A DNA stretch of 64,000 nt. Source: Stentor roeselii (taxonomy: Eukaryota; Ciliophora; Heterotrichea; Heterotrichida; Stentoridae). The stretch covers positions 85,780-149,779 of the forward strand of contig RSEH01000106.1 in assembly GCA_006503475.1 (NCBI GenBank). The letters are read 5' to 3'. A program made the position numbers and the translations under genes. Below, in pieces: positions 1 to 64,000 of this stretch (positions are counted from its first letter, which is position 1; each line of letters begins with the position of its first letter). Under the pieces are notes generated by a model. The model ran no database searches. It was not told where the DNA came from and saw nothing but the letters and a program-made list of their open reading frames with translations.

Positions 1-63
1 ACTCTACTTGTGAAGCTGAATTCCAAAGCTCTTATTAAATAGGCTAGATAAGTTTATTCAAAG

Positions 64-282
64 CTATTTTAGGTTATTTCTCTCAATTCTTTTGATATAA
101 AGTTGATTCTTCTGTAATGTCAATCTTGGTGCTTTCTTGTCCTTGTTATCCAGGATGATTTTTCGACAAAAAGACCTGTCAAGTTCATCAAAATCCATGT
201 TTTTTATAGTTTGCCTCGCGAGTTCTTGAGTTACCATCGAAATTCTTTTGTGATTAGATCCTTTAGGCGCACAGCTTCCCAT
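64..282 (-). CDS. Small MGSC protein, probably lipid-anchored (paralogue of 933-1163)
   Basis: A 72-residue protein of no family I recognise. It begins MGSC: Gly2 fits an N-myristoylation site and Cys4 a palmitoylation site, so a membrane-anchored protein is a reasonable inference. The rest is basic and polar with no membrane segment. The last 30 residues share a pattern with the small protein at 933-1163 (KD-x2-AP-x-L-x-L-x2-N-x-LY-x2-R), so the two look like diverged duplicates, which also supports that this short frame is a real gene. It ends in TAG. It lies close to the window edge, so its downstream neighbour is unknown. Confidence 0.55.
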   Translation of the reverse strand: MGSCAPKGSNHKRISMVTQELARQTIKNMDFDELDRSFCRKIILDNKDKKAPRLTLQKNQLYIKRIERNNLK

Positions 283-932
283 TAAAATTATTAGTCGACT
301 TGATTTAATAAATGGTTGAAGACAGAATATTTAAAGTAATAGAAATATGAATAACTTTTGAACTTATTTCACTTGCCGTGATTGAAAGTTTAAAAAATCT
401 TTAATGAACCCTATAGCATGATTTGGAGTTTAATAAAAAAGAATTTAAGAAAGGGTTTATATTTGCTAAATGTAGATTTGGGCATTTCTTGCTATAAGAT
501 TGATTTTGTGAATTTGAGGAAAATTTACAGGAGTTTATATTTAAGTGGCTGTAGGAAATTTAAGGATTTTTTTTAGAGTATATGCAATTTGGACATCATG
601 GTTTCATTTATATTAGGCCAAATTCTAGATTTTCATATTGATTTAAAATATTATACCTTGTAAAAATTTGAAAAATTGTATAGTAATGGAAATTATTTTA
701 ATCTATTACTTACTAGAATATGACAAAATTATCAACTTTTCGTAATTACTATAAATTAAAGCCTGAGCTAAAATAAATTTTAGCAAAGTTTAGAAGTTTT
801 TATTGTTTGAACTTGTGATTAAGTTAAAAATAGAGTTTCAAGACTTTTTTTAAGGATTGAAAATCACTGAAGCCTATTGTGCTAAATTGGCAGTTATCCA
901 AGCCTAAATAATTACCATTGACAACTAAAGAG
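283..932. other. Intergenic, AT-rich
   Basis: About 650 bases between the two small MG-x-C genes. I see no open frame of note, no RNA gene and no repeat. It presumably holds the promoter of the 64-282 gene. Confidence 0.5.
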
Positions 933-1163
933 TTAATTATTGTTTAATTTATCGAGTCTACGATTATATAAGGGATTGCTTGAAAGACATAAAATTGGAG
1001 CATTTGTATCTTTAACTTGATAAATTTTTAGACGATCTTGGACCCTCATACATTTTTTTACACCTTTACTCAGAACAAGTTTTTTGAAGATCTCTACAGT
1101 TTCAACAGAAGGATTGTGAGGCCTTGTTTGAATTTTACTCTTCTTAATTATACAATTTCCCAT
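933..1163 (-). CDS. Small MGNC protein, probably lipid-anchored (paralogue of 64-282)
   Basis: A 76-residue basic protein when started at the internal methionine that gives MGNC. The frame is open for nine more codons upstream (to 1190), but the MGNC start is preferred because it creates the same acylation-type N terminus (Gly2, Cys4) as the neighbour at 64-282. The C-terminal 30 residues align with that neighbour (VKD-x2-AP-x-L-x-L-x2-N-x-LY-x-R-R). There is no recognisable domain or membrane segment. Function unknown; membrane attachment is inference from the N terminus only. Confidence 0.55.
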   Translation of the reverse strand: MGNCIIKKSKIQTRPHNPSVETVEIFKKLVLSKGVKKCMRVQDRLKIYQVKDTNAPILCLSSNPLYNRRLDKLNNN

Positions 1164-1695
1164 GAAAATTTTATAAATCTGATCCATCATAACATATCTT
1201 TAAAATGAATCCAAAATTATACTTCATGAGATTTAGCGTTTTTTTATGAATAATAAAGTTTTTTTGGGCAGTCATTATAAAGTCGAGTTATATCTAACTA
1301 TAATTAGTTCTGTGGATAATCATATTTAGATTCGTACAAGAAATATATATGAAAATTCGCTTAATTTATTTAGATTAAGTACTCTTCTAATGATGGCATC
1401 AATAGATTAAATCAAAAGTGATTGAGTAAATATGTGATTTCAGAAGCCATGATTTATTTAAAATTGAGTTATTGTAATTATTTTTAAATGCTAAACAAAT
1501 ATGAAAAACTTATATCTTTTTACCTTGAAATTCGATTCTCTATGACAATTTGCTTCGATAGACCCTAGACTCCTAAGTAAGAAATCAAGAATAGCCTAAA
1601 ATAATCTTCACTCACCCCAAACCTTTCCAATTCCAAAAAATCTTTCCTCATCCAACCCAAACCCCAATTCACTAATATCTTAAAATAAACCCTAT
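1164..1695. other. Intergenic, AT-rich
   Basis: About 530 bases between the small MGNC gene and the convergently decayed-free 3' end of the DUF1295 gene. No coding signal, RNA gene or clear repeat was seen. Confidence 0.45.
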
Positions 1696-2547
1696 CTAGC
1701 TTTCCTTCTTCTTCTCATAAAACCAAGGAACAATCCTACTAGTCCTCGCCTGGTACTCCCGATACTCAGGATACTTCATCACTGAAAGTTTTTCAGTAAA
1801 CTCAGTAGACCCATGAAACAACAAATTCAACAAAAACGCTCCAACAGCAGCAACCCAGACCCCTTTAGTAAAGCTAAAAAAAGTCCACCAAAGTGAAATT
1901 TCACAGAAAAAATTCGGATGTCGACTGAACTTAAAAAGTCCTGAATCCAAAAAATTTTTAACACGAGTCTGCCCTGCTTTTATCTTTAGATACTTCAAGC
2001 TTTGGAAGTTCCACTGTTGCTGATCAGCGACAGTTTCTCCAACAAGAAACAAAAAACAAAGAGATGCTGAAATGCCATCAGTCCAGTCAAGGTTATTCTG
2101 AGGTTCAAAGTAAATCGGCAAACAAATTCCCAGCAATAAAAAAGTCTGATAAGTGCTGATAAAGGTCAAGTTAAACAAATGCCATAGAAAGCCAGAAGGG
2201 ATGATTTTCCGGACATGTTCCCAGCGATAGTCTTCTAACCCTTGATATCCTCCTTTTCTCCAGAAGTTAAAACTAAGCCGCGCACCCCAAAGAACGACCA
2301 GTCCAAACATGAGACACCCTCGGGGTGTCCAGTGATTCAGGTGGAAAGTGAAGAAAGAAGGTAAAAGGCTCCAGAATTCATCAATAACTGAGTAGTTGTT
2401 TGTTAAAGTGGACCTTATAAAGGCATAAGTTGAGACTAGTGCTACTAAGATTAGACAGGTTTCGATTTGTGAGAAGTAAACCCGCACAGGTAGCGACACG
2501 ATGAAAAAGAGAAAAATACTGAAAATACTGAACACCGCAGATGCCAT
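1696..2547 (-). CDS. DUF1295 / steroid 5-alpha-reductase-like membrane enzyme
   Basis: A 283-residue multi-pass membrane protein of the DUF1295 family, related to steroid 5-alpha-reductase and isoprenylcysteine methyltransferase folds. Seen directly: hydrophobic segments from residue 1 on; the family motif region DEFWSLLP near residue 57; RLSFNFWRKGGYQGLEDYRW near residue 90; and the conserved C-terminal block with SRHPNFFCEI, then YPEYREYQ and a final P-W-F. Family members are thought to be NADPH-dependent reductases in the ER, but substrates are mostly unknown. The gene is co-directional with the BEACH gene, whose stop lies 36 bp upstream of this ATG. The frame ends in TAG. Confidence 0.85.
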   Translation of the reverse strand: MASAVFSIFSIFLFFIVSLPVRVYFSQIETCLILVALVSTYAFIRSTLTNNYSVIDEFWSLLPSFFTFHLNHWTPRGCLMFGLVVLWGARLSFNFWRKGGYQGLEDYRWEHVRKIIPSGFLWHLFNLTFISTYQTFLLLGICLPIYFEPQNNLDWTDGISASLCFLFLVGETVADQQQWNFQSLKYLKIKAGQTRVKNFLDSGLFKFSRHPNFFCEISLWWTFFSFTKGVWVAAVGAFLLNLLFHGSTEFTEKLSVMKYPEYREYQARTSRIVPWFYEKKKES

Positions 2548-2583
2548 TTATAACTAACCTGAGCATGTCATATCTTATTATCT

Positions 2584-5500
2584 TCACAGGGTTAAAATCG
2601 CGATTTCACCATCGGCGCAACCCACTAACATGTTACGCAAATCACTTGTAAGACTCACTTGAATCACAGGCGACGAGACTCCTAAAGAACATGTTCTGAT
2701 TATCTCAAAATTCCCAGTACTTCTAAAGACGATATCACCTTTATCATTGCCATAAACCATAAAATCAGAGAACAAAGGCCCTTGCAAGATGTAAAAACAA
2801 ACAACATTCGCCGATTCTTGAATTATTTGAAGTTGAACCCCGTTTAAACTATAAGCGTAAATTGTCCGGTCTTCAGGACTATACAAAAAAATTCTACTTG
2901 GTGCTGACACTGAAAATTTCACCATTGTAATCGGTTTATTATTCGGCAAGTTAAGAAAACTCATGAATTTCAGCCCGTATATAGAAAAAATATTACAGAC
3001 CCCATCAAAAGAACTAGTTGCAAGGACTCCCAGGTCCTCAGAGATAGAAACCGAGGTGACTTCATCATCATGACAAGCGAAAGTTGACTTATAAAGCCAG
3101 AGGTCAGTTTTAATAACCCAAAACACGCATTCTCCGTCTTTACTTCCTGAAACTGCGAAGGACTCACTGTCGCTTATTTCTAGGCTGGTCACTGTTGTAC
3201 TATGTCTGAACTTCAAGTTCTGGATCTCGCCGCTCATGACTTTTCTTACCTGGATCCGCCCGTCCCAGTACCCTCCCATTGCAACACTTTTACAGGAGTT
3301 GAAGAAAACAAAGGGACATGCTGAGTAAGGAAGTGAAAAGTCTTCAATACTCAGAAGACCTTCCTTGATATAGTCAAAGGACTGTACTGGCTCACATGAG
3401 AAAAAAGAAGAATTTTCACCGTTGGTCTTGTTGTAAATATATCGAGTCAATGAACGGTTCAACCGAATACAATGAACTTCTTTGTCTTTTAATAAAGTCA
3501 TTTTTACTAAAGCTTTTGAAGTGATTGAACTAGGAAAACTCTTGATTCGACTGAGACCTGAAAGAAAAACTTTTATTTGTGAAAAGCTGTTCATCAGATT
3601 TTCAGAGATTTTCTGTCTTTTCGCTACATGCGGCTTTGAAAACAACTGACTGGGAGTCCTTCCGAAGTAACACATCTGGGTGTTAAGAGTTTTCACTAAG
3701 TCCACATCAGACACCTTTTCCATATCTACATTATTTTCATAGGTCAGGTAGTAAAACACGTTCATTGACTTCTCAGCTTCTTGTCCTTGTTGCTTGTAAC
3801 CGAAGATCAAGTCAATCCATTTATGAAGATTCGCTGAAACCGGCTCAGATTCAAGAATTTCTCGATGAAGTCTCGTGAAATCAAAAGCGTTGTCTGCCCA
3901 TGGAGGAAGTTTAACGTCAGAAACGATTTGACCGTTTTGCATTCGTCCGAATGATATTTTGTTCATGTTTAGAAACATTTCGGGAAGGTAAAAAAATTCA
4001 GGGATCAGTTCTCGCACGTCTGCTATGTCGTCTATTGCTGAGTTGAAGGAATCTGCAAGAGAGTGAAATAAACGGTCCGGAAGGTCGAACTTTCCACCTT
4101 GGAGCTCTTTTGCACAGTCATCGAATGGTGGGACTCGGATTAGGTAAAATAGTGTTATGCCTGGGTTGCTGTAATGGGAACCGAAGTGAAATGGAGGGTC
4201 TGAACCTTCGTTTTGCATGTTTTGGAAACGCTCACTGAAAATATTTACTCTTTCGACTGTGCCAAGTGACCCCATATTTTTAGACAAGTCTCTATAACAA
4301 GACGCAGCATGACTCGCCTGATAATCCGAGACCACCCAAGGCATAACAGGGTACTGAGTAAGGTCATTATACGACCTGCCAGCACAATAATTCAAATGCA
4401 TCAAGTACTCAAAATTGCTCATAAGTCCTGCGACCCACTTCTCAGTAACACAAGGATCAACAAAAGGCCTAGCCTTATACCCAGCCCCATTCGCCGAAAA
4501 AGCTTTAATCAAAACTTTCGGTTTAATAATTTTCACATTAGGAAGACTTTTCTTCAACTTTTTCAATTCCAAAATAAAATCAATATGATCAGACGACGAA
4601 AAAAAATTCAAGCACACGTTTTTTCCATCAACGAAAAGTAACTCAACAGCTGTCGCTCTCATCAGGTAGCTCTTTGTAAATACTGCTGAAAGACGATGCA
4701 AATGCCAGGTTTTCGTGTAAGTGTGATTGGAACTTGCGGGGTTAAAGCGAAAGAGCTCGATTCCACTTTCATGTTTTTCTTGAACTGACTTATCATATCG
4801 AAAAACGAGTTTTTGCCGGTCTTTTCCTTCTTTACAGTACTTTATAAACAAGTAACCGTATTTTATCGTCATCGGGGTGATTACCCCGACTTGTGAAGAG
4901 AAACCTGAGGACCTGCCAGTGTCTTCTGGGACTTTACTCTTGAGTTCTTCCAGCAGGTCCAGCTCTTCTTCTTCAGTCAAAAAGCTGCTTCGTTTAATTT
5001 GCTTGTAGCTGATGCCGGAAAGGACAGCGTCAGGGACGTGTTTGTTTTTTCCTGTGATGTACTTGTTTGAAAAGGTTTTTCTTCTTAGAAATGGTCTGGT
5101 AAAGTCCTTGCATAGACGATTTTGTAATTTAAATACGAAGTTTGGAATGTTTTCATGTTTAAATCTGAAATCATCGAGTAACTTTTTTAATGATTTCTTT
5201 CTTTTGTACTTTTGGAAGTCTTTTTCCATTAATTTTTGCATCATTTTTGAGTTTTCAGAGACTCGGATCTCATGGACTGTATCTCGCAGGTAGTCCTCGA
5301 GTTTTAGATGGTTGAACTCGGCTTGGTTTTGAAATGTTGACTGATCGTTTAAAAGCTTTTCACTTTGTTTTTCGCGTTCTTGAATTATTAGGCTTGTTCG
5401 CTCGTCGTTGTGGAAAAAACTTTGGACTTGGAAGAGAAGGTAAAATAATGCGTTTTGTAGGTCAGGTTTTGATAGGTATTGCTGGATTTCTCTTATGCTG

Positions 5501-8500
5501 AAGTTAGAGACGGTTGAAATCCATGTATCAACCCCAGGGTTAGTACGAGAAATCATTTGAATAATATAATCACAAGGATAATAATACTGAACAAGATTAA
5601 TCTTCAAGATACTCTTAAACCCCGAAGATTTTTTCCCTTTAAGACCCAAGCTAGCGAATGTCAACTTCAAGATCTGTGCCAAAAAGTTTTCAATAGTAAA
5701 AACACATGGATGTTTTTGCTTCACCTGACAGAGAAAGCCAAGTGTATAAGCAATACAATAAGAGTAAAACCGTGACTCTTGTTTCTGCAAAGTCTTTTTA
5801 TTGACTTCAGAAATATAAAGTATCAGTTTAATAAGACCTAAAAGAGTCTCCAGCCAAGCTTCAATCATAATTTCGTCCTCCGTGGCTTTAACACCCTGAC
5901 AAATAATATGAAAAAGAACCCCTCCAAATTTTCCTCTCTTTTTAAAATCATCTTCAGGGTCAAAGTTCAATGCAGCAGCCTCATCTTTCATCTTCCCCAA
6001 ACTCTGCTCTTTCGACTTGCGAAAAAACTCCTCAATAGTCGATCCAAAGGCATGATTCCAAAGTGGTCTAATAAGATTCAAGTAATTACTACTAATATTC
6101 AGATCCTCCCAATCTTTACTAAAATTCAACCCTTCTTCCAAATTATTCCTCGTCTTACAATTCGAATACAAAATAAATTCCTCTAAAAAATACCCAAGAA
6201 CAATAAAATTTTTCCAATGATTTTCTGAGAAATGTTCAAGTTTTCTACAATTTTGTGTAAAATTTTCTAGAATTTTTCTGACAATTAGTTTAGAATGTGG
6301 AAAAATCGAGTTAATTTCAAGCCAAGTGTTCATTTGACTGAAGTAAGTGAATCCGAGTGGTAGATCCATAGCTTGAACCAAGACGATATTATGAAGACGA
6401 ATTCCGATATCAACAATGGCATCAGCTGCTTCAGCATTATCAAAAGTATCAAGGATGAGATTCAACAGCCAGAAGTGCCATTCTTGACTTGTGAGAAGAA
6501 TTGAGCAGTTCTTAATGTTCCACTTGGTCAGCATGAGTTGATCTTGAAGCGCTCGATGCTTGATGTCAGAAGAGGCCCTGGAAGTCACATGCATCAAGAT
6601 TTGCAGTCCAAGGATGCTATGAATGTAATCACTGTCATCTAAGATGTTAGGACCTTCCACCACCCGGCCTAACATTATTTCCAAGCTGCTGTGGTAAAGC
6701 TGCTCGTCCCATCGCAACGGAGCTGTTGATAGCGAAGAACGACGAGATGATGAACGCGGAGTTATTGGCTTCACTTGAAGACTGTTTCGATTTAGGTTTA
6801 CACTTACTTCTAAAAAATCAGGCAAGGTCACATTGTTGTCTATCACTTGAGACTCGTAGTCTCTTGACCTGCTCATCAAGTCAGGGTTGAAATGTCGGCA
6901 AATAAAAGGATAAAGTTCATTACTTGGAAAATTCAAAAGTGGCTTCGAAGAGACTATTAAAATTTCTAAAATCTCTGCAGAAATCTGTTTTATTTTCGTG
7001 TTCTTCGTTGCAAGTAAAGATAAAACTATTTCTAGTCCTCTTGATTCTTGAACTATTTTTAAAAAAGCGAGACTTGCATGTCCGAGACTAGAAATCAGCA
7101 TTTTTAAAGTGGTTAACATTTGAGTGACGAATTTTGTGCTAGGTTTTAAAGTCAGGTACCTGACAAAGCACTCAGTTGTCGAATCTCCGCCAGTGAATAA
7201 GGCGAGTTCGATGATTTCCACATAAGCTTCCTGGCATTTCTCATAAGTGACTGATTTAAAGTTATGTAAAATCCATTCAATTCCAACAGCTTTAAACAAG
7301 TTCTTGTTTTTTGAATACATTCCTTTTATCAGGTTGAAAAGTCTCACTTGTGTCGGGATGTCGGCTTTCGCCCAGATTTTCAGATTCCAGAGAATATGAA
7401 GAAAAATCTCTTCTGGCAAACGATTTCCACAGTTTTTTAAGTCGTCGATTATGTTGAGGATGTCCTCGCTGAGCATGTAGTCTGGGATTTCTTCAAGCAG
7501 CACTGAAAGTAACTTGAAAAAACCGAGGGAAACTGCCTCGGACTGACTATCTGGACGGTCTTTCAAGCAAAAAGTTAACAAACGGAACCATTCAATGAGC
7601 AAATCATTATCTTCAAGTTCAAAAATCCTAGAAAGAATAGGAAGCAAGGTCAAAAGTCCTCCTAAAGAAGTACTTTTTCTCTGATTATAAGTCTTCGCTC
7701 CAGAAATTCCAAGAAATTTTCCAGTGGTCATCCCAACGACACTAAAAGTGATTCCCTTATCACTTCTTTCAGGAGACATCATAAAAACCATTCTTTTTTC
7801 CAGTCCACTGTTCAAAATCTTATCAAGACTAACAATGCTTTCATTGCTATAAGGTCCATAATTATAGTGCAAGTAAAGACTTTTCATCTTCTCAGTACTT
7901 AAAGCCTCATCAAAAAACATGAAACAAGCGACTTGTCCATAGAAATCCAGAGCAACAGCAGAAGTTGTCAGTTCTTTTTCACCGAAAGTAGGAAAGTCCA
8001 TAACTGAACTTAACACATCTGCATCATTCACTACAACTTTCAATTGACTTTTATGCAAAGAGTCCTTCGCCTTATGTGAAAATCCAATAAAAGTCCAGGC
8101 CTGATAAGGTATCTTACAAAGATTGATCCCGTTACTTCCTCGAACAGGTAAAGTGTATTCAGGTCCTAAAGACCTGTAAAACAAAGAGTTATCCACCAGG
8201 TACGCTTCAAGTCCTCCAGCGCCTTTGCAATGAAAAGTAAAAAGTCTCGAAACTGCTGAGTTATAATCAATTCGCACCCAGGCACACATGGAAAGCGCCT
8301 TACGGAAGGGGTACCCTGAAGGAGTCAACGAAAGACCTGCCCCTGCGCCGTTAAAGTAAAAGTAGCTGTAAGGAGGTGGCATCTTCGGCGTCACAAGGAA
8401 AAGCTGGAAGAATCGAATCAAAAGAAGCATTTGACTTGTGTCACTTTTCATCACTTTTTTCGTCAGATGCTCGATGTGGGCTTTTTTCAGGTCACAGTAA

Positions 8501-8799
8501 AATACAAGGAAGGAGATCAGGTCGAATAACTTGTCAGGAATTGATGAGGAAAGCGTCAGGTCTACTAAAAAGTTTAGAATGTAAAGTTTTGTGTTGTCTG
8601 GAGTCATTTGAACTGATTTTGTCAACAGAAGGACTGGGTTGTGGATGCTTTGTTGACAGATTTCTAAGAGTTTTGAAATTATTGACTGCTGAACCTCGCT
8701 TTTTGAACCTTGGAAGGTGTAGAGCAGGTCCCAGATCACTTTTGGCTCTTTTAACTGTGTCGCACTTGCGAGTCTTCCTAGAATGTCATCAACTTTCAT
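2584..8799 (-). CDS. Giant BEACH-WD40 protein (neurobeachin/LvsA class)
   Basis: A 2071-residue protein in one uninterrupted frame. Order of parts: helical armadillo-like N terminus; concanavalin-A-like module around residues 145-320 (SLTPSGYPFRKALSMCAWVR); long helical DUF4704-like middle; PH-BEACH module about 1300-1425; BEACH domain about 1440-1720, with its hallmark NYCAGRSYNDLTQYPVMPW; WD40 repeats from about 1830 to the C terminus. BEACH proteins are scaffolds for membrane traffic, including lysosome-related organelles and, in ciliates, contractile-vacuole and phagosome systems. The ConA module plus C-terminal WD40 fits the neurobeachin/NBEAL class. It is smaller than animal neurobeachin (about 2900 residues). 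Regulation is not visible. Confidence 0.95.
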   Translation of the reverse strand: MKVDDILGRLASATQLKEPKVIWDLLYTFQGSKSEVQQSIISKLLEICQQSIHNPVLLLTKSVQMTPDNTKLYILNFLVDLTLSSSIPDKLFDLISFLVFYCDLKKAHIEHLTKKVMKSDTSQMLLLIRFFQLFLVTPKMPPPYSYFYFNGAGAGLSLTPSGYPFRKALSMCAWVRIDYNSAVSRLFTFHCKGAGGLEAYLVDNSLFYRSLGPEYTLPVRGSNGINLCKIPYQAWTFIGFSHKAKDSLHKSQLKVVVNDADVLSSVMDFPTFGEKELTTSAVALDFYGQVACFMFFDEALSTEKMKSLYLHYNYGPYSNESIVSLDKILNSGLEKRMVFMMSPERSDKGITFSVVGMTTGKFLGISGAKTYNQRKSTSLGGLLTLLPILSRIFELEDNDLLIEWFRLLTFCLKDRPDSQSEAVSLGFFKLLSVLLEEIPDYMLSEDILNIIDDLKNCGNRLPEEIFLHILWNLKIWAKADIPTQVRLFNLIKGMYSKNKNLFKAVGIEWILHNFKSVTYEKCQEAYVEIIELALFTGGDSTTECFVRYLTLKPSTKFVTQMLTTLKMLISSLGHASLAFLKIVQESRGLEIVLSLLATKNTKIKQISAEILEILIVSSKPLLNFPSNELYPFICRHFNPDLMSRSRDYESQVIDNNVTLPDFLEVSVNLNRNSLQVKPITPRSSSRRSSLSTAPLRWDEQLYHSSLEIMLGRVVEGPNILDDSDYIHSILGLQILMHVTSRASSDIKHRALQDQLMLTKWNIKNCSILLTSQEWHFWLLNLILDTFDNAEAADAIVDIGIRLHNIVLVQAMDLPLGFTYFSQMNTWLEINSIFPHSKLIVRKILENFTQNCRKLEHFSENHWKNFIVLGYFLEEFILYSNCKTRNNLEEGLNFSKDWEDLNISSNYLNLIRPLWNHAFGSTIEEFFRKSKEQSLGKMKDEAAALNFDPEDDFKKRGKFGGVLFHIICQGVKATEDEIMIEAWLETLLGLIKLILYISEVNKKTLQKQESRFYSYCIAYTLGFLCQVKQKHPCVFTIENFLAQILKLTFASLGLKGKKSSGFKSILKINLVQYYYPCDYIIQMISRTNPGVDTWISTVSNFSIREIQQYLSKPDLQNALFYLLFQVQSFFHNDERTSLIIQEREKQSEKLLNDQSTFQNQAEFNHLKLEDYLRDTVHEIRVSENSKMMQKLMEKDFQKYKRKKSLKKLLDDFRFKHENIPNFVFKLQNRLCKDFTRPFLRRKTFSNKYITGKNKHVPDAVLSGISYKQIKRSSFLTEEEELDLLEELKSKVPEDTGRSSGFSSQVGVITPMTIKYGYLFIKYCKEGKDRQKLVFRYDKSVQEKHESGIELFRFNPASSNHTYTKTWHLHRLSAVFTKSYLMRATAVELLFVDGKNVCLNFFSSSDHIDFILELKKLKKSLPNVKIIKPKVLIKAFSANGAGYKARPFVDPCVTEKWVAGLMSNFEYLMHLNYCAGRSYNDLTQYPVMPWVVSDYQASHAASCYRDLSKNMGSLGTVERVNIFSERFQNMQNEGSDPPFHFGSHYSNPGITLFYLIRVPPFDDCAKELQGGKFDLPDRLFHSLADSFNSAIDDIADVRELIPEFFYLPEMFLNMNKISFGRMQNGQIVSDVKLPPWADNAFDFTRLHREILESEPVSANLHKWIDLIFGYKQQGQEAEKSMNVFYYLTYENNVDMEKVSDVDLVKTLNTQMCYFGRTPSQLFSKPHVAKRQKISENLMNSFSQIKVFLSGLSRIKSFPSSITSKALVKMTLLKDKEVHCIRLNRSLTRYIYNKTNGENSSFFSCEPVQSFDYIKEGLLSIEDFSLPYSACPFVFFNSCKSVAMGGYWDGRIQVRKVMSGEIQNLKFRHSTTVTSLEISDSESFAVSGSKDGECVFWVIKTDLWLYKSTFACHDDEVTSVSISEDLGVLATSSFDGVCNIFSIYGLKFMSFLNLPNNKPITMVKFSVSAPSRIFLYSPEDRTIYAYSLNGVQLQIIQESANVVCFYILQGPLFSDFMVYGNDKGDIVFRSTGNFEIIRTCSLGVSSPVIQVSLTSDLRNMLVGCADGEIAILTL

Positions 8800-9146
8800 T
8801 AGATTGAATACTATGGAGTTGATTGTGAATGGGTGCTGGAAGAAGGGCTTTAGTTTTGGGAATGAAGAGAAATTAGGATTTTTTAATTTGGAGGATTTAG
8901 AAGTGATTATTTAATAAAATAATGAAAAATTATTCTGCATTTCAAGAGATTTGGGAAATAATGTTTAAGGGAAATAGGAAAATTTTAGAAACTTGAAAAT
9001 TTTAAGATTGATTGAAGGTTAAACCAAAATTATCATCTAGAAAAAACCTATTTTCTAGAAATAGTTAAAAATAAAATTATCCAAAATGCCTGATTAAATT
9101 ATCATCAAGAAATTTCTATAACCTTTCATTAAATCTGATTATAAAA
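8800..9146. promoter_or_regulatory. Divergent intergenic between BEACH and PKG genes
   Basis: 347 bp of AT-rich DNA separate the BEACH start (minus strand) from the PKG start (plus strand), so this stretch must hold both promoters. No defined element could be named. Confidence 0.5.
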
Positions 9147-11732
9147 ATGGGAAATTGCTGCAGTTCAAAGCATGAAGAATTCAACCTAGTTGGTTACGAA
9201 GACCAAAACGCAGAGCCAGGAGAAAACCCGACTTTTTTAGCCCATCTTTCCAACCCAGACCTTCTCCATAAAAAAAAATCCTTCTACTCTCCAAAGATCA
9301 ATCCAAGCAACGACCATCAAAAACTGAAGAAAACGAAAACTCATCAAACCCAAAATTTTCTGAGTTCAAAAAAAGACAAAAGTCTTCTCTTATCAGCTCT
9401 AAACAGTCAATTTTCTTTCAACACTTTTCCTGAAGAGCAGCAAGAAACAATACTAAAAAAAATCCAGTACTTAAAAATTCCCGCTTCTCAAAGTTTATGT
9501 TTAAAGGAAAATTCTAGTCAACTGTTGTGGGTTCTTCAGAAGGGAAAAGTTGAGATCTCTGATGACTTCATGAGAAAAATTCTAAGAAAAGGAGATATTT
9601 TTGGAAATTTCTCATCAAATCGCTTGAAATACGCCAGAACTCTAGAAAAATCAGCCTTGTGGACAATAGACAGATCTTTACTCACTACTAATCAAGGCTC
9701 TTCAGATGATTTCTTAGAAATTTCAGACTTTTTAGAAACTTCTCATATTTTACAACATGTTTCAAAAGACCTTCGACTTGGACTGTTAAACTTTTTGACA
9801 GTTGTAAAGTATTTAGAAGGTGAAACAATTATAGAGGAAGGTCAAAATGGTGACTTATTTTTTTTCATTAGAACTGGTAGTGTTATATGTAAAAGTCCTG
9901 GAAAGTTCATCAGGTATCTCTCAGCTGGAGAATGCTTTGGAGAACTGGCGATTTTATACAATACAAAAAGAACTTGCACTATAACCGCAGTGAGCACAGT
10001 GAAATGTCTTGTCATCAACCTGCCTGACCTAAAGTCAGTATTAGGCAAAGGCTACAGTCAGATAGTCTACAAGAACCCAATTCGCTTATCCTTAGAAAAA
10101 AGTGCTTTAAGCAAATTCTTAAAACCATGGCATTTTGAAGAACTTCTGGAAAAAATGGAACTTTTCTCATTTCCTCCAAATTCAACAGTCATTCCACATA
10201 ACACCTTAAAATCTGAAGGACTTTTCATTGTTCTTCAGGGAAAACTCTTCAGTCCTTCAAACACCTTCAGTGAACTTTCAGTCCTGGGTGATTCAGAACT
10301 TGCAGAAAACAGTTTTGAAAGATTTCCAGAAATCATCTGCAAAGAACATTCAGAAGTCGGGTACATCAGCAAAGCAAACCTTTTCAAAATAATCCAAAAA
10401 GTTCCTCAAGACTCTCTCCTTCATCGTGCATTAAAAAAAAGCAACTTATTCAACTTCCTAACCGAAGAAAATCTTAGAAAAATCCAGAAAAACTTGAAAA
10501 TTCAAGAGTTTCAATCAGGTCAAACTATTTTTTCTCAAGGATCTTCAGGAAATGAATTGTTTATCATGAAATTCGGCTTTGTAGGGGTTTATATCGACGG
10601 AAAATTCATCAGGACGATAGAAGATTTGGACTATTTCGGGGAACGGTCGTTGATTCTTGATGAACCTCGAAGTGCGACAGTGAAAGCTGAGAGTTTTGTC
10701 CAATGCTGGGTGTTAAACAAGTCAGACTTTCTGCAAATAGTGAATCCAAAAGTTTTATCTGTGCTTTACAAGAAGATCCAGTCTCAAAACACGGATATTG
10801 GCTTGAAAGATTTGTTTATCTTGAAGAAACTGGCAGATGGGCAACTGGGCGAGGTACTTCTCGTGAAATGTAAAAAAAATAACTTGCTCTACGCTTTGAA
10901 AGTTGTGGAAAAATCAAGAGTCACCAGTCAAGAGATTAAAAAAAACTTGCTTCATGAAAAAAATCTACTTCTTGACCTTCATCATTTTTTTATCCCTTCG
11001 CTTGTTAAGACCTTTCGTGACTCTACTCGAGTCTTCTTCTTACTTGAGTACGTTCAAGGCGAGGACCTTTTTGATGTGATTCGGAAAATCGGACTTCTAA
11101 CTGAAAAAGATGCAAAATTTTACACCTGTTGTTTAATGCTAGTTCTTGAATATCTTCATAAAAAAAAAATCGTTTATCGTGACTTGAAACCTGAAAATGT
11201 CATGATCGATGACTTTGGGTACCCGAATCTTATTGACTTTGGAGCTGCTCGAAGAGTCGTTGGAAAGACCTACACCTTCATCGGGACTTCTTTTTATATC
11301 GCCCCGGAAGTAGTGAAAGGCGAAGGGTATTCAAATCAAGTAGACCACTGGAGTCTTGGGATCATGTTATATGAATTTATTTTTGGAGTCGTTCCTTTCG
11401 GTGAAACTGAAACTGACTCATATAAGATTTTTCATGAAATCATCAATAGTCCTTTGAAATTTCCTGAAAATTGTGGAGTTAAGGTCCAGACTAGGAATTT
11501 CATTAAAGGACTTCTGGAAAAAAACCCTTTTCATAGAATTGCTGATCCACTTTCACATGAATGGCTCAAGGATACTGACTGGGATGCACTTGTTAATAAA
11601 AAGTTTAAATCGCCTTATATTCCAAAGATCTCTGATTTAGTATGGGTCGATAGTAAAGCTAAAAATCTTACTGAAGGGATCTCTAGTGATTTGGGTGAAG
11701 ACTGGGATGATGAATTCAACTGGAATGTTTAA
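9147..11732 (+). CDS. cGMP-dependent protein kinase (PKG-like, four cNMP-binding units)
   Basis: An 861-residue AGC kinase with an MGNCCSSK start fitting myristoylation plus palmitoylation. Four cyclic-nucleotide-binding units can be traced. Units at about 205-300 (FGELAILYNTKRTCTI) and 435-530 (FGERSLILDEPRSATV) keep the phosphate-binding cassette with its arginine; those at about 95-180 and 320-420 have lost it. The Thr after Arg in the second unit favours cGMP. The kinase domain (about 550-815) has Lys in YALKVVEK, YRDLKPEN, IDFG and IAPE. The glycine loop reads A-x-G-x2-G, so its first Gly is missing. Four units echo the apicomplexan/ciliate PKG layout. An acidic C-terminal tail follows. 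The next gene starts 18 bp downstream. Confidence 0.93.
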   Translation: MGNCCSSKHEEFNLVGYEDQNAEPGENPTFLAHLSNPDLLHKKKSFYSPKINPSNDHQKLKKTKTHQTQNFLSSKKDKSLLLSALNSQFSFNTFPEEQQETILKKIQYLKIPASQSLCLKENSSQLLWVLQKGKVEISDDFMRKILRKGDIFGNFSSNRLKYARTLEKSALWTIDRSLLTTNQGSSDDFLEISDFLETSHILQHVSKDLRLGLLNFLTVVKYLEGETIIEEGQNGDLFFFIRTGSVICKSPGKFIRYLSAGECFGELAILYNTKRTCTITAVSTVKCLVINLPDLKSVLGKGYSQIVYKNPIRLSLEKSALSKFLKPWHFEELLEKMELFSFPPNSTVIPHNTLKSEGLFIVLQGKLFSPSNTFSELSVLGDSELAENSFERFPEIICKEHSEVGYISKANLFKIIQKVPQDSLLHRALKKSNLFNFLTEENLRKIQKNLKIQEFQSGQTIFSQGSSGNELFIMKFGFVGVYIDGKFIRTIEDLDYFGERSLILDEPRSATVKAESFVQCWVLNKSDFLQIVNPKVLSVLYKKIQSQNTDIGLKDLFILKKLADGQLGEVLLVKCKKNNLLYALKVVEKSRVTSQEIKKNLLHEKNLLLDLHHFFIPSLVKTFRDSTRVFFLLEYVQGEDLFDVIRKIGLLTEKDAKFYTCCLMLVLEYLHKKKIVYRDLKPENVMIDDFGYPNLIDFGAARRVVGKTYTFIGTSFYIAPEVVKGEGYSNQVDHWSLGIMLYEFIFGVVPFGETETDSYKIFHEIINSPLKFPENCGVKVQTRNFIKGLLEKNPFHRIADPLSHEWLKDTDWDALVNKKFKSPYIPKISDLVWVDSKAKNLTEGISSDLGEDWDDEFNWNV

Positions 11733-11750
11733 AAATATTTTATTATAATT

Positions 11751-13562
11751 ATGAGTCTGGGTAAATCTTCTTCTACTTCTAGTCTAGCAAAACCGGTCAC
11801 ACCTAGGTCGAAACCTGCTTCGCCCAAGGGAAGATCGAAGAGCAAAACGCGCGAAGATGACAACTTTTTTCTATGGATTCCGGAAATGATTGATGATATT
11901 GAAAACCAGATGCAGTCGAAAAAGAGAACTTTGGAACTTTTAAATGAACAGACTGGGTCCATTGATAAAGAACTTCAAGATCAGCTTCTCGCTCGTGACA
12001 GACACATCAGCAATTTGAATAAAACAATTCTAGAGCTAAAAACTGTGATCAAATCTCGAGAAGACTCCAGACGTGAACGAAACTGGGCGAAAGAGTTCGC
12101 AGATCAAGAAAAAGATTTAAACGATATGAAAAAAACCAAGAAAGAAAACGAAGATCAAATCAAAGAACTTGAAATCACAATTGACAGACTAACAAAAGAA
12201 TGGGAAGAAGAAAAAGAAGAACTGATAGTTTTTCAAGAGACTCTAAAAGAAGAAATCGAGGAGTTCAAAGGTCTTGTAAACAGTCGAGACGCTGAACTTC
12301 AAGAAGTCGACAGCAACATCATCCAGCTTCAAACAATCATCGAGAACATGACAAAGTTAAACCACGAACTTCATTCAAAACTCGAGTCAAAAAACAAAGA
12401 AATGGAAGAACTCAACATAAAGTCCCATGAATTCTACGTCAAATCAAAGCAAGTCGATGAACTCGAGCGAACCATGCAAGAATTTCTAAATGAAAGATTA
12501 AACCTGGAAAGAAAAATCAGTTCTTTGTTGCCTCAGATTGAAAACGTCTCTAGGTTTAACTCGATTATTGACTGGGCTGAGAAAAATCTGGAACTTGTTG
12601 AAGACGGAATAAAAAAACAATGTGAAGGTCTTGCAAAAGTTGACCAGTCTCATATAGAAAAAGTTATTTTTGATATAAATTTTTTTTTTCAGGAAGTTTC
12701 GAACTCTATTGAGACCATTCGTCATAACATGGTTAAAAATAAGCCGAAAATGCCAGAAGGAGCCTCACCTGAAGTCAACATGAGGAATCAATTAAAAGAA
12801 ATGGAACTTGAAATGGAAAAAAATAATAACTATGTCAAAGGGTTTAAGGAAAAAGAAGCTGCTCTGCAAGAGCAGATCAAAGGTATTACTATGATGATGG
12901 AAAAACATCGACTTGAATACAAAAATGACATCAACCAAGCTAATAAAACTTCTGACGCTTATAAAGATCAAATCGAAAAACTTAATGAAAAAATGAAAGT
13001 TCTTCGGAAAGAAAATGAAAAACTCGCTGTTGACCTTTCTAACTCAAAACTCAAATTCAACCATGCAAATGGAAAATTCGAGCAGATAAGTAAAAGGAAA
13101 AAAGAACTGCAAGAAAATGAAGAAGAGTATAAAAAAAACATCTCAGAACTCAAAGAAAAGTTAGCTGGAATGATTGATTTGAAGAAAAGCAGTAATAGAA
13201 ATTCTAATACAACTGAAATTAAATTGAAAAAAGTCATCACTCAGGCTCAGATACTCAGAGATGAAGTCTTTCGAAAGGACTCGGAACTTGTCAAAGCTGC
13301 TCGGGAAAGAATGAAATTTGAACAGGAAATTGATGGACTTAAAGGTACCCATTCTAAACTTAATGCCAAGATGAAGACTATTGAAGCGGAAACTATTGAA
13401 AGGATTAGCAAGGAATTGGAAGAAAAGGAAAGACAAATAGAAATTTTAAAGGAAATGCTCAGGGCTGCTCACTCTGAAATCAAGCTGAAGGACTCGAAAA
13501 TCACGACTTTGAATAGAAAAACTGAAGAGGTTGAAAGGATGAGAAGTCCGAAAAGGAATTAG
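11751..13562 (+). CDS. Long coiled-coil protein
   Basis: A 603-residue protein: a Ser/Pro/Lys-rich disordered head (about 1-35, with repeated SPKGRSKSK-type sequence) followed by almost continuous heptad-rich coiled coil to the C terminus, broken near residues 270-330. The end is basic (RMRSPKRN). No family was recognised; such proteins in ciliates are often cytoskeletal or basal-body parts, but that is guesswork. It lies 18 bp after the PKG stop on the same strand, so the downstream promoter must sit within or overlap the PKG gene end. Confidence 0.8.
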   Translation: MSLGKSSSTSSLAKPVTPRSKPASPKGRSKSKTREDDNFFLWIPEMIDDIENQMQSKKRTLELLNEQTGSIDKELQDQLLARDRHISNLNKTILELKTVIKSREDSRRERNWAKEFADQEKDLNDMKKTKKENEDQIKELEITIDRLTKEWEEEKEELIVFQETLKEEIEEFKGLVNSRDAELQEVDSNIIQLQTIIENMTKLNHELHSKLESKNKEMEELNIKSHEFYVKSKQVDELERTMQEFLNERLNLERKISSLLPQIENVSRFNSIIDWAEKNLELVEDGIKKQCEGLAKVDQSHIEKVIFDINFFFQEVSNSIETIRHNMVKNKPKMPEGASPEVNMRNQLKEMELEMEKNNNYVKGFKEKEAALQEQIKGITMMMEKHRLEYKNDINQANKTSDAYKDQIEKLNEKMKVLRKENEKLAVDLSNSKLKFNHANGKFEQISKRKKELQENEEEYKKNISELKEKLAGMIDLKKSSNRNSNTTEIKLKKVITQAQILRDEVFRKDSELVKAARERMKFEQEIDGLKGTHSKLNAKMKTIEAETIERISKELEEKERQIEILKEMLRAAHSEIKLKDSKITTLNRKTEEVERMRSPKRN

Positions 13563-14533
13563 GTAATAATAATAGCTTGGTTATCAGGTAATAGAATTAT
13601 TTTTTTAGGAATCTGAAAGAAAGGAATGTTTTTTATCAGATCATATTGATATAGAGAATACTTCTAGTTTTATAATAATTAAGAAGTTTTAATTTTTTAT
13701 ATTTTGAAGAAAATTTATGGGAATACTTCTTGTCTTCAAAGTTGTTGAAGAATTCTGCATGGAATTGTTAAAATATGTAGAGAGTAAATGATGCACGAAA
13801 TATTCAAAGATCAAATCAATAAACTAATTAAATTCTTAATATTGATTTAAATATCTGCAAAATAAGACAGTTCTTAATTGTTTTAAAATTCTCAGGATCT
13901 TTCTTATGGTAAAATCTCGTTAATGGTTGAAAATCTTGTTTTGTTTTAAGATGTGTGAAAAATAATAGTGCTCTTTTGTGATCAATATATTTGTAAGAAT
14001 TGCATATGCTGTTATTTATATCGGGTCTTAGAGGGGAAAATTTAAGTAAAGAGATGTTCCTGCATCAAAATCATTAATTAGAAGTACTTTCAACGAAGTT
14101 TCAGATAAATCTCTTATTTTTTACCTGAATTCTTCGAATGATTTTTTAAAAAAAATTTAAAGATAATCAAAAGATTTGAATTATATGTGGGCTGCTCACA
14201 TTTCGACTTATTCCGACTTCTACATAACGTATAAACCAAACAATTAAAAAGTAAAAACCTCTGAAAGTAGAGGAATTTTGATAATAATATAAATTTATAA
14301 CAAGAATACAAATTTATAACAAGAATCTAAATTTCTAACGAGAATATAACTTGAATGAGAAAAAATAAATAATTGAAACGAGCAGGTAAATATTTAATCA
14401 TCCTAAATAAATAATAAATCGCAAGTGCTTAAATATTTAATATTTCTAACCGCACCAAAATTATTAAAACTCCAAAATCATCCAAATCAATCTTCTACCA
14501 TCTCCAAAAATCCAAACCCAAAAAAACCCTAAA
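13563..14533. other. Intergenic, about 970 bp
   Basis: AT-rich spacer between two co-directional genes. It contains a short tandem repeat (14291-14347, listed separately). A 65-codon minus-strand open frame at 14114-14311 was judged to be chance. Nothing else was seen; the promoter of the LRR gene is expected here. Confidence 0.5.
14291..14347. repeat. 19-bp tandem repeat, three copies
   Basis: Three head-to-tail 19-bp units at 14291-14309, 14310-14328 and 14329-14347. The first two differ only at their last two bases; the third has two further internal changes. It lies about 190 bp upstream of the LRR gene. No function is implied. Confidence 0.8.
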
Positions 14534-16483
14534 ATGTCAAAATACGAAAACCTTCACCGTGAGACAAAATCCCTTCCAGAAGTAGGTCTTTCACGTCTCG
14601 ATAAAAAGTTATACCAACAACGAGGTTCCTCAATTCTAAACCTTTCAGACAGTTTCGTAGGTGACGACGGTTGTGAGCTAGTAGTGCGTTATCTGTGTGA
14701 AAATCCAGGAGTAAGCTCTTTAGACCTGCGCGGCAACGGAATAACATCAGCAGGCCTGTCAATTTTATCAGTGGCCTTCGCAGGGCGTTCATCTTTACGT
14801 TCCTTGTCACTCGAGTGGAACAACATCGGAGACGACATCAGTGTCTTCGCCGAGGCTCTAAGTAAAAACCTCTCACTTCAATCTTTAGACCTTCGCAACA
14901 ACCGCATCGGAGCTGAAGGCGCTTCAATCCTTGCAAAGGTCTTAGAAACCAACTCGAGTCTTCTTAAACTTGACCTTAGGTGGAATGAAATCGGTCTTCA
15001 AGGCGGAAGAAGACTTTTAACTGCACTTTCAAGAACTTGCTTCATTCGACAACTTGACCTTGCTGGAAATAAAATACCTGAAGACCTTCTTCTTGCTATT
15101 GAAAAAGCACTTAAAGGTGAAAAAGAAGAAAGATTTGAAAACTTCGAAAACTTTGAAAAAAATGAAAAAAATGAATTTGAAAGGTTTGAAAGAAGTGAAT
15201 TTTTGGAAAGTCCTTCTAGGAAAATATCTACTCCAGTGAAACAGAAAGATTTTAGCTATAATGGAGAACTTTTCACTAAATACGAAGCGCTTATGATTCA
15301 AAATGCTAGAAGTGAAGCGAGGATTAAAGAATTAGAAATTCTTTTGGAACAAGAGGCTAGAAAGGTTGTTGAAGTTAGATATGAACTCACTCGTGACTTG
15401 GATATCGAAAAAAATAGAAGAGCTGTTGTTGATGAGAATTTTTTGAAGTTTAAAGAAGAGTGTTTGAGGAAAGAAGTGGAAAATTCTAGAGTTATTCAAG
15501 AATTTGAAACAAGGATTAGTAGGATGACTAGTGAAAAAAATGTGATTATCATTGAATTTGAAAGTTTACAAGGAAAGTTTGAGAATTTTAATAAACAGAC
15601 TCAGGAACATATTCAGAGTCTACAAGAAAAAATTGAAATTCAAGATAAGGAATTTAGGGTTTTACAGGAAAATAGCAGGAATTCTTTAGAGGGATTAAAA
15701 GTTCAGAATGAAGAGGATCGGTATCAAATTATTAAACAGTTTGAGCATAAGTTGTTTTTAGCTGATGAGCAGGTGAATGCATTGAAAAATTATAAATCGG
15801 ATTTGGAAGCAGAAGTGAAAAACTTAAAAAATCAGATTGTTGGGATTAATAATAAAGCTCTTAATGATCTCAATGACTTGGAACTTGCTATAAGAGAAGA
15901 AGAGTCTCTAAAGCTAGACAAAACAATAGAAAACTACGAATCCCACATAAAAAACCTTGAAGAATCACGAGAAAGTCTCCACAAAAAATCCCAAGACCTT
16001 CACACATCCTCCAAATCAACCGAAAAAAAGTTATCCGAAATAATCTCCTCAAAAGAATCCGATTTATCCTCCTTAAAACAAGAAATCTCAGAGCAAAACA
16101 AGCAACTTCAAAAATGTCTAAACACAATCGAAAACCTTCGAACAGAGTTAAACTCATCCCGACTAGAAATAGAAAAAGTGCGCAGCGAAAACGAGGACCT
16201 AAACAAATCCTTAAAAGAACGAAAAGAAGTCTTCCTGAGCCAAATCGAGCAAATTTCTCAGGAGAACTCTCGAGAAAAGAACCATCTTCAAGATAAAATC
16301 GAGGACCTTTCATGTGAACTTCATCGACTCGAGTTAGAACTGGGAAAATTACGAAAAGACAAGGAAAGAATAATCCACGACCATGAGTACTTAAACGACA
16401 CTTTAAAGATGAAAGTCTCGAACCTTCTTCAAGAAAGTATTTTATCTCACGTGCGGAAGCTTCAAGAAGATTCGCATCAGTGA
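14534..16483 (+). CDS. LRR (ribonuclease-inhibitor type) plus coiled-coil protein
   Basis: A 649-residue protein. About residues 50-205 hold five leucine-rich repeats of the 28-residue ribonuclease-inhibitor type, each with an LxLxxNxIGxxG-like core (SLDLRGNGI, SLSLEWNNIG, SLDLRNNRIG, KLDLRWNEIG, QLDLAGNKI). A Glu/Phe/Lys-rich low-complexity linker (about 205-230) leads into coiled coil to the end. LRR-coiled-coil proteins of this build are common in ciliate cilia and basal bodies, but no orthologue is claimed. Its stop is only 15 bp from the stop of the convergent gene at 16499-16882. Confidence 0.85.
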   Translation: MSKYENLHRETKSLPEVGLSRLDKKLYQQRGSSILNLSDSFVGDDGCELVVRYLCENPGVSSLDLRGNGITSAGLSILSVAFAGRSSLRSLSLEWNNIGDDISVFAEALSKNLSLQSLDLRNNRIGAEGASILAKVLETNSSLLKLDLRWNEIGLQGGRRLLTALSRTCFIRQLDLAGNKIPEDLLLAIEKALKGEKEERFENFENFEKNEKNEFERFERSEFLESPSRKISTPVKQKDFSYNGELFTKYEALMIQNARSEARIKELEILLEQEARKVVEVRYELTRDLDIEKNRRAVVDENFLKFKEECLRKEVENSRVIQEFETRISRMTSEKNVIIIEFESLQGKFENFNKQTQEHIQSLQEKIEIQDKEFRVLQENSRNSLEGLKVQNEEDRYQIIKQFEHKLFLADEQVNALKNYKSDLEAEVKNLKNQIVGINNKALNDLNDLELAIREEESLKLDKTIENYESHIKNLEESRESLHKKSQDLHTSSKSTEKKLSEIISSKESDLSSLKQEISEQNKQLQKCLNTIENLRTELNSSRLEIEKVRSENEDLNKSLKERKEVFLSQIEQISQENSREKNHLQDKIEDLSCELHRLELELGKLRKDKERIIHDHEYLNDTLKMKVSNLLQESILSHVRKLQEDSHQ

Positions 16484-16498
16484 GTCCTAACTTATTAG

Positions 16499-16882
16499 CT
16501 AAACCTCATCATCAAATTCATCATCATGTCCCTGCATCATCCTTCTATTCTCAATGATAACATTCAAATCCTTGATATACTTCACGAAGTCATCCCAGAA
16601 TACATCAGTATAATCAAAAGTGATTTGACTTTCATCAACAAATCTCAAAGTACATTTATTCTTGATAGTCAAATCACGTTCTCTTACTAGTTTGTAGTTG
16701 AAATCATAAACTTCCTGAATCTTTTTATGTTGGTACTTCATCGCCAGCTGGAACATCATGTCATGAAAGTGTCGACTACTGACTGAAATATTAGGATTAA
16801 AGACCAGGTCAACACTTGTTGCGAATCTTAAAAGAGGCTCAAGAAGCGACTTTTCATAAATTTTGACTCGTTTGACTGACAT
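16499..16882 (-). CDS. Hypothetical 127-residue protein, acidic tail
   Basis: I do not recognise this protein. It is soluble, mixed helical/beta in feel, rich in aromatic residues and Asp (FDYTDVFWDDFVKYIKD), and ends in an acidic stretch. Codon use matches its neighbours, and it is tightly packed: 15 bp from the convergent LRR gene end and 15 bp from the stop of the co-directional arrestin-like gene upstream. That packing and the lack of a better frame support it as a real gene. Confidence 0.7.
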   Translation of the reverse strand: MSVKRVKIYEKSLLEPLLRFATSVDLVFNPNISVSSRHFHDMMFQLAMKYQHKKIQEVYDFNYKLVRERDLTIKNKCTLRFVDESQITFDYTDVFWDDFVKYIKDLNVIIENRRMMQGHDDEFDDEV

Positions 16883-16897
16883 TATTACTTACACTAA

Positions 16898-17938
16898 CTA
16901 AGCCTCTTCCATGCTATGAAAAGAAGAACTTGAAGAAAGAATCAAACTTTTCAAATGGTGCTCAACAGGGTCCCAGTCTTTCGGAAGAGAAAGTTTCTGA
17001 AACTGAGAAGTCCAAGGGTTTACTTGAAGAGGAACTTCGCCTTCTGCACGTTTTGAACGAAAGCCGACGTCATAGATGCCGAAGACTTGCATGTTGTAAT
17101 GGCTTTGAAATAAAACTGAATTGTTTGAAGAAGGATTTTCGCCCATGCCAGCAGTGGCAAGGTCAGCTTCAAAGAGAAATTCAAGACGACTCATTATTTT
17201 TGAGTTTCTTTTAATGTTCTCGATGTTTGGCACATGTCTTGAGATGATTTTTCTGAAATGCAAAGGTTTTTCACCGGGTAAGGAAAAGTTTATCTCGAAG
17301 ATGACCTGCGCGATTACTGAGACAAGTCGATTGTTTTCTTCACTTATGAGAGAAACGTTGTATTTTTTTATGTCTTTCGTGGAAGACTGTTGTTTTTCAA
17401 GGGATTCGATTTGGATTCGCGAGATTCCTCGATTTACGCACCAACATGAGGAAAGGGAAGAATTGAAATCGCTTGTTGATGGGTTTATCATTCGGAAGGA
17501 CTTGTTGAAAATAGTTAGGTCTTGGGAGTCTTTTTGAAGGATTTGATTGTTTTGAATAAGGTGGACCTCCAGGCTGTATATTACCTCTGCTGTCAGACGA
17601 ACTTGGTCTTGGTTTACGTCTTGGAAGTGGAATGATGAGGGAGCGAATGATGGAATGCTGAAGGTAAAGGGGAAGACTGCTTGGGAGTCGTGAGTCCTTG
17701 CAAGTTGCTCTGAAAGTGAGAAGATAGGGTTTGTATAACTTTTTTCCTCCTCCCCAGGCCTAGTCAGGGACACTTTTTCAGTTCCTTGTGATTTCAGCAT
17801 AATCAAGCTATTTTCAGGACCATTTCGGAGAACCACTTCTCCAGTGAGTCGATCTCCAGCAACAAAATAATTAGAATCTAAGGATATTTTAATCCAAGTT
17901 TCAGACATATTAATACTACAGTTGTTGACCAAACTCAT
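16898..17938 (-). CDS. Arrestin-like (ARRDC/Vps26-fold) protein
   Basis: A 346-residue protein with an arrestin-type N-terminal beta sandwich: KISLDSNYFVAGDRLTGEVV is the usual opening strand pair, and FPFTFSIPSFAPSSFHF matches the conserved F-x-F-x-(I/L)-P-x2-hydrophobic-P-(S/P)-S-(F/Y) motif. A C-terminal beta domain follows. Arrestin-domain proteins act as adaptors for receptor or transporter traffic and ubiquitin ligases; no PPxY motif was noticed, so the ARRDC-NEDD4 role is not supported here. The start is uncertain by ten codons (an internal Met gives MSETWIKI). It is divergent from the 18135 gene with 196 bp between. Confidence 0.8.
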   Translation of the reverse strand: MSLVNNCSINMSETWIKISLDSNYFVAGDRLTGEVVLRNGPENSLIMLKSQGTEKVSLTRPGEEEKSYTNPIFSLSEQLARTHDSQAVFPFTFSIPSFAPSSFHFQDVNQDQVRLTAEVIYSLEVHLIQNNQILQKDSQDLTIFNKSFRMINPSTSDFNSSLSSCWCVNRGISRIQIESLEKQQSSTKDIKKYNVSLISEENNRLVSVIAQVIFEINFSLPGEKPLHFRKIISRHVPNIENIKRNSKIMSRLEFLFEADLATAGMGENPSSNNSVLFQSHYNMQVFGIYDVGFRSKRAEGEVPLQVNPWTSQFQKLSLPKDWDPVEHHLKSLILSSSSSFHSMEEA

Positions 17939-18134
17939 CTAAAAATGCTTGAATCACTCAACTCATTGATTCAATAAATCGATGACCTCCCAATCAAACC
18001 TCTAAATTCTTATACCCAAAAAAAAATAACTCTTTAATATTCATTCCCTTAATCCCATCTATCTCATCATCTAATCCTCTTCACATCACCCAAAGCCCCA
18101 ACAATTCTTAACCCTTCAACAATAAAAATAAATC

Positions 18135-19100
18135 ATGTCAAATCCGACACCAACCGAAATGATCGCAGCTTTAACCGCCTACAAAGAAAAATGTGTCTCT
18201 CAAGGCAAGTACCTCGAAGCCGAAAAAGCAAAGCAAAAGATCCTCAAACTAAAAATAGAAGAATCCAAATACAGAGAACAAGAACTAAAACAACGTCAGC
18301 AAAAAGAAACAGAAGAAGTCGAGCAAGGCCACATCCAAGACTTCCAAGAGTTCAACGAACTCTGGGAAAAAGAACTAAACGATTTCGAAGACAGCTGCCG
18401 TAAGCAAATCGAGGAGCTTCGATTAAAACACGAGCAAGAATTTGAGGAAACTCGTCAAATTTCCTTGAAAGAATTCGATGAGAAGTTGAAACCAAATCAG
18501 AAAAAAAACGATTTGATAAAAGCTAGAGATTCGGCTGTGAAGTTAGAAGAGTATCTCAAGGCTCATTCGATTTCTCAACAACTCGCCGCGATTGAGAAGG
18601 AAGACCTGCAGAGCTACGAGATGAGAAAGAAAAAATTCTTAGAAAAGGCTCTTGCGAAGGTCGAGGACCGTCAACATGTTGAGATGGAAGGACTTAAAAA
18701 TCGACTTCGAAGGACTCATGAAGAACTGAAGAGAAAAAGAGGCATGGAAATGGAAAGGGTCATTAAAAGATTTCAAAATAATAAGAAGGAACTAGAAAGG
18801 GCTCAAAGCATGGAAATCAGCATCGCCAATGGAAAAATTAATACTCCTGCTGCTTGGAACTTTATGGAAAGTCAGTCAATTAGCAGGATTCTTATGAGTT
18901 CCAGGGCTGGTACTCCAGGACTTATGTTGAAGGAGAAAAGTGTTTTTAAGGAAGAGCCTGGATTTGACTTGGACCAACTTAAGGATGACGGTCAGGACGG
19001 AAATGATAAAAAAGGGGGAAATCTTTTAGAACCTGTTGAAAAAACTGAGGAAAAACCTCAGGAGTCTGAAAATCCTGAAGAAAAACCTTTGGAGAACTAA
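18135..19100 (+). CDS. Coiled-coil protein
   Basis: A 321-residue, highly charged protein. The first 75% is coiled coil rich in Glu, Lys, Gln and Arg; residues around 235-260 (AWNFMESQSISRILMSSRAG) form a short ordered island; the tail is acidic and Pro/Glu-rich. The N-terminal MSNPTPTEMIAALTAYKEKC and its charged array resemble conserved ciliate coiled-coil proteins whose function I do not know. Only 7 nt separate its stop from the ATG of the next gene. Confidence 0.8.
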   Translation: MSNPTPTEMIAALTAYKEKCVSQGKYLEAEKAKQKILKLKIEESKYREQELKQRQQKETEEVEQGHIQDFQEFNELWEKELNDFEDSCRKQIEELRLKHEQEFEETRQISLKEFDEKLKPNQKKNDLIKARDSAVKLEEYLKAHSISQQLAAIEKEDLQSYEMRKKKFLEKALAKVEDRQHVEMEGLKNRLRRTHEELKRKRGMEMERVIKRFQNNKKELERAQSMEISIANGKINTPAAWNFMESQSISRILMSSRAGTPGLMLKEKSVFKEEPGFDLDQLKDDGQDGNDKKGGNLLEPVEKTEEKPQESENPEEKPLEN

Positions 19101-19107
19101 GATAAAT

Positions 19108-20100
19108 ATGATCTTCTGCTTTATAGTTGCTAGTGTCTTGGCTTCTCAGATGGAAGTCAAGAGCTTTAATGTTAGTCTTGATGATCCTCCTGATGAAAGG
19201 TGGAAAGAGCTGGTTATTGATTGTAAAGAAGAGATTCTTCGACGAGTTTCTTATTTTGAATCGGTTATTTCTTATTTTGATCGACTTGCACTTGCCCAGG
19301 CACTGCTCAGGTCAAATTTTTTCACTTCAGAGATACTTCTAGAAATGAAAGCAGCTTCGATGTTACTTGGAATCGACTTAGACTCTTTTTTTTTCTTGAA
19401 TTTAAATGAGCTATTCGCTGAAGGACCTACTTTCCTCGTAATCACTGACAAACTTCAGGCGATTTTAGGGAAAAACATTGAAAATTCGTTTGAAAACTTC
19501 AGGACACGACTGGTGAAAGTAAAATTTTTTAGAGATGGAAAGATTTTATATGAGACTTTGACTGAAGCAGGGTCATTTGTCTTTGTGACTGCGATGAAAC
19601 CTTCGAAATTTGCAGTGACTTTCAATAAAAGGAACTCAAAAAATTCAGGATTTTCGATTTGGAATGTTTTTCAGTTGTTTTCAGGAAGAAGGTCAGCATC
19701 TGTATCTGTTCGATGGGCGATGGAGAACTTGGAGTCATTTGAAGATGTTTTGGTTTATTTAAGCAACATTCAACTGGTTTCTTCTTCTTATTTCTCTGTT
19801 GTTGGGATAGACCGAGCTGTAGTTCTCAGTCGAGATGCGAAGTTTTTAGCAGATTTAAGACAAACTGATGAAGAAAAATGGTTTTTGACTCAAAGTGACT
19901 CCGACCACTGGCTTCCAGGTAAAAAAGAAAGAGACTCAACAGCTATTTCAAGAATTTCTGACATTGGGCAAGAGTACTTAAATGAAGAAATGATTTTCGG
20001 ACTTTTAGAGCTTAAACCAACTTTATCAAAGAAAACAATCGGTTCTATTGTAGTCAATCCAGGTACTGGGTACTGGTTTTCAGTTGCAAGGGAATTTTAA
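19108..20100 (+). CDS. Acid-ceramidase-like protein, catalytic Cys lost (predicted pseudoenzyme)
   Basis: 330 residues from the chosen ATG, which gives a signal-peptide-like start (MIFCFIVASVLAS); the frame is open 24 codons further upstream inside the preceding gene. The protein aligns over its length with acid ceramidase/NAAA: FNVSLDDPPDERWKELVID, MKAASMLLGIDL, LNLNELF, the WAMENLESFEDVLVYLS region and a W-x2-TQSDSDHW block. In the family, ELF is followed three residues later by the Cys that cleaves the precursor and becomes the nucleophile. Here that codon is Gly (19423-19425). The GRNMDF block reads GKNIEN, and the Asn of TNYDRW is Asp. The fold is probably kept and hydrolase activity lost. 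A lysosomal or secreted location is inferred. Confidence 0.8.
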   Translation: MIFCFIVASVLASQMEVKSFNVSLDDPPDERWKELVIDCKEEILRRVSYFESVISYFDRLALAQALLRSNFFTSEILLEMKAASMLLGIDLDSFFFLNLNELFAEGPTFLVITDKLQAILGKNIENSFENFRTRLVKVKFFRDGKILYETLTEAGSFVFVTAMKPSKFAVTFNKRNSKNSGFSIWNVFQLFSGRRSASVSVRWAMENLESFEDVLVYLSNIQLVSSSYFSVVGIDRAVVLSRDAKFLADLRQTDEEKWFLTQSDSDHWLPGKKERDSTAISRISDIGQEYLNEEMIFGLLELKPTLSKKTIGSIVVNPGTGYWFSVAREF

Positions 20101-20143
20101 CAATTATATATGGAACATTGTTCTAGATTTTTTTCTAATAATA

Positions 20144-20536
20144 ATGTTCTTTAGGTCTTTACTTGTTTTACTTGCAGCTGTTAGGGTCAAGTACCCTGGG
20201 CATACCTTCTGTGGTCCTGTTTCTTGCTGGAATAAATTGGACTGGGTCATCAGAAGCTTATTGGTGCTTCTTAGCGCTACTGACTATGCAAATCTTGAAG
20301 TCGCTTGGTGGATCCCGATGCTCTATGTCGCTATTCCTTGCTATCCTTGGCATGTCATTTTGACAGCGGTTGTTAATGATAGACTCAATGGATTGCTCGC
20401 TGTTATTAGTATTTATGGACTTTTACAGTCACCTTGGAAATCTCTCGTTATTTATAGAGGAGGGATTCTTGTTACTGCAGGAGTTTGTCTTTATATTTAC
20501 TTGATCAAACTTGGATTGGTTAATTTAATATTTTGA
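20144..20536 (+). CDS. Small multi-pass membrane protein
   Basis: 130 residues with about four hydrophobic segments and a Cys/Trp-rich loop (CGPVSCWNKLDW). Started at the Met at 20144 because the first in-frame Met (20084) lies inside the preceding gene. No family recognised. Codon bias looks like the neighbours rather than random AT-rich DNA, but a second frame is also long across its first half, so the N-terminal part is less certain. Confidence 0.55.
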   Translation: MFFRSLLVLLAAVRVKYPGHTFCGPVSCWNKLDWVIRSLLVLLSATDYANLEVAWWIPMLYVAIPCYPWHVILTAVVNDRLNGLLAVISIYGLLQSPWKSLVIYRGGILVTAGVCLYIYLIKLGLVNLIF

Positions 20537-20822
20537 GAATTGTTTGATTTTTTTAATTAGTCAGATTTGATTTGTGGGTTTTGGAAATTTGATGATAGTT
20601 CAATATTTAACACAGCCATTTAATCCAAAATTTATAAACCTGCATAAGATTGTATTTGAATTATTTTTAAGTTGATTTGCTGATTATCCTTATTTGTCTG
20701 CTCAAACCTTTGCATTCCTATTTTTAAGCATATCAGAAATCATAAAGATGAACCTTATTCAAAGTTAACTAAAATTTTATTTAGAATATGAAAATTATTA
20801 AGAGTATGATAAAATTTCAATT

Positions 20823-21875
20823 AAGTTAAAACTATTTTAGTTTGTTTGAAATACTCGAGTCTTTCTCTTAGTTCATCAATTGTTTGATTTTTCATTTCAA
20901 TTTCTTACTGAGCAAGGGCCATTTTCTCTTTGATTCACGCTTGGTTTTAAATATCTCATCATATCTTGTCGAATTTTCTTTTTAACAGATTAAATTGTTC
21001 TTGTAGACTAACTTTTTTTTTTTCATGTATCGTTTTCATATCTTCAAATTTTGTATTACGAGAAGCAACCTGCTATTCAAGCTTTTCTATCTTAAAGTTA
21101 GCAGAAGATAATTTGGATAATTTTTTAATAATTTCTAGATCAATCTTTCAATTTCTCCAAAAATATCATGCTCTCTGAGTTCACTTCCCACAAATTTTTG
21201 AAAATAACCTGGATAATTATAAATCTCTTACACCAGTTGCGCCTCTAAAATTTTTATTTTTTCGATATACTATGCATTAAATCAAAACTTTCAGAGATAG
21301 AGCATAAGGTATTTGAATTGATTTTTAAGCATCTTGCAGTCTTTGTTTATAATCTTCAAGCGACTAATAAGCAAATTAAATATTTTATGAAAAAATCGCA
21401 TTTTCTCTATTCAAAATATTTCTTTGGTTTCTAGAGATATCCTCCTCAATTTTTAGTTTTTTGTTTCAGTTTCTTTGAAGTTTAAATGTGAGCCTTTTGC
21501 ATTCGGTTTCAAACTTCTCAAATTTTTGATTTTCTTATTGTTTAATATTTAATTTTATTTCTTTGATTGATTGGTTGAGATGATGAATACCTTGACACTT
21601 TTCTTCAATGATTTTTTCAGTAAGAATTTTTTTTTCAAGTTTTTTCTTTCAATTTTGTATTTTTCTTTTTGCCTTCAAGTTTTTGTTTGATGACTAGCTC
21701 TGTTTCTGAACTAAGATGAAGTTGTAAATCCTTCTAATTCATTGTAGATATTATTGCTCATTTATTAAGATTTTTAATATAATTTACTTCTAAACTTTGA
21801 TGTTTCAGTGTTAAAACTAATTTAATCTGAGAGTCATCAAATATAGTTTTATCTAAACTAGAAATTATACTAAAC
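20823..21875 (-). pseudogene. Decayed coiled-coil gene
   Basis: Read on the minus strand, this kilobase keeps coding-like, Glu/Lys/Gln-rich heptad sequence (for example EKIIEEKCQGIHHLNQSIKE, YIEKIKILEAQL, NQTIDELRERLEYFKQ). It is broken by several in-frame stops and by at least three or four frame changes, near 21640, 21265, 21125 and 20950. Most stops are TAA or TAG at positions where Gln would suit the coil (LEAQLV-stop-EIYN, ALAQ-stop-EIEMKN, KLE-stop-QVASRN); a few are TGA. Each could come from CAA, CAG or CGA by one C-to-T change. Breaks do not fit 15-nt introns. A degenerate gene is the simplest reading. Confidence 0.65.
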
Positions 21876-21884
21876 TAATAATTT

Positions 21885-22925
21885 TTACGATTTTTCATAA
21901 ATTTCTATCATTTCATTTTCACTTTCTATATCCGAGCCTCCAAATTCATCAAGTTGTAAATATTTAATATGATCATTAATAGGTTTTTCTTGATATTTTC
22001 TCTTTTCTTGATAAAAATCAACAACATCATTCTTTTGTTCTTCTAAATTATCTACAACATTTATTGATTTATTTTCATCCTGGGCAGATTTCTCAATTTG
22101 AATACCTAAAGATTTAGCCCTTTCTTCTATTATAACTCCACAAAATCCGCATATTAATATAACTAAAAGCACATAAAAAAAAGCCTCTTTGAATGTTAAC
22201 CAAGAATTTTTATCCTCGATTAAGAACTTACACATTATCTCTGATCCACAAAATACACTAAAATATTTAGATTGGCCGGAATATGATGCAACTTTATAAT
22301 CTTTGAATTCAAAAAAACTAGGAAATTGATTCTCTCCATAAAAAATATAGGATGAGCCAAAATAATCGATAAAATGAACATCAAAATTTGAACTTGTTTT
22401 AAAATATTTCAAGGTGTAAGGTAATGATGTTGTATTGTGTGAATCATATTGGTCAAATTTTCTATGTTTTATATCACAATGAGTTCCTACATACCCTCTA
22501 ACACAAATGCATTTTTTATGGTTTTTCCTCGTACCAGTTGTGCATGCTTCTTCATTTAATTTTATTTTTAAAGGCTGATTGAACTTCGGAGGAGTGATCA
22601 AAAGTTGAAAGCTGCAAACTGTGAAGTAATAAGAACTGGCATTTGAGGAAATTGGTTTAAAAATGATGTAAGGTAGCTGATGTTTATATGATGAAAGGGA
22701 GTAGATTTCAAAATTTTTCAGTAATTTTCTTGATACTGAATTAAATATCATTGAAGCATTTTTGTCTTGTTGTCCGATTATAAAAAAGGGACTATTTGGG
22801 GGGTTATCGATACTGATGTTGTATGTTTTGTTGTAAGATAGCTGGAAATTACTGTTTGGGCCGCAAAAAACTTGAAAAGCTGAGACACAAACACTCCAAA
22901 CAAAAATCATTAAAGTCACTACCAT
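21885..22925 (-). CDS. EGF-like type I membrane protein
   Basis: 346 residues: signal peptide (about 1-17); extracellular part with many N-x-S/T sites and paired Cys; an EGF-type motif around 155-170 (C-I-C-V-R-G-Y-V-G-T-H-C-D); one membrane helix about 255-278 (FFYVLLVILICGFCGVII); and an acidic cytoplasmic tail. This is a cell-surface or vacuolar glycoprotein of unknown ligand. It sits in the gene-poor stretch and is AT-richer than the core genes. Alternative: a secreted-protein receptor; no orthologue was recognised. Confidence 0.75.
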   Translation of the reverse strand: MVVTLMIFVWSVCVSAFQVFCGPNSNFQLSYNKTYNISIDNPPNSPFFIIGQQDKNASMIFNSVSRKLLKNFEIYSLSSYKHQLPYIIFKPISSNASSYYFTVCSFQLLITPPKFNQPLKIKLNEEACTTGTRKNHKKCICVRGYVGTHCDIKHRKFDQYDSHNTTSLPYTLKYFKTSSNFDVHFIDYFGSSYIFYGENQFPSFFEFKDYKVASYSGQSKYFSVFCGSEIMCKFLIEDKNSWLTFKEAFFYVLLVILICGFCGVIIEERAKSLGIQIEKSAQDENKSINVVDNLEEQKNDVVDFYQEKRKYQEKPINDHIKYLQLDEFGGSDIESENEMIEIYEKS

Positions 22926-23340
22926 ATTTTATTAAGATTTAAATTATTCTCATCTTTTATTAGTTATATTGAATACTATACTCAAATTTATCCATCACAG
23001 AAAGTTTTAAAACTAAAATTTCAAAAATCTGGAAAAAATTTGAATTGAAGAAAATTTATATTTTGGAATGATTTTGTATATAAAATCTTAAGTGAATGAA
23101 ATATGACTGCTAATATAAGAAATTATCAATTATATTTCAGGTGATCCATTTGATGTTTAGAATATTAGGACTTTTTAGAAAAGAATTAACGATTATTTCG
23201 AGTATCCATATCTTTAGAAGTTTTTAAGTAGTTTGCGAAAATAATTTAATTCTTAAAAAGTTTTAAAACAATTAGTCTGAATTTATTGCTTCAGAATCAA
23301 TATTTTTTTTAGATAGAATTTACTTTGAATTATATAAGTT
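22926..23340. other. Intergenic, AT-rich
   Basis: About 410 bp upstream of the EGF-like gene. Its promoter should be here; no element or coding signal was seen. Confidence 0.4.
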
Positions 23341-24155
23341 TTCTAAGCTGAGGTAATCGAACTTTAAAATTTTTCTTCTTCAAGTTTGAATATTAGCTTT
23401 AAATCAGATTCAAAGTCCTCAAATTTCTTTTTAATGTTCTTTATTTTATTAGTTGAGAGTTTAAATAATTTTTCACTTTTCTTGAAGGATTTGAAGTGAG
23501 GATATTGTTTTCTTTACATTTATTTCTATCGATTTGTTTTCAGGCCTTCTTTTTAAGTTTATTTCCTAGTTCGGCTTCTGAAATTTGACGATCTTTAGGT
23601 TTTTCATTTGTTATCAAATAGAAGATGTGTTTTGATTTCAAGGAGTCTTTATCATTCTTTGAATACACTTAAGTATTCTTTTCTCATTTACGGTTTATTC
23701 TATACTGTTTTCATATATCTTTATTTGCATTTAAGATAAGAATATATTAATAACTCGATTCTAGATGTTATCATTACAATCAACATAAAATTATTTTCTG
23801 AAACTAGTGATTTGGTTGTTTTTTAGGGTTTTCCAAGTCTATAAATCTTCAAATTTTAGCATCTTTCGAATATTTAGGGAGAAGAGTGATTATTATAGGT
23901 GTATATTGACGCACTGACTTTCATTTGGTTTTTAGTTAGTAGTTTGTTTGTAAAAGCCTCAAACGGCTGCTGTTAAAATTTTTCCTGGTTAATTTCTGAC
24001 ATCTTATAGGATTTCAATTTGTTTATTATTGTCTTGTTCATATCACTATGCATTTTAGTTGTTTTAAAGAGTCGGGATTAGATTATATCTCTGAAAGCCC
24101 TGTTGACCAGATTCTGTAGCTTTTTTGAGAAGTCTATATTAAATCAAGATACCAT
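23340..24155 (-). pseudogene. Probable gene relic, unidentified
   Basis: The clearest part is 23340-23670 on the minus strand, where two overlapping open stretches of about 40-46 codons (one containing KPKDRQISEAELGNKLKKKA, the next KKKFEDFESDLKLIFKLEEE before TAA) look like one Lys/Glu-rich coding end split by a TGA and a one-base shift. Upstream to about 24155, short coding-like blocks are separated mainly by TAA and TAG. In AT-rich DNA such blocks can arise by chance, so only the 3' part is considered likely. No homologue recognised. Confidence 0.35.
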
Positions 24156-24163
24156 TATTTATA

Positions 24164-24305
24164 ATAATGATTTTTCTAGTGTTTTTCAAGTTTTTCAGAA
24201 AAATTTTGTTTAGGTGATTTACATTTTTTATAGAATAATGATTTTTCTCGTGTTTTCAAGTTTTTCAGAAAATTTTGTTTAGAAGGTGATTTACATTTTT
24301 ATAGA
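24164..24305. repeat. 71-bp imperfect tandem duplication
   Basis: Two adjacent copies, 24164-24234 and 24235-24305, share nearly the whole 71-bp unit with a few single-base changes and 1-2 bp indels in T and A runs. It lies in the non-coding stretch. A slippage or unequal-exchange product. Confidence 0.8.
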
Positions 24306-25415
24306 ACATTTATCGCTTTTATATTGAGATTTAGCTGTGGTAAAGTTATTGAAATAAGACTCTTCGAAAGTCGATAAAATTGGTCGATCATCTTCAATAA
24401 ACTCTACTCTCAAATTACAAAGACAATTATCCATTTAACCCAAATTCTGCTTAATTAATTAATTAATTTCCTGCCAAAATTTGTATTTTTTTCATCACAC
24501 TGATCAAGATCATCACTTTCAATATAGAAATCCTTTTGGGAACTCATTAAAATAAGCCTTCTTACCAAGTTAGCTATAACTTTAATTGTAGCATTAACTT
24601 TTTTATCCTGCTTCAATTATTTTTGATTTTTTTACAACTCAAGAAATCACTTAATCTATCTTTAGCATAAACTTTTGGTCTGCTCCTTCAAAAAAAAACT
24701 TTAATTTTATTAGGTTTTAATAAATTGATTGGCATTTCATCACATAAAGTTTAACTTGATCAATCTACTAATTAACATTTTTTGAATTTCTCTCATTCAA
24801 ATTAAGTCTCAATAACCTTCAGATTTTTTGCCTTTCCATTTTGCAAATGGTTGATATTCGATTCACTTGATTGTTTTAACTTCTTGAAGTTCTCATGGGT
24901 ATTCTTAGTTTCTTAATTATCTGACATCTAGCCCGGATCAATCAAAATATTATTAAGATGTTCAAATAAAGATTAGATAAAGAGTATCGCAAGAACTAGA
25001 GATTTGGATTTGAAATCGAAATGATGAGAATTGATTATTAGATCAAGATAAAGATCAATCAAAATTTTTTCAAATCAGAGATTCATAGAATCTTTCAAAT
25101 AATTTCTTGTAAAAACATTTTCTTGATTGAATCTATTATCAATTTTTTCAATTATTTTAATCACTTCGAAATATTTTTAAAAGGAATCGTTAGATCTTTA
25201 ACCATTTTGAAATATTAATTGATTCTGTCGTTATGATTCAGGCTTGTCCAAGATAAGAGTATTTAATATTAAGTTGTTATTAAATTAAGGCCTCAGATGC
25301 TTTATCTAATAAGGTAGCATCCAATACATCTACCTATTCTAGCCATCAATCATAAAATTCATATCTATAAATATCTCCTTTAAATTATAATATATTCTTT
25401 TATTTGTAAATTAAT
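24306..25415. other. Gene-poor AT-rich stretch
   Basis: About 1.1 kb with frequent stops in all frames, short homopolymer runs and one TTAATTAATTAATTAA-like microsatellite near 24450. No RNA gene or gene recognised. It may hold relics too degraded to read by eye. Confidence 0.4.
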
Positions 25416-25682
25416 ATGCAAATTATGAGAGACAATTTTTATCAAAGAAATGTAAGTAAGCTTAAGTTTGGTTTTTTATCAGCTTTTTTGCAGTCATATA
25501 TTTCGAGTATTGGAACTTTAGGTTCTCTTTATAATATCAGGCTCTATCGATTTATTATATCCATTTTGGATGATTATAAAAAATACTGTTTTGGTATGTT
25601 CGATTTTCAATTACAAGGTGTTGATACCACGGCTTTCATTGGGGTTAATTATTTTATGGTTTGTAATGATATTTGGGCTTAA
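25416..25682 (+). CDS. Doubtful small open frame, possibly a relic
   Basis: 88 codons, hydrophobic and Tyr/Phe-rich, ATG to TAA. Directly after its stop, another frame continues as EEFYGSLGGIAITGITLA before TGA, which looks protein-like; no GTAA...AG of 15 nt joins the two. It could be the shifted 3' end of a decayed membrane-protein gene or a chance frame. No family assigned. Confidence 0.25.
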   Translation: MQIMRDNFYQRNVSKLKFGFLSAFLQSYISSIGTLGSLYNIRLYRFIISILDDYKKYCFGMFDFQLQGVDTTAFIGVNYFMVCNDIWA

Positions 25683-26030
25683 ATTTTAGGAAGAATTTTA
25701 CGGATCACTTGGAGGGATTGCGATTACTGGAATAACTCTAGCTTGAGAAACGCACATAATATCGACTAGATTAAATATTTCTGATTTTTCAATGCTCACT
25801 CCTCGTTTATTTCTATAATTCTTTAATATAAGTTTTATTAATAATTTAAACTACCTTAAAATTAAGATCTTGATTATATTACTATAATAAGAATTAGGCT
25901 CTAATTACTCTGATTGGTTTTTTCGAATCCTATTATAGCAATACTAGTCATATATTCACTCAAGAATATTCTGCTTATTCAAACTTTAAATCAATTTAAT
26001 TTAAAATGCTAAATTAATAAGCCTTAGTAA
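25683..26030. other. Intergenic, AT-rich
   Basis: About 350 bp downstream of the FYVE-like gene's stop. Apart from the short protein-like stretch noted just after 25682, nothing was seen. Confidence 0.4.
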
Positions 26031-26885
26031 TTATATAATATTACAAATTCTCTTTTGTTCATTTTCGATCTCACTCAATCGATTGCTTTGTTTATATGAA
26101 CTAGCCAGTCCTTTTAAACAGGCAATCTGATCAGCCAAAACACTCCTAAAATCAGGTATATTCAATCTTATAACATTCCCTCGAACTGAACTCAAAAAAT
26201 CTTCCATCTCAAGAATATTTCCTTCAATTTCTCGAGATTTTCTCTTCAATTCATCCTCTTCCTTTTCATTCTTTAAAATTTCTTCTGAAAGTTGCTTTCC
26301 CTCTCTAATCTCCTCTTCAAGTTCTTCCTTTAAATCCAAAATTCTTTTTTTCACATCAAAATCCTGAAAAGCTCTAGAGTTAAAATTAACTTCTCTATAA
26401 AGAGCTGAAATTTCACTTTTAACTTTTTGTAATTCATCGTTTTTCATATCAGCCTCTTCGATGAGTTGATGAAGTGCAGCCTGATCAATTTTTATTCTTT
26501 CTTCTTCTTGTTTTAAAGCAAGGATAGAAGACCTTCTCCTTTCTTTCAGTTTTTCTTTCACTCCATTTAAAATTTTGTTTTTAATCGCGAGTTTCAAGCA
26601 AGAACTGCAAATTCTGCAGTCTTTTAAAAACTCAGAATGAAAAAGCTTGAAATTTGAGCAAGAGTCGCAGGTAGCTTTCCAGCAGAACTTGCATTTATGA
26701 AGCTTGTCACGAGCAGTTGATTTACTTTGTCTTAGTTTTAAATTGCAGAGATGACAAATTGATTGAAATTTGTAGTAATCCGGGTCAACAGAAGTATCAA
26801 CGATTGCAACAAGTCCAGAAACGAAATTATTATAAAAATCACTGACCCGAGGTAAATAATTTCCTTTAATCTCCTGAATATTCAT
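26031..26885 (-). CDS. FYVE-like zinc-finger plus coiled-coil protein
   Basis: 284 residues from the chosen start; 17 further in-frame codons upstream are a Phe-rich AT-rich stretch and are left out. Residues about 43-100 carry paired cysteines in FYVE/RabBP order (C-x2-C, C-x2-C, C-x2-C, C-x2-C-x2-C). The basic R-(R/K)-HHCR patch that binds PI3P in true FYVE domains is not present, so lipid binding is doubtful. The rest is coiled coil, rich in Glu/Lys, with a Leu/Ile-rich end. A role as a Rab or endosome effector is possible by family analogy only. It is divergent from the B-box gene with 194 bp between. Confidence 0.7.
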   Translation of the reverse strand: MNIQEIKGNYLPRVSDFYNNFVSGLVAIVDTSVDPDYYKFQSICHLCNLKLRQSKSTARDKLHKCKFCWKATCDSCSNFKLFHSEFLKDCRICSSCLKLAIKNKILNGVKEKLKERRRSSILALKQEEERIKIDQAALHQLIEEADMKNDELQKVKSEISALYREVNFNSRAFQDFDVKKRILDLKEELEEEIREGKQLSEEILKNEKEEDELKRKSREIEGNILEMEDFLSSVRGNVIRLNIPDFRSVLADQIACLKGLASSYKQSNRLSEIENEQKRICNII

Positions 26886-27079
26886 GAAAATCTTTATAAA
26901 GAAAAAAAAATTCATTAAAAATCCCAAAACCCCCAAAAAAATCCCAAAACCTCAAAAAAATCCTAAATCCTAAAAATCTCTAAATTCCTTAAAACCGCTA
27001 AAATTTCGATAAAAATCCTTTCAAAAAACTTTTCCAGCAAGAAAGGATCTCCATTAATCCATCCTCAATTACATTAAAT

Positions 27080-29311
27080 ATGAACTGCGAAGAATGCCAA
27101 AACGACCAAGTGATCCAAGCAAGTCTTCTATGCCGAGAATGCGACCAATTATTCTGTGAAAGATGCGACCTTGTGATCCACAGTCGAGGAAAGCGTCGAA
27201 CTCACACCCGTTTGACAGTTTGTAACAATTGCCGTTCAGTGGCATCTCTTGAATGCGTGACATGCAACGAAAAACTCTGCAAATCATGCAAATTTCCTCA
27301 CAACTCTCATCGGATAATCGAAACAAAAGACTCAAAGGTCTTAGCAGTCTTTTGGGACATCTCGTCAATAACATCAAATCACGTCAGTATCACATCTGTT
27401 CTACAAGAGATCAGTTTTCGACTCACTGCTCCAAAATACGTTTATTTTTACTCTGAAGGCTGGGCTGAGGACAAAATTCAAGCCAAAGGTGAAGTCGTCC
27501 TCAGGTTCAATGTTTCGCCGGTTGATGCCTTGTTGATGGATTTGAATAGTTTCGAAAATCCTGTCATCACTGATGTTCTCATCATTTCCAAGAAAATCAC
27601 GGAAATCAAGAAAAAATTAGGACTTATCAGAACTGGCAATTTGAAAGTCGCTCTTTCTGATTGGACTTCACCTCTTGTTTTTGAATTTTTAAATGATTTT
27701 AACACCCTCGCTGCCTCATGGCCTGGGGCTCAGAGGGTTGAACTGGTTAAGAAGTTTCTTTTGGAAGAAGCTGAAAACGGAAGGGTCTGGGTGGAAAGAG
27801 AGGAAATCATGGACAGGTTTTTTAATTGGGGAGAATTTTTCGGAGTTTTCGATGAAGGTGTTAAAAAAAAGATTTTTAGAGAAGTTGTTGTCAAGATGCA
27901 TGAAAAAGTTTTGGTTTTTTACTCAGTGCATTTTGAAGAAGTTACACAAAATTTGATTAATTGGGTGGTGAAAAGCCTTGTTTTTGATGAGCTTACTGTT
28001 AGTAAAAAAACTGTCGCAAGTAGAATTAAGAAAGTGTTTGGGATCTGGGTTGGTGAGGAGGAGTGGAAGGGCTTGAAGTTCAAGTTTTTCACTGAGAGAA
28101 GAACGAAATCGTTATCGACTGGTAAAAGGATTTGCTTTCAAAATGTAAAAAAAAATAATAAGGGACTTGACTCTTATAAAAATGATCATTTTTCGATTAG
28201 ACATTCTGATTGCTTTGAAGAATTTTTACTTTTTGTTGAAGGGTATTATAATAATCATTATCGACAAGGTGTTCAAATGAGTAGATTTGGACTTGCTTTG
28301 ATTGTTAAGTACTCTGGACCTCATAGTCTTAGGTTTTTGAGCATTGGGAAGTTGATATATATGACGAATCTTTGTATTAATGAAGGACTGCTTCGAGTCA
28401 ATTCAGGTAAAATCTTCTGGACAAAAGATTTCAAAATCCTCGACTCACATCTATACTCAAAATTCAAAGACCTAAAACAAAAAATAATCGAAACAATCCT
28501 AAAGTCCGAAAACCTAAATCTCAGCAATCTCCGTCAAAAATTAAAATCCATGAAAAACACGGAAATCAACTTAAACGAATTCGGCTACAGTAAACTACGC
28601 GACCTAATGAAAAGCATTCCCGAAATCGAACTTTCCAATCAATGCCTAAAACTAAAAAGCAAGGTGATAATGAACCCAGAGAAAATCGTCGACCTAATCG
28701 AAGACATCGTAAAAAGCAAAGAATACGCAATAACCGAGGCAGTCCTCCAGGCGACTCTTCAAACGCGTTTAAACCACTCAATCGACTGGCACGATTACAA
28801 CGTGAAAAGTTGTGCAGAGTTCATCAAAGAGTACTCAAAAGCAGAGATCCAAGTTTTAAAAACTCGTGAATGCATCATGTTATTCAAAACCAACGAGCAA
28901 AAAACTTACAGTTTCTTTTTTCCTTTCAAAAGCTATTTCAATTCAGCTGTTTTAGAATGCTCTAAAGTCCCTACTCCTCAGATCTACCACCCGGTTTCTC
29001 ATTCTTTTGACTTACATCTCCAGACTTCCAACCAAGGCATGGCTCCAATGCAGAGAATCATCAATATTTCTAATGTTCCTTCAGATATCGTCAGGTCTCC
29101 TGCTAGAGAAGATGAGGATAAACTTGAAAGCAGCTTTCGTTTTGAAGATTTTTCTTCGAATTTTGATGAACGGGCTGTTTCCAGAAGTAACCAGCACTCG
29201 AAAAATTCAAGTTTTTGCGCTTGGCACATCCGGGCACAAAGTTTTCATGCTTTTATCGATGCTCCTGAAAGTGGATTGAATTTTTCTTGGGTGGATAACC
29301 TTTTGGTTTAG
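27080..29311 (+). CDS. B-box + NYN + OST-HTH protein (MARF1/limkain-like)
   Basis: 743 residues. The N terminus has tandem B-box-type Zn fingers (CEECQNDQVI..., CRECDQLFCERCD, CNNCRS, CVTCNEKLCKSC) ending near residue 75. Residues about 88-200 look like a NYN/PIN-like nuclease domain: LAVFWDISSI, with the Asp-bearing FWD motif of MARF1, and VLIISKKITEIKKKLGLIR. After it come winged-helix-like regions; the stretch INLNEFGYSKLRDLMKSIPE near 500 is a clear OST-HTH/LOTUS motif, and a second one (HDYNVKSCAEFIKEYS) lies near 575. NYN plus OST-HTH proteins bind and cut RNA in RNP granules. The acidic set of the NYN active site was only partly traceable. B-boxes on this build are unusual. Confidence 0.7.
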   Translation: MNCEECQNDQVIQASLLCRECDQLFCERCDLVIHSRGKRRTHTRLTVCNNCRSVASLECVTCNEKLCKSCKFPHNSHRIIETKDSKVLAVFWDISSITSNHVSITSVLQEISFRLTAPKYVYFYSEGWAEDKIQAKGEVVLRFNVSPVDALLMDLNSFENPVITDVLIISKKITEIKKKLGLIRTGNLKVALSDWTSPLVFEFLNDFNTLAASWPGAQRVELVKKFLLEEAENGRVWVEREEIMDRFFNWGEFFGVFDEGVKKKIFREVVVKMHEKVLVFYSVHFEEVTQNLINWVVKSLVFDELTVSKKTVASRIKKVFGIWVGEEEWKGLKFKFFTERRTKSLSTGKRICFQNVKKNNKGLDSYKNDHFSIRHSDCFEEFLLFVEGYYNNHYRQGVQMSRFGLALIVKYSGPHSLRFLSIGKLIYMTNLCINEGLLRVNSGKIFWTKDFKILDSHLYSKFKDLKQKIIETILKSENLNLSNLRQKLKSMKNTEINLNEFGYSKLRDLMKSIPEIELSNQCLKLKSKVIMNPEKIVDLIEDIVKSKEYAITEAVLQATLQTRLNHSIDWHDYNVKSCAEFIKEYSKAEIQVLKTRECIMLFKTNEQKTYSFFFPFKSYFNSAVLECSKVPTPQIYHPVSHSFDLHLQTSNQGMAPMQRIINISNVPSDIVRSPAREDEDKLESSFRFEDFSSNFDERAVSRSNQHSKNSSFCAWHIRAQSFHAFIDAPESGLNFSWVDNLLV

Positions 29312-29413
29312 ATTTAGAATTATGGATTGAATATTTAGAGTTTTTTTATGATTTGTAAGAATTTATGGATTTTTTGGATTTTGAATGGTTTAAAATGGTA
29401 AGTTTACGGTTTT

Positions 29414-29842
29414 TTACTTGAGATTCAGTGTTTTGGTAGTTTTGATGAATTTTTCAATGAAATAAAAATCGTTTTCTGACATTTTTTCTTTTGTCAAAAT
29501 GATTTCATTTCTTTCGAGAATCGAATGAACTGGGTTTGATAAGGAGATCATTTCTGTGAGCTTTGGAAAGGTAAGCTTTCTTTTTCTGTACTCCTGAAAC
29601 TGTAGATTATTGTTTATTTCTTTGTGGATTCTTCTGTGGATAGATAATAAACTTCCCTGTCTGAAGGTTTTACTACAGCCGGGTTCTGTACATTTGTAGG
29701 GCCTTTCGCCAGAGTGGATGAAGAGATGCTCTCTGAGATTCTGCTTAGATGATAAGAGTCGAGAACAAATCCTGCACTCTAAACTCTGCTTTGCCAATAA
29801 TTCGTCTTTATTTGTTTCGGTCTCTTCGTTTTCAGAATACAT
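29414..29842 (-). CDS. C2H2 zinc-finger protein, two fingers
   Basis: 142 residues with two adjacent C2H2 fingers at about 23-75: C-x2-C-x12-H-x3-H, then the linker SGERPYKC, then C-x4-C-x12-H-x3-H. The TGERPY-type linker indicates DNA binding. The remainder is Lys-rich without known domains. Likely a small transcription factor. The gene is convergent with the B-box gene (102 bp between stops). Confidence 0.85.
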
Positions 29843-30486
29843 TATTAATTTGGATAATTACCAGTATATAATTCAACAGCATAATGTTTAGTTAATACTT
29901 ATAAATATTTTTCGGGTTTAAATGTTGACTACTCAGTTTGTAGAATACCAAAAAATGAATTGAAAATGCAAAAAATTTAATTGAAAGATCTTTTTCGCTG
30001 AGTCTACCTAGTATAGATTTTGCTTTGTTTATTTAAAATCAAGAAATATCGTGATTTATAATTATATTAAATATAAAAGAATGAAAAAATGACATGAATT
30101 TATAATCCAAAAAATTACTTTGGATGTTAAAGTGTATTTCCTTGACAGAATTATAAGATAAAAGTAATATAATTAGTTAAATTTAGTATAAAACACCAAA
30201 ATCATAAAACTGATCCAATAAATCAACCAGCATTTATCATAAATAATCTAACTAAGTAATATTTTGTATTAAGAAATCAAACAAGTAAAATTTTGATAAA
30301 AATATGTAATAAAGATGACATTTATCTTAAATTATTATATATTCAAGAAAAAGATAAAGTAAAAAACTTGATCCCAATCAATTGATTTTATCAAAAACAA
30401 ATTATTTGCCAGAAAATTAATCATCATTCCTAATCCATCTGAATAAAACACTTTAATGATATTTTATTAACTTTATCTAAATATAT
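29843..30486. promoter_or_regulatory. Divergent intergenic, about 640 bp
   Basis: Separates the divergent C2H2 and PHD-DDT genes and so should carry both promoters. Very AT-rich (long A/T-only runs near 30300-30350). No coding or RNA signal seen. Confidence 0.45.
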
Positions 30487-32505
30487 ATGGCAAAGCAAAG
30501 ACTTTTAGATGGCTGGCTAAATAAAGCGAAATCACAAAAAGAGCTAAAAGAACTTGCAGATGTCAGAACAGTTCTAAAAACAGAGTCAATCAAACCGAAT
30601 TCTGATCATTTATGTTCAATATGCAATACAAGCGGAAGTCTTTTAGCCTGCAGCAAATGTTTCAAGCTCTTCCATTTATCCTGTCTAAACATATCATCTC
30701 TGAACCTTCCTCTTTCTGAGTGGCCATGCAACGACTGTATTTCAAAATACAACAATTTCTTCATCACTTCCCTCGAAGACTCGATTAATTCACAACAAAA
30801 AGAAAAATCAAAAAAAGCTAAAAATTTTCTAAAACAAATAAACGACGTGCAAATGAATAAAAAAATTGAAAAATTCAGTCAAAATTACCCAAACCTTGTG
30901 AAACAAGGAATAATTCATTACCCCATCGATGACTCAATTCTTTGGAAAACTTTTAAAGTTCACTCTATTCAAAGAATTCAATTTCCACCTCTGCACTTTC
31001 TTGACTTTCCTGAAGAAATTTCAGAAGATTTGATATCAATCTGTGACTTTTGCTGGAAATTTAAAGATTTTTTAAGAAGTCCTGGTTTTAATTGTGAAGA
31101 CTTGTATCGAAGTCTGAGTAAAAAAAAGGAAGATAATTTATTTAAAAGTATTCATCTTGCTCTTTTGAAGCCTTTAGCGAATATCATGTTGAAAAATGAA
31201 GGTTTCCGTAAAAGTTCGTCTTTTCGTTTTTTTTTATATAAAGTGAAGAAAATCATTTCAGTTGAAATGATTTTAAAACAAACTTACCTTCATTTTATTG
31301 ATTACTTGTTTGCTATCGACCTTTGGCAAGACCTAATCGAGGATTTTGATAAAGAAATGAAAATTTTCTTTAAGCATTTCGAAATTTCTGAATATTTTAC
31401 TTTAAGTCCTGGACAAAAAGCAAAAGTTTTGAACCTTATCATCACAATTTTACTAGAAACTCGAGAAATGAATGAGGAATGTCTTCAAAGACATGAAAGT
31501 CAACTGCAGCTCCGAAAAGATCTAAGCGAATTTTTAAAAAACACTAAAAATGTTGAAAATGAAGAAGAAAGTGATGTGAAAATAGAAGAAATAAAAAATC
31601 AACTAAAAAAAGTTTCAATTCGGACAGGAAGACTTGGCCTTGACCGAGACTTTAATCAATACTTTTACTTCGAATGGGATTCAAAACTTTTCGTTAAATT
31701 AGAAGCTTTAGATTCACAGAACTGGGCTTTTTATCACACTCGACAAGAAGTCAAACAACTCATCGAGTCTCTTTGCTTGAAGGGTATCCGAGAAGGCGAC
31801 CTTATCGATAAACTTGAAGAGCTCCTTGAAGACGAAGGAGTTTTAGATGACTTAAACGACGTGGAAATGGAAGAAATCGATGAAAAAACATTTCAAATCT
31901 CTCAGAAATCAGAAATAATCCAAGTTTTAACAAATTCATACAATCTTATCTCAGAGACCTTCAACATTCCACTTATCTCTTCTTTAGACTTCCTTGAAAA
32001 TCAAGATATTTCTGAACTTTCCAGTCAAATCCTAAACTTTCCCCAAAATTTCAATTCAAAGAAAAATCCTCAAAAAATTCTTGAAAAAATTCAAAGTCTT
32101 TGGGACTCCAGCGAATTGCATCATCATTGGTTAAAAGCCTTAAAAGAATCAACTCAAATCAATGACTTAATCTTCTGCACTTCTTTTCTCTTTACCCAAG
32201 TAGAAACTTTCTGCATTCAAAACAAGCCGAAAACAATCAGTTCCTATGAAAACGCGAGAAGTTCTTACAAACTTGAAAGGCTTCGAAAGTTCAGAAAAAC
32301 TTTAAAGCGCAATGAAGACGAGTGTTATCTTTGTGAGGACTTCGGAGTAGTCATCTGCTGTGATTTATGCTCAAAAGTCGCACATTTGCATTGTCTAGGT
32401 CTTGAATCAGTCCCTGCAGGTGACTGGAAGTGTCCATCATGCCAAGAAGATCAAGAAAACATAAGAATCACAAGATCCAAGTCCCAAATTTCTAATTTTC
32501 AATAA
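30487..32505 (+). CDS. PHD-DDT-WHIM-PHD chromatin protein (BAZ/ACF1-like)
   Basis: 672 residues. PHD finger 1 at about 40-82 (C-x2-C, C-x2-C, HLSC, C-x2-C); DDT-like segment about 165-205 (FPEEISEDLISICDFCWKFK); helical WHIM-type region about 230-440, with the L-G-x-DR-x2-N-x-Y motif (RLGLDRDFNQYFYFEWD); PHD finger 2 at about 612-655 (CYLCEDFGVVICCDLCSKVA ... HCLG ... W-x-C-x2-C). DDT plus WHIM is the signature of partners of ISWI-type remodellers (ACF1/BAZ). No bromodomain is present. A nuclear role in chromatin remodelling is inferred from the family. The kinesin gene starts 25 bp after the stop. Confidence 0.85.
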   Translation: MAKQRLLDGWLNKAKSQKELKELADVRTVLKTESIKPNSDHLCSICNTSGSLLACSKCFKLFHLSCLNISSLNLPLSEWPCNDCISKYNNFFITSLEDSINSQQKEKSKKAKNFLKQINDVQMNKKIEKFSQNYPNLVKQGIIHYPIDDSILWKTFKVHSIQRIQFPPLHFLDFPEEISEDLISICDFCWKFKDFLRSPGFNCEDLYRSLSKKKEDNLFKSIHLALLKPLANIMLKNEGFRKSSSFRFFLYKVKKIISVEMILKQTYLHFIDYLFAIDLWQDLIEDFDKEMKIFFKHFEISEYFTLSPGQKAKVLNLIITILLETREMNEECLQRHESQLQLRKDLSEFLKNTKNVENEEESDVKIEEIKNQLKKVSIRTGRLGLDRDFNQYFYFEWDSKLFVKLEALDSQNWAFYHTRQEVKQLIESLCLKGIREGDLIDKLEELLEDEGVLDDLNDVEMEEIDEKTFQISQKSEIIQVLTNSYNLISETFNIPLISSLDFLENQDISELSSQILNFPQNFNSKKNPQKILEKIQSLWDSSELHHHWLKALKESTQINDLIFCTSFLFTQVETFCIQNKPKTISSYENARSSYKLERLRKFRKTLKRNEDECYLCEDFGVVICCDLCSKVAHLHCLGLESVPAGDWKCPSCQEDQENIRITRSKSQISNFQ

Positions 32506-32530
32506 AATCCCTAATAAATCCTCTGAAATC

Positions 32531-34732
32531 ATGGAAGAAGGGAATATCAAAGTAGTCTGCCGATTCCGTCCGTTGAATGAAAGTGAAAAAAAACGAGGTT
32601 CAAACTTATGCGTCAATTTTTTATCTAACCAGACAGTCGCCATCCAAGGCGAAAGCGCAGAAAACCTGAAGTTTAACTTTGACAGAATTTTCACTCCAGA
32701 CAGTCACCAGGCAGAAGTTTACAAAACTTCTGCTCAGCCGATAGTAGAAGCTGTGATGCAGGGCTTTAATGGAACAGTCTTCGCTTATGGACAGACTTCT
32801 TCAGGTAAAACTTTTACAATGACTGGAGACCCGGATGACCCTGACTTGATGGGGATCATTCCAAGAATGGTCAACACAGTTTTTGATATGATTTCAAGTT
32901 CAGATGACTGCATTGAGTACTCAGTCAAGATCTCTTATTGTGAGATTTACTTGGAAAAAATCAAGGATTTACTTGATACCGCGAAAATTAACTTGAAAAT
33001 TCATGAAGATAAAGCAAGAGGGGTATTTATTGATGGACTTAGTGAACATTACGTCAGTGCTGATAATGAGGTCTATGAGTTGATGTCTGTGGGGAGTAAT
33101 AATCGAGAAGTCGCTTACACTAATATGAATTCAGGAAGTTCTAGAAGTCATTCTTTGTTCGTGATCACTGTCAGTCAGACTAACTCTCGTGATTATTCCG
33201 GAAAAGTCGGAAAACTCTTCCTTGTCGACCTTGCCGGGTCTGAAAAAGTTGGAAAGACTGGAGCTGCAGGGATGCGATTAGAAGAAGCGAAAAATATCAA
33301 CAAGTCACTTACTGTTCTAGGACAGGTCATCAACGCACTTACTGATGGGAAATCAACTCATATTCCTTATAGAGACTCGAAATTAACTAGGGTGTTGCAA
33401 GATTCACTTGGAGGCAACTCGAAGACTTCTCTCATCGTCACTTGTTCACCTTCTCCTTATAATGAAATGGAAACAATCAGCAGTCTTCGATTCGGAATAC
33501 GCGCAAAGGCAATCAAAAATAAACCAAAGGTAAACCGCGAGTATACAATCGCTGAACTCAAGATTTTACTTTCAAAGTCTCAAGAAGAACTGGAAAAAAG
33601 AGCTAATTATATCTTGAAACTTGAGGAAAAACTTAAAAGTGCAGGGCAGACACTACCTGACCAAACAATTTTAGAAAAAAATGAAAAAATCGACTTGGAT
33701 GAAGTCATGGCAGAAATCGAGGATAACAAGACCAGAATTGGAGAACTCGTCGAGGTGAATAAAAAACTCTCTGATTTAAATGAAGTGATGGAAAAAGACT
33801 TGTTTCAGGCAAAGGCTGAAAAACTAGCTGCTGTTAATTCAGCGAATATCTCAAAGGAAAAGCTTAAAACTGTTGAAGACACTTTTAAAGACCATGAAAA
33901 TATCATTGAAAAACTTGTATTAACCAAAGAAAAATTAGAGACCAGCTTAGAAGAACTCAACAAGACCAAACTTTTATTAGAACAGGAATTAAGTAAAAAA
34001 AACACTGAAGTCAATCAACTGAAACAAGAAATGATTCTTTCACCTGAAAACCAAATCAGACAAAGAAGCATGACAGCCACTTCTCTATCCAACCTCCTCG
34101 TATCCGAAAGAGAAGAAGTCCAGTTACTCCGCCAGCGAAACCAAGAACTCGAGTCAACAATAAACGACTTCCTCACAGGTTCCTTCCCAGAGATCAAAAA
34201 GAAAAACGACGAGTACCTCCAAAGCAAGCTCAACAACGAGAAAACCCGCTGGTCAAAAGAACGATCAGAAATAATGCGCGATTTAGAAAACCGCATCCAA
34301 AAAGTAGTCGACCTCGAAATCCAGATAGACCAAGCCAAAGATGCTTATCGTTACCTCGAAAAAAACATGGGAAAAAACGAAAAAATCCTCGTTAAAAAAA
34401 ACGAAGGTCTTGAAAAGTACATCGGCGAAATCTCAACTGACTATCAACGCGAGTTGAAAATGAAGGAAAAGCTCAGGATTGACTTTGAATACAGTCAGAA
34501 AAAACTAGAAGAGGAACAATTGAAAAATTCTTTTCTTTCTAATAAAGTCGAGGAACTGACAGTGCTCCTGGATGACATGAGGAACAGGGTAAGTAACTTA
34601 GAAGACGAGCTTTCAATGAGTAGTGCTCGAGGTCGACCTTCTTGTATTCCTGGAAATATCAAGAGACCTATAAAGGGAGGAGGTCGACAGTCAGTTCTTT
34701 TATCAAGGATTCCAGGGATTGCTGGGAATTAA
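32531..34732 (+). CDS. Kinesin-1-like heavy chain
   Basis: 733 residues with an N-terminal motor (about 5-330): IKVVCRFRPLN, P-loop GQTSSGKT, switch I NMNSGSSRSH, switch II DLAGSEK, HIPYRDSKLTRVLQDSLGG. Over the whole motor it resembles conventional kinesin-1 (LMGIIPR, SYCEIYLEKIKDLLD, EAKNINKSLTVLG). A neck and coiled-coil stalk follow to about 690, then a short basic Gly/Arg-rich tail. Animal kinesin-1 chains are about 960 residues, so the stalk and cargo tail are shortened. Predicted plus-end-directed microtubule motor. The CK2 gene begins 23 bp downstream. Confidence 0.92.
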   Translation: MEEGNIKVVCRFRPLNESEKKRGSNLCVNFLSNQTVAIQGESAENLKFNFDRIFTPDSHQAEVYKTSAQPIVEAVMQGFNGTVFAYGQTSSGKTFTMTGDPDDPDLMGIIPRMVNTVFDMISSSDDCIEYSVKISYCEIYLEKIKDLLDTAKINLKIHEDKARGVFIDGLSEHYVSADNEVYELMSVGSNNREVAYTNMNSGSSRSHSLFVITVSQTNSRDYSGKVGKLFLVDLAGSEKVGKTGAAGMRLEEAKNINKSLTVLGQVINALTDGKSTHIPYRDSKLTRVLQDSLGGNSKTSLIVTCSPSPYNEMETISSLRFGIRAKAIKNKPKVNREYTIAELKILLSKSQEELEKRANYILKLEEKLKSAGQTLPDQTILEKNEKIDLDEVMAEIEDNKTRIGELVEVNKKLSDLNEVMEKDLFQAKAEKLAAVNSANISKEKLKTVEDTFKDHENIIEKLVLTKEKLETSLEELNKTKLLLEQELSKKNTEVNQLKQEMILSPENQIRQRSMTATSLSNLLVSEREEVQLLRQRNQELESTINDFLTGSFPEIKKKNDEYLQSKLNNEKTRWSKERSEIMRDLENRIQKVVDLEIQIDQAKDAYRYLEKNMGKNEKILVKKNEGLEKYIGEISTDYQRELKMKEKLRIDFEYSQKKLEEEQLKNSFLSNKVEELTVLLDDMRNRVSNLEDELSMSSARGRPSCIPGNIKRPIKGGGRQSVLLSRIPGIAGN

Positions 34733-34755
34733 CACTGCTAGTTTATGTAATCAAT

Positions 34756-35811
34756 ATGGACCGACGACCCCGGATGTATGCAGATGTTCTTGCGAGTAAA
34801 GACCCCAGTTTTTACTCTTATGATGACTTGCAAGTCACGTGGGGGTCTGCCGAGCCTTACGAAGTCATCAAAAAAGTCGGACATGGAAAATACTCAGAAG
34901 TCTTTCAAGGAATCGACTCCCGCACCGACACGAAAATCATTATAAAAGCTCTTAAACCTGTAAAGGCAAATCGATACAACCGAGAAATAAAAATTCTGCA
35001 AAACCTTCAAAACGGTCCGAATATCATTAAATTGCTTGATATGGTTAAAGACCCTGTGAATAAAACACCTGCTTTAATCTTCGAGTACGTCAACAACACA
35101 CACTTTCGCACGTTATTCCCAAAGTTGTCAGATTTTGAGATCAGGTATTATTTGTTTGAGTTGCTGACTGCTCTTGAGTTCTCTCATTCAAATGGCATCA
35201 TGCATCGTGATGTGAAGCCACATAATACTATGATCGACCATGAAAGGCGAGAACTGAAACTCATTGATTGGGGACTTGCGGAGTTTTACAAACCTGGAAC
35301 GAATTATAATGTCGGAGTCGCTTCCAGGTACTTCAAAGGCCCGGAGCTCTTGGTGGATGACGAGCTGTATTCTTACAGTCTTGATATCTGGAGTGCTGGG
35401 GCGATGATGGGAGGAATGATTTTTCATCTTGACCCCATGTTTCATGGATGGGATAACTATGATCAACTGATCAAGATCTCGAAAATCATGGGGACTAGAG
35501 ATTTGGTCAAGTATGTGGAAAAGTACAAAATTGAAATGGAACCTGAGTTAAAAAAACAAGTCACTCGACATAACCAGAGACCTTTAACTAGGTTTATCAC
35601 GAAAGAAGTTAAACATCTGGTCACCCCTGAAGCTTTAGACTTGATGACTAGAATGCTTAAATATGACCCTGTTGAAAGGATCTTGCCTTGTGAAGCATTG
35701 ATGCATGATTACTTCCAGCCTGTCCGGAAGATGAAAGAGCAGGTTAAAGATAAAGTCGTTGATGAAGGTGAAGACTGGACGGAAACTGGGAAGATCTTGT
35801 TAGGTGTTTAA
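34756..35811 (+). CDS. CSNK2A: Casein kinase 2, catalytic alpha subunit
   Basis: 351 residues from the chosen ATG, near the usual CK2 alpha length; in-frame codons upstream overlap the kinesin gene and are excluded. CK2 hallmarks: KKVGHGKYSEVFQG, IIKALKPVK, HRDVKPHN, the CK2-specific DWG in place of DFG (LIDWGLAEFY), SRYFKGPELLVDDELYSYSL, and HDYFQPVR near the C terminus. An acidophilic, constitutively active Ser/Thr kinase. Its stop falls in a 31-bp tandem duplication shared with the convergent DHHC gene. Confidence 0.96.
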   Translation: MDRRPRMYADVLASKDPSFYSYDDLQVTWGSAEPYEVIKKVGHGKYSEVFQGIDSRTDTKIIIKALKPVKANRYNREIKILQNLQNGPNIIKLLDMVKDPVNKTPALIFEYVNNTHFRTLFPKLSDFEIRYYLFELLTALEFSHSNGIMHRDVKPHNTMIDHERRELKLIDWGLAEFYKPGTNYNVGVASRYFKGPELLVDDELYSYSLDIWSAGAMMGGMIFHLDPMFHGWDNYDQLIKISKIMGTRDLVKYVEKYKIEMEPELKKQVTRHNQRPLTRFITKEVKHLVTPEALDLMTRMLKYDPVERILPCEALMHDYFQPVRKMKEQVKDKVVDEGEDWTETGKILLGV

Positions 35812-35868
35812 CTATTATTTAACCTTACCCTCAAAAAGTTTAAGTATTATTTAACCTTACCCTCAAAA
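35806..35868. repeat. 31-bp direct duplication spanning two convergent stops
   Basis: Copies 35806-35836 and 35838-35868 differ at a single base. The first copy contains the CK2 alpha stop codon; the second contains the stop and last codons of the convergent DHHC gene. Confidence 0.9.
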
Positions 35869-37397
35869 TCTCGTTCAATGTCGTCGAGTTTCCACAGCAG
35901 TCTTTCTTGCTTCTCCTTCAGTGGAGCCTGGGAAGGGTTCAAGTCGCAGCACATTGAAAAGCAGTTCAAAAGACAGCCGTTTTGAATTGCTTGGGACTCT
36001 TCGTCGGTGTAATGACTGAACCTTTCATTCGTGGTCATTCCTGAAGCCAGGTTACCACTTTGAATGAAAATTAAAAGACTAACTAGTATTAAAAATACTG
36101 TTTCAACCAGGACCAAAACGATAATTGAAACAATCAAAGCGAATTTTGGAAGGTCGCCTTGAAAATCATCAAAATTATAAAAATCTTCCCAGGAGTCAAA
36201 AATAAACTCCAGGTCTTGGTAAAGACTGGCAATCAAAAAAACCGCAGTGCAAATAATAAACAAGTAGAAAAAACCAATATTTTTCGCCCCGATGCAGTTA
36301 TTAATCCATGGACAGTGATGATCAAACTTTTCAACACATCTATTGCAGACCTGGCAATGAATCGTCCTTGGTTTTCTCTGAGTCACACAAGAAGGACAAA
36401 CCATTCCAGCTTCATTTTCATTGCAAAGCTGCTGAAGAGTCTTCATATTCCTAGGCAGTACCCCTGGGTCCTTAAAAGCAATAAAAACAGTGAAAACCCA
36501 CTGAAGACCCATGACACCCAGATAATAACCCTCATCAACTTCAACAACCAGCAATTTTAACAGGCTTCCAACAAGTAAAAGCGTTAAAAACAACATAAAA
36601 AGTCTATAATTCGAATGAGTCTTCCTCGTTGGAGCTCTCAACCCGCAGGTAGTGATCCAGCCAGGTTCAGCAAGAGCTTTAAGAACCTTTTGAAATCCGT
36701 AGTCTTTCGCGAAGTCCGTTGGAGTCCTGCCCTTTGCATCAGAAACAAAAGGATCAGCGCCGTTCAAAAGCAAAATTCTTACAATTTGACTGTTTCCGTT
36801 AATCGAAGCCAGGTGCAAAGGGGTCAGTCCTGCCAGGTCCTTGGAATTCACTGAGACTGACCAAGAAACAAGCGTTAAAACTGTCAGTTCACAGCCGAAA
36901 AAAGAAGCCCAGTGCAAAGGAGTCGCACCTTTTTCATCAACACTCACGATGGACAGACCCTGGTCTTTTAAGTAACAAAGAAGCTGCATGTTGTTTGACT
37001 TCGCTGCAAGGTGAATGCATGACATCCCGTTGTTGGCAAGGATTGATAAGTTAGACCCTTCAGATATCAGAAATTGAACCATGTCCTAAGTTTGAATTAC
37101 GAAGTTTCCGATTATTATTGAAATGTGAAGAGCTGTCAAATTTTCATCGTTTTTTTGGTTTAGCCAGGTTGAAATATTTTCAAATTTGAAGTACTTTTTA
37201 GTGTATTCAAGTAAAAACTCTGATTTTTCTAGTAAATTGTTCGATGCGCAGACTTGGATCAGAGTGTTTCGCGAAGAGTCAAGAACTGAGACTGGGTTGA
37301 TTTTTAGATCTGTGAAAAAAGTGTAAAGGTCTAGTAATGATCCTTTTAAAAGTGCGGATTTAAGCATTGAGTACTTTTCTTTTTCATATGTCGACAT
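35847..37397 (-). CDS. Ankyrin-repeat DHHC palmitoyltransferase (HIP14-like), one 15-nt intron
   Basis: 511 residues encoded by exons 37397-37101 and 37085-35847, joined by removing a 15-nt intron (37086-37100). Unspliced, the frame ends at the intron's TAG; spliced, the ankyrin region runs on as IIIGNF-DMVQFLISEG. Ankyrin repeats fill about 30-245 (HLAAKSNN, PLHWASFFG, PLHLASING, DFAKDYGF). Two membrane helices follow, then the DHHC cysteine-rich domain at about 340-390 (C-x2-C-x9-HC-x2-C-x4-C-x4-DHHC-PW-x2-NC-x-G), and two more helices. This is the HIP14/AKR1 layout: a Golgi or vesicle S-acyltransferase with Cys of DHHC as acyl carrier. Confidence 0.93.
37086..37100 (-). other. 15-nt intron in the ankyrin-DHHC gene
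   Basis: Reads GTAATTCAAACTTAG on the coding strand. It removes an in-frame TAG and joins two halves of an ankyrin repeat. Confidence 0.93.
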
Positions 37398-37425
37398 TTA
37401 TTTCCAGCTCTCTAAGAATTATTAA

Positions 37426-38175
37426 TTAATTTTGGGAAATCACTGATTCCTGGATGAATGAATCGAGCAGTGTGTCCATTTCTTCGATGTATGACTTGTC
37501 CTCAGACCCCATTTTTTCAATCATCACGAAATCCTGCCATTTGTTGAAACAATTGAACTGAACCTGGAGTTTGTGATGTCTTCGAGCAATTTCATTCAAC
37601 TTCTTCTGTCTTTCTGACCTTTCAATGTAGTATTTTTTTAAAGCTTCGAAGAATTTTTGAATGGTTTTCTTTTTCGGTTTATTTAAAAGTTCTTCTTGTT
37701 GCTTTACACTTTCCTTAAAGATGTTTTTTATGACTTGAAATGCGAAAATAACTCGCTTTTTACTCTGAATTGTGATCGTCTTTTTGAATTTGTTAAAAAA
37801 AATTAAACTGTGAGACCTGGGCGGTTTTTTCATTCCGATTCTGGTGATTTTTACCTCATTTTCGATTTTTTTCTTCATTTCGTTCATTTTTTCTTCTAGT
37901 TTTTGACTTTCTTTGACTAACATTTTGCGTTTTGACTTCAGTTCCAGATGAGTCGAAGTGATTGACCGAGGTTTCGAGTTTTCGACCTTCGATGATGAGC
38001 GGACTGGAATGTAAAGCGAGTAGTCCTTCGCTCCTGGCTTCGCGAGACGTGAAACTGGTGAAAATGAAGGACTTCTCGAGATGGATCTTGAAGTCGATCG
38101 TTGATTTGAAGCTATTTGGTTGCGGATGACAGACAAAGGCGACCTTGAGTTGTTTTTTTGTTTTTGGAATAACAT
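37426..38175 (-). CDS. Basic coiled-coil protein, unknown
   Basis: 249 residues from the internal Met giving MLFQKQKN; nine further in-frame codons upstream are less coding-like. The N-terminal quarter is Ser/Arg-rich and disordered (SRSTSRSISRSPS), a phosphorylation-prone composition. A coiled coil at about 70-115 and a strongly basic helical region follow (RSERQKKLNEIARRHHKLQ). No domain recognised. Packed 28 bp upstream of the DHHC gene start. Confidence 0.65.
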   Translation of the reverse strand: MLFQKQKNNSRSPLSVIRNQIASNQRSTSRSISRSPSFSPVSRLAKPGAKDYSLYIPVRSSSKVENSKPRSITSTHLELKSKRKMLVKESQKLEEKMNEMKKKIENEVKITRIGMKKPPRSHSLIFFNKFKKTITIQSKKRVIFAFQVIKNIFKESVKQQEELLNKPKKKTIQKFFEALKKYYIERSERQKKLNEIARRHHKLQVQFNCFNKWQDFVMIEKMGSEDKSYIEEMDTLLDSFIQESVISQN

Positions 38176-38306
38176 TTGAATAAATATGAAGTCTTGAAAC
38201 ACGGAAGAAAAGAAGAGTGAATGATTACACGAAAATTTATAACAGGAGGTGAATTAGTTCCAGGTGAAAATTAGTCATTTTACTAATTAAAACATTTCTC
38301 GCTGAG

Positions 38307-38897
38307 TTATGCTTCAGGATCAGCGAAGGAAAAGTCTAGAGCACTTTTATTCTTAAAAGACTTTTCCTTGAACAAGGATTCAACCTTTTTTATCATCTTT
38401 TTACTCACACTCGGCATCTTTATTTTCGATTTTGTTTGAACACCCTGGGCTTTTCGGGTCCTTAGAACAGGTTTGATGTCATCAGTTGTGCTTCGTTCAG
38501 ATGTCTTTGCACTGAAAGACGGGTTGATTGTTTCAATAATCTTATTATTTAAGCCTGTTGTTTGATGAACGAATTGAAGGTTCTTCTCAGTAAATATCCC
38601 TGATTTGACTTTTGGGTGAAAAACTGATTTTTTTATCACTTTTGTGCTGAAATTAGAGCCAAGAGTGAAAAAGTTACTCATTTCAGACTTTTTCATGCAA
38701 ATTTGGGGCTTTTGTGGTTTCAGGGTTTTTTCGGAATGAGACTTTTTATGGCAAGTTGGTTTTAACAGAGGAGTTTTCGCTAGTTTTGAGGAAAACTGTT
38801 GGAATGGGTCAATTGTTGGAAGTTTTTTACTGGATGTTGACCGAGTGATGCAAGATTCAGATAAAGATCGTCTTAGTTTTCTGCAAGACGAGTTCAT
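38307..38897 (-). CDS. Basic disordered protein, unknown
   Basis: 196 residues, Lys/Ser/Thr-rich, low hydrophobicity, with no domain, coil or membrane segment that I can name. It starts MNSSCRKLRRSLSES. Its codon use is like the neighbouring genes and it is followed and preceded by short gaps (103 and 123 bp), which supports a real gene. Possibly cytoskeleton- or nucleus-associated from composition alone. Confidence 0.6.
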   Translation of the reverse strand: MNSSCRKLRRSLSESCITRSTSSKKLPTIDPFQQFSSKLAKTPLLKPTCHKKSHSEKTLKPQKPQICMKKSEMSNFFTLGSNFSTKVIKKSVFHPKVKSGIFTEKNLQFVHQTTGLNNKIIETINPSFSAKTSERSTTDDIKPVLRTRKAQGVQTKSKIKMPSVSKKMIKKVESLFKEKSFKNKSALDFSFADPEA

Positions 38898-39020
38898 ATT
38901 TAATTATATCTCATAAGTTTAAACTGAAATAGAACTCTATCGATGCATTTTCACTATTTCTAAAACTTTCTCAATTTCAAATTCTTCAAACCTTTTAAAA
39001 ATTGATACTTTCAAAATTAT

Positions 39021-40583
39021 CTAATCATTAAAATATGTGATCGCAACCTCTTCCCAAGTTTTAAATTTTTCCTTACAAATGCTGATCAAGTCCTCCGCCT
39101 TGACCTGTTTGACTTTCGACTCTCCCGAATGAGGCATGTAAAGCTCAAAGCTGGGAAGTCTAAACTTACATTTGAATTCTTTGCCCTGGATAAAAATTTG
39201 TGACTCTTTCGGAATCTCGCCCTTCGAATGAGGAATATTTTCGATGTCAATGATGAGGTCCCATAGAATCTTCCCTTTCGACTCAGTACTTTCGATTTTC
39301 GCGGACTTTGCCAGATGACTGACTAATTCACTTCCAGAGTGAGATAAAATAAGTTCCAAGTCGCTTAGTTTGAAGGCGAAAGAAGCTTCAATGTCGGAGT
39401 TGGAAATGTGGATTTCATAGCAATTAAAAGTTAAAACACAAGGCTCGTCTTTTAAGCAGATACTTGATTTTAGGCTGCTGTTGTCAAGACCACTTCTTCT
39501 ATGTGGGAAGTTTTCTTCATTTCTTTTAATCCAGATTTCTGCCCAGTTGTTGAAGTTGGAATTTGACATTTCTTTCAGCATTCCAAGTGGTACAGCCATT
39601 TTCTTGTTATCTTCGGTGTAGCTGAAGTTAGGGAAAATGAATTTGATGTACTCATCATTTACTCTGAAAGTCAGTTCTGGGATTAGGTCAGGAATCAAGG
39701 AACTGCTTTTAGGAAGAAGTTTTTTAGCTTTTTCCCAGACGGTTATTTCGTAATGGTCAGGCGGAAGACATGTCAGTATCTTCGAAGCTACTGCCAGGGC
39801 TTCACAACCTTGCCAAGCCATTACGATTGAAGGTCCGTTGAATTCAATGAGTCTCGAGTACTTCATGACCAGTCCTTTTCCTTCGAACTTTGATATAATT
39901 TTCCCGACACTTCTCGAAGCTACAGTCTTGCTCTTAAGTATAAATACTGCTAACTGCATGGAAGGTAAGAAATAAGGAGCTGGGTAATCAAGAGCAACTT
40001 CTTCGAAGTTACTGTAAAGATGAGAAGCGAGAACCCAAGACCCACCCTGCACACATTGAGAGATGTTGTATTCCACTTCGCTTTGAGGAGCAAACAAGAT
40101 ACTTTTCAAGTGGTTTAAAGGAATAAAGAATCTTTGTCCTTTCATTTGAATACAAGCTGATGTCAGTTGAATAGTTCCATGCAAAGCATGCTCGCTTAAT
40201 TCCGTCGGCAACGAGTCTAAAATCAAACTTTTCCTCAAGTTTATTGTCGGCTTTCTCGTTATGTATTTTTTGGGACTGTCTACTGAAACCGAAGCTCTTT
40301 TCGAAATTGGCTGCAACCGAACACGACGCGCTTTGCCCAAAGACTGCTCCTGATGATAAGAAGTATTCCGACAAACTGGAGATCTGTACATCCAGTTAAA
40401 ACTTCGAATGCAAGTGTCTATCACTGGCTGCTGGGTCTTGCTGAATGACTCGGAATCCCCGTGAAAGTGGTTTATTATTCGTTTTTGGTCTCGGGAAATC
40501 AAACTGTGGTTGGAGGAGTAAAGCAGGTACGGGCAGTACAAGTTTAAAGGGATTAATTTTGTCGGTTTTCGATAGGCTGACAT
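39021..40583 (-). CDS. Hypothetical 520-residue protein
   Basis: No family recognised. It has no membrane segment or coiled coil and reads as a globular protein with alternating beta-rich and helical stretches (for example EPCVLTFNCYEIHISNSDIE, EFKCKFRLPSFELYMPHSG). The N-terminal 100 residues are basic and probably disordered. The frame is long and free of stops with normal codon use, so the gene itself is well supported. Function unknown. Confidence 0.75.
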   Translation of the reverse strand: MSAYRKPTKLIPLNLYCPYLLYSSNHSLISRDQKRIINHFHGDSESFSKTQQPVIDTCIRSFNWMYRSPVCRNTSYHQEQSLGKARRVRLQPISKRASVSVDSPKKYITRKPTINLRKSLILDSLPTELSEHALHGTIQLTSACIQMKGQRFFIPLNHLKSILFAPQSEVEYNISQCVQGGSWVLASHLYSNFEEVALDYPAPYFLPSMQLAVFILKSKTVASRSVGKIISKFEGKGLVMKYSRLIEFNGPSIVMAWQGCEALAVASKILTCLPPDHYEITVWEKAKKLLPKSSSLIPDLIPELTFRVNDEYIKFIFPNFSYTEDNKKMAVPLGMLKEMSNSNFNNWAEIWIKRNEENFPHRRSGLDNSSLKSSICLKDEPCVLTFNCYEIHISNSDIEASFAFKLSDLELILSHSGSELVSHLAKSAKIESTESKGKILWDLIIDIENIPHSKGEIPKESQIFIQGKEFKCKFRLPSFELYMPHSGESKVKQVKAEDLISICKEKFKTWEEVAITYFND

Positions 40584-40914
40584 TTTATAAACGTTTTTAT
40601 TTAAATGATTGAAGTTATCAGTTATGGAAAAGTTTAGAACTTTTTCTGAGGTTATTGAGAATTGGACTGATGAGAGTTGGAATCAGGGATTTAAGGTGAA
40701 TTGAGTTAACATTGAATCAGCAATTTTACTAAATTTAAGAAAAATGAACCTTTTTGAACTTCATCACCGAGTAAGTTCTGTAAAAATCTATTCGATAATC
40801 CAAGTGATCGATCAACCAAATGCCTTAGAACCCAGATCATCTTAGCATTCTTGTTGAATCCAAACAGACCTTAAATCTATCATAATTGAACTAGTTTACT
40901 AATCAGCACAGTGT
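40584..40914. other. Intergenic, about 330 bp
   Basis: Spacer between two co-directional genes; promoter of the 39021-40583 gene expected. No other signal seen. Confidence 0.45.
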
Positions 40915-41802
40915 CTAGATTGAGTTTTTAGTTATATCTAATTTACGATCTCTGATGCTTATAAACTTTGAGCCGATAGCTTCTTTAGCAGATCTGAATT
41001 GCGTAAAAGTGACAAGAAACTTGTTCTTTTTCTTATCAATCTGACAGACGCGTCCGAACTGATCCATCTCGTTAGAAATTTCTTCAGCAGTGAATTCATC
41101 AGCGTCAACCAGGACCTGATGATGGACAATAGCATGGTTGACGCTTTTTTCAATATCATGTTTCAGAGAAGGCTGCAAGAGTAAGACAGGTTTTCCCTTT
41201 AAACTGAATTCAGAATTAGTGAGTTCTTCAATTGTCCTTACATGTTGGAAGCTTAGTTTGATTATATGACCGCCTCCGAATTCGTTAAGGTTCGTAAAAA
41301 CATGCTCAATTATTGGAGTTTCTTCTATTCTTAGACGTTCCAGCTCTGAAAGAACGTCTTTGTCTTCCACCTTCTTTGGAGGACAAACAACTAAAACCAT
41401 CGGCGCAGAGTTACGAGGCGACCTGGACCGAGGCCTTTGCTGCTTTTTCCTAGAGCGAAAGTCCATCAGCGCCTGAAATGCTTCAGTCGGCTCGAATCGA
41501 GTAGTTCCGAGAGATCTGACTGTGATTTCAGCACCTTTTAGCTTTTCGGCTTGACGGTCGAAACGAAAGCCTAGAAGGATTTCAGACTTGCCCCTTCCCA
41601 GGTCTTGAACTTTGAATGAGTCGCAGTGAAAGTCAGTCATGAACTTCGTTGAGAGTTCCCTGAGAATCCTGTCCTCAAGCTCAGTCGTGGTCACGCCAGA
41701 AGAAGTTAAGTTGCGTAGACGGAAGTGATATTTTAAGTGAGAAGTCTGGGGAGGTCGGCCTTCTGAGTCTCCTTGAAAATAGTCGTATCGATTTTCTTCC
41801 AT
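40915..41802 (-). CDS. RRM-like RNA-binding protein (putative)
   Basis: 295 residues. Three beta-alpha-beta-rich segments can be drawn. The last (about 222-290: HHQVLVDADEFTAEEISNEM, FGRVCQIDKKKNKFLVTFTQF, then AKEAIGSKFISIRDRKLDI) has the spacing of an RRM with its RNP1-like strand; the earlier ones are weaker. A basic Arg/Ser/Gln patch near 117-133 (RKKQQRPRSRSPRNS) fits RNA binding or nuclear localisation. A role in RNA metabolism is inferred; the RRM call rests on pattern, not on a clear RNP consensus. Confidence 0.5.
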   Translation of the reverse strand: MEENRYDYFQGDSEGRPPQTSHLKYHFRLRNLTSSGVTTTELEDRILRELSTKFMTDFHCDSFKVQDLGRGKSEILLGFRFDRQAEKLKGAEITVRSLGTTRFEPTEAFQALMDFRSRKKQQRPRSRSPRNSAPMVLVVCPPKKVEDKDVLSELERLRIEETPIIEHVFTNLNEFGGGHIIKLSFQHVRTIEELTNSEFSLKGKPVLLLQPSLKHDIEKSVNHAIVHHQVLVDADEFTAEEISNEMDQFGRVCQIDKKKNKFLVTFTQFRSAKEAIGSKFISIRDRKLDITKNSI

Positions 41803-41839
41803 TTATTAACCTTCGAGTTCTTTAGGCTGCTGTTTCAGA

Positions 41840-42580
41840 TTATTTTATTACTAGTTTTTTCAAGAGTAAGTATCCTGCTCCAACAATCAAAGCACCCGTC
41901 ATTAATGCTGGTATCCAAGAAGACTTATCGACGACAACTTCATTTTTTTTCACCTTTTCACTGATTTCTTCATGATTTTCAGGTGGTTTAGGCAAGTTTT
42001 CTTCTTTTTGCTCAGTTTGCTTGAGTTTTCCTCCAAACATCTCCTTCATCTGTCTCTTGTATTCCGAAAAGGCTTTCGAGTAGACTTGTAGTTTTTCCCG
42101 AATGTCTTTATTCCCAGGGTCCAAGTCTTTAGCCTGGTTGAGGACATTGATGGCTTCTTCGTAATCGCCTGACTCGCCCATAGCAGTTCCAATGATGTAC
42201 CTAAGTTTCACATTCGTCGGGAACTGCTTCAGTCCTTCTCTTCCCTGCATGACTGCCAGGTTGAATTGCCTGTTCTTCAAAAAGCACATTGAAAGGTTGG
42301 TCATGATGACTAGTTTGAACTTCGCGTGCTCTTCTTTAAAGAAAAAGAAAAACTGATTTTCTGGAGCTTTTTCAATCGCGCGAAGGTAAAACTCACCGGC
42401 TTGGGTGTAGTTCTGCTGTTTGAAGTGAAAGTTTCCCTCTTCTTTAATTTGGTTGGCCTCGTCCAGGAGGCTTCTGAGTTTCTTTTGAAGAATTTCTTCT
42501 TCAGTGGGTCTTAGCAACTTGTAAAACCTTCTTTCGGATTCATGCCATTTGTCCCAGTACGACTTGTAAGTCGTGTCCAT
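41840..42580 (-). CDS. Tail-anchored TPR protein
   Basis: 246 residues. TPR motifs at about 38-165 (NQIKEEGNFHFKQQNYTQAG, NLSMCFLKNRQFNLAV, IGTAMGESGDYEEAINVLNQ). A charged linker follows, then a single C-terminal membrane helix (about 222-242) ending in basic residues, the form of a tail-anchored protein in the mitochondrial outer membrane or ER. The TPR part resembles that of FKBP8/AIP-type co-chaperones, but no FKBP domain precedes it. It may dock Hsp90/Hsp70 or import substrates on a membrane (inference). Its start is 11 bp from the divergent neighbour. Confidence 0.8.
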   Translation of the reverse strand: MDTTYKSYWDKWHESERRFYKLLRPTEEEILQKKLRSLLDEANQIKEEGNFHFKQQNYTQAGEFYLRAIEKAPENQFFFFFKEEHAKFKLVIMTNLSMCFLKNRQFNLAVMQGREGLKQFPTNVKLRYIIGTAMGESGDYEEAINVLNQAKDLDPGNKDIREKLQVYSKAFSEYKRQMKEMFGGKLKQTEQKEENLPKPPENHEEISEKVKKNEVVVDKSSWIPALMTGALIVGAGYLLLKKLVIK

Positions 42581-42591
42581 ATTGTAAAGAC
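42581..42591. promoter_or_regulatory. 11-bp gap between divergent start codons
   Basis: The ATGs of the tail-anchored TPR gene (minus) and the four-pass membrane protein gene (plus) are separated by 11 bases. Core promoter elements of each must lie inside the coding region of the other, or 5' UTRs are almost absent. Confidence 0.8.
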
Positions 42592-43503
42592 ATGGCGACT
42601 TACCCGAAGTTCTTAAAACTTTCTTTTCGACTTTGGTGGATTATTTTCTTTATTTTTCAAGCTTTTCTGCTTGTTTTGATGTGCTCAACTCTTGGAACTA
42701 AAAAATGGGTTTATACAGATAATTCTTTCTATGCTGTTGATGTGAACCAGACCAGGTCTAACTCGACTTCGAGGTACTTTGACGGGCAGTCGTTTAAAGC
42801 AAGTCTTTTCGAGTGTCAGTCAGGGTGTAAAAAGTCCTTCAACGATGAAAAAGACTACTGGTGCGACTTGTATGATGAGTATGACAAGAAGGGTGCTTCG
42901 AAAAAGGTGAAAAATTCTTACTCGTCAACTTGCAGACTGTTCACTTTTCTATCCTTCGGGTCAGGGGTTTACATGATTGCTGAAATTTTAGCGATTCTTG
43001 GACTGGTTGTTTGGGCGCTTGTCATGATTTGTTATAGGTTTAAAATCAACTGCTTTGCTATGAGTTACTGTTGCTCTGGCTGCGTTTGGACTGGACATTA
43101 TGTCGCTTTTCTTGTTTTTGTAGACTCTTCTAACTTGACTTTCATTCGTGAATGCACAGAAAACCCTTCTGAAGGTGATCGGCCTGTGCTTTGTGCTGAT
43201 GATGGAATCAATTTAGCACTTTTTTTAATGATTTTTATACCTTTGGTCTGTCTTGGGTATTGCTTTGTTGCTTGCAAACTTCAAAAAAATTTTGGAACTG
43301 CAGGGTTTGAGCCTATTGAAACACCTGGAATTATTTTTGGACAAGGATGGGATAATGAGAACCCTAAAGGACCTGAGTATAAAGAAGTGCCACAGGGTGA
43401 GTTCATGCATCCAGTTTTTGTGGTGCATGACAGAGAAGAAAGTAAAGAAATGGAACCTAAAGAAGACAGTAACCAAGCTGAGCCCAATATCATAGCAGAA
43501 TAA
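42592..43503 (+). CDS. Four-pass membrane protein
   Basis: 303 residues with hydrophobic segments at about 12-35, 118-143, 160-182 and 208-232, giving cytoplasmic ends. The first extracellular loop has four Cys (FECQSGCKKSFNDEKDYWCD and one more) and N-glycosylation sites, reminiscent of claudin/PMP22-like or tetraspanin-like topology, but the W-x2-W-x2-C claudin and CCG tetraspanin signatures are absent. The C-terminal tail is acidic. Family not identified; a plasma-membrane or vacuolar protein is inferred. Confidence 0.7.
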   Translation: MATYPKFLKLSFRLWWIIFFIFQAFLLVLMCSTLGTKKWVYTDNSFYAVDVNQTRSNSTSRYFDGQSFKASLFECQSGCKKSFNDEKDYWCDLYDEYDKKGASKKVKNSYSSTCRLFTFLSFGSGVYMIAEILAILGLVVWALVMICYRFKINCFAMSYCCSGCVWTGHYVAFLVFVDSSNLTFIRECTENPSEGDRPVLCADDGINLALFLMIFIPLVCLGYCFVACKLQKNFGTAGFEPIETPGIIFGQGWDNENPKGPEYKEVPQGEFMHPVFVVHDREESKEMEPKEDSNQAEPNIIAE

Positions 43504-43551
43504 CTAATAAGCATAGTTAATTGAATCTGCAAGATCTTAGCTATATTCAAT

Positions 43552-44457
43552 ATGAACATCCGTCGAGACGATAAACTCATATTTTTCTCGAATGCAGGAC
43601 CAAGACGGTAAAACCCATTCAGAAAGCAGTCCCTCCCTATTCATGAGTCTCAATATTCCACTCAAAACAACTTCTTCAGAGTCGGCCGTTCACCAATCAC
43701 GAAGAGAGAAGCAGCGACTCCAATTTTTACATTCAGGAAAGGAGTTAGCCCGAATGTCACCATTCCAACAGCTAACCGTTTGTCGTCTCTTGACAGGACT
43801 CAAGAAGTTTCTTCTGATTTTCGAGCAGACTTTGAGGCTTTGAAGAAGTCCTATCAACGCCTTTTAGAAGAAAACAACTCGCTTAGATCAGAAAAGTCTT
43901 TGAACTTGGGACAGAGCTCGGTCAGTACTGTCGCTTTAGAAAAAGATAATGATTTTAATGTTCAGGCTTGCGCTTTAGAAGTTGAAGAGCTTTACGAATT
44001 GATATCAGAATCACAGATGTCGATTCAGAAGATGCTAGACTCTTGCAGTGAAATTCACCAAGAGTACACTGAACTGAAAAAACAAGTAAATCACCTGAAA
44101 TTCACCCAAGATCTACAGGAGTATACGAAAAGTGTAAAAATCAACCTGGTAGAGTATATACAGCTTCAAGAAACCCTCAACAAGAAAATCGAAGAAATCA
44201 AACTGATTACAAGAGATAAGAAACGAGTAGAGCTCGCAATAAAAGAAACAGAAAACGTCAAAAGAGAAGTCGAAAGTGACATCAGAGTAAAAGAAAATCG
44301 TATAAAAAACTTTGACGGTAGTATAGAACCTGAAGTAGCAACTATAGCTGAATTGTATTATAAACTAACTCTCGCAAACTTCAACTTGGCACTAAGCGAG
44401 CGTAAAGCAGCGAAATACGAAAAATACATCCAGGTTAACTTTAAAGATAAGCATTAG
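43552..44457 (+). CDS. Coiled-coil protein, one 15-nt intron
   Basis: 296 residues from exons 43552-43607 and 43623-44457. The 15-nt intron (43608-43622) contains an in-frame TAA; removing it extends the frame 5' from the internal Met at 43780 to an ATG at 43552 and gives a coherent basic head (MNIRRDDKLIFFSNAGPRRK). Residues about 85-285 are coiled coil rich in Glu and Lys. No family recognised. The next gene (UBA5) begins 80 bp downstream. Confidence 0.8.
43608..43622 (+). other. 15-nt intron in the coiled-coil gene
   Basis: Reads GTAAAACCCATTCAG. It splits an Arg codon (phase 2) and removes an in-frame TAA. Confidence 0.88.
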
Positions 44458-44537
44458 GTGTAAATAAACAAGAATGGATCTTCCTAACGACAAAACCTTC
44501 AAACTCTTAAAAAGCCACAAATCTCCAACCTCCATAA

Positions 44538-45632
44538 ATGGAGACTCAATCTTTACTAACCGAGATCTCCAGTTTACGATCAGAGCTCGAAAGCCTAAAA
44601 TCCCAACTCGAAACAATGAAACAAGTCAGCACCCGCATTAAGATTTCCGAAATGAGTGAAGAAGTGAAATCAGACAACCCTTACTCACGACTAATGGCCT
44701 TGAAGCGGATGGGGGTCGTAGAAAACTACACCGAAATCCGCAGAAAGTCAGTCGCGATCATCGGCGTAGGAGGAATCGGCTCAGTGGCCGCGGAGATGCT
44801 GACCCGTTGCGGAATCGGGAAGTTGATCCTCTTCGACTACGACACAGTCGAGCTGGCGAACATGAATCGATTGTTTTTCCGTCCAGAGCACGCAGGTCTC
44901 AGCAAAGTGGAAGCCGCGAAGAAGACTCTTCAAGAAATCAACCCAGACGTGGAGATTGAAGCAATTTCAACAAATATTTGCACAGTCAGCAATTATGACG
45001 AGTTTTTAAATACGATCAAGTCGACGAGTCTTCTGCTTTGTTGTGTTGATAACTACGCCGCTCGCATCACTATCAATAGGGCTTGTGGAGAGCTTGATAA
45101 GATTTGGATGGAGTCTGGAGTCAGTGAAGACGCAATGAATGGACATATTCAGAGCATTTATCCTGGAGAAACTGCCTGTTTTGAATGCGCTCCTCCTTAT
45201 GTGGTGGCAAGTGGAGGTGACGAGCATCAGATTAAAAGGGAAGGAGTCTGCGCTGCCAGTCTTCCTACAACTATGGGAGTCATCGCTGGGCTTCTTGTGC
45301 AGAATGCTTTGAAGTTTCTGCTCGGATTCGGAGAAGTTACTCATTATTTAGGGTATTCTTCAAAGACGGACTTTTTGCCTAATTATAAAATTCAACCAAA
45401 CCCTGACTGTCCCAGTCGCTTTTGTCTTCAGCTTCAAGACTTTTATAAGAATAATACTCCCAGAGTCTGTCAGAAAGTGCAGAATGAAGAAGTCACGGAA
45501 CATGATGACAATGAATGGGGAATCTGTGTTGAAGAAACTGGAAATCACCAAGAAGAGAAAAAGAAAGTTGAAGTCTCAGGAAGTCTTGATGAAATGAGAG
45601 AAAAACTGAAAGCTCTGCAAAAAGGTAAATAA
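44538..45632 (+). CDS. UBA5: UFM1-activating enzyme, UBA5
   Basis: 364 residues, close to the usual length. After a short coiled N terminus comes the E1 adenylation domain: [16 protein letters not shown], nucleotide loop [47 protein letters not shown]. The Zn-binding Cys pairs are seen in CFEC and in C-x4-C (NPDCPSRFC). The catalytic Cys is in [18 protein letters not shown]1-interacting tail follows ([11 protein letters not shown]). UBA5 activates UFM1 for ER-linked ufmylation. A different-frame ATG at 44474 was rejected as the start. Confidence 0.97.
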
Positions 45633-45831
45633 TTGGATAGTAGCTTAAGTATGAGGAAGTGGAATAGATTAGTCTTGATAAGAACTGCAGCATAATAATT
45701 AGACTAAAAGTTTCATAAATTTCAGTGAGTGAATTTGACATCAAAGGTCAGGTTCTCAGTAAATCATCATAAAATCAAATTATAATCCAACATGTCAGTC
45801 TATATTAATCCAAATAATAAATGGTAATCAA

Positions 45832-45942
45832 GGTAGTTGCCGCCAAGTACAGCTTTCTTACCTTGGCCAGTAACTACCGACATCAAGGCATTCTAGGAAC
45901 CATGCTTCTTCTTAGACTCATGGGCCGAGTACTGCTACATTA
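45832..45942 (+). ncRNA. Candidate H/ACA-type snoRNA
   Basis: A GC-richer island in the short gap between the convergent UBA5 and HEATR5 genes folds as two hairpins. Hairpin 1: lower stem GGTAGTT (45832-45838) with AACTACC (45872-45878), internal bulge, upper stem CCAAG/CTTGG. A hinge follows with ACATCA (45880-45885), which fits the H-box ANANNA. Hairpin 2: lower stem GGCA/TGCT, internal loop, upper stem CCATG/CATGG. ACA lies at 45937-45939, three bases before the proposed 3' end. The bulges are where guide pockets would be. No target was worked out. Strand follows the ACA position. Alternative: a chance hairpin or 3' UTR element. Confidence 0.5.
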
Positions 45943-45963
45943 AAAGAATCCATTTACTTAACT

Positions 45964-48900
45964 CTAATTCTTTTTGAACCGCAGCGACAAAGTAATGCTC
46001 GGCTGAGCCACAGTCTTGGCAGTTGTCAAATTTTGAGTCTCCAGCTGGCTTTCGACGAATTTCTTTTCAGCTTCTGACAACTCGCTTAGGCTTTTTTGAA
46101 AGGCTTCTGAAGAATTCACGTGAATGTAAGTCAGAGCTTTCGATACTGCCTTGATGATCGGCAGTGGGTAGCTCTGGTGGTAGAGAGACAGGAAGAGAGG
46201 GAAAATCCCTGAGACTGTTTTTGACTTGTCGATTGACTTCAGGTAAATCGTCATTAGTAACTTGATGGTCTCTGTGATGAAAACTGTTTCTTCGTTGTTG
46301 TAGTTCGCTTTTCGCACTTGGAAGACTTTTAGAAAGACTGGAAGGAAGTGAATGAAAATCCAGGAATTTTGAGGCTTTTTGCTGATGAAAATGATTATTC
46401 TGCATGAAAATTGGTCGTGTTGAAGCAGAAGTTTTTCTATTTTCTTTAAGATTTCTCCGAAGTTTTTTATTTCGTCTTCTGGCTTTTGAGATAAAAACTC
46501 TAGAACCACTTCGAGATGGTTTGATTCCCAAAGATTATTCAGAATAAATATTGCTAAGAATACATGGAATTCAAAAAAACCCTGCCTTTTCCAGATTTCG
46601 TCCAAGATTGATAGTGCTAGATCTATATTTTTCTTTAAAGTTTGAATGAAAAAAGATAAAATTGATGAAATGATTTCTTTTTCATTTACGTTTTTCTCTG
46701 ATGTGATCATCGAGGCATACTTGATAACTATCGAACCCCAGGCTTCATGTGATTTCAAATCGAGTTCTGAGTAGTTTGATCCAATCTTTCTAACTAAACC
46801 TTCTAATTTTTGTAAGTCGGTAAACTGTGCAACTTCAACTTTTTTGCAAATTTCAAGTATAAGATTTTTAATCGAAACACTAGGAATATTTTCACAGAAT
46901 TCCAAACAAATGACAAGTTCAGAAACAATCTGAGGATCTTGAATGAACTTCACAATGCTGGAGAGAGCTTTCAAGACTTCTTCCCTTCGCTTGAGACATC
47001 GATTAACCTCAGCTTGGCAAGTGAACCCAGTGCTTTCTCGACTAGCACTATAAGGCAAGAACAGAAACACAAAAATGTTAGAAATGAAAAACTCAAGGTC
47101 CTGAGAAGGGTTAAGAACAAGAACAGCTCGAATGAAGACTTCGATGGAGGCCATCTTGACATCTTCATGACTGATCAGGTGTTTGCCAAGTAAAAACTTA
47201 TGATCCCTTAAAGTATTTTTGGACTGAGTGAAGAAAACACACATATCCTTGAGCAGAACAGTAAAATGGTCAATCAAAACTCGTGAATGTCTGCATTTCG
47301 CTTACTCTTTAATCAGGTCAGCAACAAAAGCCGGGGCTTGAAGCAGTGACTTTCCAATTAAAAACAGCCGAGCAGTGTAAAGTTCAGTGGCTCGAGCTTC
47401 AGTGTATCCTTCTTTATCTAATTTTACGTTACTTCTGTTGTTCAAGCTGTTCACCAAGTTCTTCAAAAGACGACTGATCACTTCTGAGTCGTGGGTTCCT
47501 GGAACTATCAAAAACTGTCGAAGCAGGTCGCATGACTTGAAGCAAAGGTCCATGTTCGGACTGTCGAAATTCTCTCGAATCGTTGCACTGAGCTGTGCTT
47601 CGAAAATTTCCAAATATTTCTTTGAAGGCTCGTCAGGGTCGACCATTGACGAAAAAGTCTAAATTTGAGTTACTTTGAAAATCGTCACTGCAAGGTCCAA
47701 ACCTTTTAAACTCAGCTTCTGGGAAAAAGAAGTCAAATGCACTGAAAAGTTCAAAAATTCCTCGATTGAACTTTGGAATAAATCCGGCCTGGCTTGGATC
47801 TGCAAGACCAACTTTTCACTTGCGAGAATTTTTGACTTGTGTGAAAAGAACTCGAGGGCTTGCTGGGTGTTTTCGCGGTCGTTCAATGATGAGAGTCCTT
47901 TATTTTCTTCTTCTTGTTCTTTTTCAACGCTTAGGATGATTTCTTTGAGCTTTTTGAAGCTTTCTGGATGTTTTTTCAGCCAAAAGTCGATGATTCTGGC
48001 CAAAGCGCTTTCCACTTGTGAGTCATTCGACCTATCGTAGAACCTGAACCACTCAAGAAGGTTGAATTTCTGGTAAATTTCTTCTAATCCGTATTCACAA
48101 ACAAATAAAACAGATTCTTTTTCTGGGAATTTTTGTAAAGCGTGGTCAAGAACTTCTTGAAAATTGAAATCAGGACATTTCACCAGTTGCGAGGCACAAA
48201 AATACCCAAAACAACTTTTTTTCCAAGTGTTTTCCCAGACAAGTTTAGCTCTAGAAAAGAAAATATCAGAAGAGTTCGTCGAAATCGCCAGATGTTTCGA
48301 GCAAAGCAGCATCATCGTATCACTAAATCTGAATTCTGCAGGGTTTTCATTGAGGTAATGATGATACCCCAGAGGAAAAGTGGCTTTGAAGACATTTTCA
48401 ACTTTTGCTTTATGTGTTGAGTAAGCTTTGAGCAGAGCATGCAAAGCCCAAGCTCCAACATTTTCGTCTCTTGAAATACTTTGAATGATGTGTCCCAGAG
48501 AGTCTTGATTCTTTTCTAAAACTGCGATGTCGAAGTGTTTATACATGTTTCCCACCTGCATCACGATGCCACTTTTGACGTTTGGAGAAGTTTCAGATAA
48601 AATGATGCGATGTTCGATTTCTTTCATAAAAACGGGGATATACTGCGCTTCGCTCATGACTTTGCATAAGTAAATCATGCTTTCTGAAAACAAACATTTG
48701 GTTAGAGGATGAGAAAAGCCCTCCACTGAGTTCAGCATTGTTTTGATGCACTTGGTGAGGATGGAGTCAGTGATTACCCCTCGGATTGAACTTAATTTCA
48801 TCAGACAGCCGTGGACTGCGAGCAGAATAGTGCAGATTTTGTTGAACTTGCCTTGGACCTCTTTAGCCTTCGCTGCAGTTGCCAGGTGCTGCGAAATAAA

Positions 48901-51327
48901 CGAGAAAAGTTTTTGTCTGTTCGAGACGTTTAGAGAACTGTTTGTAAAAATTTCAGCGAAGAGCTTAACTGCACTTGAAAGCATGTCAGTGAACAAGTGG
49001 CTTATCTCGTTTTTACCTTCCCAAGAATCATAAACTCCTTCACTTGTGACGATTGACAAGGCGTGTAAAAAGTGAGCAGGTTTATAGGAATGTATGTAAA
49101 TCTCTTCACAGCTAAGCCAGGTGTCAACAAGCTGCATCATCCCATTGGCTCTTTTCCCGTTTTTCCCTGAAAAGTAAAAAAAAACCGGTTGGGTGTTAGT
49201 TTTTTCTGTAACTATCTCGGAATATATCGGGTTCAAAATCAAATTTATCTTCGGCCCAATGACAGTCCCTGGAAGCAGCAGGAGACAATCATAAAGGTTC
49301 TTTCTCAGTTCATTCAAAGTGCCTGGAGAACAGTTAGATTCAAGGAACTGCCGATGTTGAGTCGAGTTCTTAGCAGGTGATAAGAACTGAAGAGCATTAG
49401 ACAAGTAAACAATCAGAAGTTTCAAAATCTGCGGCTGAAGAAGTGATTTGTTGTTTTTCATGAAATTCAACATGGCACTGCTTGCTACTTTCTTGTGAGT
49501 CACTTCGCCGATCATCCAGGCAGGAGAGACCTGCTCACAGATGCAAGTTTTTCTTCCGAAGGGCAGTTTCCAGAGTTTAAACAGAAAATTCAACCGGCTT
49601 CCCACCCACGAAGGTCCTAAGAACATCAGACCGTCGACCAGGATCCAGGCAGCCTGTCGTTTCGCGTTGTCGATTTCTTGCATCCCCGCATCAGAACAGA
49701 ACATTTTCTCTTCTTCTATGATATCTCCTTGGTACTCAGAACTTACCAGGTTCTTGATGGTGTTGAAGGTGATTTCGGTTTCTTCCACTGGAATTCCTCT
49801 TTCACTTGACGGGAGAAGTTTTATCAGAGTTGAAAGGCAGCAGCTGGTTCCAATCAAACTGTTAATCGCGATGTGAAGACTGTCTTTGGTGTAGCTTTGT
49901 GATCTTAAACATTCTAACTCGGCGTAAGCGATTGTGGTGCTTGTTACCATTGTTGAAAGTAAGGAAAGGACTGAACTTGAATTTTGTTTTATCAGTGACT
50001 CGAATGACCAACATACTTGCAGCTGGATTCTAGGAAACTTTAAAAGAGAAGTCAGAGATTTTTCTAGGTCTTTTTGGTCAACTTGCAAGTCTTCAAAGGT
50101 TCCAACGATGATTGAGAGAAACTTCAGGTAAACTATGACCTGGTACTCGTTTGAATACTTCAGAGGGTCAGGGTCGTTGCTTTGAAAGTCTAATTGAGAA
50201 AAATTAGAGATTTTTCCTTTGATATGCTCGAGACACAGTCTGGCCTGGCCTTGTGCCAGGCCTTTAACCAAGCAATTAAAGAGCCAGCTGACCACTTCAC
50301 AGCTCCACCAAGATTCACTTTCATTTACACTTATCCGAATTCCAATCCCCGCCAAGCTTTCAAGAAAACTATTCATTTCCGCCTGGCCATTCAATGACTT
50401 TCTAGCAAATTTCTCATAAGTCGTCTGGGCTGCCAGGACCAGTCCGACCCTCACTTCATGCGAAGTGAACCTTGTGATGTACTGAGTGATGAAGTAGTTC
50501 ACATCATTCAAAGTTTTTGGGAACTGGTCAAGAGACTTGCGCTGACTCGTGAAGCTGTGGCCGCAAAGCGATGAATCGATCGACATGCTTAAAATTTCTC
50601 CTAAGAGTCTTCCTGCGAAGATTGAAGAGTTCTCTTCCATGATTTTCAGACTTGTTTGGATACAGTTTTCGAACTGACCTTGGAAAATCTGAGGGAAAAA
50701 ACTCGCGATTGTTGTCAGGCCTTTCGCGCATAGACTCCGGAGTTCAACGTTTTTTTCCTAAATAGTTTTTACACTGGCTGATTTCAGGTAAAAGCGAAGG
50801 AATTCTGATGAACTTTGAGAGAGGTTCGTTGGACGAGATCGGAGTAACTTGTTTAAAGACTGCAAAATTACTCGTTTGCCTTGAAAATCGGAAGATTTTG
50901 ACAGTTTTTTGCAGGAATCAAGGATTTCTTCGTTTGAAGGAGAGACCAGTTTTGAGCTGAAGTGTTTGAAGATAAAACCGATTATGTCTACTGTGGTCAA
51001 CTTGCTTTGATTGGAATGTTTCAGTGATTGAGACAGCTTTATTAATTCGCTTAGAAATGACTGAATCTTCGTTGGCTTGCTCTTCATCAAGAAACTCTCC
51101 AGAGCTGACTTTATTAGACGACGTAAAGGGTTTGATGAGGCTTGACTTGATAGATATAACAAAACTTGCTCTAGGGATTGACTGTGCTTTGATATGTCTT
51201 GGATTGAGTTGATTTCTGATTTTATACTGAAAAGAAGATCGGCTTTTTTAATGTTCGAGGAAGATAAACGAGGGTTCTCGTTTTTCAACTCTTTTTCTAG
51301 GGAATCTATCAGCTGGCCGAGTTCCAT
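45964..51327 (-). CDS. HEATR5/Laa1/SWEETIE-like HEAT-repeat protein, three 15-nt introns
   Basis: 1772 residues from exons 51327-50773, 50757-47674, 47658-47306 and 47290-45964. Each break between open segments is exactly one 15-nt GTAA...AG intron, and removal keeps the frame. The protein is alpha-helical HEAT repeats throughout. It resembles HEATR5 in blocks such as SHEVRVGLVLAAQTTYE near residue 290 and AAWILVDGLMFLGPSWVG near residue 555, matching the family's Q-A-G-W-L-L-L-G-A-L-M-x-LGPS segment. HEATR5/Laa1 proteins work with AP-1/clathrin at the trans-Golgi and endosomes. It is somewhat shorter than animal HEATR5 (about 2050). Confidence 0.82.
47291..47305 (-). other. 15-nt intron 3 of the HEATR5-like gene
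   Basis: Reads GTAAGCGAAATGCAG on the coding strand. It splits a Glu codon, removes an in-frame TAA and joins DLIKE to HSRVLIDHF. Confidence 0.85.
47659..47673 (-). other. 15-nt intron 2 of the HEATR5-like gene
   Basis: Reads GTAACTCAAATTTAG on the coding strand. Phase 0; removes an in-frame TAG and joins TIFK to TFSSMVDPD. Confidence 0.88.
50758..50772 (-). other. 15-nt intron 1 of the HEATR5-like gene
   Basis: Reads GTAAAAACTATTTAG on the coding strand. Phase 0; removes an in-frame TAG and joins KSAS to EKNVELRSLCAKGL, which continues a HEAT repeat. Confidence 0.9.
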
Positions 51328-51913
51328 TAAGTATAAATAGGGTTAAGAAATTTTCATAAATGATTTTAGAACTTTAAGGATTTTTTAGTAATAGAATTAA
51401 GTGGATGAATTTTTTAAAGTGTGCATGAAAGATTCTTTCGAATTATTAACTATAGATTTTACTGTCAAATTTTCTTTGATTTTTCATTTATTAGCTATTC
51501 TAACATGCTTTACAATTTAATTTAATTGGTCTTAATAATTTTCCTAGGAATCGATTGATTAACTTAACTTTCAAATATTTTAAGAACTCAGGAAAGAAAT
51601 AGAACTCAATTTTCTTAATAATCAATAAACTTGACCGTAATTTAGTACTTACTAAACTTGAGGAGTTTCTGTGCATGAAAATCTCAAAGAATATTTATAA
51701 ATTAACCTATCAATTTCTATAAGATATTATAGCTTAAGGAATCGAATTAAATGTTATATAATCATAATCAAATAAATTTGAGTAAAGAAAATTGTAGCGT
51801 TGGTTGAATTCATGATATTTAAAAGAAAATTACTTAGGAAATCTTATAAAAAAACATCATGGCTTCTAGAAAATTCTAAAAAACTTATAATTTGTTAGAA
51901 TAAAATCTTTATA
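51328..51913. promoter_or_regulatory. Divergent intergenic, start of the subtelomeric zone
   Basis: 586 bp between the divergent HEATR5-like and TPR genes. AT-rich, no coding signal. From here to the telomere, genes are sparser and AT-richer. Confidence 0.5.
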
Positions 51914-54100
51914 ATGAATAAATATTTGAAGCTCGATCTTAAAGGAGATTACCAAGTTACTTTACTGACATCTATAAAAGGGATATCAGTCACTGTTGAA
52001 GCAAGAAATGGAAAGAATCAATGGGTGGGGAATATTAAAGACTTTCGGTTTATGAGAAATATTTCAATGACACCAACATTCATTAAAAGGAATATATTTA
52101 TTAATGAGAAGACCTTAGAACTTCACTATTGTAATGGGCTTCTTGGGGCTGGGTCAGCAGCCACAAAAAGTAATCAAAAAGGAAAAAAATCCAGTTATCT
52201 TCTTAAAAAAAATCTGCAAAACAATACTTATATAGAGCCCTTAATAGAAAGTAACTCAAAACAAGATATTAGCAAATTTTCTCATAATATCGATGGTACA
52301 GAAAATATAATTCCTAAAACATTTTCAGCAATCCAATATGAAAACTTTTTAACAAATTGTTTTCCGAAAAGATTTGATAATGTTGAAACCTTTTCAGAAG
52401 AAAATGAAAATTTCATATTAAATAAAGGATACTCACTGACAGATCTTGAAGAAAACTTTGATAGTATTCGTAAAAATGATCCAGTCTTAGCAGACGCCTT
52501 AAACAGCTTAGCAATTAGTTATCAAATAAAAGGAGATTTTGCTAAAGCCGAAACAATTTACTTAAAATGCTATCAAGTACTATATTTATCATCATCTACG
52601 AATGCATTACAGATTGGTACTTTGTATGGAAACCTAGGTTCACTATATGAAAATAAAGGAAAATTACGAAATGCAGAATATTACTATAGAAAATGTCTTG
52701 ATAGATACATATTCAAGCTTCCATGGCTTCATCCTGATTTTCCAAACATATATAATAGACTTGGATCACTTAGTCAAATCAGAGAAAGTTTCATAGTAGC
52801 GGAAGATTATTACCGCGATTGTCTAAAAATATTCTTAGAAATGCTACCAGAAAATCATAAAAATTTTGCAATAGTTTACAACCGAATCGGATATCTTTTA
52901 CAGAATATGGGAGATCTCAGAATGGCTGAAAATTATTACAGAAAAAGTCTTGAAATATCTGAAAAAGTTTTTTCAATAAATGATCCAGAATTAGGTTTAC
53001 TTTATAGGAATTTGGGCTCATTATATGATATAAAAGGAAATTTACAAAATTCAGAAAAATATCTAATCAATTATTCAAGATTAAATAAAGAAGGAATTCC
53101 AATCAATAGGTTAGAATTGGCAAATTCATTTAACAGTTTTGGAATATGTTATATAAAAAGAAAAAACTTTTTATTAGCAGAAAACTACCTCTTCGAATGT
53201 TTAAATATTAGAGAAGAAATACTTCCGAAAGCTCATCCAGACTTAGGCAGCTCTTTCAATCAAATAGGTCTCCTGTATCAAAATAGAGGGAATCTATCAG
53301 AAGCAGAAAAGTATTATGAGAAATCTTTAAATATATTCAAACAATTAGGTACAAAAAAAAATTCAAGGCTAGGTATATTGTTGTGTAATTTAGCATCCCT
53401 CCATGAAATTAAGAAGAATTTTACTGTAGCAGAGGGTTATTACTTAAATTGCCTTGAATTATACTCAAAATTTCTTCCAAAATATCATAGAAATCGAGCA
53501 ACACTATATTGCAGTTTAGGGTTACTTTATCATACTATCAAAGATTACTCAAAAGCAGAAAATTACTTATATCAAAGTCTCGAAATAAGAAAAGAAATGC
53601 TACATTGCAATGATCCAGACATAGCCAACTCATTACACAGCCTTGGATTTTTTTATATAAGCAAGGGAGATCTTTCTAAAGCAAAAGACTATCTAATTAA
53701 ATCTTTGGACTTAAGGATAAAAGTTCTTTCAGAATTTCATCCAGACCTAGGAATATCCTTTAAAACCTTAGCCTATTTATTCAAAGCTAAACGAGATTAT
53801 TTACATGCAGAGTATTATTTAAAAAAATATCTAAATATTTACAATATAATTCTTCCTGAAGATCATGACATAGACATATTGCTTTGTGATATTGGATTAA
53901 ATTATGAAAGTTTAGGTGACTTTACATCAGCGATAGGATATTATCTCCAAGCATTAAAAATCCTTGAAACATCAGCTTCTAAAGACCTGGAAAAATTAAC
54001 AGATGTTTATCAAAGAATAGCATCACTATACAATCTTTGTGGAGAATATGAAAAGGCTAAACAATATCTAAGCAAGATCAACGTAACTATACTTGATTAA
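51914..54100 (+). CDS. TPR protein with 13 tandem 42-residue repeats (kinesin-light-chain type)
   Basis: 728 residues. The first 190 residues are unlike anything I know; the stretch KGISVTVEARNGKNQWVGNI may be a small beta domain. From about residue 193 to the end, 13 repeats follow with a strict 42-residue period, each like LYxNLGSLYxxKGxxxxAExYYxKCL followed by a loop with HPD (for example LHPDFPN, AHPDLGS, FHPDLGI). This is the TPR_10/TPR_12 pattern of kinesin light chain and of NLR-type sensors, and it acts as a protein-binding superhelix. No effector domain was seen. Codons are AT-richer than in the core genes. Likely a member of a subtelomeric, repeat-driven family. Confidence 0.85.
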   Translation: MNKYLKLDLKGDYQVTLLTSIKGISVTVEARNGKNQWVGNIKDFRFMRNISMTPTFIKRNIFINEKTLELHYCNGLLGAGSAATKSNQKGKKSSYLLKKNLQNNTYIEPLIESNSKQDISKFSHNIDGTENIIPKTFSAIQYENFLTNCFPKRFDNVETFSEENENFILNKGYSLTDLEENFDSIRKNDPVLADALNSLAISYQIKGDFAKAETIYLKCYQVLYLSSSTNALQIGTLYGNLGSLYENKGKLRNAEYYYRKCLDRYIFKLPWLHPDFPNIYNRLGSLSQIRESFIVAEDYYRDCLKIFLEMLPENHKNFAIVYNRIGYLLQNMGDLRMAENYYRKSLEISEKVFSINDPELGLLYRNLGSLYDIKGNLQNSEKYLINYSRLNKEGIPINRLELANSFNSFGICYIKRKNFLLAENYLFECLNIREEILPKAHPDLGSSFNQIGLLYQNRGNLSEAEKYYEKSLNIFKQLGTKKNSRLGILLCNLASLHEIKKNFTVAEGYYLNCLELYSKFLPKYHRNRATLYCSLGLLYHTIKDYSKAENYLYQSLEIRKEMLHCNDPDIANSLHSLGFFYISKGDLSKAKDYLIKSLDLRIKVLSEFHPDLGISFKTLAYLFKAKRDYLHAEYYLKKYLNIYNIILPEDHDIDILLCDIGLNYESLGDFTSAIGYYLQALKILETSASKDLEKLTDVYQRIASLYNLCGEYEKAKQYLSKINVTILD

Positions 54101-55013
54101 ATATTAAATTTAAATATTAGTCAGAAATTGATTATAAATACTTTTTAATAATATTCACTTACTCAGTGTCTTAATTTCGAAATTAAATTTCAAATATTTG
54201 ATCATCATCATTTTTAGGGTCAAAAGTTTATGTGTTAACTAAAGTTTCATAATTCATTCATAATATTAAAGTATCAAATAGTGAGATAGTCACAAAAAAT
54301 GAGTATAATAGTATTAAATAGTTAAAATCTTTTATATCAATACAATCATCTGATTCTATTCTATGATTTCGTAATCATTCCGAGTAAAACGTCATCATTC
54401 CAATAACTTTCTATATTTAAAATGCTAAAACATTTTAAATCGAAGATATCACGAATTTCTGTAGCTTTCTTATGACTTTAATCAGTTTACTTCAGTTGAG
54501 CCCTGCAAGAATATATGACAAACGTAAAATTTTTCGAAAAGCAATTTCAAATATTAAAAAATTCAATTTTCTTCTATATAACGAATTCAATCTACCTTTC
54601 TACTTTTGGATTGATAGACAATGTATCTAATTTTGTTTTGAGATGGATTAGCAATTGAAATTTCCTAATTCTATTATAAAAAGAACTAATAATTTTTCAA
54701 TCGTTTATCATAAGAAAATTTTGAAATCACTTTAAAACCTTAAAGATTAATTGTCTGACGTATGATCGAACTTAAAATATCTTACATTACGTTAGTTTAA
54801 ACAGTGAGAAAGTAGAAGAGAAGTTTTTGAAATTAAAATAATCTATTAATTACTAACTAATTAGTGTAGCCCATGACTATAACTACACTCAGGGTAGCGG
54901 CCCAGCCATTCACTTGTCTTAACGAATTCTAGATACAATATGATAATAATTTAATATTACAATACAAAATAAACCTAAAGGAAAATTAATTATCATCAAA
55001 AAATAAAATTATC
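54101..55013. other. Intergenic, about 910 bp
   Basis: AT-rich spacer after the TPR gene with no open frame of note. The only distinct feature is a GC-richer hairpin island at 54863-54918 (separate entry). Confidence 0.5.
54863..54889. other. Perfect 7-bp-stem hairpin in a GC-richer island
   Basis: AGTGTAG (54863-54869) pairs perfectly with CTACACT (54883-54889) around a 13-nt loop. A GC-rich stretch follows directly (to about 54918), unusual in this AT-rich spacer. It could be part of an unannotated small RNA; no class was recognised. Confidence 0.4.
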
Positions 55014-55555
55014 CTAAAATCTTGTAAACGGTCTGATTGAGAGATCACTTAAAAATAATTTATTGTAATTCTGACTTGATTTAGAATGAAGAAACATAAA
55101 CTGAATAGATTTGAGTATTTGGAGCTTGGAATAAAGACAATATGCGAATTACAATAAAATATTTTTCTTATTTCAATGATATCCTTAGCACAAGGCTTAG
55201 CAGCCATGAACGAGTACATCCTTAGAGCCTTTTCGCCATTTGCACTGATACTGAACATTTCGACAGATTTTTCAGTGCCTTGCTGACACTTAGAGTATTT
55301 TTCATTTCTCAATGAAACAATAGCGAGGTTTTCATATATTCTTCCAGCTGCCCAGCTGCTAAATAATTTTTACTCATTCATTATTTCACTAACTTTTTAA
55401 ATAATTAATGTGGCCCCATCGACGTTTGGACTGAGTTCATAGGCTTTGGCAGCTGATTCAAAATTGACAGTAGTTGCACAGTCGAGTTTGCCCTTGAAGA
55501 TGCCAGTTTTCATTGCTTTCAAGCCTTTTTTGTACTCTGAGTCTCTGTCGGCCAT
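55014..55555 (-). pseudogene. Decayed gamma-SNAP-like gene
   Basis: Starts MADRDSEYKKGLKAMKTGIF then a KAYEL helix, resembling the TPR-like N terminus of gamma-SNAP. A TAA interrupts the frame 15 codons later. A standard 15-nt intron (55359-55373) can still be recognised, after which SWAAGRIYENLAIVSLRNEK and ALRMYSFMAAK fit the SNAP helical array. A frame change near 55150 is then needed to reach a plausible end (DLSIRPFTRF before TAG). The early stop is not inside any GTAA...AG unit. SNAPs recruit NSF to SNARE complexes; this copy is truncated relative to the usual 300 or so residues and should be inactive. Confidence 0.6.
55359..55373 (-). other. Relic 15-nt intron in the gamma-SNAP-like pseudogene
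   Basis: Reads GTAAAAATTATTTAG on the coding strand and removes one of the in-frame TAA codons. It keeps the same pattern as the introns of intact genes. Confidence 0.6.
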
Positions 55556-55615
55556 TATTAGAAGAAGGTTATACAAATAAAACAGTGTAAAAGGGTAGGT
55601 CCTTGACCAGCTCAC

Positions 55616-56578
55616 TTCTAGTGATGTCTAAGAATAGCAGCCCGTGATGATTCATTCTTTCCAAAAGCTTTTCAGATGTTAGACCGTTTTGATTTCCCGA
55701 TTTTCACAGCGAAGAACTCTGCAAGTTGCTTGCGTCTTGTCAATGAAGTTGATGAAAGGGTCTAAGAGTCTCGGAAGGATGGAGATCCATCTTCGTATAG
55801 ACAGTCTTTACTGACTCGGATCTCGAGTTTTTTGTTCATCTGTGAGCACCCACTTGGATTAGTCGGTCAAGTTCTTTTTTTTTCTTCTAATAGTCGTCGA
55901 ATACTCTTCGGATCGCACTTTGAAAGACAGAAGGCCGGATCGAGTACATCTGAGAATACTCAAGCATAAATCTTAAGTGACTGTCACCAACATTTCAACT
56001 GTTTACAACAATATGCTAAAGGTCGTCCAACATTTCAGCTATCAGCTTTCTAATGAGAACTTGCCGACTTGCTTCCTCAAATGTCTGACAGCTTTTTCGT
56101 AAGTGCAGACATAGAACAAATCAGAGTCCATCACTTGAAGCCACTTCAGGAAAGTAGCTTTTAGTTTCTGGTCGTCTAAACTGAAGCTCACCATGTCTTG
56201 GTAGATAATCTAAGCAAAGAAAAACTCGTTTAAGTCCCCTCTAGAGTCGAAATTCCTGTAGTCTTGTCTCGGTCGTCCATGCATCGAAATGCCTGACCTT
56301 GGAATTAATTTATGAAGAGTTGTGATGGCTTAAAATTAAATAAAGAGACTTGTATAAAGAGAATTTAATGAAAGGTCTAAGGTTAGCTTGATTATAATTG
56401 GGTTGCATTTCAAGAAGGACGGCATCACATCATCTGAGCATTTACAGATTTGTTGGAAGATGAGTTGATTGGTATTGAACCTTGGATCTCTGAGCATGAT
56501 TCTGAAGATTATATTTGATGGAGTGTTTAAAGGGATTTGAGTTCGGTTTTTTGAGAGCAGCATATAGAGACTTATCAT
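55616..56578 (-). pseudogene. Decayed gene, possibly ANTH/ENTH-like
   Basis: Coding-like blocks follow each other on the minus strand: an N-terminal helix-rich part from 56578, then AITTLHKLI and RQDYRNFDSRGDLNEFF, then KLIAEMLDDL and SHLRFMLEYSQMYSIRPSVF, then IRRVFDDY-stop-KKKKELD. They are interrupted by TAA, TAG and TGA codons and by at least two frame changes; one fits loss of an A from an A run near 56095. The ALITLHKLI-like helix followed by NF-x-DS fits an ANTH/ENTH clathrin-adaptor domain, but weakly. Its GC content is higher than the surroundings, as if it were once a core gene. Confidence 0.5.
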
Positions 56579-56890
56579 GAATGTTTATGCTAGGTTAAAT
56601 TTTTTTTGAATTTGGTAATCAAGTTTAGGTTATTGAGTTTAGAGATATTTAGTATAAAGATGTGATAATCGGAGGAATGAGGATACTGTAATAAATATAT
56701 TTTTATCAATTTGAAGTTTTTAAAAATTATTAAAATCTCTAATCAGATAAAATTATCAAGCGATCAATCAGAATTGATTTTAAAGCCTTTCCTACAAATC
56801 CACTAGTAGTAATTACTTGAATTTATATAAGTTTTCATTTTTTCTATATATTTACCAAATCTATAATCGACTTTTTCATAAATATAAAAA
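56579..56890. other. Intergenic, about 310 bp
   Basis: Upstream region of the first GTPase gene; AT-rich, nothing specific seen. Confidence 0.4.
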
Positions 56891-58207
56891 ATGGAAGCTG
56901 ATTTTGACTTCAGTGTTGTTGTTATTGGAATGAGCAGATCAGGAAAATCTGCGTTTCTGAATGCTCTAAAAAACTATTTGGAAAATCGTTCTCCTGAAAA
57001 TTTTATTTACTCATTTGATTCAAATTCTAGACCTACTGATATTGAAACAAAACTTAAATCCGAAATAGTTATCTCTCAGCATAATGGCAAAAAATATTTA
57101 CTTATAGATACTCCTAGATTATGCGATACAAGCGGAAATCTAATAAGTAAAGAAGAAAACGCAAGGATTATACTGAACAATCTTAGAAACCTTAAATATA
57201 TAAATGCAATTATATATGTTAATAATAGCACCATATGTAGAGTTACTAAAGAATTTCGAGAAGCTGCATCATTAATGCTAAAATTTTTGGTTGCTGATGT
57301 TAGAAAAATAACTTATTCAGTATTTACTTTTAGTTCAAATCAGCAATTTATGGAGGATGAAGATTTAGAAAATGATATTAAAAAAGTAGAGAAGGTATTA
57401 AAATTTAAAATAAATCCCGAAAAAATAGTTAAAATAAACAATATCTTCTTCGATTCATCACAAGAAAAAATTAAGAATCATTTAAAAGCAGTTACTATGA
57501 AATGGAATGAATTTAAAGAACAAAAAATAGCTATTATAGTGCAATTGATAGAAAGAGAAAGTGTAGAAACTAATCAATATGAATTATTCGAGGATTTTAT
57601 TTATAAGATAATCGGAAATATTACTGATTGTGCCAGAAACTATTATAATCTAAATTGTGTAAAAAATCAGAATTTAATTACTAGTAATTTTACAAATACA
57701 GAAACTAATAAATCAGAAGAGGAGAATACAATTCAAAAGCGTCTCATAGATACTCCTGGAAAAAAAAATTACTATTGTGCATATTGTGAAAGAAATTGCT
57801 TTGAAAATATTGGATTATTTTGTGGAGTAAAGTTCAAAATGTTACAGGCTTTTTATTCTAAATGTAAGATATGCAAATGTAAAAATGTGTATCATATTAT
57901 TGGATATAAAGCATTTAGTCAAATTACTGAAGATTTAAGTGAAGTCAAAGAAAATAATGAGAAAATTCTTACTCAAGTATATTTAGATCCCGAAACAATA
58001 AATAATATTATTTTAAATACTGCAAAAAGTATAAATGAGATAGAAAAAATTATTCCAGAATACTCAGTTAGAGATATAATTTCTGAAATCAAATCAATTA
58101 TTTTAGAAGAAGTGCAAAATCACCAAGAAAATTCAATATCTTATAAACATGTGATTATCGATGTAATCAATCAACTCGAAAATTGTCTTATCAACAAATT
58201 AGTTTAA
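56891..58207 (+). CDS. AIG1/GIMAP-like GTPase with Cys-rich tail, copy 1
   Basis: 438 residues, paralogous to 60375-61577. The G domain spans about 6-200: P-loop GMSRSGKSAF, then the LLIDTPRLCDT switch-II region, where the usual D-x-P-G reads D-T-P-R, then INAIIYVNNSTICRVTKEFR. A canonical NKxD is not seen (TFSSNQ occupies that place). After a helical linker, residues about 295-340 hold a Cys cluster (C-x2-C-x3-C, later C-x2-C-x-C and H) that probably binds zinc. The C terminus is helical. AIG1-type GTPases act on membranes and in immunity in plants and animals; the ciliate role is unknown. The lost glycine may lower hydrolysis. Confidence 0.75.
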   Translation: MEADFDFSVVVIGMSRSGKSAFLNALKNYLENRSPENFIYSFDSNSRPTDIETKLKSEIVISQHNGKKYLLIDTPRLCDTSGNLISKEENARIILNNLRNLKYINAIIYVNNSTICRVTKEFREAASLMLKFLVADVRKITYSVFTFSSNQQFMEDEDLENDIKKVEKVLKFKINPEKIVKINNIFFDSSQEKIKNHLKAVTMKWNEFKEQKIAIIVQLIERESVETNQYELFEDFIYKIIGNITDCARNYYNLNCVKNQNLITSNFTNTETNKSEEENTIQKRLIDTPGKKNYYCAYCERNCFENIGLFCGVKFKMLQAFYSKCKICKCKNVYHIIGYKAFSQITEDLSEVKENNEKILTQVYLDPETINNIILNTAKSINEIEKIIPEYSVRDIISEIKSIILEEVQNHQENSISYKHVIIDVINQLENCLINKLV

Positions 58208-59072
58208 AATAGATAAACTTTAAATAAAGGTTTTATTTTATAATATCTTTGAATATTCCATATTTAAGATAAAAATGTAAGTTAATTATAATGGAAAGAA
58301 GTATGTTTAAGATTAGGTTCGATTATTTTGCTATCCCTTTAGGATTACCTGATATTTTTATTAGCTAAATTATTTGCTTTGAGTAACCTTACTCTAGCAA
58401 TACTGATCACTAGAGTTTTTTTAAGTCAAGAGTAATAATAAAACAAAATATGCCCCTTGATGAAGCATCAAACCTTGAAACTAAGCATGAAAAAATGGAA
58501 TTTAAGGTTATGAACTATTTTACAGTATATAAAATCGATTACTCTAATTCTTAAATATTCATACATAATATTTAATTAGATATTAAGTAAAAGAATTCAA
58601 AGTTAAAAATTTTTGAAATAATTTATATATAGATACATAGCTTATCATCGAGACCAAAATATTTATTAAGAATTTTAAGAGTTAGTTTGGATGTGTTGTT
58701 TTTTTGTGAATATAAATGCAACGACTTATTTCGATAATTATATTGTGCGTTATTTTAATAAGTATAATTCTTTTGAAATATAAGGATTAAGTTACAATAT
58801 CTTCAGAATTCAGCATAAAGTATTATTAATTCAGTGATTAATATTTAACAAAGTATATAATTCAAGCCTATCTATCTCAAATTAATACTACAAATGATGA
58901 AATAAAAAATTTTTATTTTGCTTATTTACTGCTAACTCTTTTGTTAAGTAATATTCAATTGAGTAAGGTTCAGACTCTTATCAAATGTGAATATTTCTCA
59001 AAAATGATTATAGTAATAGAGATATAATATAAGAATTTTATAAAAGTTGAATATTCTATATTTTAAACAAAT
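58208..59072. other. Intergenic, about 865 bp
   Basis: Very AT-rich spacer between GTPase copies 1 and 2. Short inverted repeats (for example GAGTAA/TTACTC near 58380) occur but nothing could be named. Confidence 0.45.
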
Positions 59073-59955
59073 ATGTATAAAGTTATAAATATATCTTTCA
59101 TACCTTCTCATGATTACTATGTTATAGTTTTAGGTTTATCAGGCTCTGGAAAATCCTCTTTACTTTGCACTTTGTAAATTATCTAAAAGGAAACTCTCCT
59201 GGAAATTTTGAAACTGAAATTGAAGTTTTTCATGGAGGAGATAGTGGCACACAATATGTATCATTTCATCTGGAGTTATAAATCTGATTTTAAAACATTC
59301 TATTCATTGATACTTCTGGTTTTAATGATAATAAAGGATCGGAAACAAGAGAAGAAGAAATTTTTACAAGATAAAAAATACTTTAAATAACTAAAAACAA
59401 TGAAAGCTGTGATTTCTAGGCGTATTAATTATTACCAGCAGGTGTGTGAGAAATTTTGTAATCAATATTAAATAATACTATAAAAACTATAAGAAAAAAT
59501 CAATAAAAAACTTGAGATATGATCAAATTCAAAGTTTAGAGACAAGAATTTTGAATATAGTTAATGATATCGAAACACAACATAAGTTAATTTCGAAGGT
59601 AAACAAGATTATGTATTAAAACCTTGCTATAATATCACTTATAGATGCAATGATTACCATAGAAACTGCATAAATGATCCTAGATTACTAAAGAGATTTT
59701 TAGATCTATTAAAATCTTTTTAAAAGAAATTTCTCTTATTGTTATGATTCGTGCTATAATCATAATTCTGATTATTATCGTTGGGAATATGAATTCCGTT
59801 ATCAGGGTCAATCATTAAGTACTTATTCCCTAAAAAAAAACAAAGGAAATGGCTATGAATCTTTATTATCAACTTAAAAGTGAACATAATTACCTCCAAA
59901 AAATTGAACCTTAATATGAAATTAGGACATATATTTCAGAAATTCCCAAATAAAA
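59073..59955 (+). pseudogene. Broken AIG1/GIMAP-like GTPase, copy 2
   Basis: A clear relative of 60375-61577. It begins with a start codon and an intact P-loop (VIVLGLSGSGKSSLL). One base is then missing before the Asn of N-Y-L-K-G-N-S-P-G-N-F, and the frame shifts again before FIDTSGFNDNKGSETREEE (the switch II region, with Pro-Gly changed to Ser-Gly). Relative to copy 3, about 280 bp covering the end of the G domain are missing. The distal part shows INYYQQVCEKFC, ETRILNIVNDIE and the Cys-tail relic (NSDYYRWEYEFRYQG), with several stops. Not functional as it stands. Confidence 0.8.
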
Positions 59956-60374
59956 ATATAGGAAAATTAAAAAAAATGCTTGATTGCATTATTAATCATG
60001 GCTATTTTAGTTTAGATTAATAAATTTGATTCTAAATATGTTTTTAAATTCAACTAAATGATAAATTCGCTTAAATGAAGTCTAAACTAACTAAAAAAAT
60101 CTTTTAACTATTAGAAGAGGAACTTATTAGTATTTGTTTTATATTCTATAAGTTTTGTAAGCATTTTCTTATCCCAGGATTAATCTATATTTTTGTTAAA
60201 AATATAAATATAATTATAAAGGTATAGATATATTATCGATTTTTTCATATTGAAATCCACACATTAATAATTATATCATTGAAGTATTCACAGCGGAACT
60301 TATGCTTATTAGTATCATACAGACATTTTTATAAGTTCTCTATGATTATTCTATAATTTTTGTAATAATAAATA
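59956..60374. other. Intergenic, about 420 bp
   Basis: Upstream region of GTPase copy 3; AT-rich, no other signal seen. Confidence 0.45.
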
Positions 60375-61577
60375 ATGGAAATAATACCCAATTATGATTT
60401 CTGTGCTATAGTTTTGGGCCTATCTGGCCATGGAAAATCTGCACTACTTAGTTCTTTGTATAACTACCTCAGTGGGAACTCTCCAGAAAATTTTGAGATT
60501 CCTTTTCCTGTTAGTGGAGGGTCAAGGAGTTTAACCGAAGCAGTTAAATATTATCCTATTAAGAGTATCCACGACCAAAGAACATATCTCTTCATAGATA
60601 CTCCAGGCTTTGATGATACGCAAGGAACTCAATCAAGAGAATATGAAACCTTGAGGGATATTAAACAAAATTTAAACAAAATAAAAAAAATTAATGCTGT
60701 GATTTATGTGAAAAATAGCACAGTATATAGACAATATGAATCATTCAGAAAAGCTTCAAATTTAATTCTTAGAGTTTTAAATAATGATATTAAAGAAATA
60801 TCAATTGCAGTACTAACATATGTGGATAAAAATAATGATATTTTATTTGAGTATGATAATGGAAATGGTAGATATATCAATCCATTAATAGAACAGACAG
60901 ATATTAGGTTTGATGAACGTAGGATTTTCTGTGTTGACAATAAAATTCATAATTATACAAAGAGTCAAATAAAAAAAAATGCGGTTAGGGCTAATCAATA
61001 TTGGAATTCATTTTGTAATGAAGAATTAAGCCCTGTTATAGAATCAATAAAGCAAAAAGAAATTCAAAATACAAGGCTATATCAAATTAATCAATTTGAA
61101 CAACGAATATTAAATAAAATTAATGAAACTGAATCAATGCTTAAAATTCTTGAAGGAACTACGTGTGGGTATGTTCTAAAAAAATCCAACGACCTTCATT
61201 ATATTTGTAATGAATGCTTCAGAAATTGTATTGATAATCCTGGTAGAATAAAAAGGTTTATTTTATCGATAAAAAAATTCTTTAAAAAGTTTTGTGATGA
61301 ATGCTATCATAGATGCAATGATCATGGAAGTGATTATTATTATTGGGAAGTCGAATATAAATACAATAATATTCAGAGATCAAACAGTTTTGTAAAACAA
61401 TACAAAAGTGAACTAAGAAATTATTATGAAGAATTAAAACTTGAAATAAAATTATTGAAACATATAGAGCCGGATTATAATATAGAGAATTATATCCTAG
61501 AACTTTCTTTTGATAAGAAGGGAAAAATTTATCAGTTTATTCAAAACATCCTGGACAATAAACCATATCAATATTAG
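60375..61577 (+). CDS. AIG1/GIMAP-like GTPase with Cys-rich tail, copy 3
   Basis: 400 residues. G domain about 6-215: P-loop GLSGHGKSALL; SGGSRSLTEAV as the likely switch-I Thr region; DTPGFDDTQGT as a canonical switch II; KINAVIYVKNSTVYRQYESF; then TYVDKNND in the place of the G4 motif. A helical region leads to the Cys cluster at about 275-320 (C-x2-C-x3-C, then C-x2-C-x3-C-x2-H), spaced like that of copy 1, probably zinc-binding. The C terminus is helical with no membrane anchor. All G motifs look usable, unlike copy 1. It is the best reference for this three-member tandem set. Confidence 0.8.
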   Translation: MEIIPNYDFCAIVLGLSGHGKSALLSSLYNYLSGNSPENFEIPFPVSGGSRSLTEAVKYYPIKSIHDQRTYLFIDTPGFDDTQGTQSREYETLRDIKQNLNKIKKINAVIYVKNSTVYRQYESFRKASNLILRVLNNDIKEISIAVLTYVDKNNDILFEYDNGNGRYINPLIEQTDIRFDERRIFCVDNKIHNYTKSQIKKNAVRANQYWNSFCNEELSPVIESIKQKEIQNTRLYQINQFEQRILNKINETESMLKILEGTTCGYVLKKSNDLHYICNECFRNCIDNPGRIKRFILSIKKFFKKFCDECYHRCNDHGSDYYYWEVEYKYNNIQRSNSFVKQYKSELRNYYEELKLEIKLLKHIEPDYNIENYILELSFDKKGKIYQFIQNILDNKPYQY

Positions 61578-63530
61578 AATTAATAGAAGTTATTTTAACT
61601 TTAAATATGCAATATTTTAATGAATCAACCAAAAGTTTAAATTTGGTCTATTAAGACGGCTACTTAAATAGAAGAATTAATAAAAATTTTGAATTATATA
61701 TATATCAAAAGAACATATATTTTATACTAGTCTTCATAATTTTATATAAAAATGAATTGATTATCATCTTGATAGGAAGTCTTGATAATTTCTGCACTTA
61801 AAATTCACAATAGATAAAAAATTACAAATCATAACTATGCATGTGAACTAATAAGGACTTTTAACTTATATTGATATATATATTTAAAAAATAAAGACTA
61901 TTCTTAGTGCGATCTTTTAGATTTATTTATGAATATGATGAACATTTAAAACATAGAGGACTATGAGAACTATATCATTAAGCCTATCTAAACTATCTTA
62001 AATACAATCCGTACATTTAAAAATCATTAAAGCTTCAATAGTAAATTATTTTAAAACAGTTAGTCAATAATAGTTGGTATATCTAATTAACCGTTTCGAT
62101 TATAGTAAATTTTATGAAATATAAAAATAAAAAAAAAAATCTTCTTAAGCCAAAAAAGATCATTCCAATAAGTTTATTCCAAACATTTATTAAACTTTAT
62201 TGATTTTTTAGAAACTTCTATTTTCTATGAAGACTTTTCATATAAAGAGTTAATAAACGAAAATGAGGCAATTGGAGTATCTACAAAATGACTTGGATAT
62301 TGATAATTAAGGTTTTTATTATAATCAACTAAAACAAATGCATAAAAATTTTAGGCATAATCAAACGAAAAATCAATAAAAAACATATTTATCTAGAGTG
62401 ATTATTATAATTATGCTATTCGAGCTAAAGACACGATAGAACTTTATAATTATAAAATATAAGGAAAATATAATTATTATTCTACTGAATTAAGTCATTC
62501 AAGCTTGAATAAGTTTCTTAAAACCAAGAAAATATTTTAAATATACTTAAAAATCAATTGATAGTAAAAAATAATCAAAATCTATCCAGTTTTAAGCTGG
62601 TAAAGTAAATTTTATTACCAAATTTACAAAATTTAATATAAATCTAGTAACTTATTGAGTTTTGTTAAAGTTACAATTTTTTTTAAGGCATGTTGTGTAA
62701 ACCTACTATCATTCTAATTTTTTCCTATGCCCTCCTCATTTCATTCTATTATCGCATACTCTCTACCTTATGATTCATGCCTATCGTTTTTTATGTAATA
62801 TTTTTTTTAAATGAAAGAATTGGATGGGAAATAAAGTGAAAACTTACATTTCAAACTTGAAAAGGAGTAGTCATCCTACCTGGGATTTTAACACTTTTGT
62901 TTTTATTTTTGCTTATTATACTGGAAAAGGTGGAGTCGTCATTACACCCTAAGTTTATTAATACTATAAAAGATTTGCTTAAGAGAAAAATTTTTTAAAA
63001 GACTAACTTGTTTAAAATAAGAGAGTATTAGAGAATTAAATATCTGAAGAAAGAGATGAACTAAGATTCTATTAGTTTATTTTTTTATTTGATGTTGATC
63101 ACCAGAATAGATTGTTTGTGAAAAAAATGGAAGATAGATAAATTGAAGGAATGAGAGAGACTGGAATGTTTTAACAAACAGTTATGAGACTGAAATTAAT
63201 ATAAAGGCTGAGGAGTGTATATAGAGACTGAAGAGATCAGATATAATTTAAAATTTAGCAAAAGGATGAAGTACTAACCTGAAGGAATATATTGAAGGGA
63301 TGTTTTTGCAAAAAAAGTATTAGAGAAAGAGTGATGAGAAAGAGAGACTGAAATTATTAGATAAATTAAATAAATGAGAAAGACACTGAAGAAATGATAG
63401 AGACTTTAGGGATGAGAGGTACTTAGAAATAAACTTTGATTAAATATGAAGTAAAGATTTGAAAGATGTAGAAATAATATAAGAAATATAAAATCTCGGA
63501 AATTCCAAGTAAAACTAAAGAAACCCTATT
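61578..63530. other. Subtelomeric non-coding region
   Basis: About 1.95 kb without a believable gene. A coding-like patch near 62400-62530 (YNYAIRAKDTIELYNYKI) may be a relic but is too short to judge. From about 63000 to 63480 the plus strand is strongly purine-rich and carries repeated short GAGACTGAA-like words. No RNA gene was recognised. Confidence 0.45.
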
Positions 63531-63848
63531 CTAATTAATTTCTAGTTCCTTCAAAAATGCCTCCCAAAGTCTATTCCTATTAAATCTTCTCCATATGAAA
63601 ATAAAAATGCGATCTTACCTTAGTAGTTCTGTTTCTATCTGTTATAATGTACTTAAGACCGTTCAAAGTACCTTCTATTTAATTAGTGCATCCACCAGTT
63701 GTATGATTCATGTAATTTTCACTATGGTTCACTGTTTCATGATTATAATACTTCTGAAGGTCGTTATATCCCTTCCAGCAATCAGTAAATATTAATGGTT
63801 CTGGAAGTACATGAGACTTCACTACTTCTGTAAGTGTGTTATTAGATC
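63531..63848 (-). mobile_element. Transposase relic, ISXO2/IS1595-type DDE, truncated by the telomere
   Basis: The minus strand encodes the C-terminal half of an ISXO2-like (IS1595/IS1016/Merlin-type) transposase: HVLPEPLIFTDCWKGYNDL, with the second catalytic Asp; HETVNHSENYMNHTTGG; a TAA in the HTN-x-IEG motif; IEGTLNGLKYIITDRNRTTK, with the catalytic Glu; then, after a one-base shift, FIWRRFNRNRLWEAFLKELE before TAG. The coding sequence is followed upstream to RSNNTLTEVV, where the telomere repeats begin, so the N-terminal half with the first Asp is absent. One stop, one frameshift and the truncation make it dead. No terminal inverted repeat was identified. Confidence 0.85.
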
Positions 63849-64000
63849 TGTTAGGGTGTTAGGGTGTTAGGGTGTTAGGGTGTTAGGGTGTTAGGGTGTT
63901 AGGGTGTTAGGGTGTTAGGGTGTTAGGGTGTTAGGGTGTTAGGGTGTTAGGGTGTTAGGGTGTTAGGGTGTTAGGGTGTTAGGGTGTTAGGGTGTTAGGG
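63849..64000 (+). repeat. Telomere, 19 x TGTTAGGG
   Basis: 152 bp made of 19 perfect 8-bp units with the G-rich strand running 5'->3' toward the window end, as at a chromosome's right end. The repeat matches the CCCTAACA type I recall for heterotrich ciliates. The array continues to the window edge, so its full length is unknown. Confidence 0.98.

Follow-up and report, generated by a model that had tools for sequence, protein, structure and literature searches.

A telomere adjoining a truncated and decayed Merlin-type transposase copy in DNA of heterotrich-like character

When a ciliate telomere lies directly against a transposase gene, does the junction mark a place where transposon-derived DNA directs chromosome breakage, or is it an ordinary chromosome end that happens to fall within the remains of a transposon? 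This question is raised by the right-hand end of the window, as we call the whole stretch of 64,000 nucleotides analyzed here. The window ends in a telomere, this telomere truncates a transposase-derived sequence on the minus strand, and that sequence is itself decayed. We know of no chromosome-breakage signals in the heterotrichs, the ciliate class concerned. Only if Merlin remnants turned up at many of the telomere junctions in this genome would transposon-derived sequence be tied to ciliate chromosome fragmentation; taken alone, the locus is one more ciliate somatic telomere junction together with one more decayed Merlin copy.

The telomere and the DNA leading up to it

The window closes with 19 perfect copies of TGTTAGGG on the plus strand (63849-64000; 100% match in the tandem-repeat finder), the C-strand of which reads CCCTAACA. 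The G-rich strand runs 5' to 3' toward the window end and thus points outward, as is proper for a telomere on the right-hand side, and no copy deviates from the repeat, the one at the junction included. Counted over the whole window, the TGTTAGGG octamer was seen 20 times against 0.90 expected by chance, and its sole copy beyond the terminal array lies at position 20179. The telomere starts at 63849; positions 63849-63856, which the original prediction had included in its range of 63531-63856, are the first repeat. The left end of the window was also checked and carries no telomere repeat, and the window therefore belongs to a larger contig or molecule, of which it represents one side. The telomere repeat of Stentor coeruleus is of the same CCCTAACA type. 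This repeat is also the one named for Blepharisma in the text of PMC9942806, and the window end accordingly has the form of a heterotrich macronuclear end, namely a CCCTAACA-type telomere with its G-strand outward.

Other features of the window also point to a heterotrich. Under the standard genetic code, the window holds 33 open reading frames (ORFs) of at least 150 codons, the longest of 2,108 codons, and when TGA is read as sense, only three among the 12 longest gain length (2 to 35 codons). The window thus fits the standard code, whereas Blepharisma reassigns UGA; this is Stentor-like rather than Blepharisma-like, although other standard-code heterotrichs would fit too. The standard code is given for Stentor coeruleus in PMC10942620. 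Ciliate code 6, in which TAA and TAG encode Q, was also considered, as under it the transposase would lie in one long frame, and a frame of 576 codons would surround a GTPase-like ORF (MMR_HSR1; 60372-61577, plus strand, 401 codons), which is the last long standard-code ORF before the telomere. Two observations led to the rejection of this code: the standard code already leaves the GTPase ORF open, and the 2,108-codon ORF contains neither TAA nor TAG.

On the minus strand, three 15-nt stretches with the form GTAA...TAG were predicted as candidate introns (37086-37100, 47659-47673, and 50758-50772); the frames that each would join extend without a stop for at least 50 codons to either side. A fourth candidate has the form GTAA...CAG. 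These candidates come from sequence only, and the scan has a noisy background, with 18 candidates at 15 or 16 nt and 0-12 for each of the other lengths from 10 to 25, so that only the GTAA...TAG candidates were used. Predicted introns of the 15-16-nt size class sought in heterotrich macronuclear DNA are thus present, and introns of predominantly 15-16 nt are described for Blepharisma (PMC9942806). Overall, the repeat, the standard code, and the candidate introns suggest a Stentor-like heterotrich macronuclear contig.

Coding density falls toward the telomere. On both strands taken together, ORFs of at least 150 codons occupy a fraction of 0.32 of the last 8 kb, compared with 0.59-0.93 in the seven other 8-kb blocks. 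Subtelomeres are often AT-rich and ORF-poor, and the end of the window is AT-rich as well; however, AT-rich stretches are also found internally, for example at 20-26 kb. A 71-bp tandem repeat in two copies (24163-24306) also lies in AT-rich sequence. In addition, a purine-rich stretch with degenerate GAGAGACTGAA-like repeats lies beside the transposase remnant at 63001-63500 on the plus strand, where A+G reaches 66%, the top 500-bp value of the window (window mean, 51%). These degenerate repeats were not reported by the tandem-repeat finder.

Could telomeric sequence simply have been misjoined to internal sequence during assembly? The window stops within the repeat, with the contig end outside view, as such an artefact would allow. 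However, the correct orientation, the perfect repeats, the ORF-poor approach, and the possible microhomology at the junction (see below) are all as they would be at a real end, and we consider an assembly artefact very improbable.

The truncated transposase and its decay

The minus-strand frame that abuts the telomere, at 63682-63848, encodes a fragment of a DDE_Tnp_IS1595 (Merlin/ISXO2) transposase, as identified by Pfam and NCBIfam profile matches and by alignment with eight relatives. The frame matches PF12762 with 44.7 bits (E 1.9e-11; profile positions 60-133 of 153) in a query in which one TAA was read as Q and to which the telomere contributes the first residue, N, and one base of the codon after it. 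The 55 stop-free residues that contain no telomere bases (63846-63682) still score 35.7 bits (E 1e-8), and both values exceed the gathering cut-off of 27 bits. NCBIfam NF033547 (transpos_IS1595) is matched with 46 bits (E 5.7e-12), a score under its whole-protein cut-off of 75. The original prediction that the telomere directly abuts a minus-strand ISXO2/IS1595-type transposase frame is therefore borne out by the 19 repeats and the PF12762 matches, and the protein similarity on which it had been staked is present above the gathering score.

The fragment lacks a complete DDE triad. In all eight aligned relatives, the first catalytic Asp (within V/I-x-x-D-E, by eye) lies upstream of the point at which the fragment switches to telomere, so that the loss of the N-terminal part together with this Asp, likewise predicted, holds; the region of the first Asp has been replaced by telomere. 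The second catalytic Asp is kept at 63783-63781 (a coordinate counted by hand), and the third catalytic residue, Glu, which is found in seven of the eight relatives, lies at 63675-63673, beyond a stop codon. The alignment comprises hand-picked sequences, one from an unverified phage record and seven from plasmids. Merlin/IS1595 elements are characterized by terminal inverted repeats starting with GG and by a target duplication of 8-9 bp; here, one end of the element is absent, and the window revealed no further copy of the fragment. The fragment is most likely without function now.

Truncation is not the only damage. An in-frame TAA, a stop in the standard code, interrupts the conserved TNxIE motif at 63679-63681 on the minus strand. 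The transposase reading continues past it as IEGTLNGLKYIITDRNRTTK (63619-63678), which holds the Glu, and the family-like reading then departs from the fragment frame between 63600 and 63619. A C-terminal remnant follows in another frame (63531-63614), ending in FIWRRFNRNRLWEAFLKELEIN and closed by TAG at 63533-63531; it reads FIWRRFN...ELEIN, and its likeness to the EFxxRYN-type end of the relatives was judged by eye. Neither the piece beyond the stop nor the one beyond the frame break matched a Pfam family when taken alone. The nonsense codon and the frame break fall within about 110 codons, in a window with 30 stop-to-stop ORFs that reach 180 codons or more (antisense overlaps included). 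The transposase thus has no intact ORF, and the copy is a pseudogene in the standard code of this genome, a remnant rather than an element. The telomere alone thus does not account for the decay of the copy, in which a nonsense codon and a shift of frame are found as well.

An intron was considered as the cause of the TAA and the frame break and is judged unlikely, as a scan of 63440-63860 for intron-like GT..AG stretches (lengths 12-34) found none of 15 or 16 nt. GT..AG stretches of 14 nt and of at least 17 nt are present in this region, and these do not fit the tiny candidate introns elsewhere in the window.

The decay of the remnant, together with an AT-rich, ORF-poor end of the kind seen in many subtelomeres, would be in keeping with an old break in the germline, in which a micronuclear end was re-capped long ago inside the transposon and both nuclei inherit it. 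However, the frame beside the telomere has stayed open for 55 codons, the telomere repeats show no mismatch even in the first copy, and AT-rich stretches also occur internally, which together make an old germline break improbable.

The fragment has only distant relatives among the sequences searched. Neither a close relative nor an uncut version of the locus came to light there: of 34 pattern matches in genome contigs and three in viral contigs, none was confirmed, and a plasmid search at E 1e-5 gave zero matches. When the plasmid search was relaxed to E 10, 89 records were obtained, the best E-values among the matches listed being 7e-4 (Spiroplasma) and 8e-4 (Piscirickettsia). Six of the matches listed were to Pantoea plasmids, five under an alpha/beta hydrolase annotation and one under none, and these are probably due to chance. 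Among phages, the E 10 threshold yielded 194 records, of which Vibrio phages accounted for 192, and one unverified phage record had an E-value of 8e-3; the eight Vibrio phage matches among those listed align 26 residues to hypothetical proteins and are probably chance matches as well. Among solved structures, two PRDM9 sequences were matched (E-values of 4.5e-5 and 7.8e-4); no individual stretch passed on its own, and this similarity is probably compositional. The bacterial IS1595 transposases of plasmids, including ISAcra1, are mostly annotated insertion-sequence genes; they share a homologous catalytic domain with the fragment, to which the eight aligned relatives are 26-34% identical, and are distant relatives only.

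Origin of the junction

Merlin-related genes have been reported from heterotrichs. As described in PMC8101967, those of Stentor coeruleus and S. roeselii are preserved, divergent ORFs of 381-425 aa that carry no recognizable terminal repeats; several of them have no conserved DDE motif, and the authors of that paper think that the genes were domesticated. The window copy shares the DDE_Tnp_IS1595 domain and, probably, the kind of host with these genes, and terminal repeats are recognized in neither. In contrast to these preserved ORFs, the window copy is cut short at a telomere, and its reading is interrupted by a stop and by a frame break. For Blepharisma, PMC9942856 lists the IS1595 domain among the transposase domains and describes some DDE/D copies (family unspecified) that have no intact triad. 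Merlin-domain genes are already reported from Stentor and Blepharisma; in a genome of this kind, one decayed copy is no surprise.

The same can be said of the telomere. In Blepharisma stoltei, 46,705 potential alternative telomere addition sites are given in PMC9942806, of which 38,686 have the support of one read. These resemble the window in using the same CCCTAACA repeat and in combining internal telomere addition with a gene-dense macronuclear genome and predominantly 15-16-nt introns. Because scattered telomere addition is thus described for a heterotrich, a telomere inside a gene or a remnant needs no special cause. It counts against this comparison that the description is for Blepharisma, whereas the host suggested here is Stentor with its standard code.

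We therefore favor, with somewhat better than even confidence, ordinary de novo telomere addition within an old Merlin remnant at the end of a macronuclear chromosome (or of one of its isoforms) in a Stentor-like heterotrich. A longer molecule would have been cut, or left broken, within the dead Merlin-type transposase remnant, and telomerase would then have capped the broken end with CCCTAACA repeats. This capping would probably have been a de novo addition during macronuclear development, with the remnant lying at the break by chance, and a short telomere-like match in the gene (the P-N codons, CCTAAC) perhaps seeded telomerase. This explanation is favored because of the perfect outward repeat, the transposase homology, the decay of the copy, the ORF-poor end, and the heterotrich-like traits, and also because of the alternative addition sites of Blepharisma with the same repeat and a family-conserved N or D that is encoded here by telomere bases.

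This last feature concerns a possible microhomology, the bases CCTAACA at 63849-63855 on the minus strand, which may be shared between telomere and gene and which were identified from alignment columns by eye and a count of repeat phases. Read in frame with the transposase, the telomere ends in codons for P and N, followed by a single base that begins the codon for R. At the position of this N, each of the eight relatives carries N or D (four N and four D; columns read by eye, with an aligned query that already contained the telomere-encoded N), and the residue just before it is P in five of the eight, the others having G, K, or T. The original gene may therefore have held CCTAAC at the junction, a telomere-like match able to seed telomerase. 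However, only one of the eight possible repeat phases gives N at that codon, which would put the probability of a chance match at about 1 in 8, and we infer that the microhomology is a lead rather than a result.

A junction of this kind could also be produced in another way. In Paramecium, imprecise elimination of transposons and minisatellites is followed by rejoining or by de novo telomere addition, as summarized in the review PMC7599177, and the window is similar in that a chromosome end at transposon-derived DNA is telomere-capped. By analogy, the Merlin element itself could have been a target of programmed DNA elimination, with an imprecise cut and telomere capping of a flanking end inside the element; the truncation of the transposase by the telomere and the purine-rich, repeat-like stretch just inside the junction would be compatible with such a process. 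However, the capped molecule still holds about 100 codons of the element, the Merlin-related genes present in Stentor assemblies (PMC8101967) indicate that this class of sequence is not always eliminated, and only one junction is available. Paramecium also belongs to a different ciliate class and has a different telomere repeat. Blepharisma-like scattered addition or Paramecium-like imprecise removal could each give such a junction, and we regard elimination of the element as possible but unlikely here.

The original prediction went further in suggesting that the junction may mark a breakage site at transposon-derived DNA during macronuclear development, or else the healing of an old break by a telomere. 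Its descriptive part, a telomere within a truncated transposase-derived copy, stands; that transposon DNA marks breakage sites does not follow, because only one junction is available. In a more specific form of the breakage idea, Merlin remnants would serve as chromosome-breakage sites because a transposase of Merlin origin directs the breaks to them. The position of the junction inside a Merlin remnant would agree with this, as would a result of PMC9942806 on Blepharisma: of the 100 genes with the strongest up-regulation while the macronucleus develops, nine contain transposase domains, and IS1595 is among these domains. However, the break lies in mid-coding sequence, away from the element end, where a cut by a transposase would be expected, and it is a single case, so that direction by a Merlin transposase seems extremely unlikely. 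The broader proposition that heterotrich Merlin remnants act as breakage or telomere-seeding sites, with a conserved, telomere-like stretch of the gene (the P-N codons, CCTAAC) being used by domesticated Merlin proteins or by telomerase to fix where macronuclear chromosomes end, is a highly doubtful one.

In the literature on neighboring topics, mostly non-subscription papers, we met no earlier report of a telomere within a Merlin remnant. The junction is real but ordinary: it fits the known trimming and re-capping of ciliate working chromosomes and represents no new phenomenon.

Other genes in the window

The genes that were scanned are eukaryotic in kind and include a BEACH protein, a kinesin, a kinase with cyclic-nucleotide-binding domains, and a DHHC protein with ankyrin repeats. 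In addition, a 733-codon ORF at 51899-54100 consists largely of tetratricopeptide repeats (TPR_12 and TPR_10). The AT-rich last 8 kb contain two GTPase-like ORFs (MMR_HSR1), the one at 60372-61577 mentioned above and another at 56888-58207, which are possibly members of one duplicated family.
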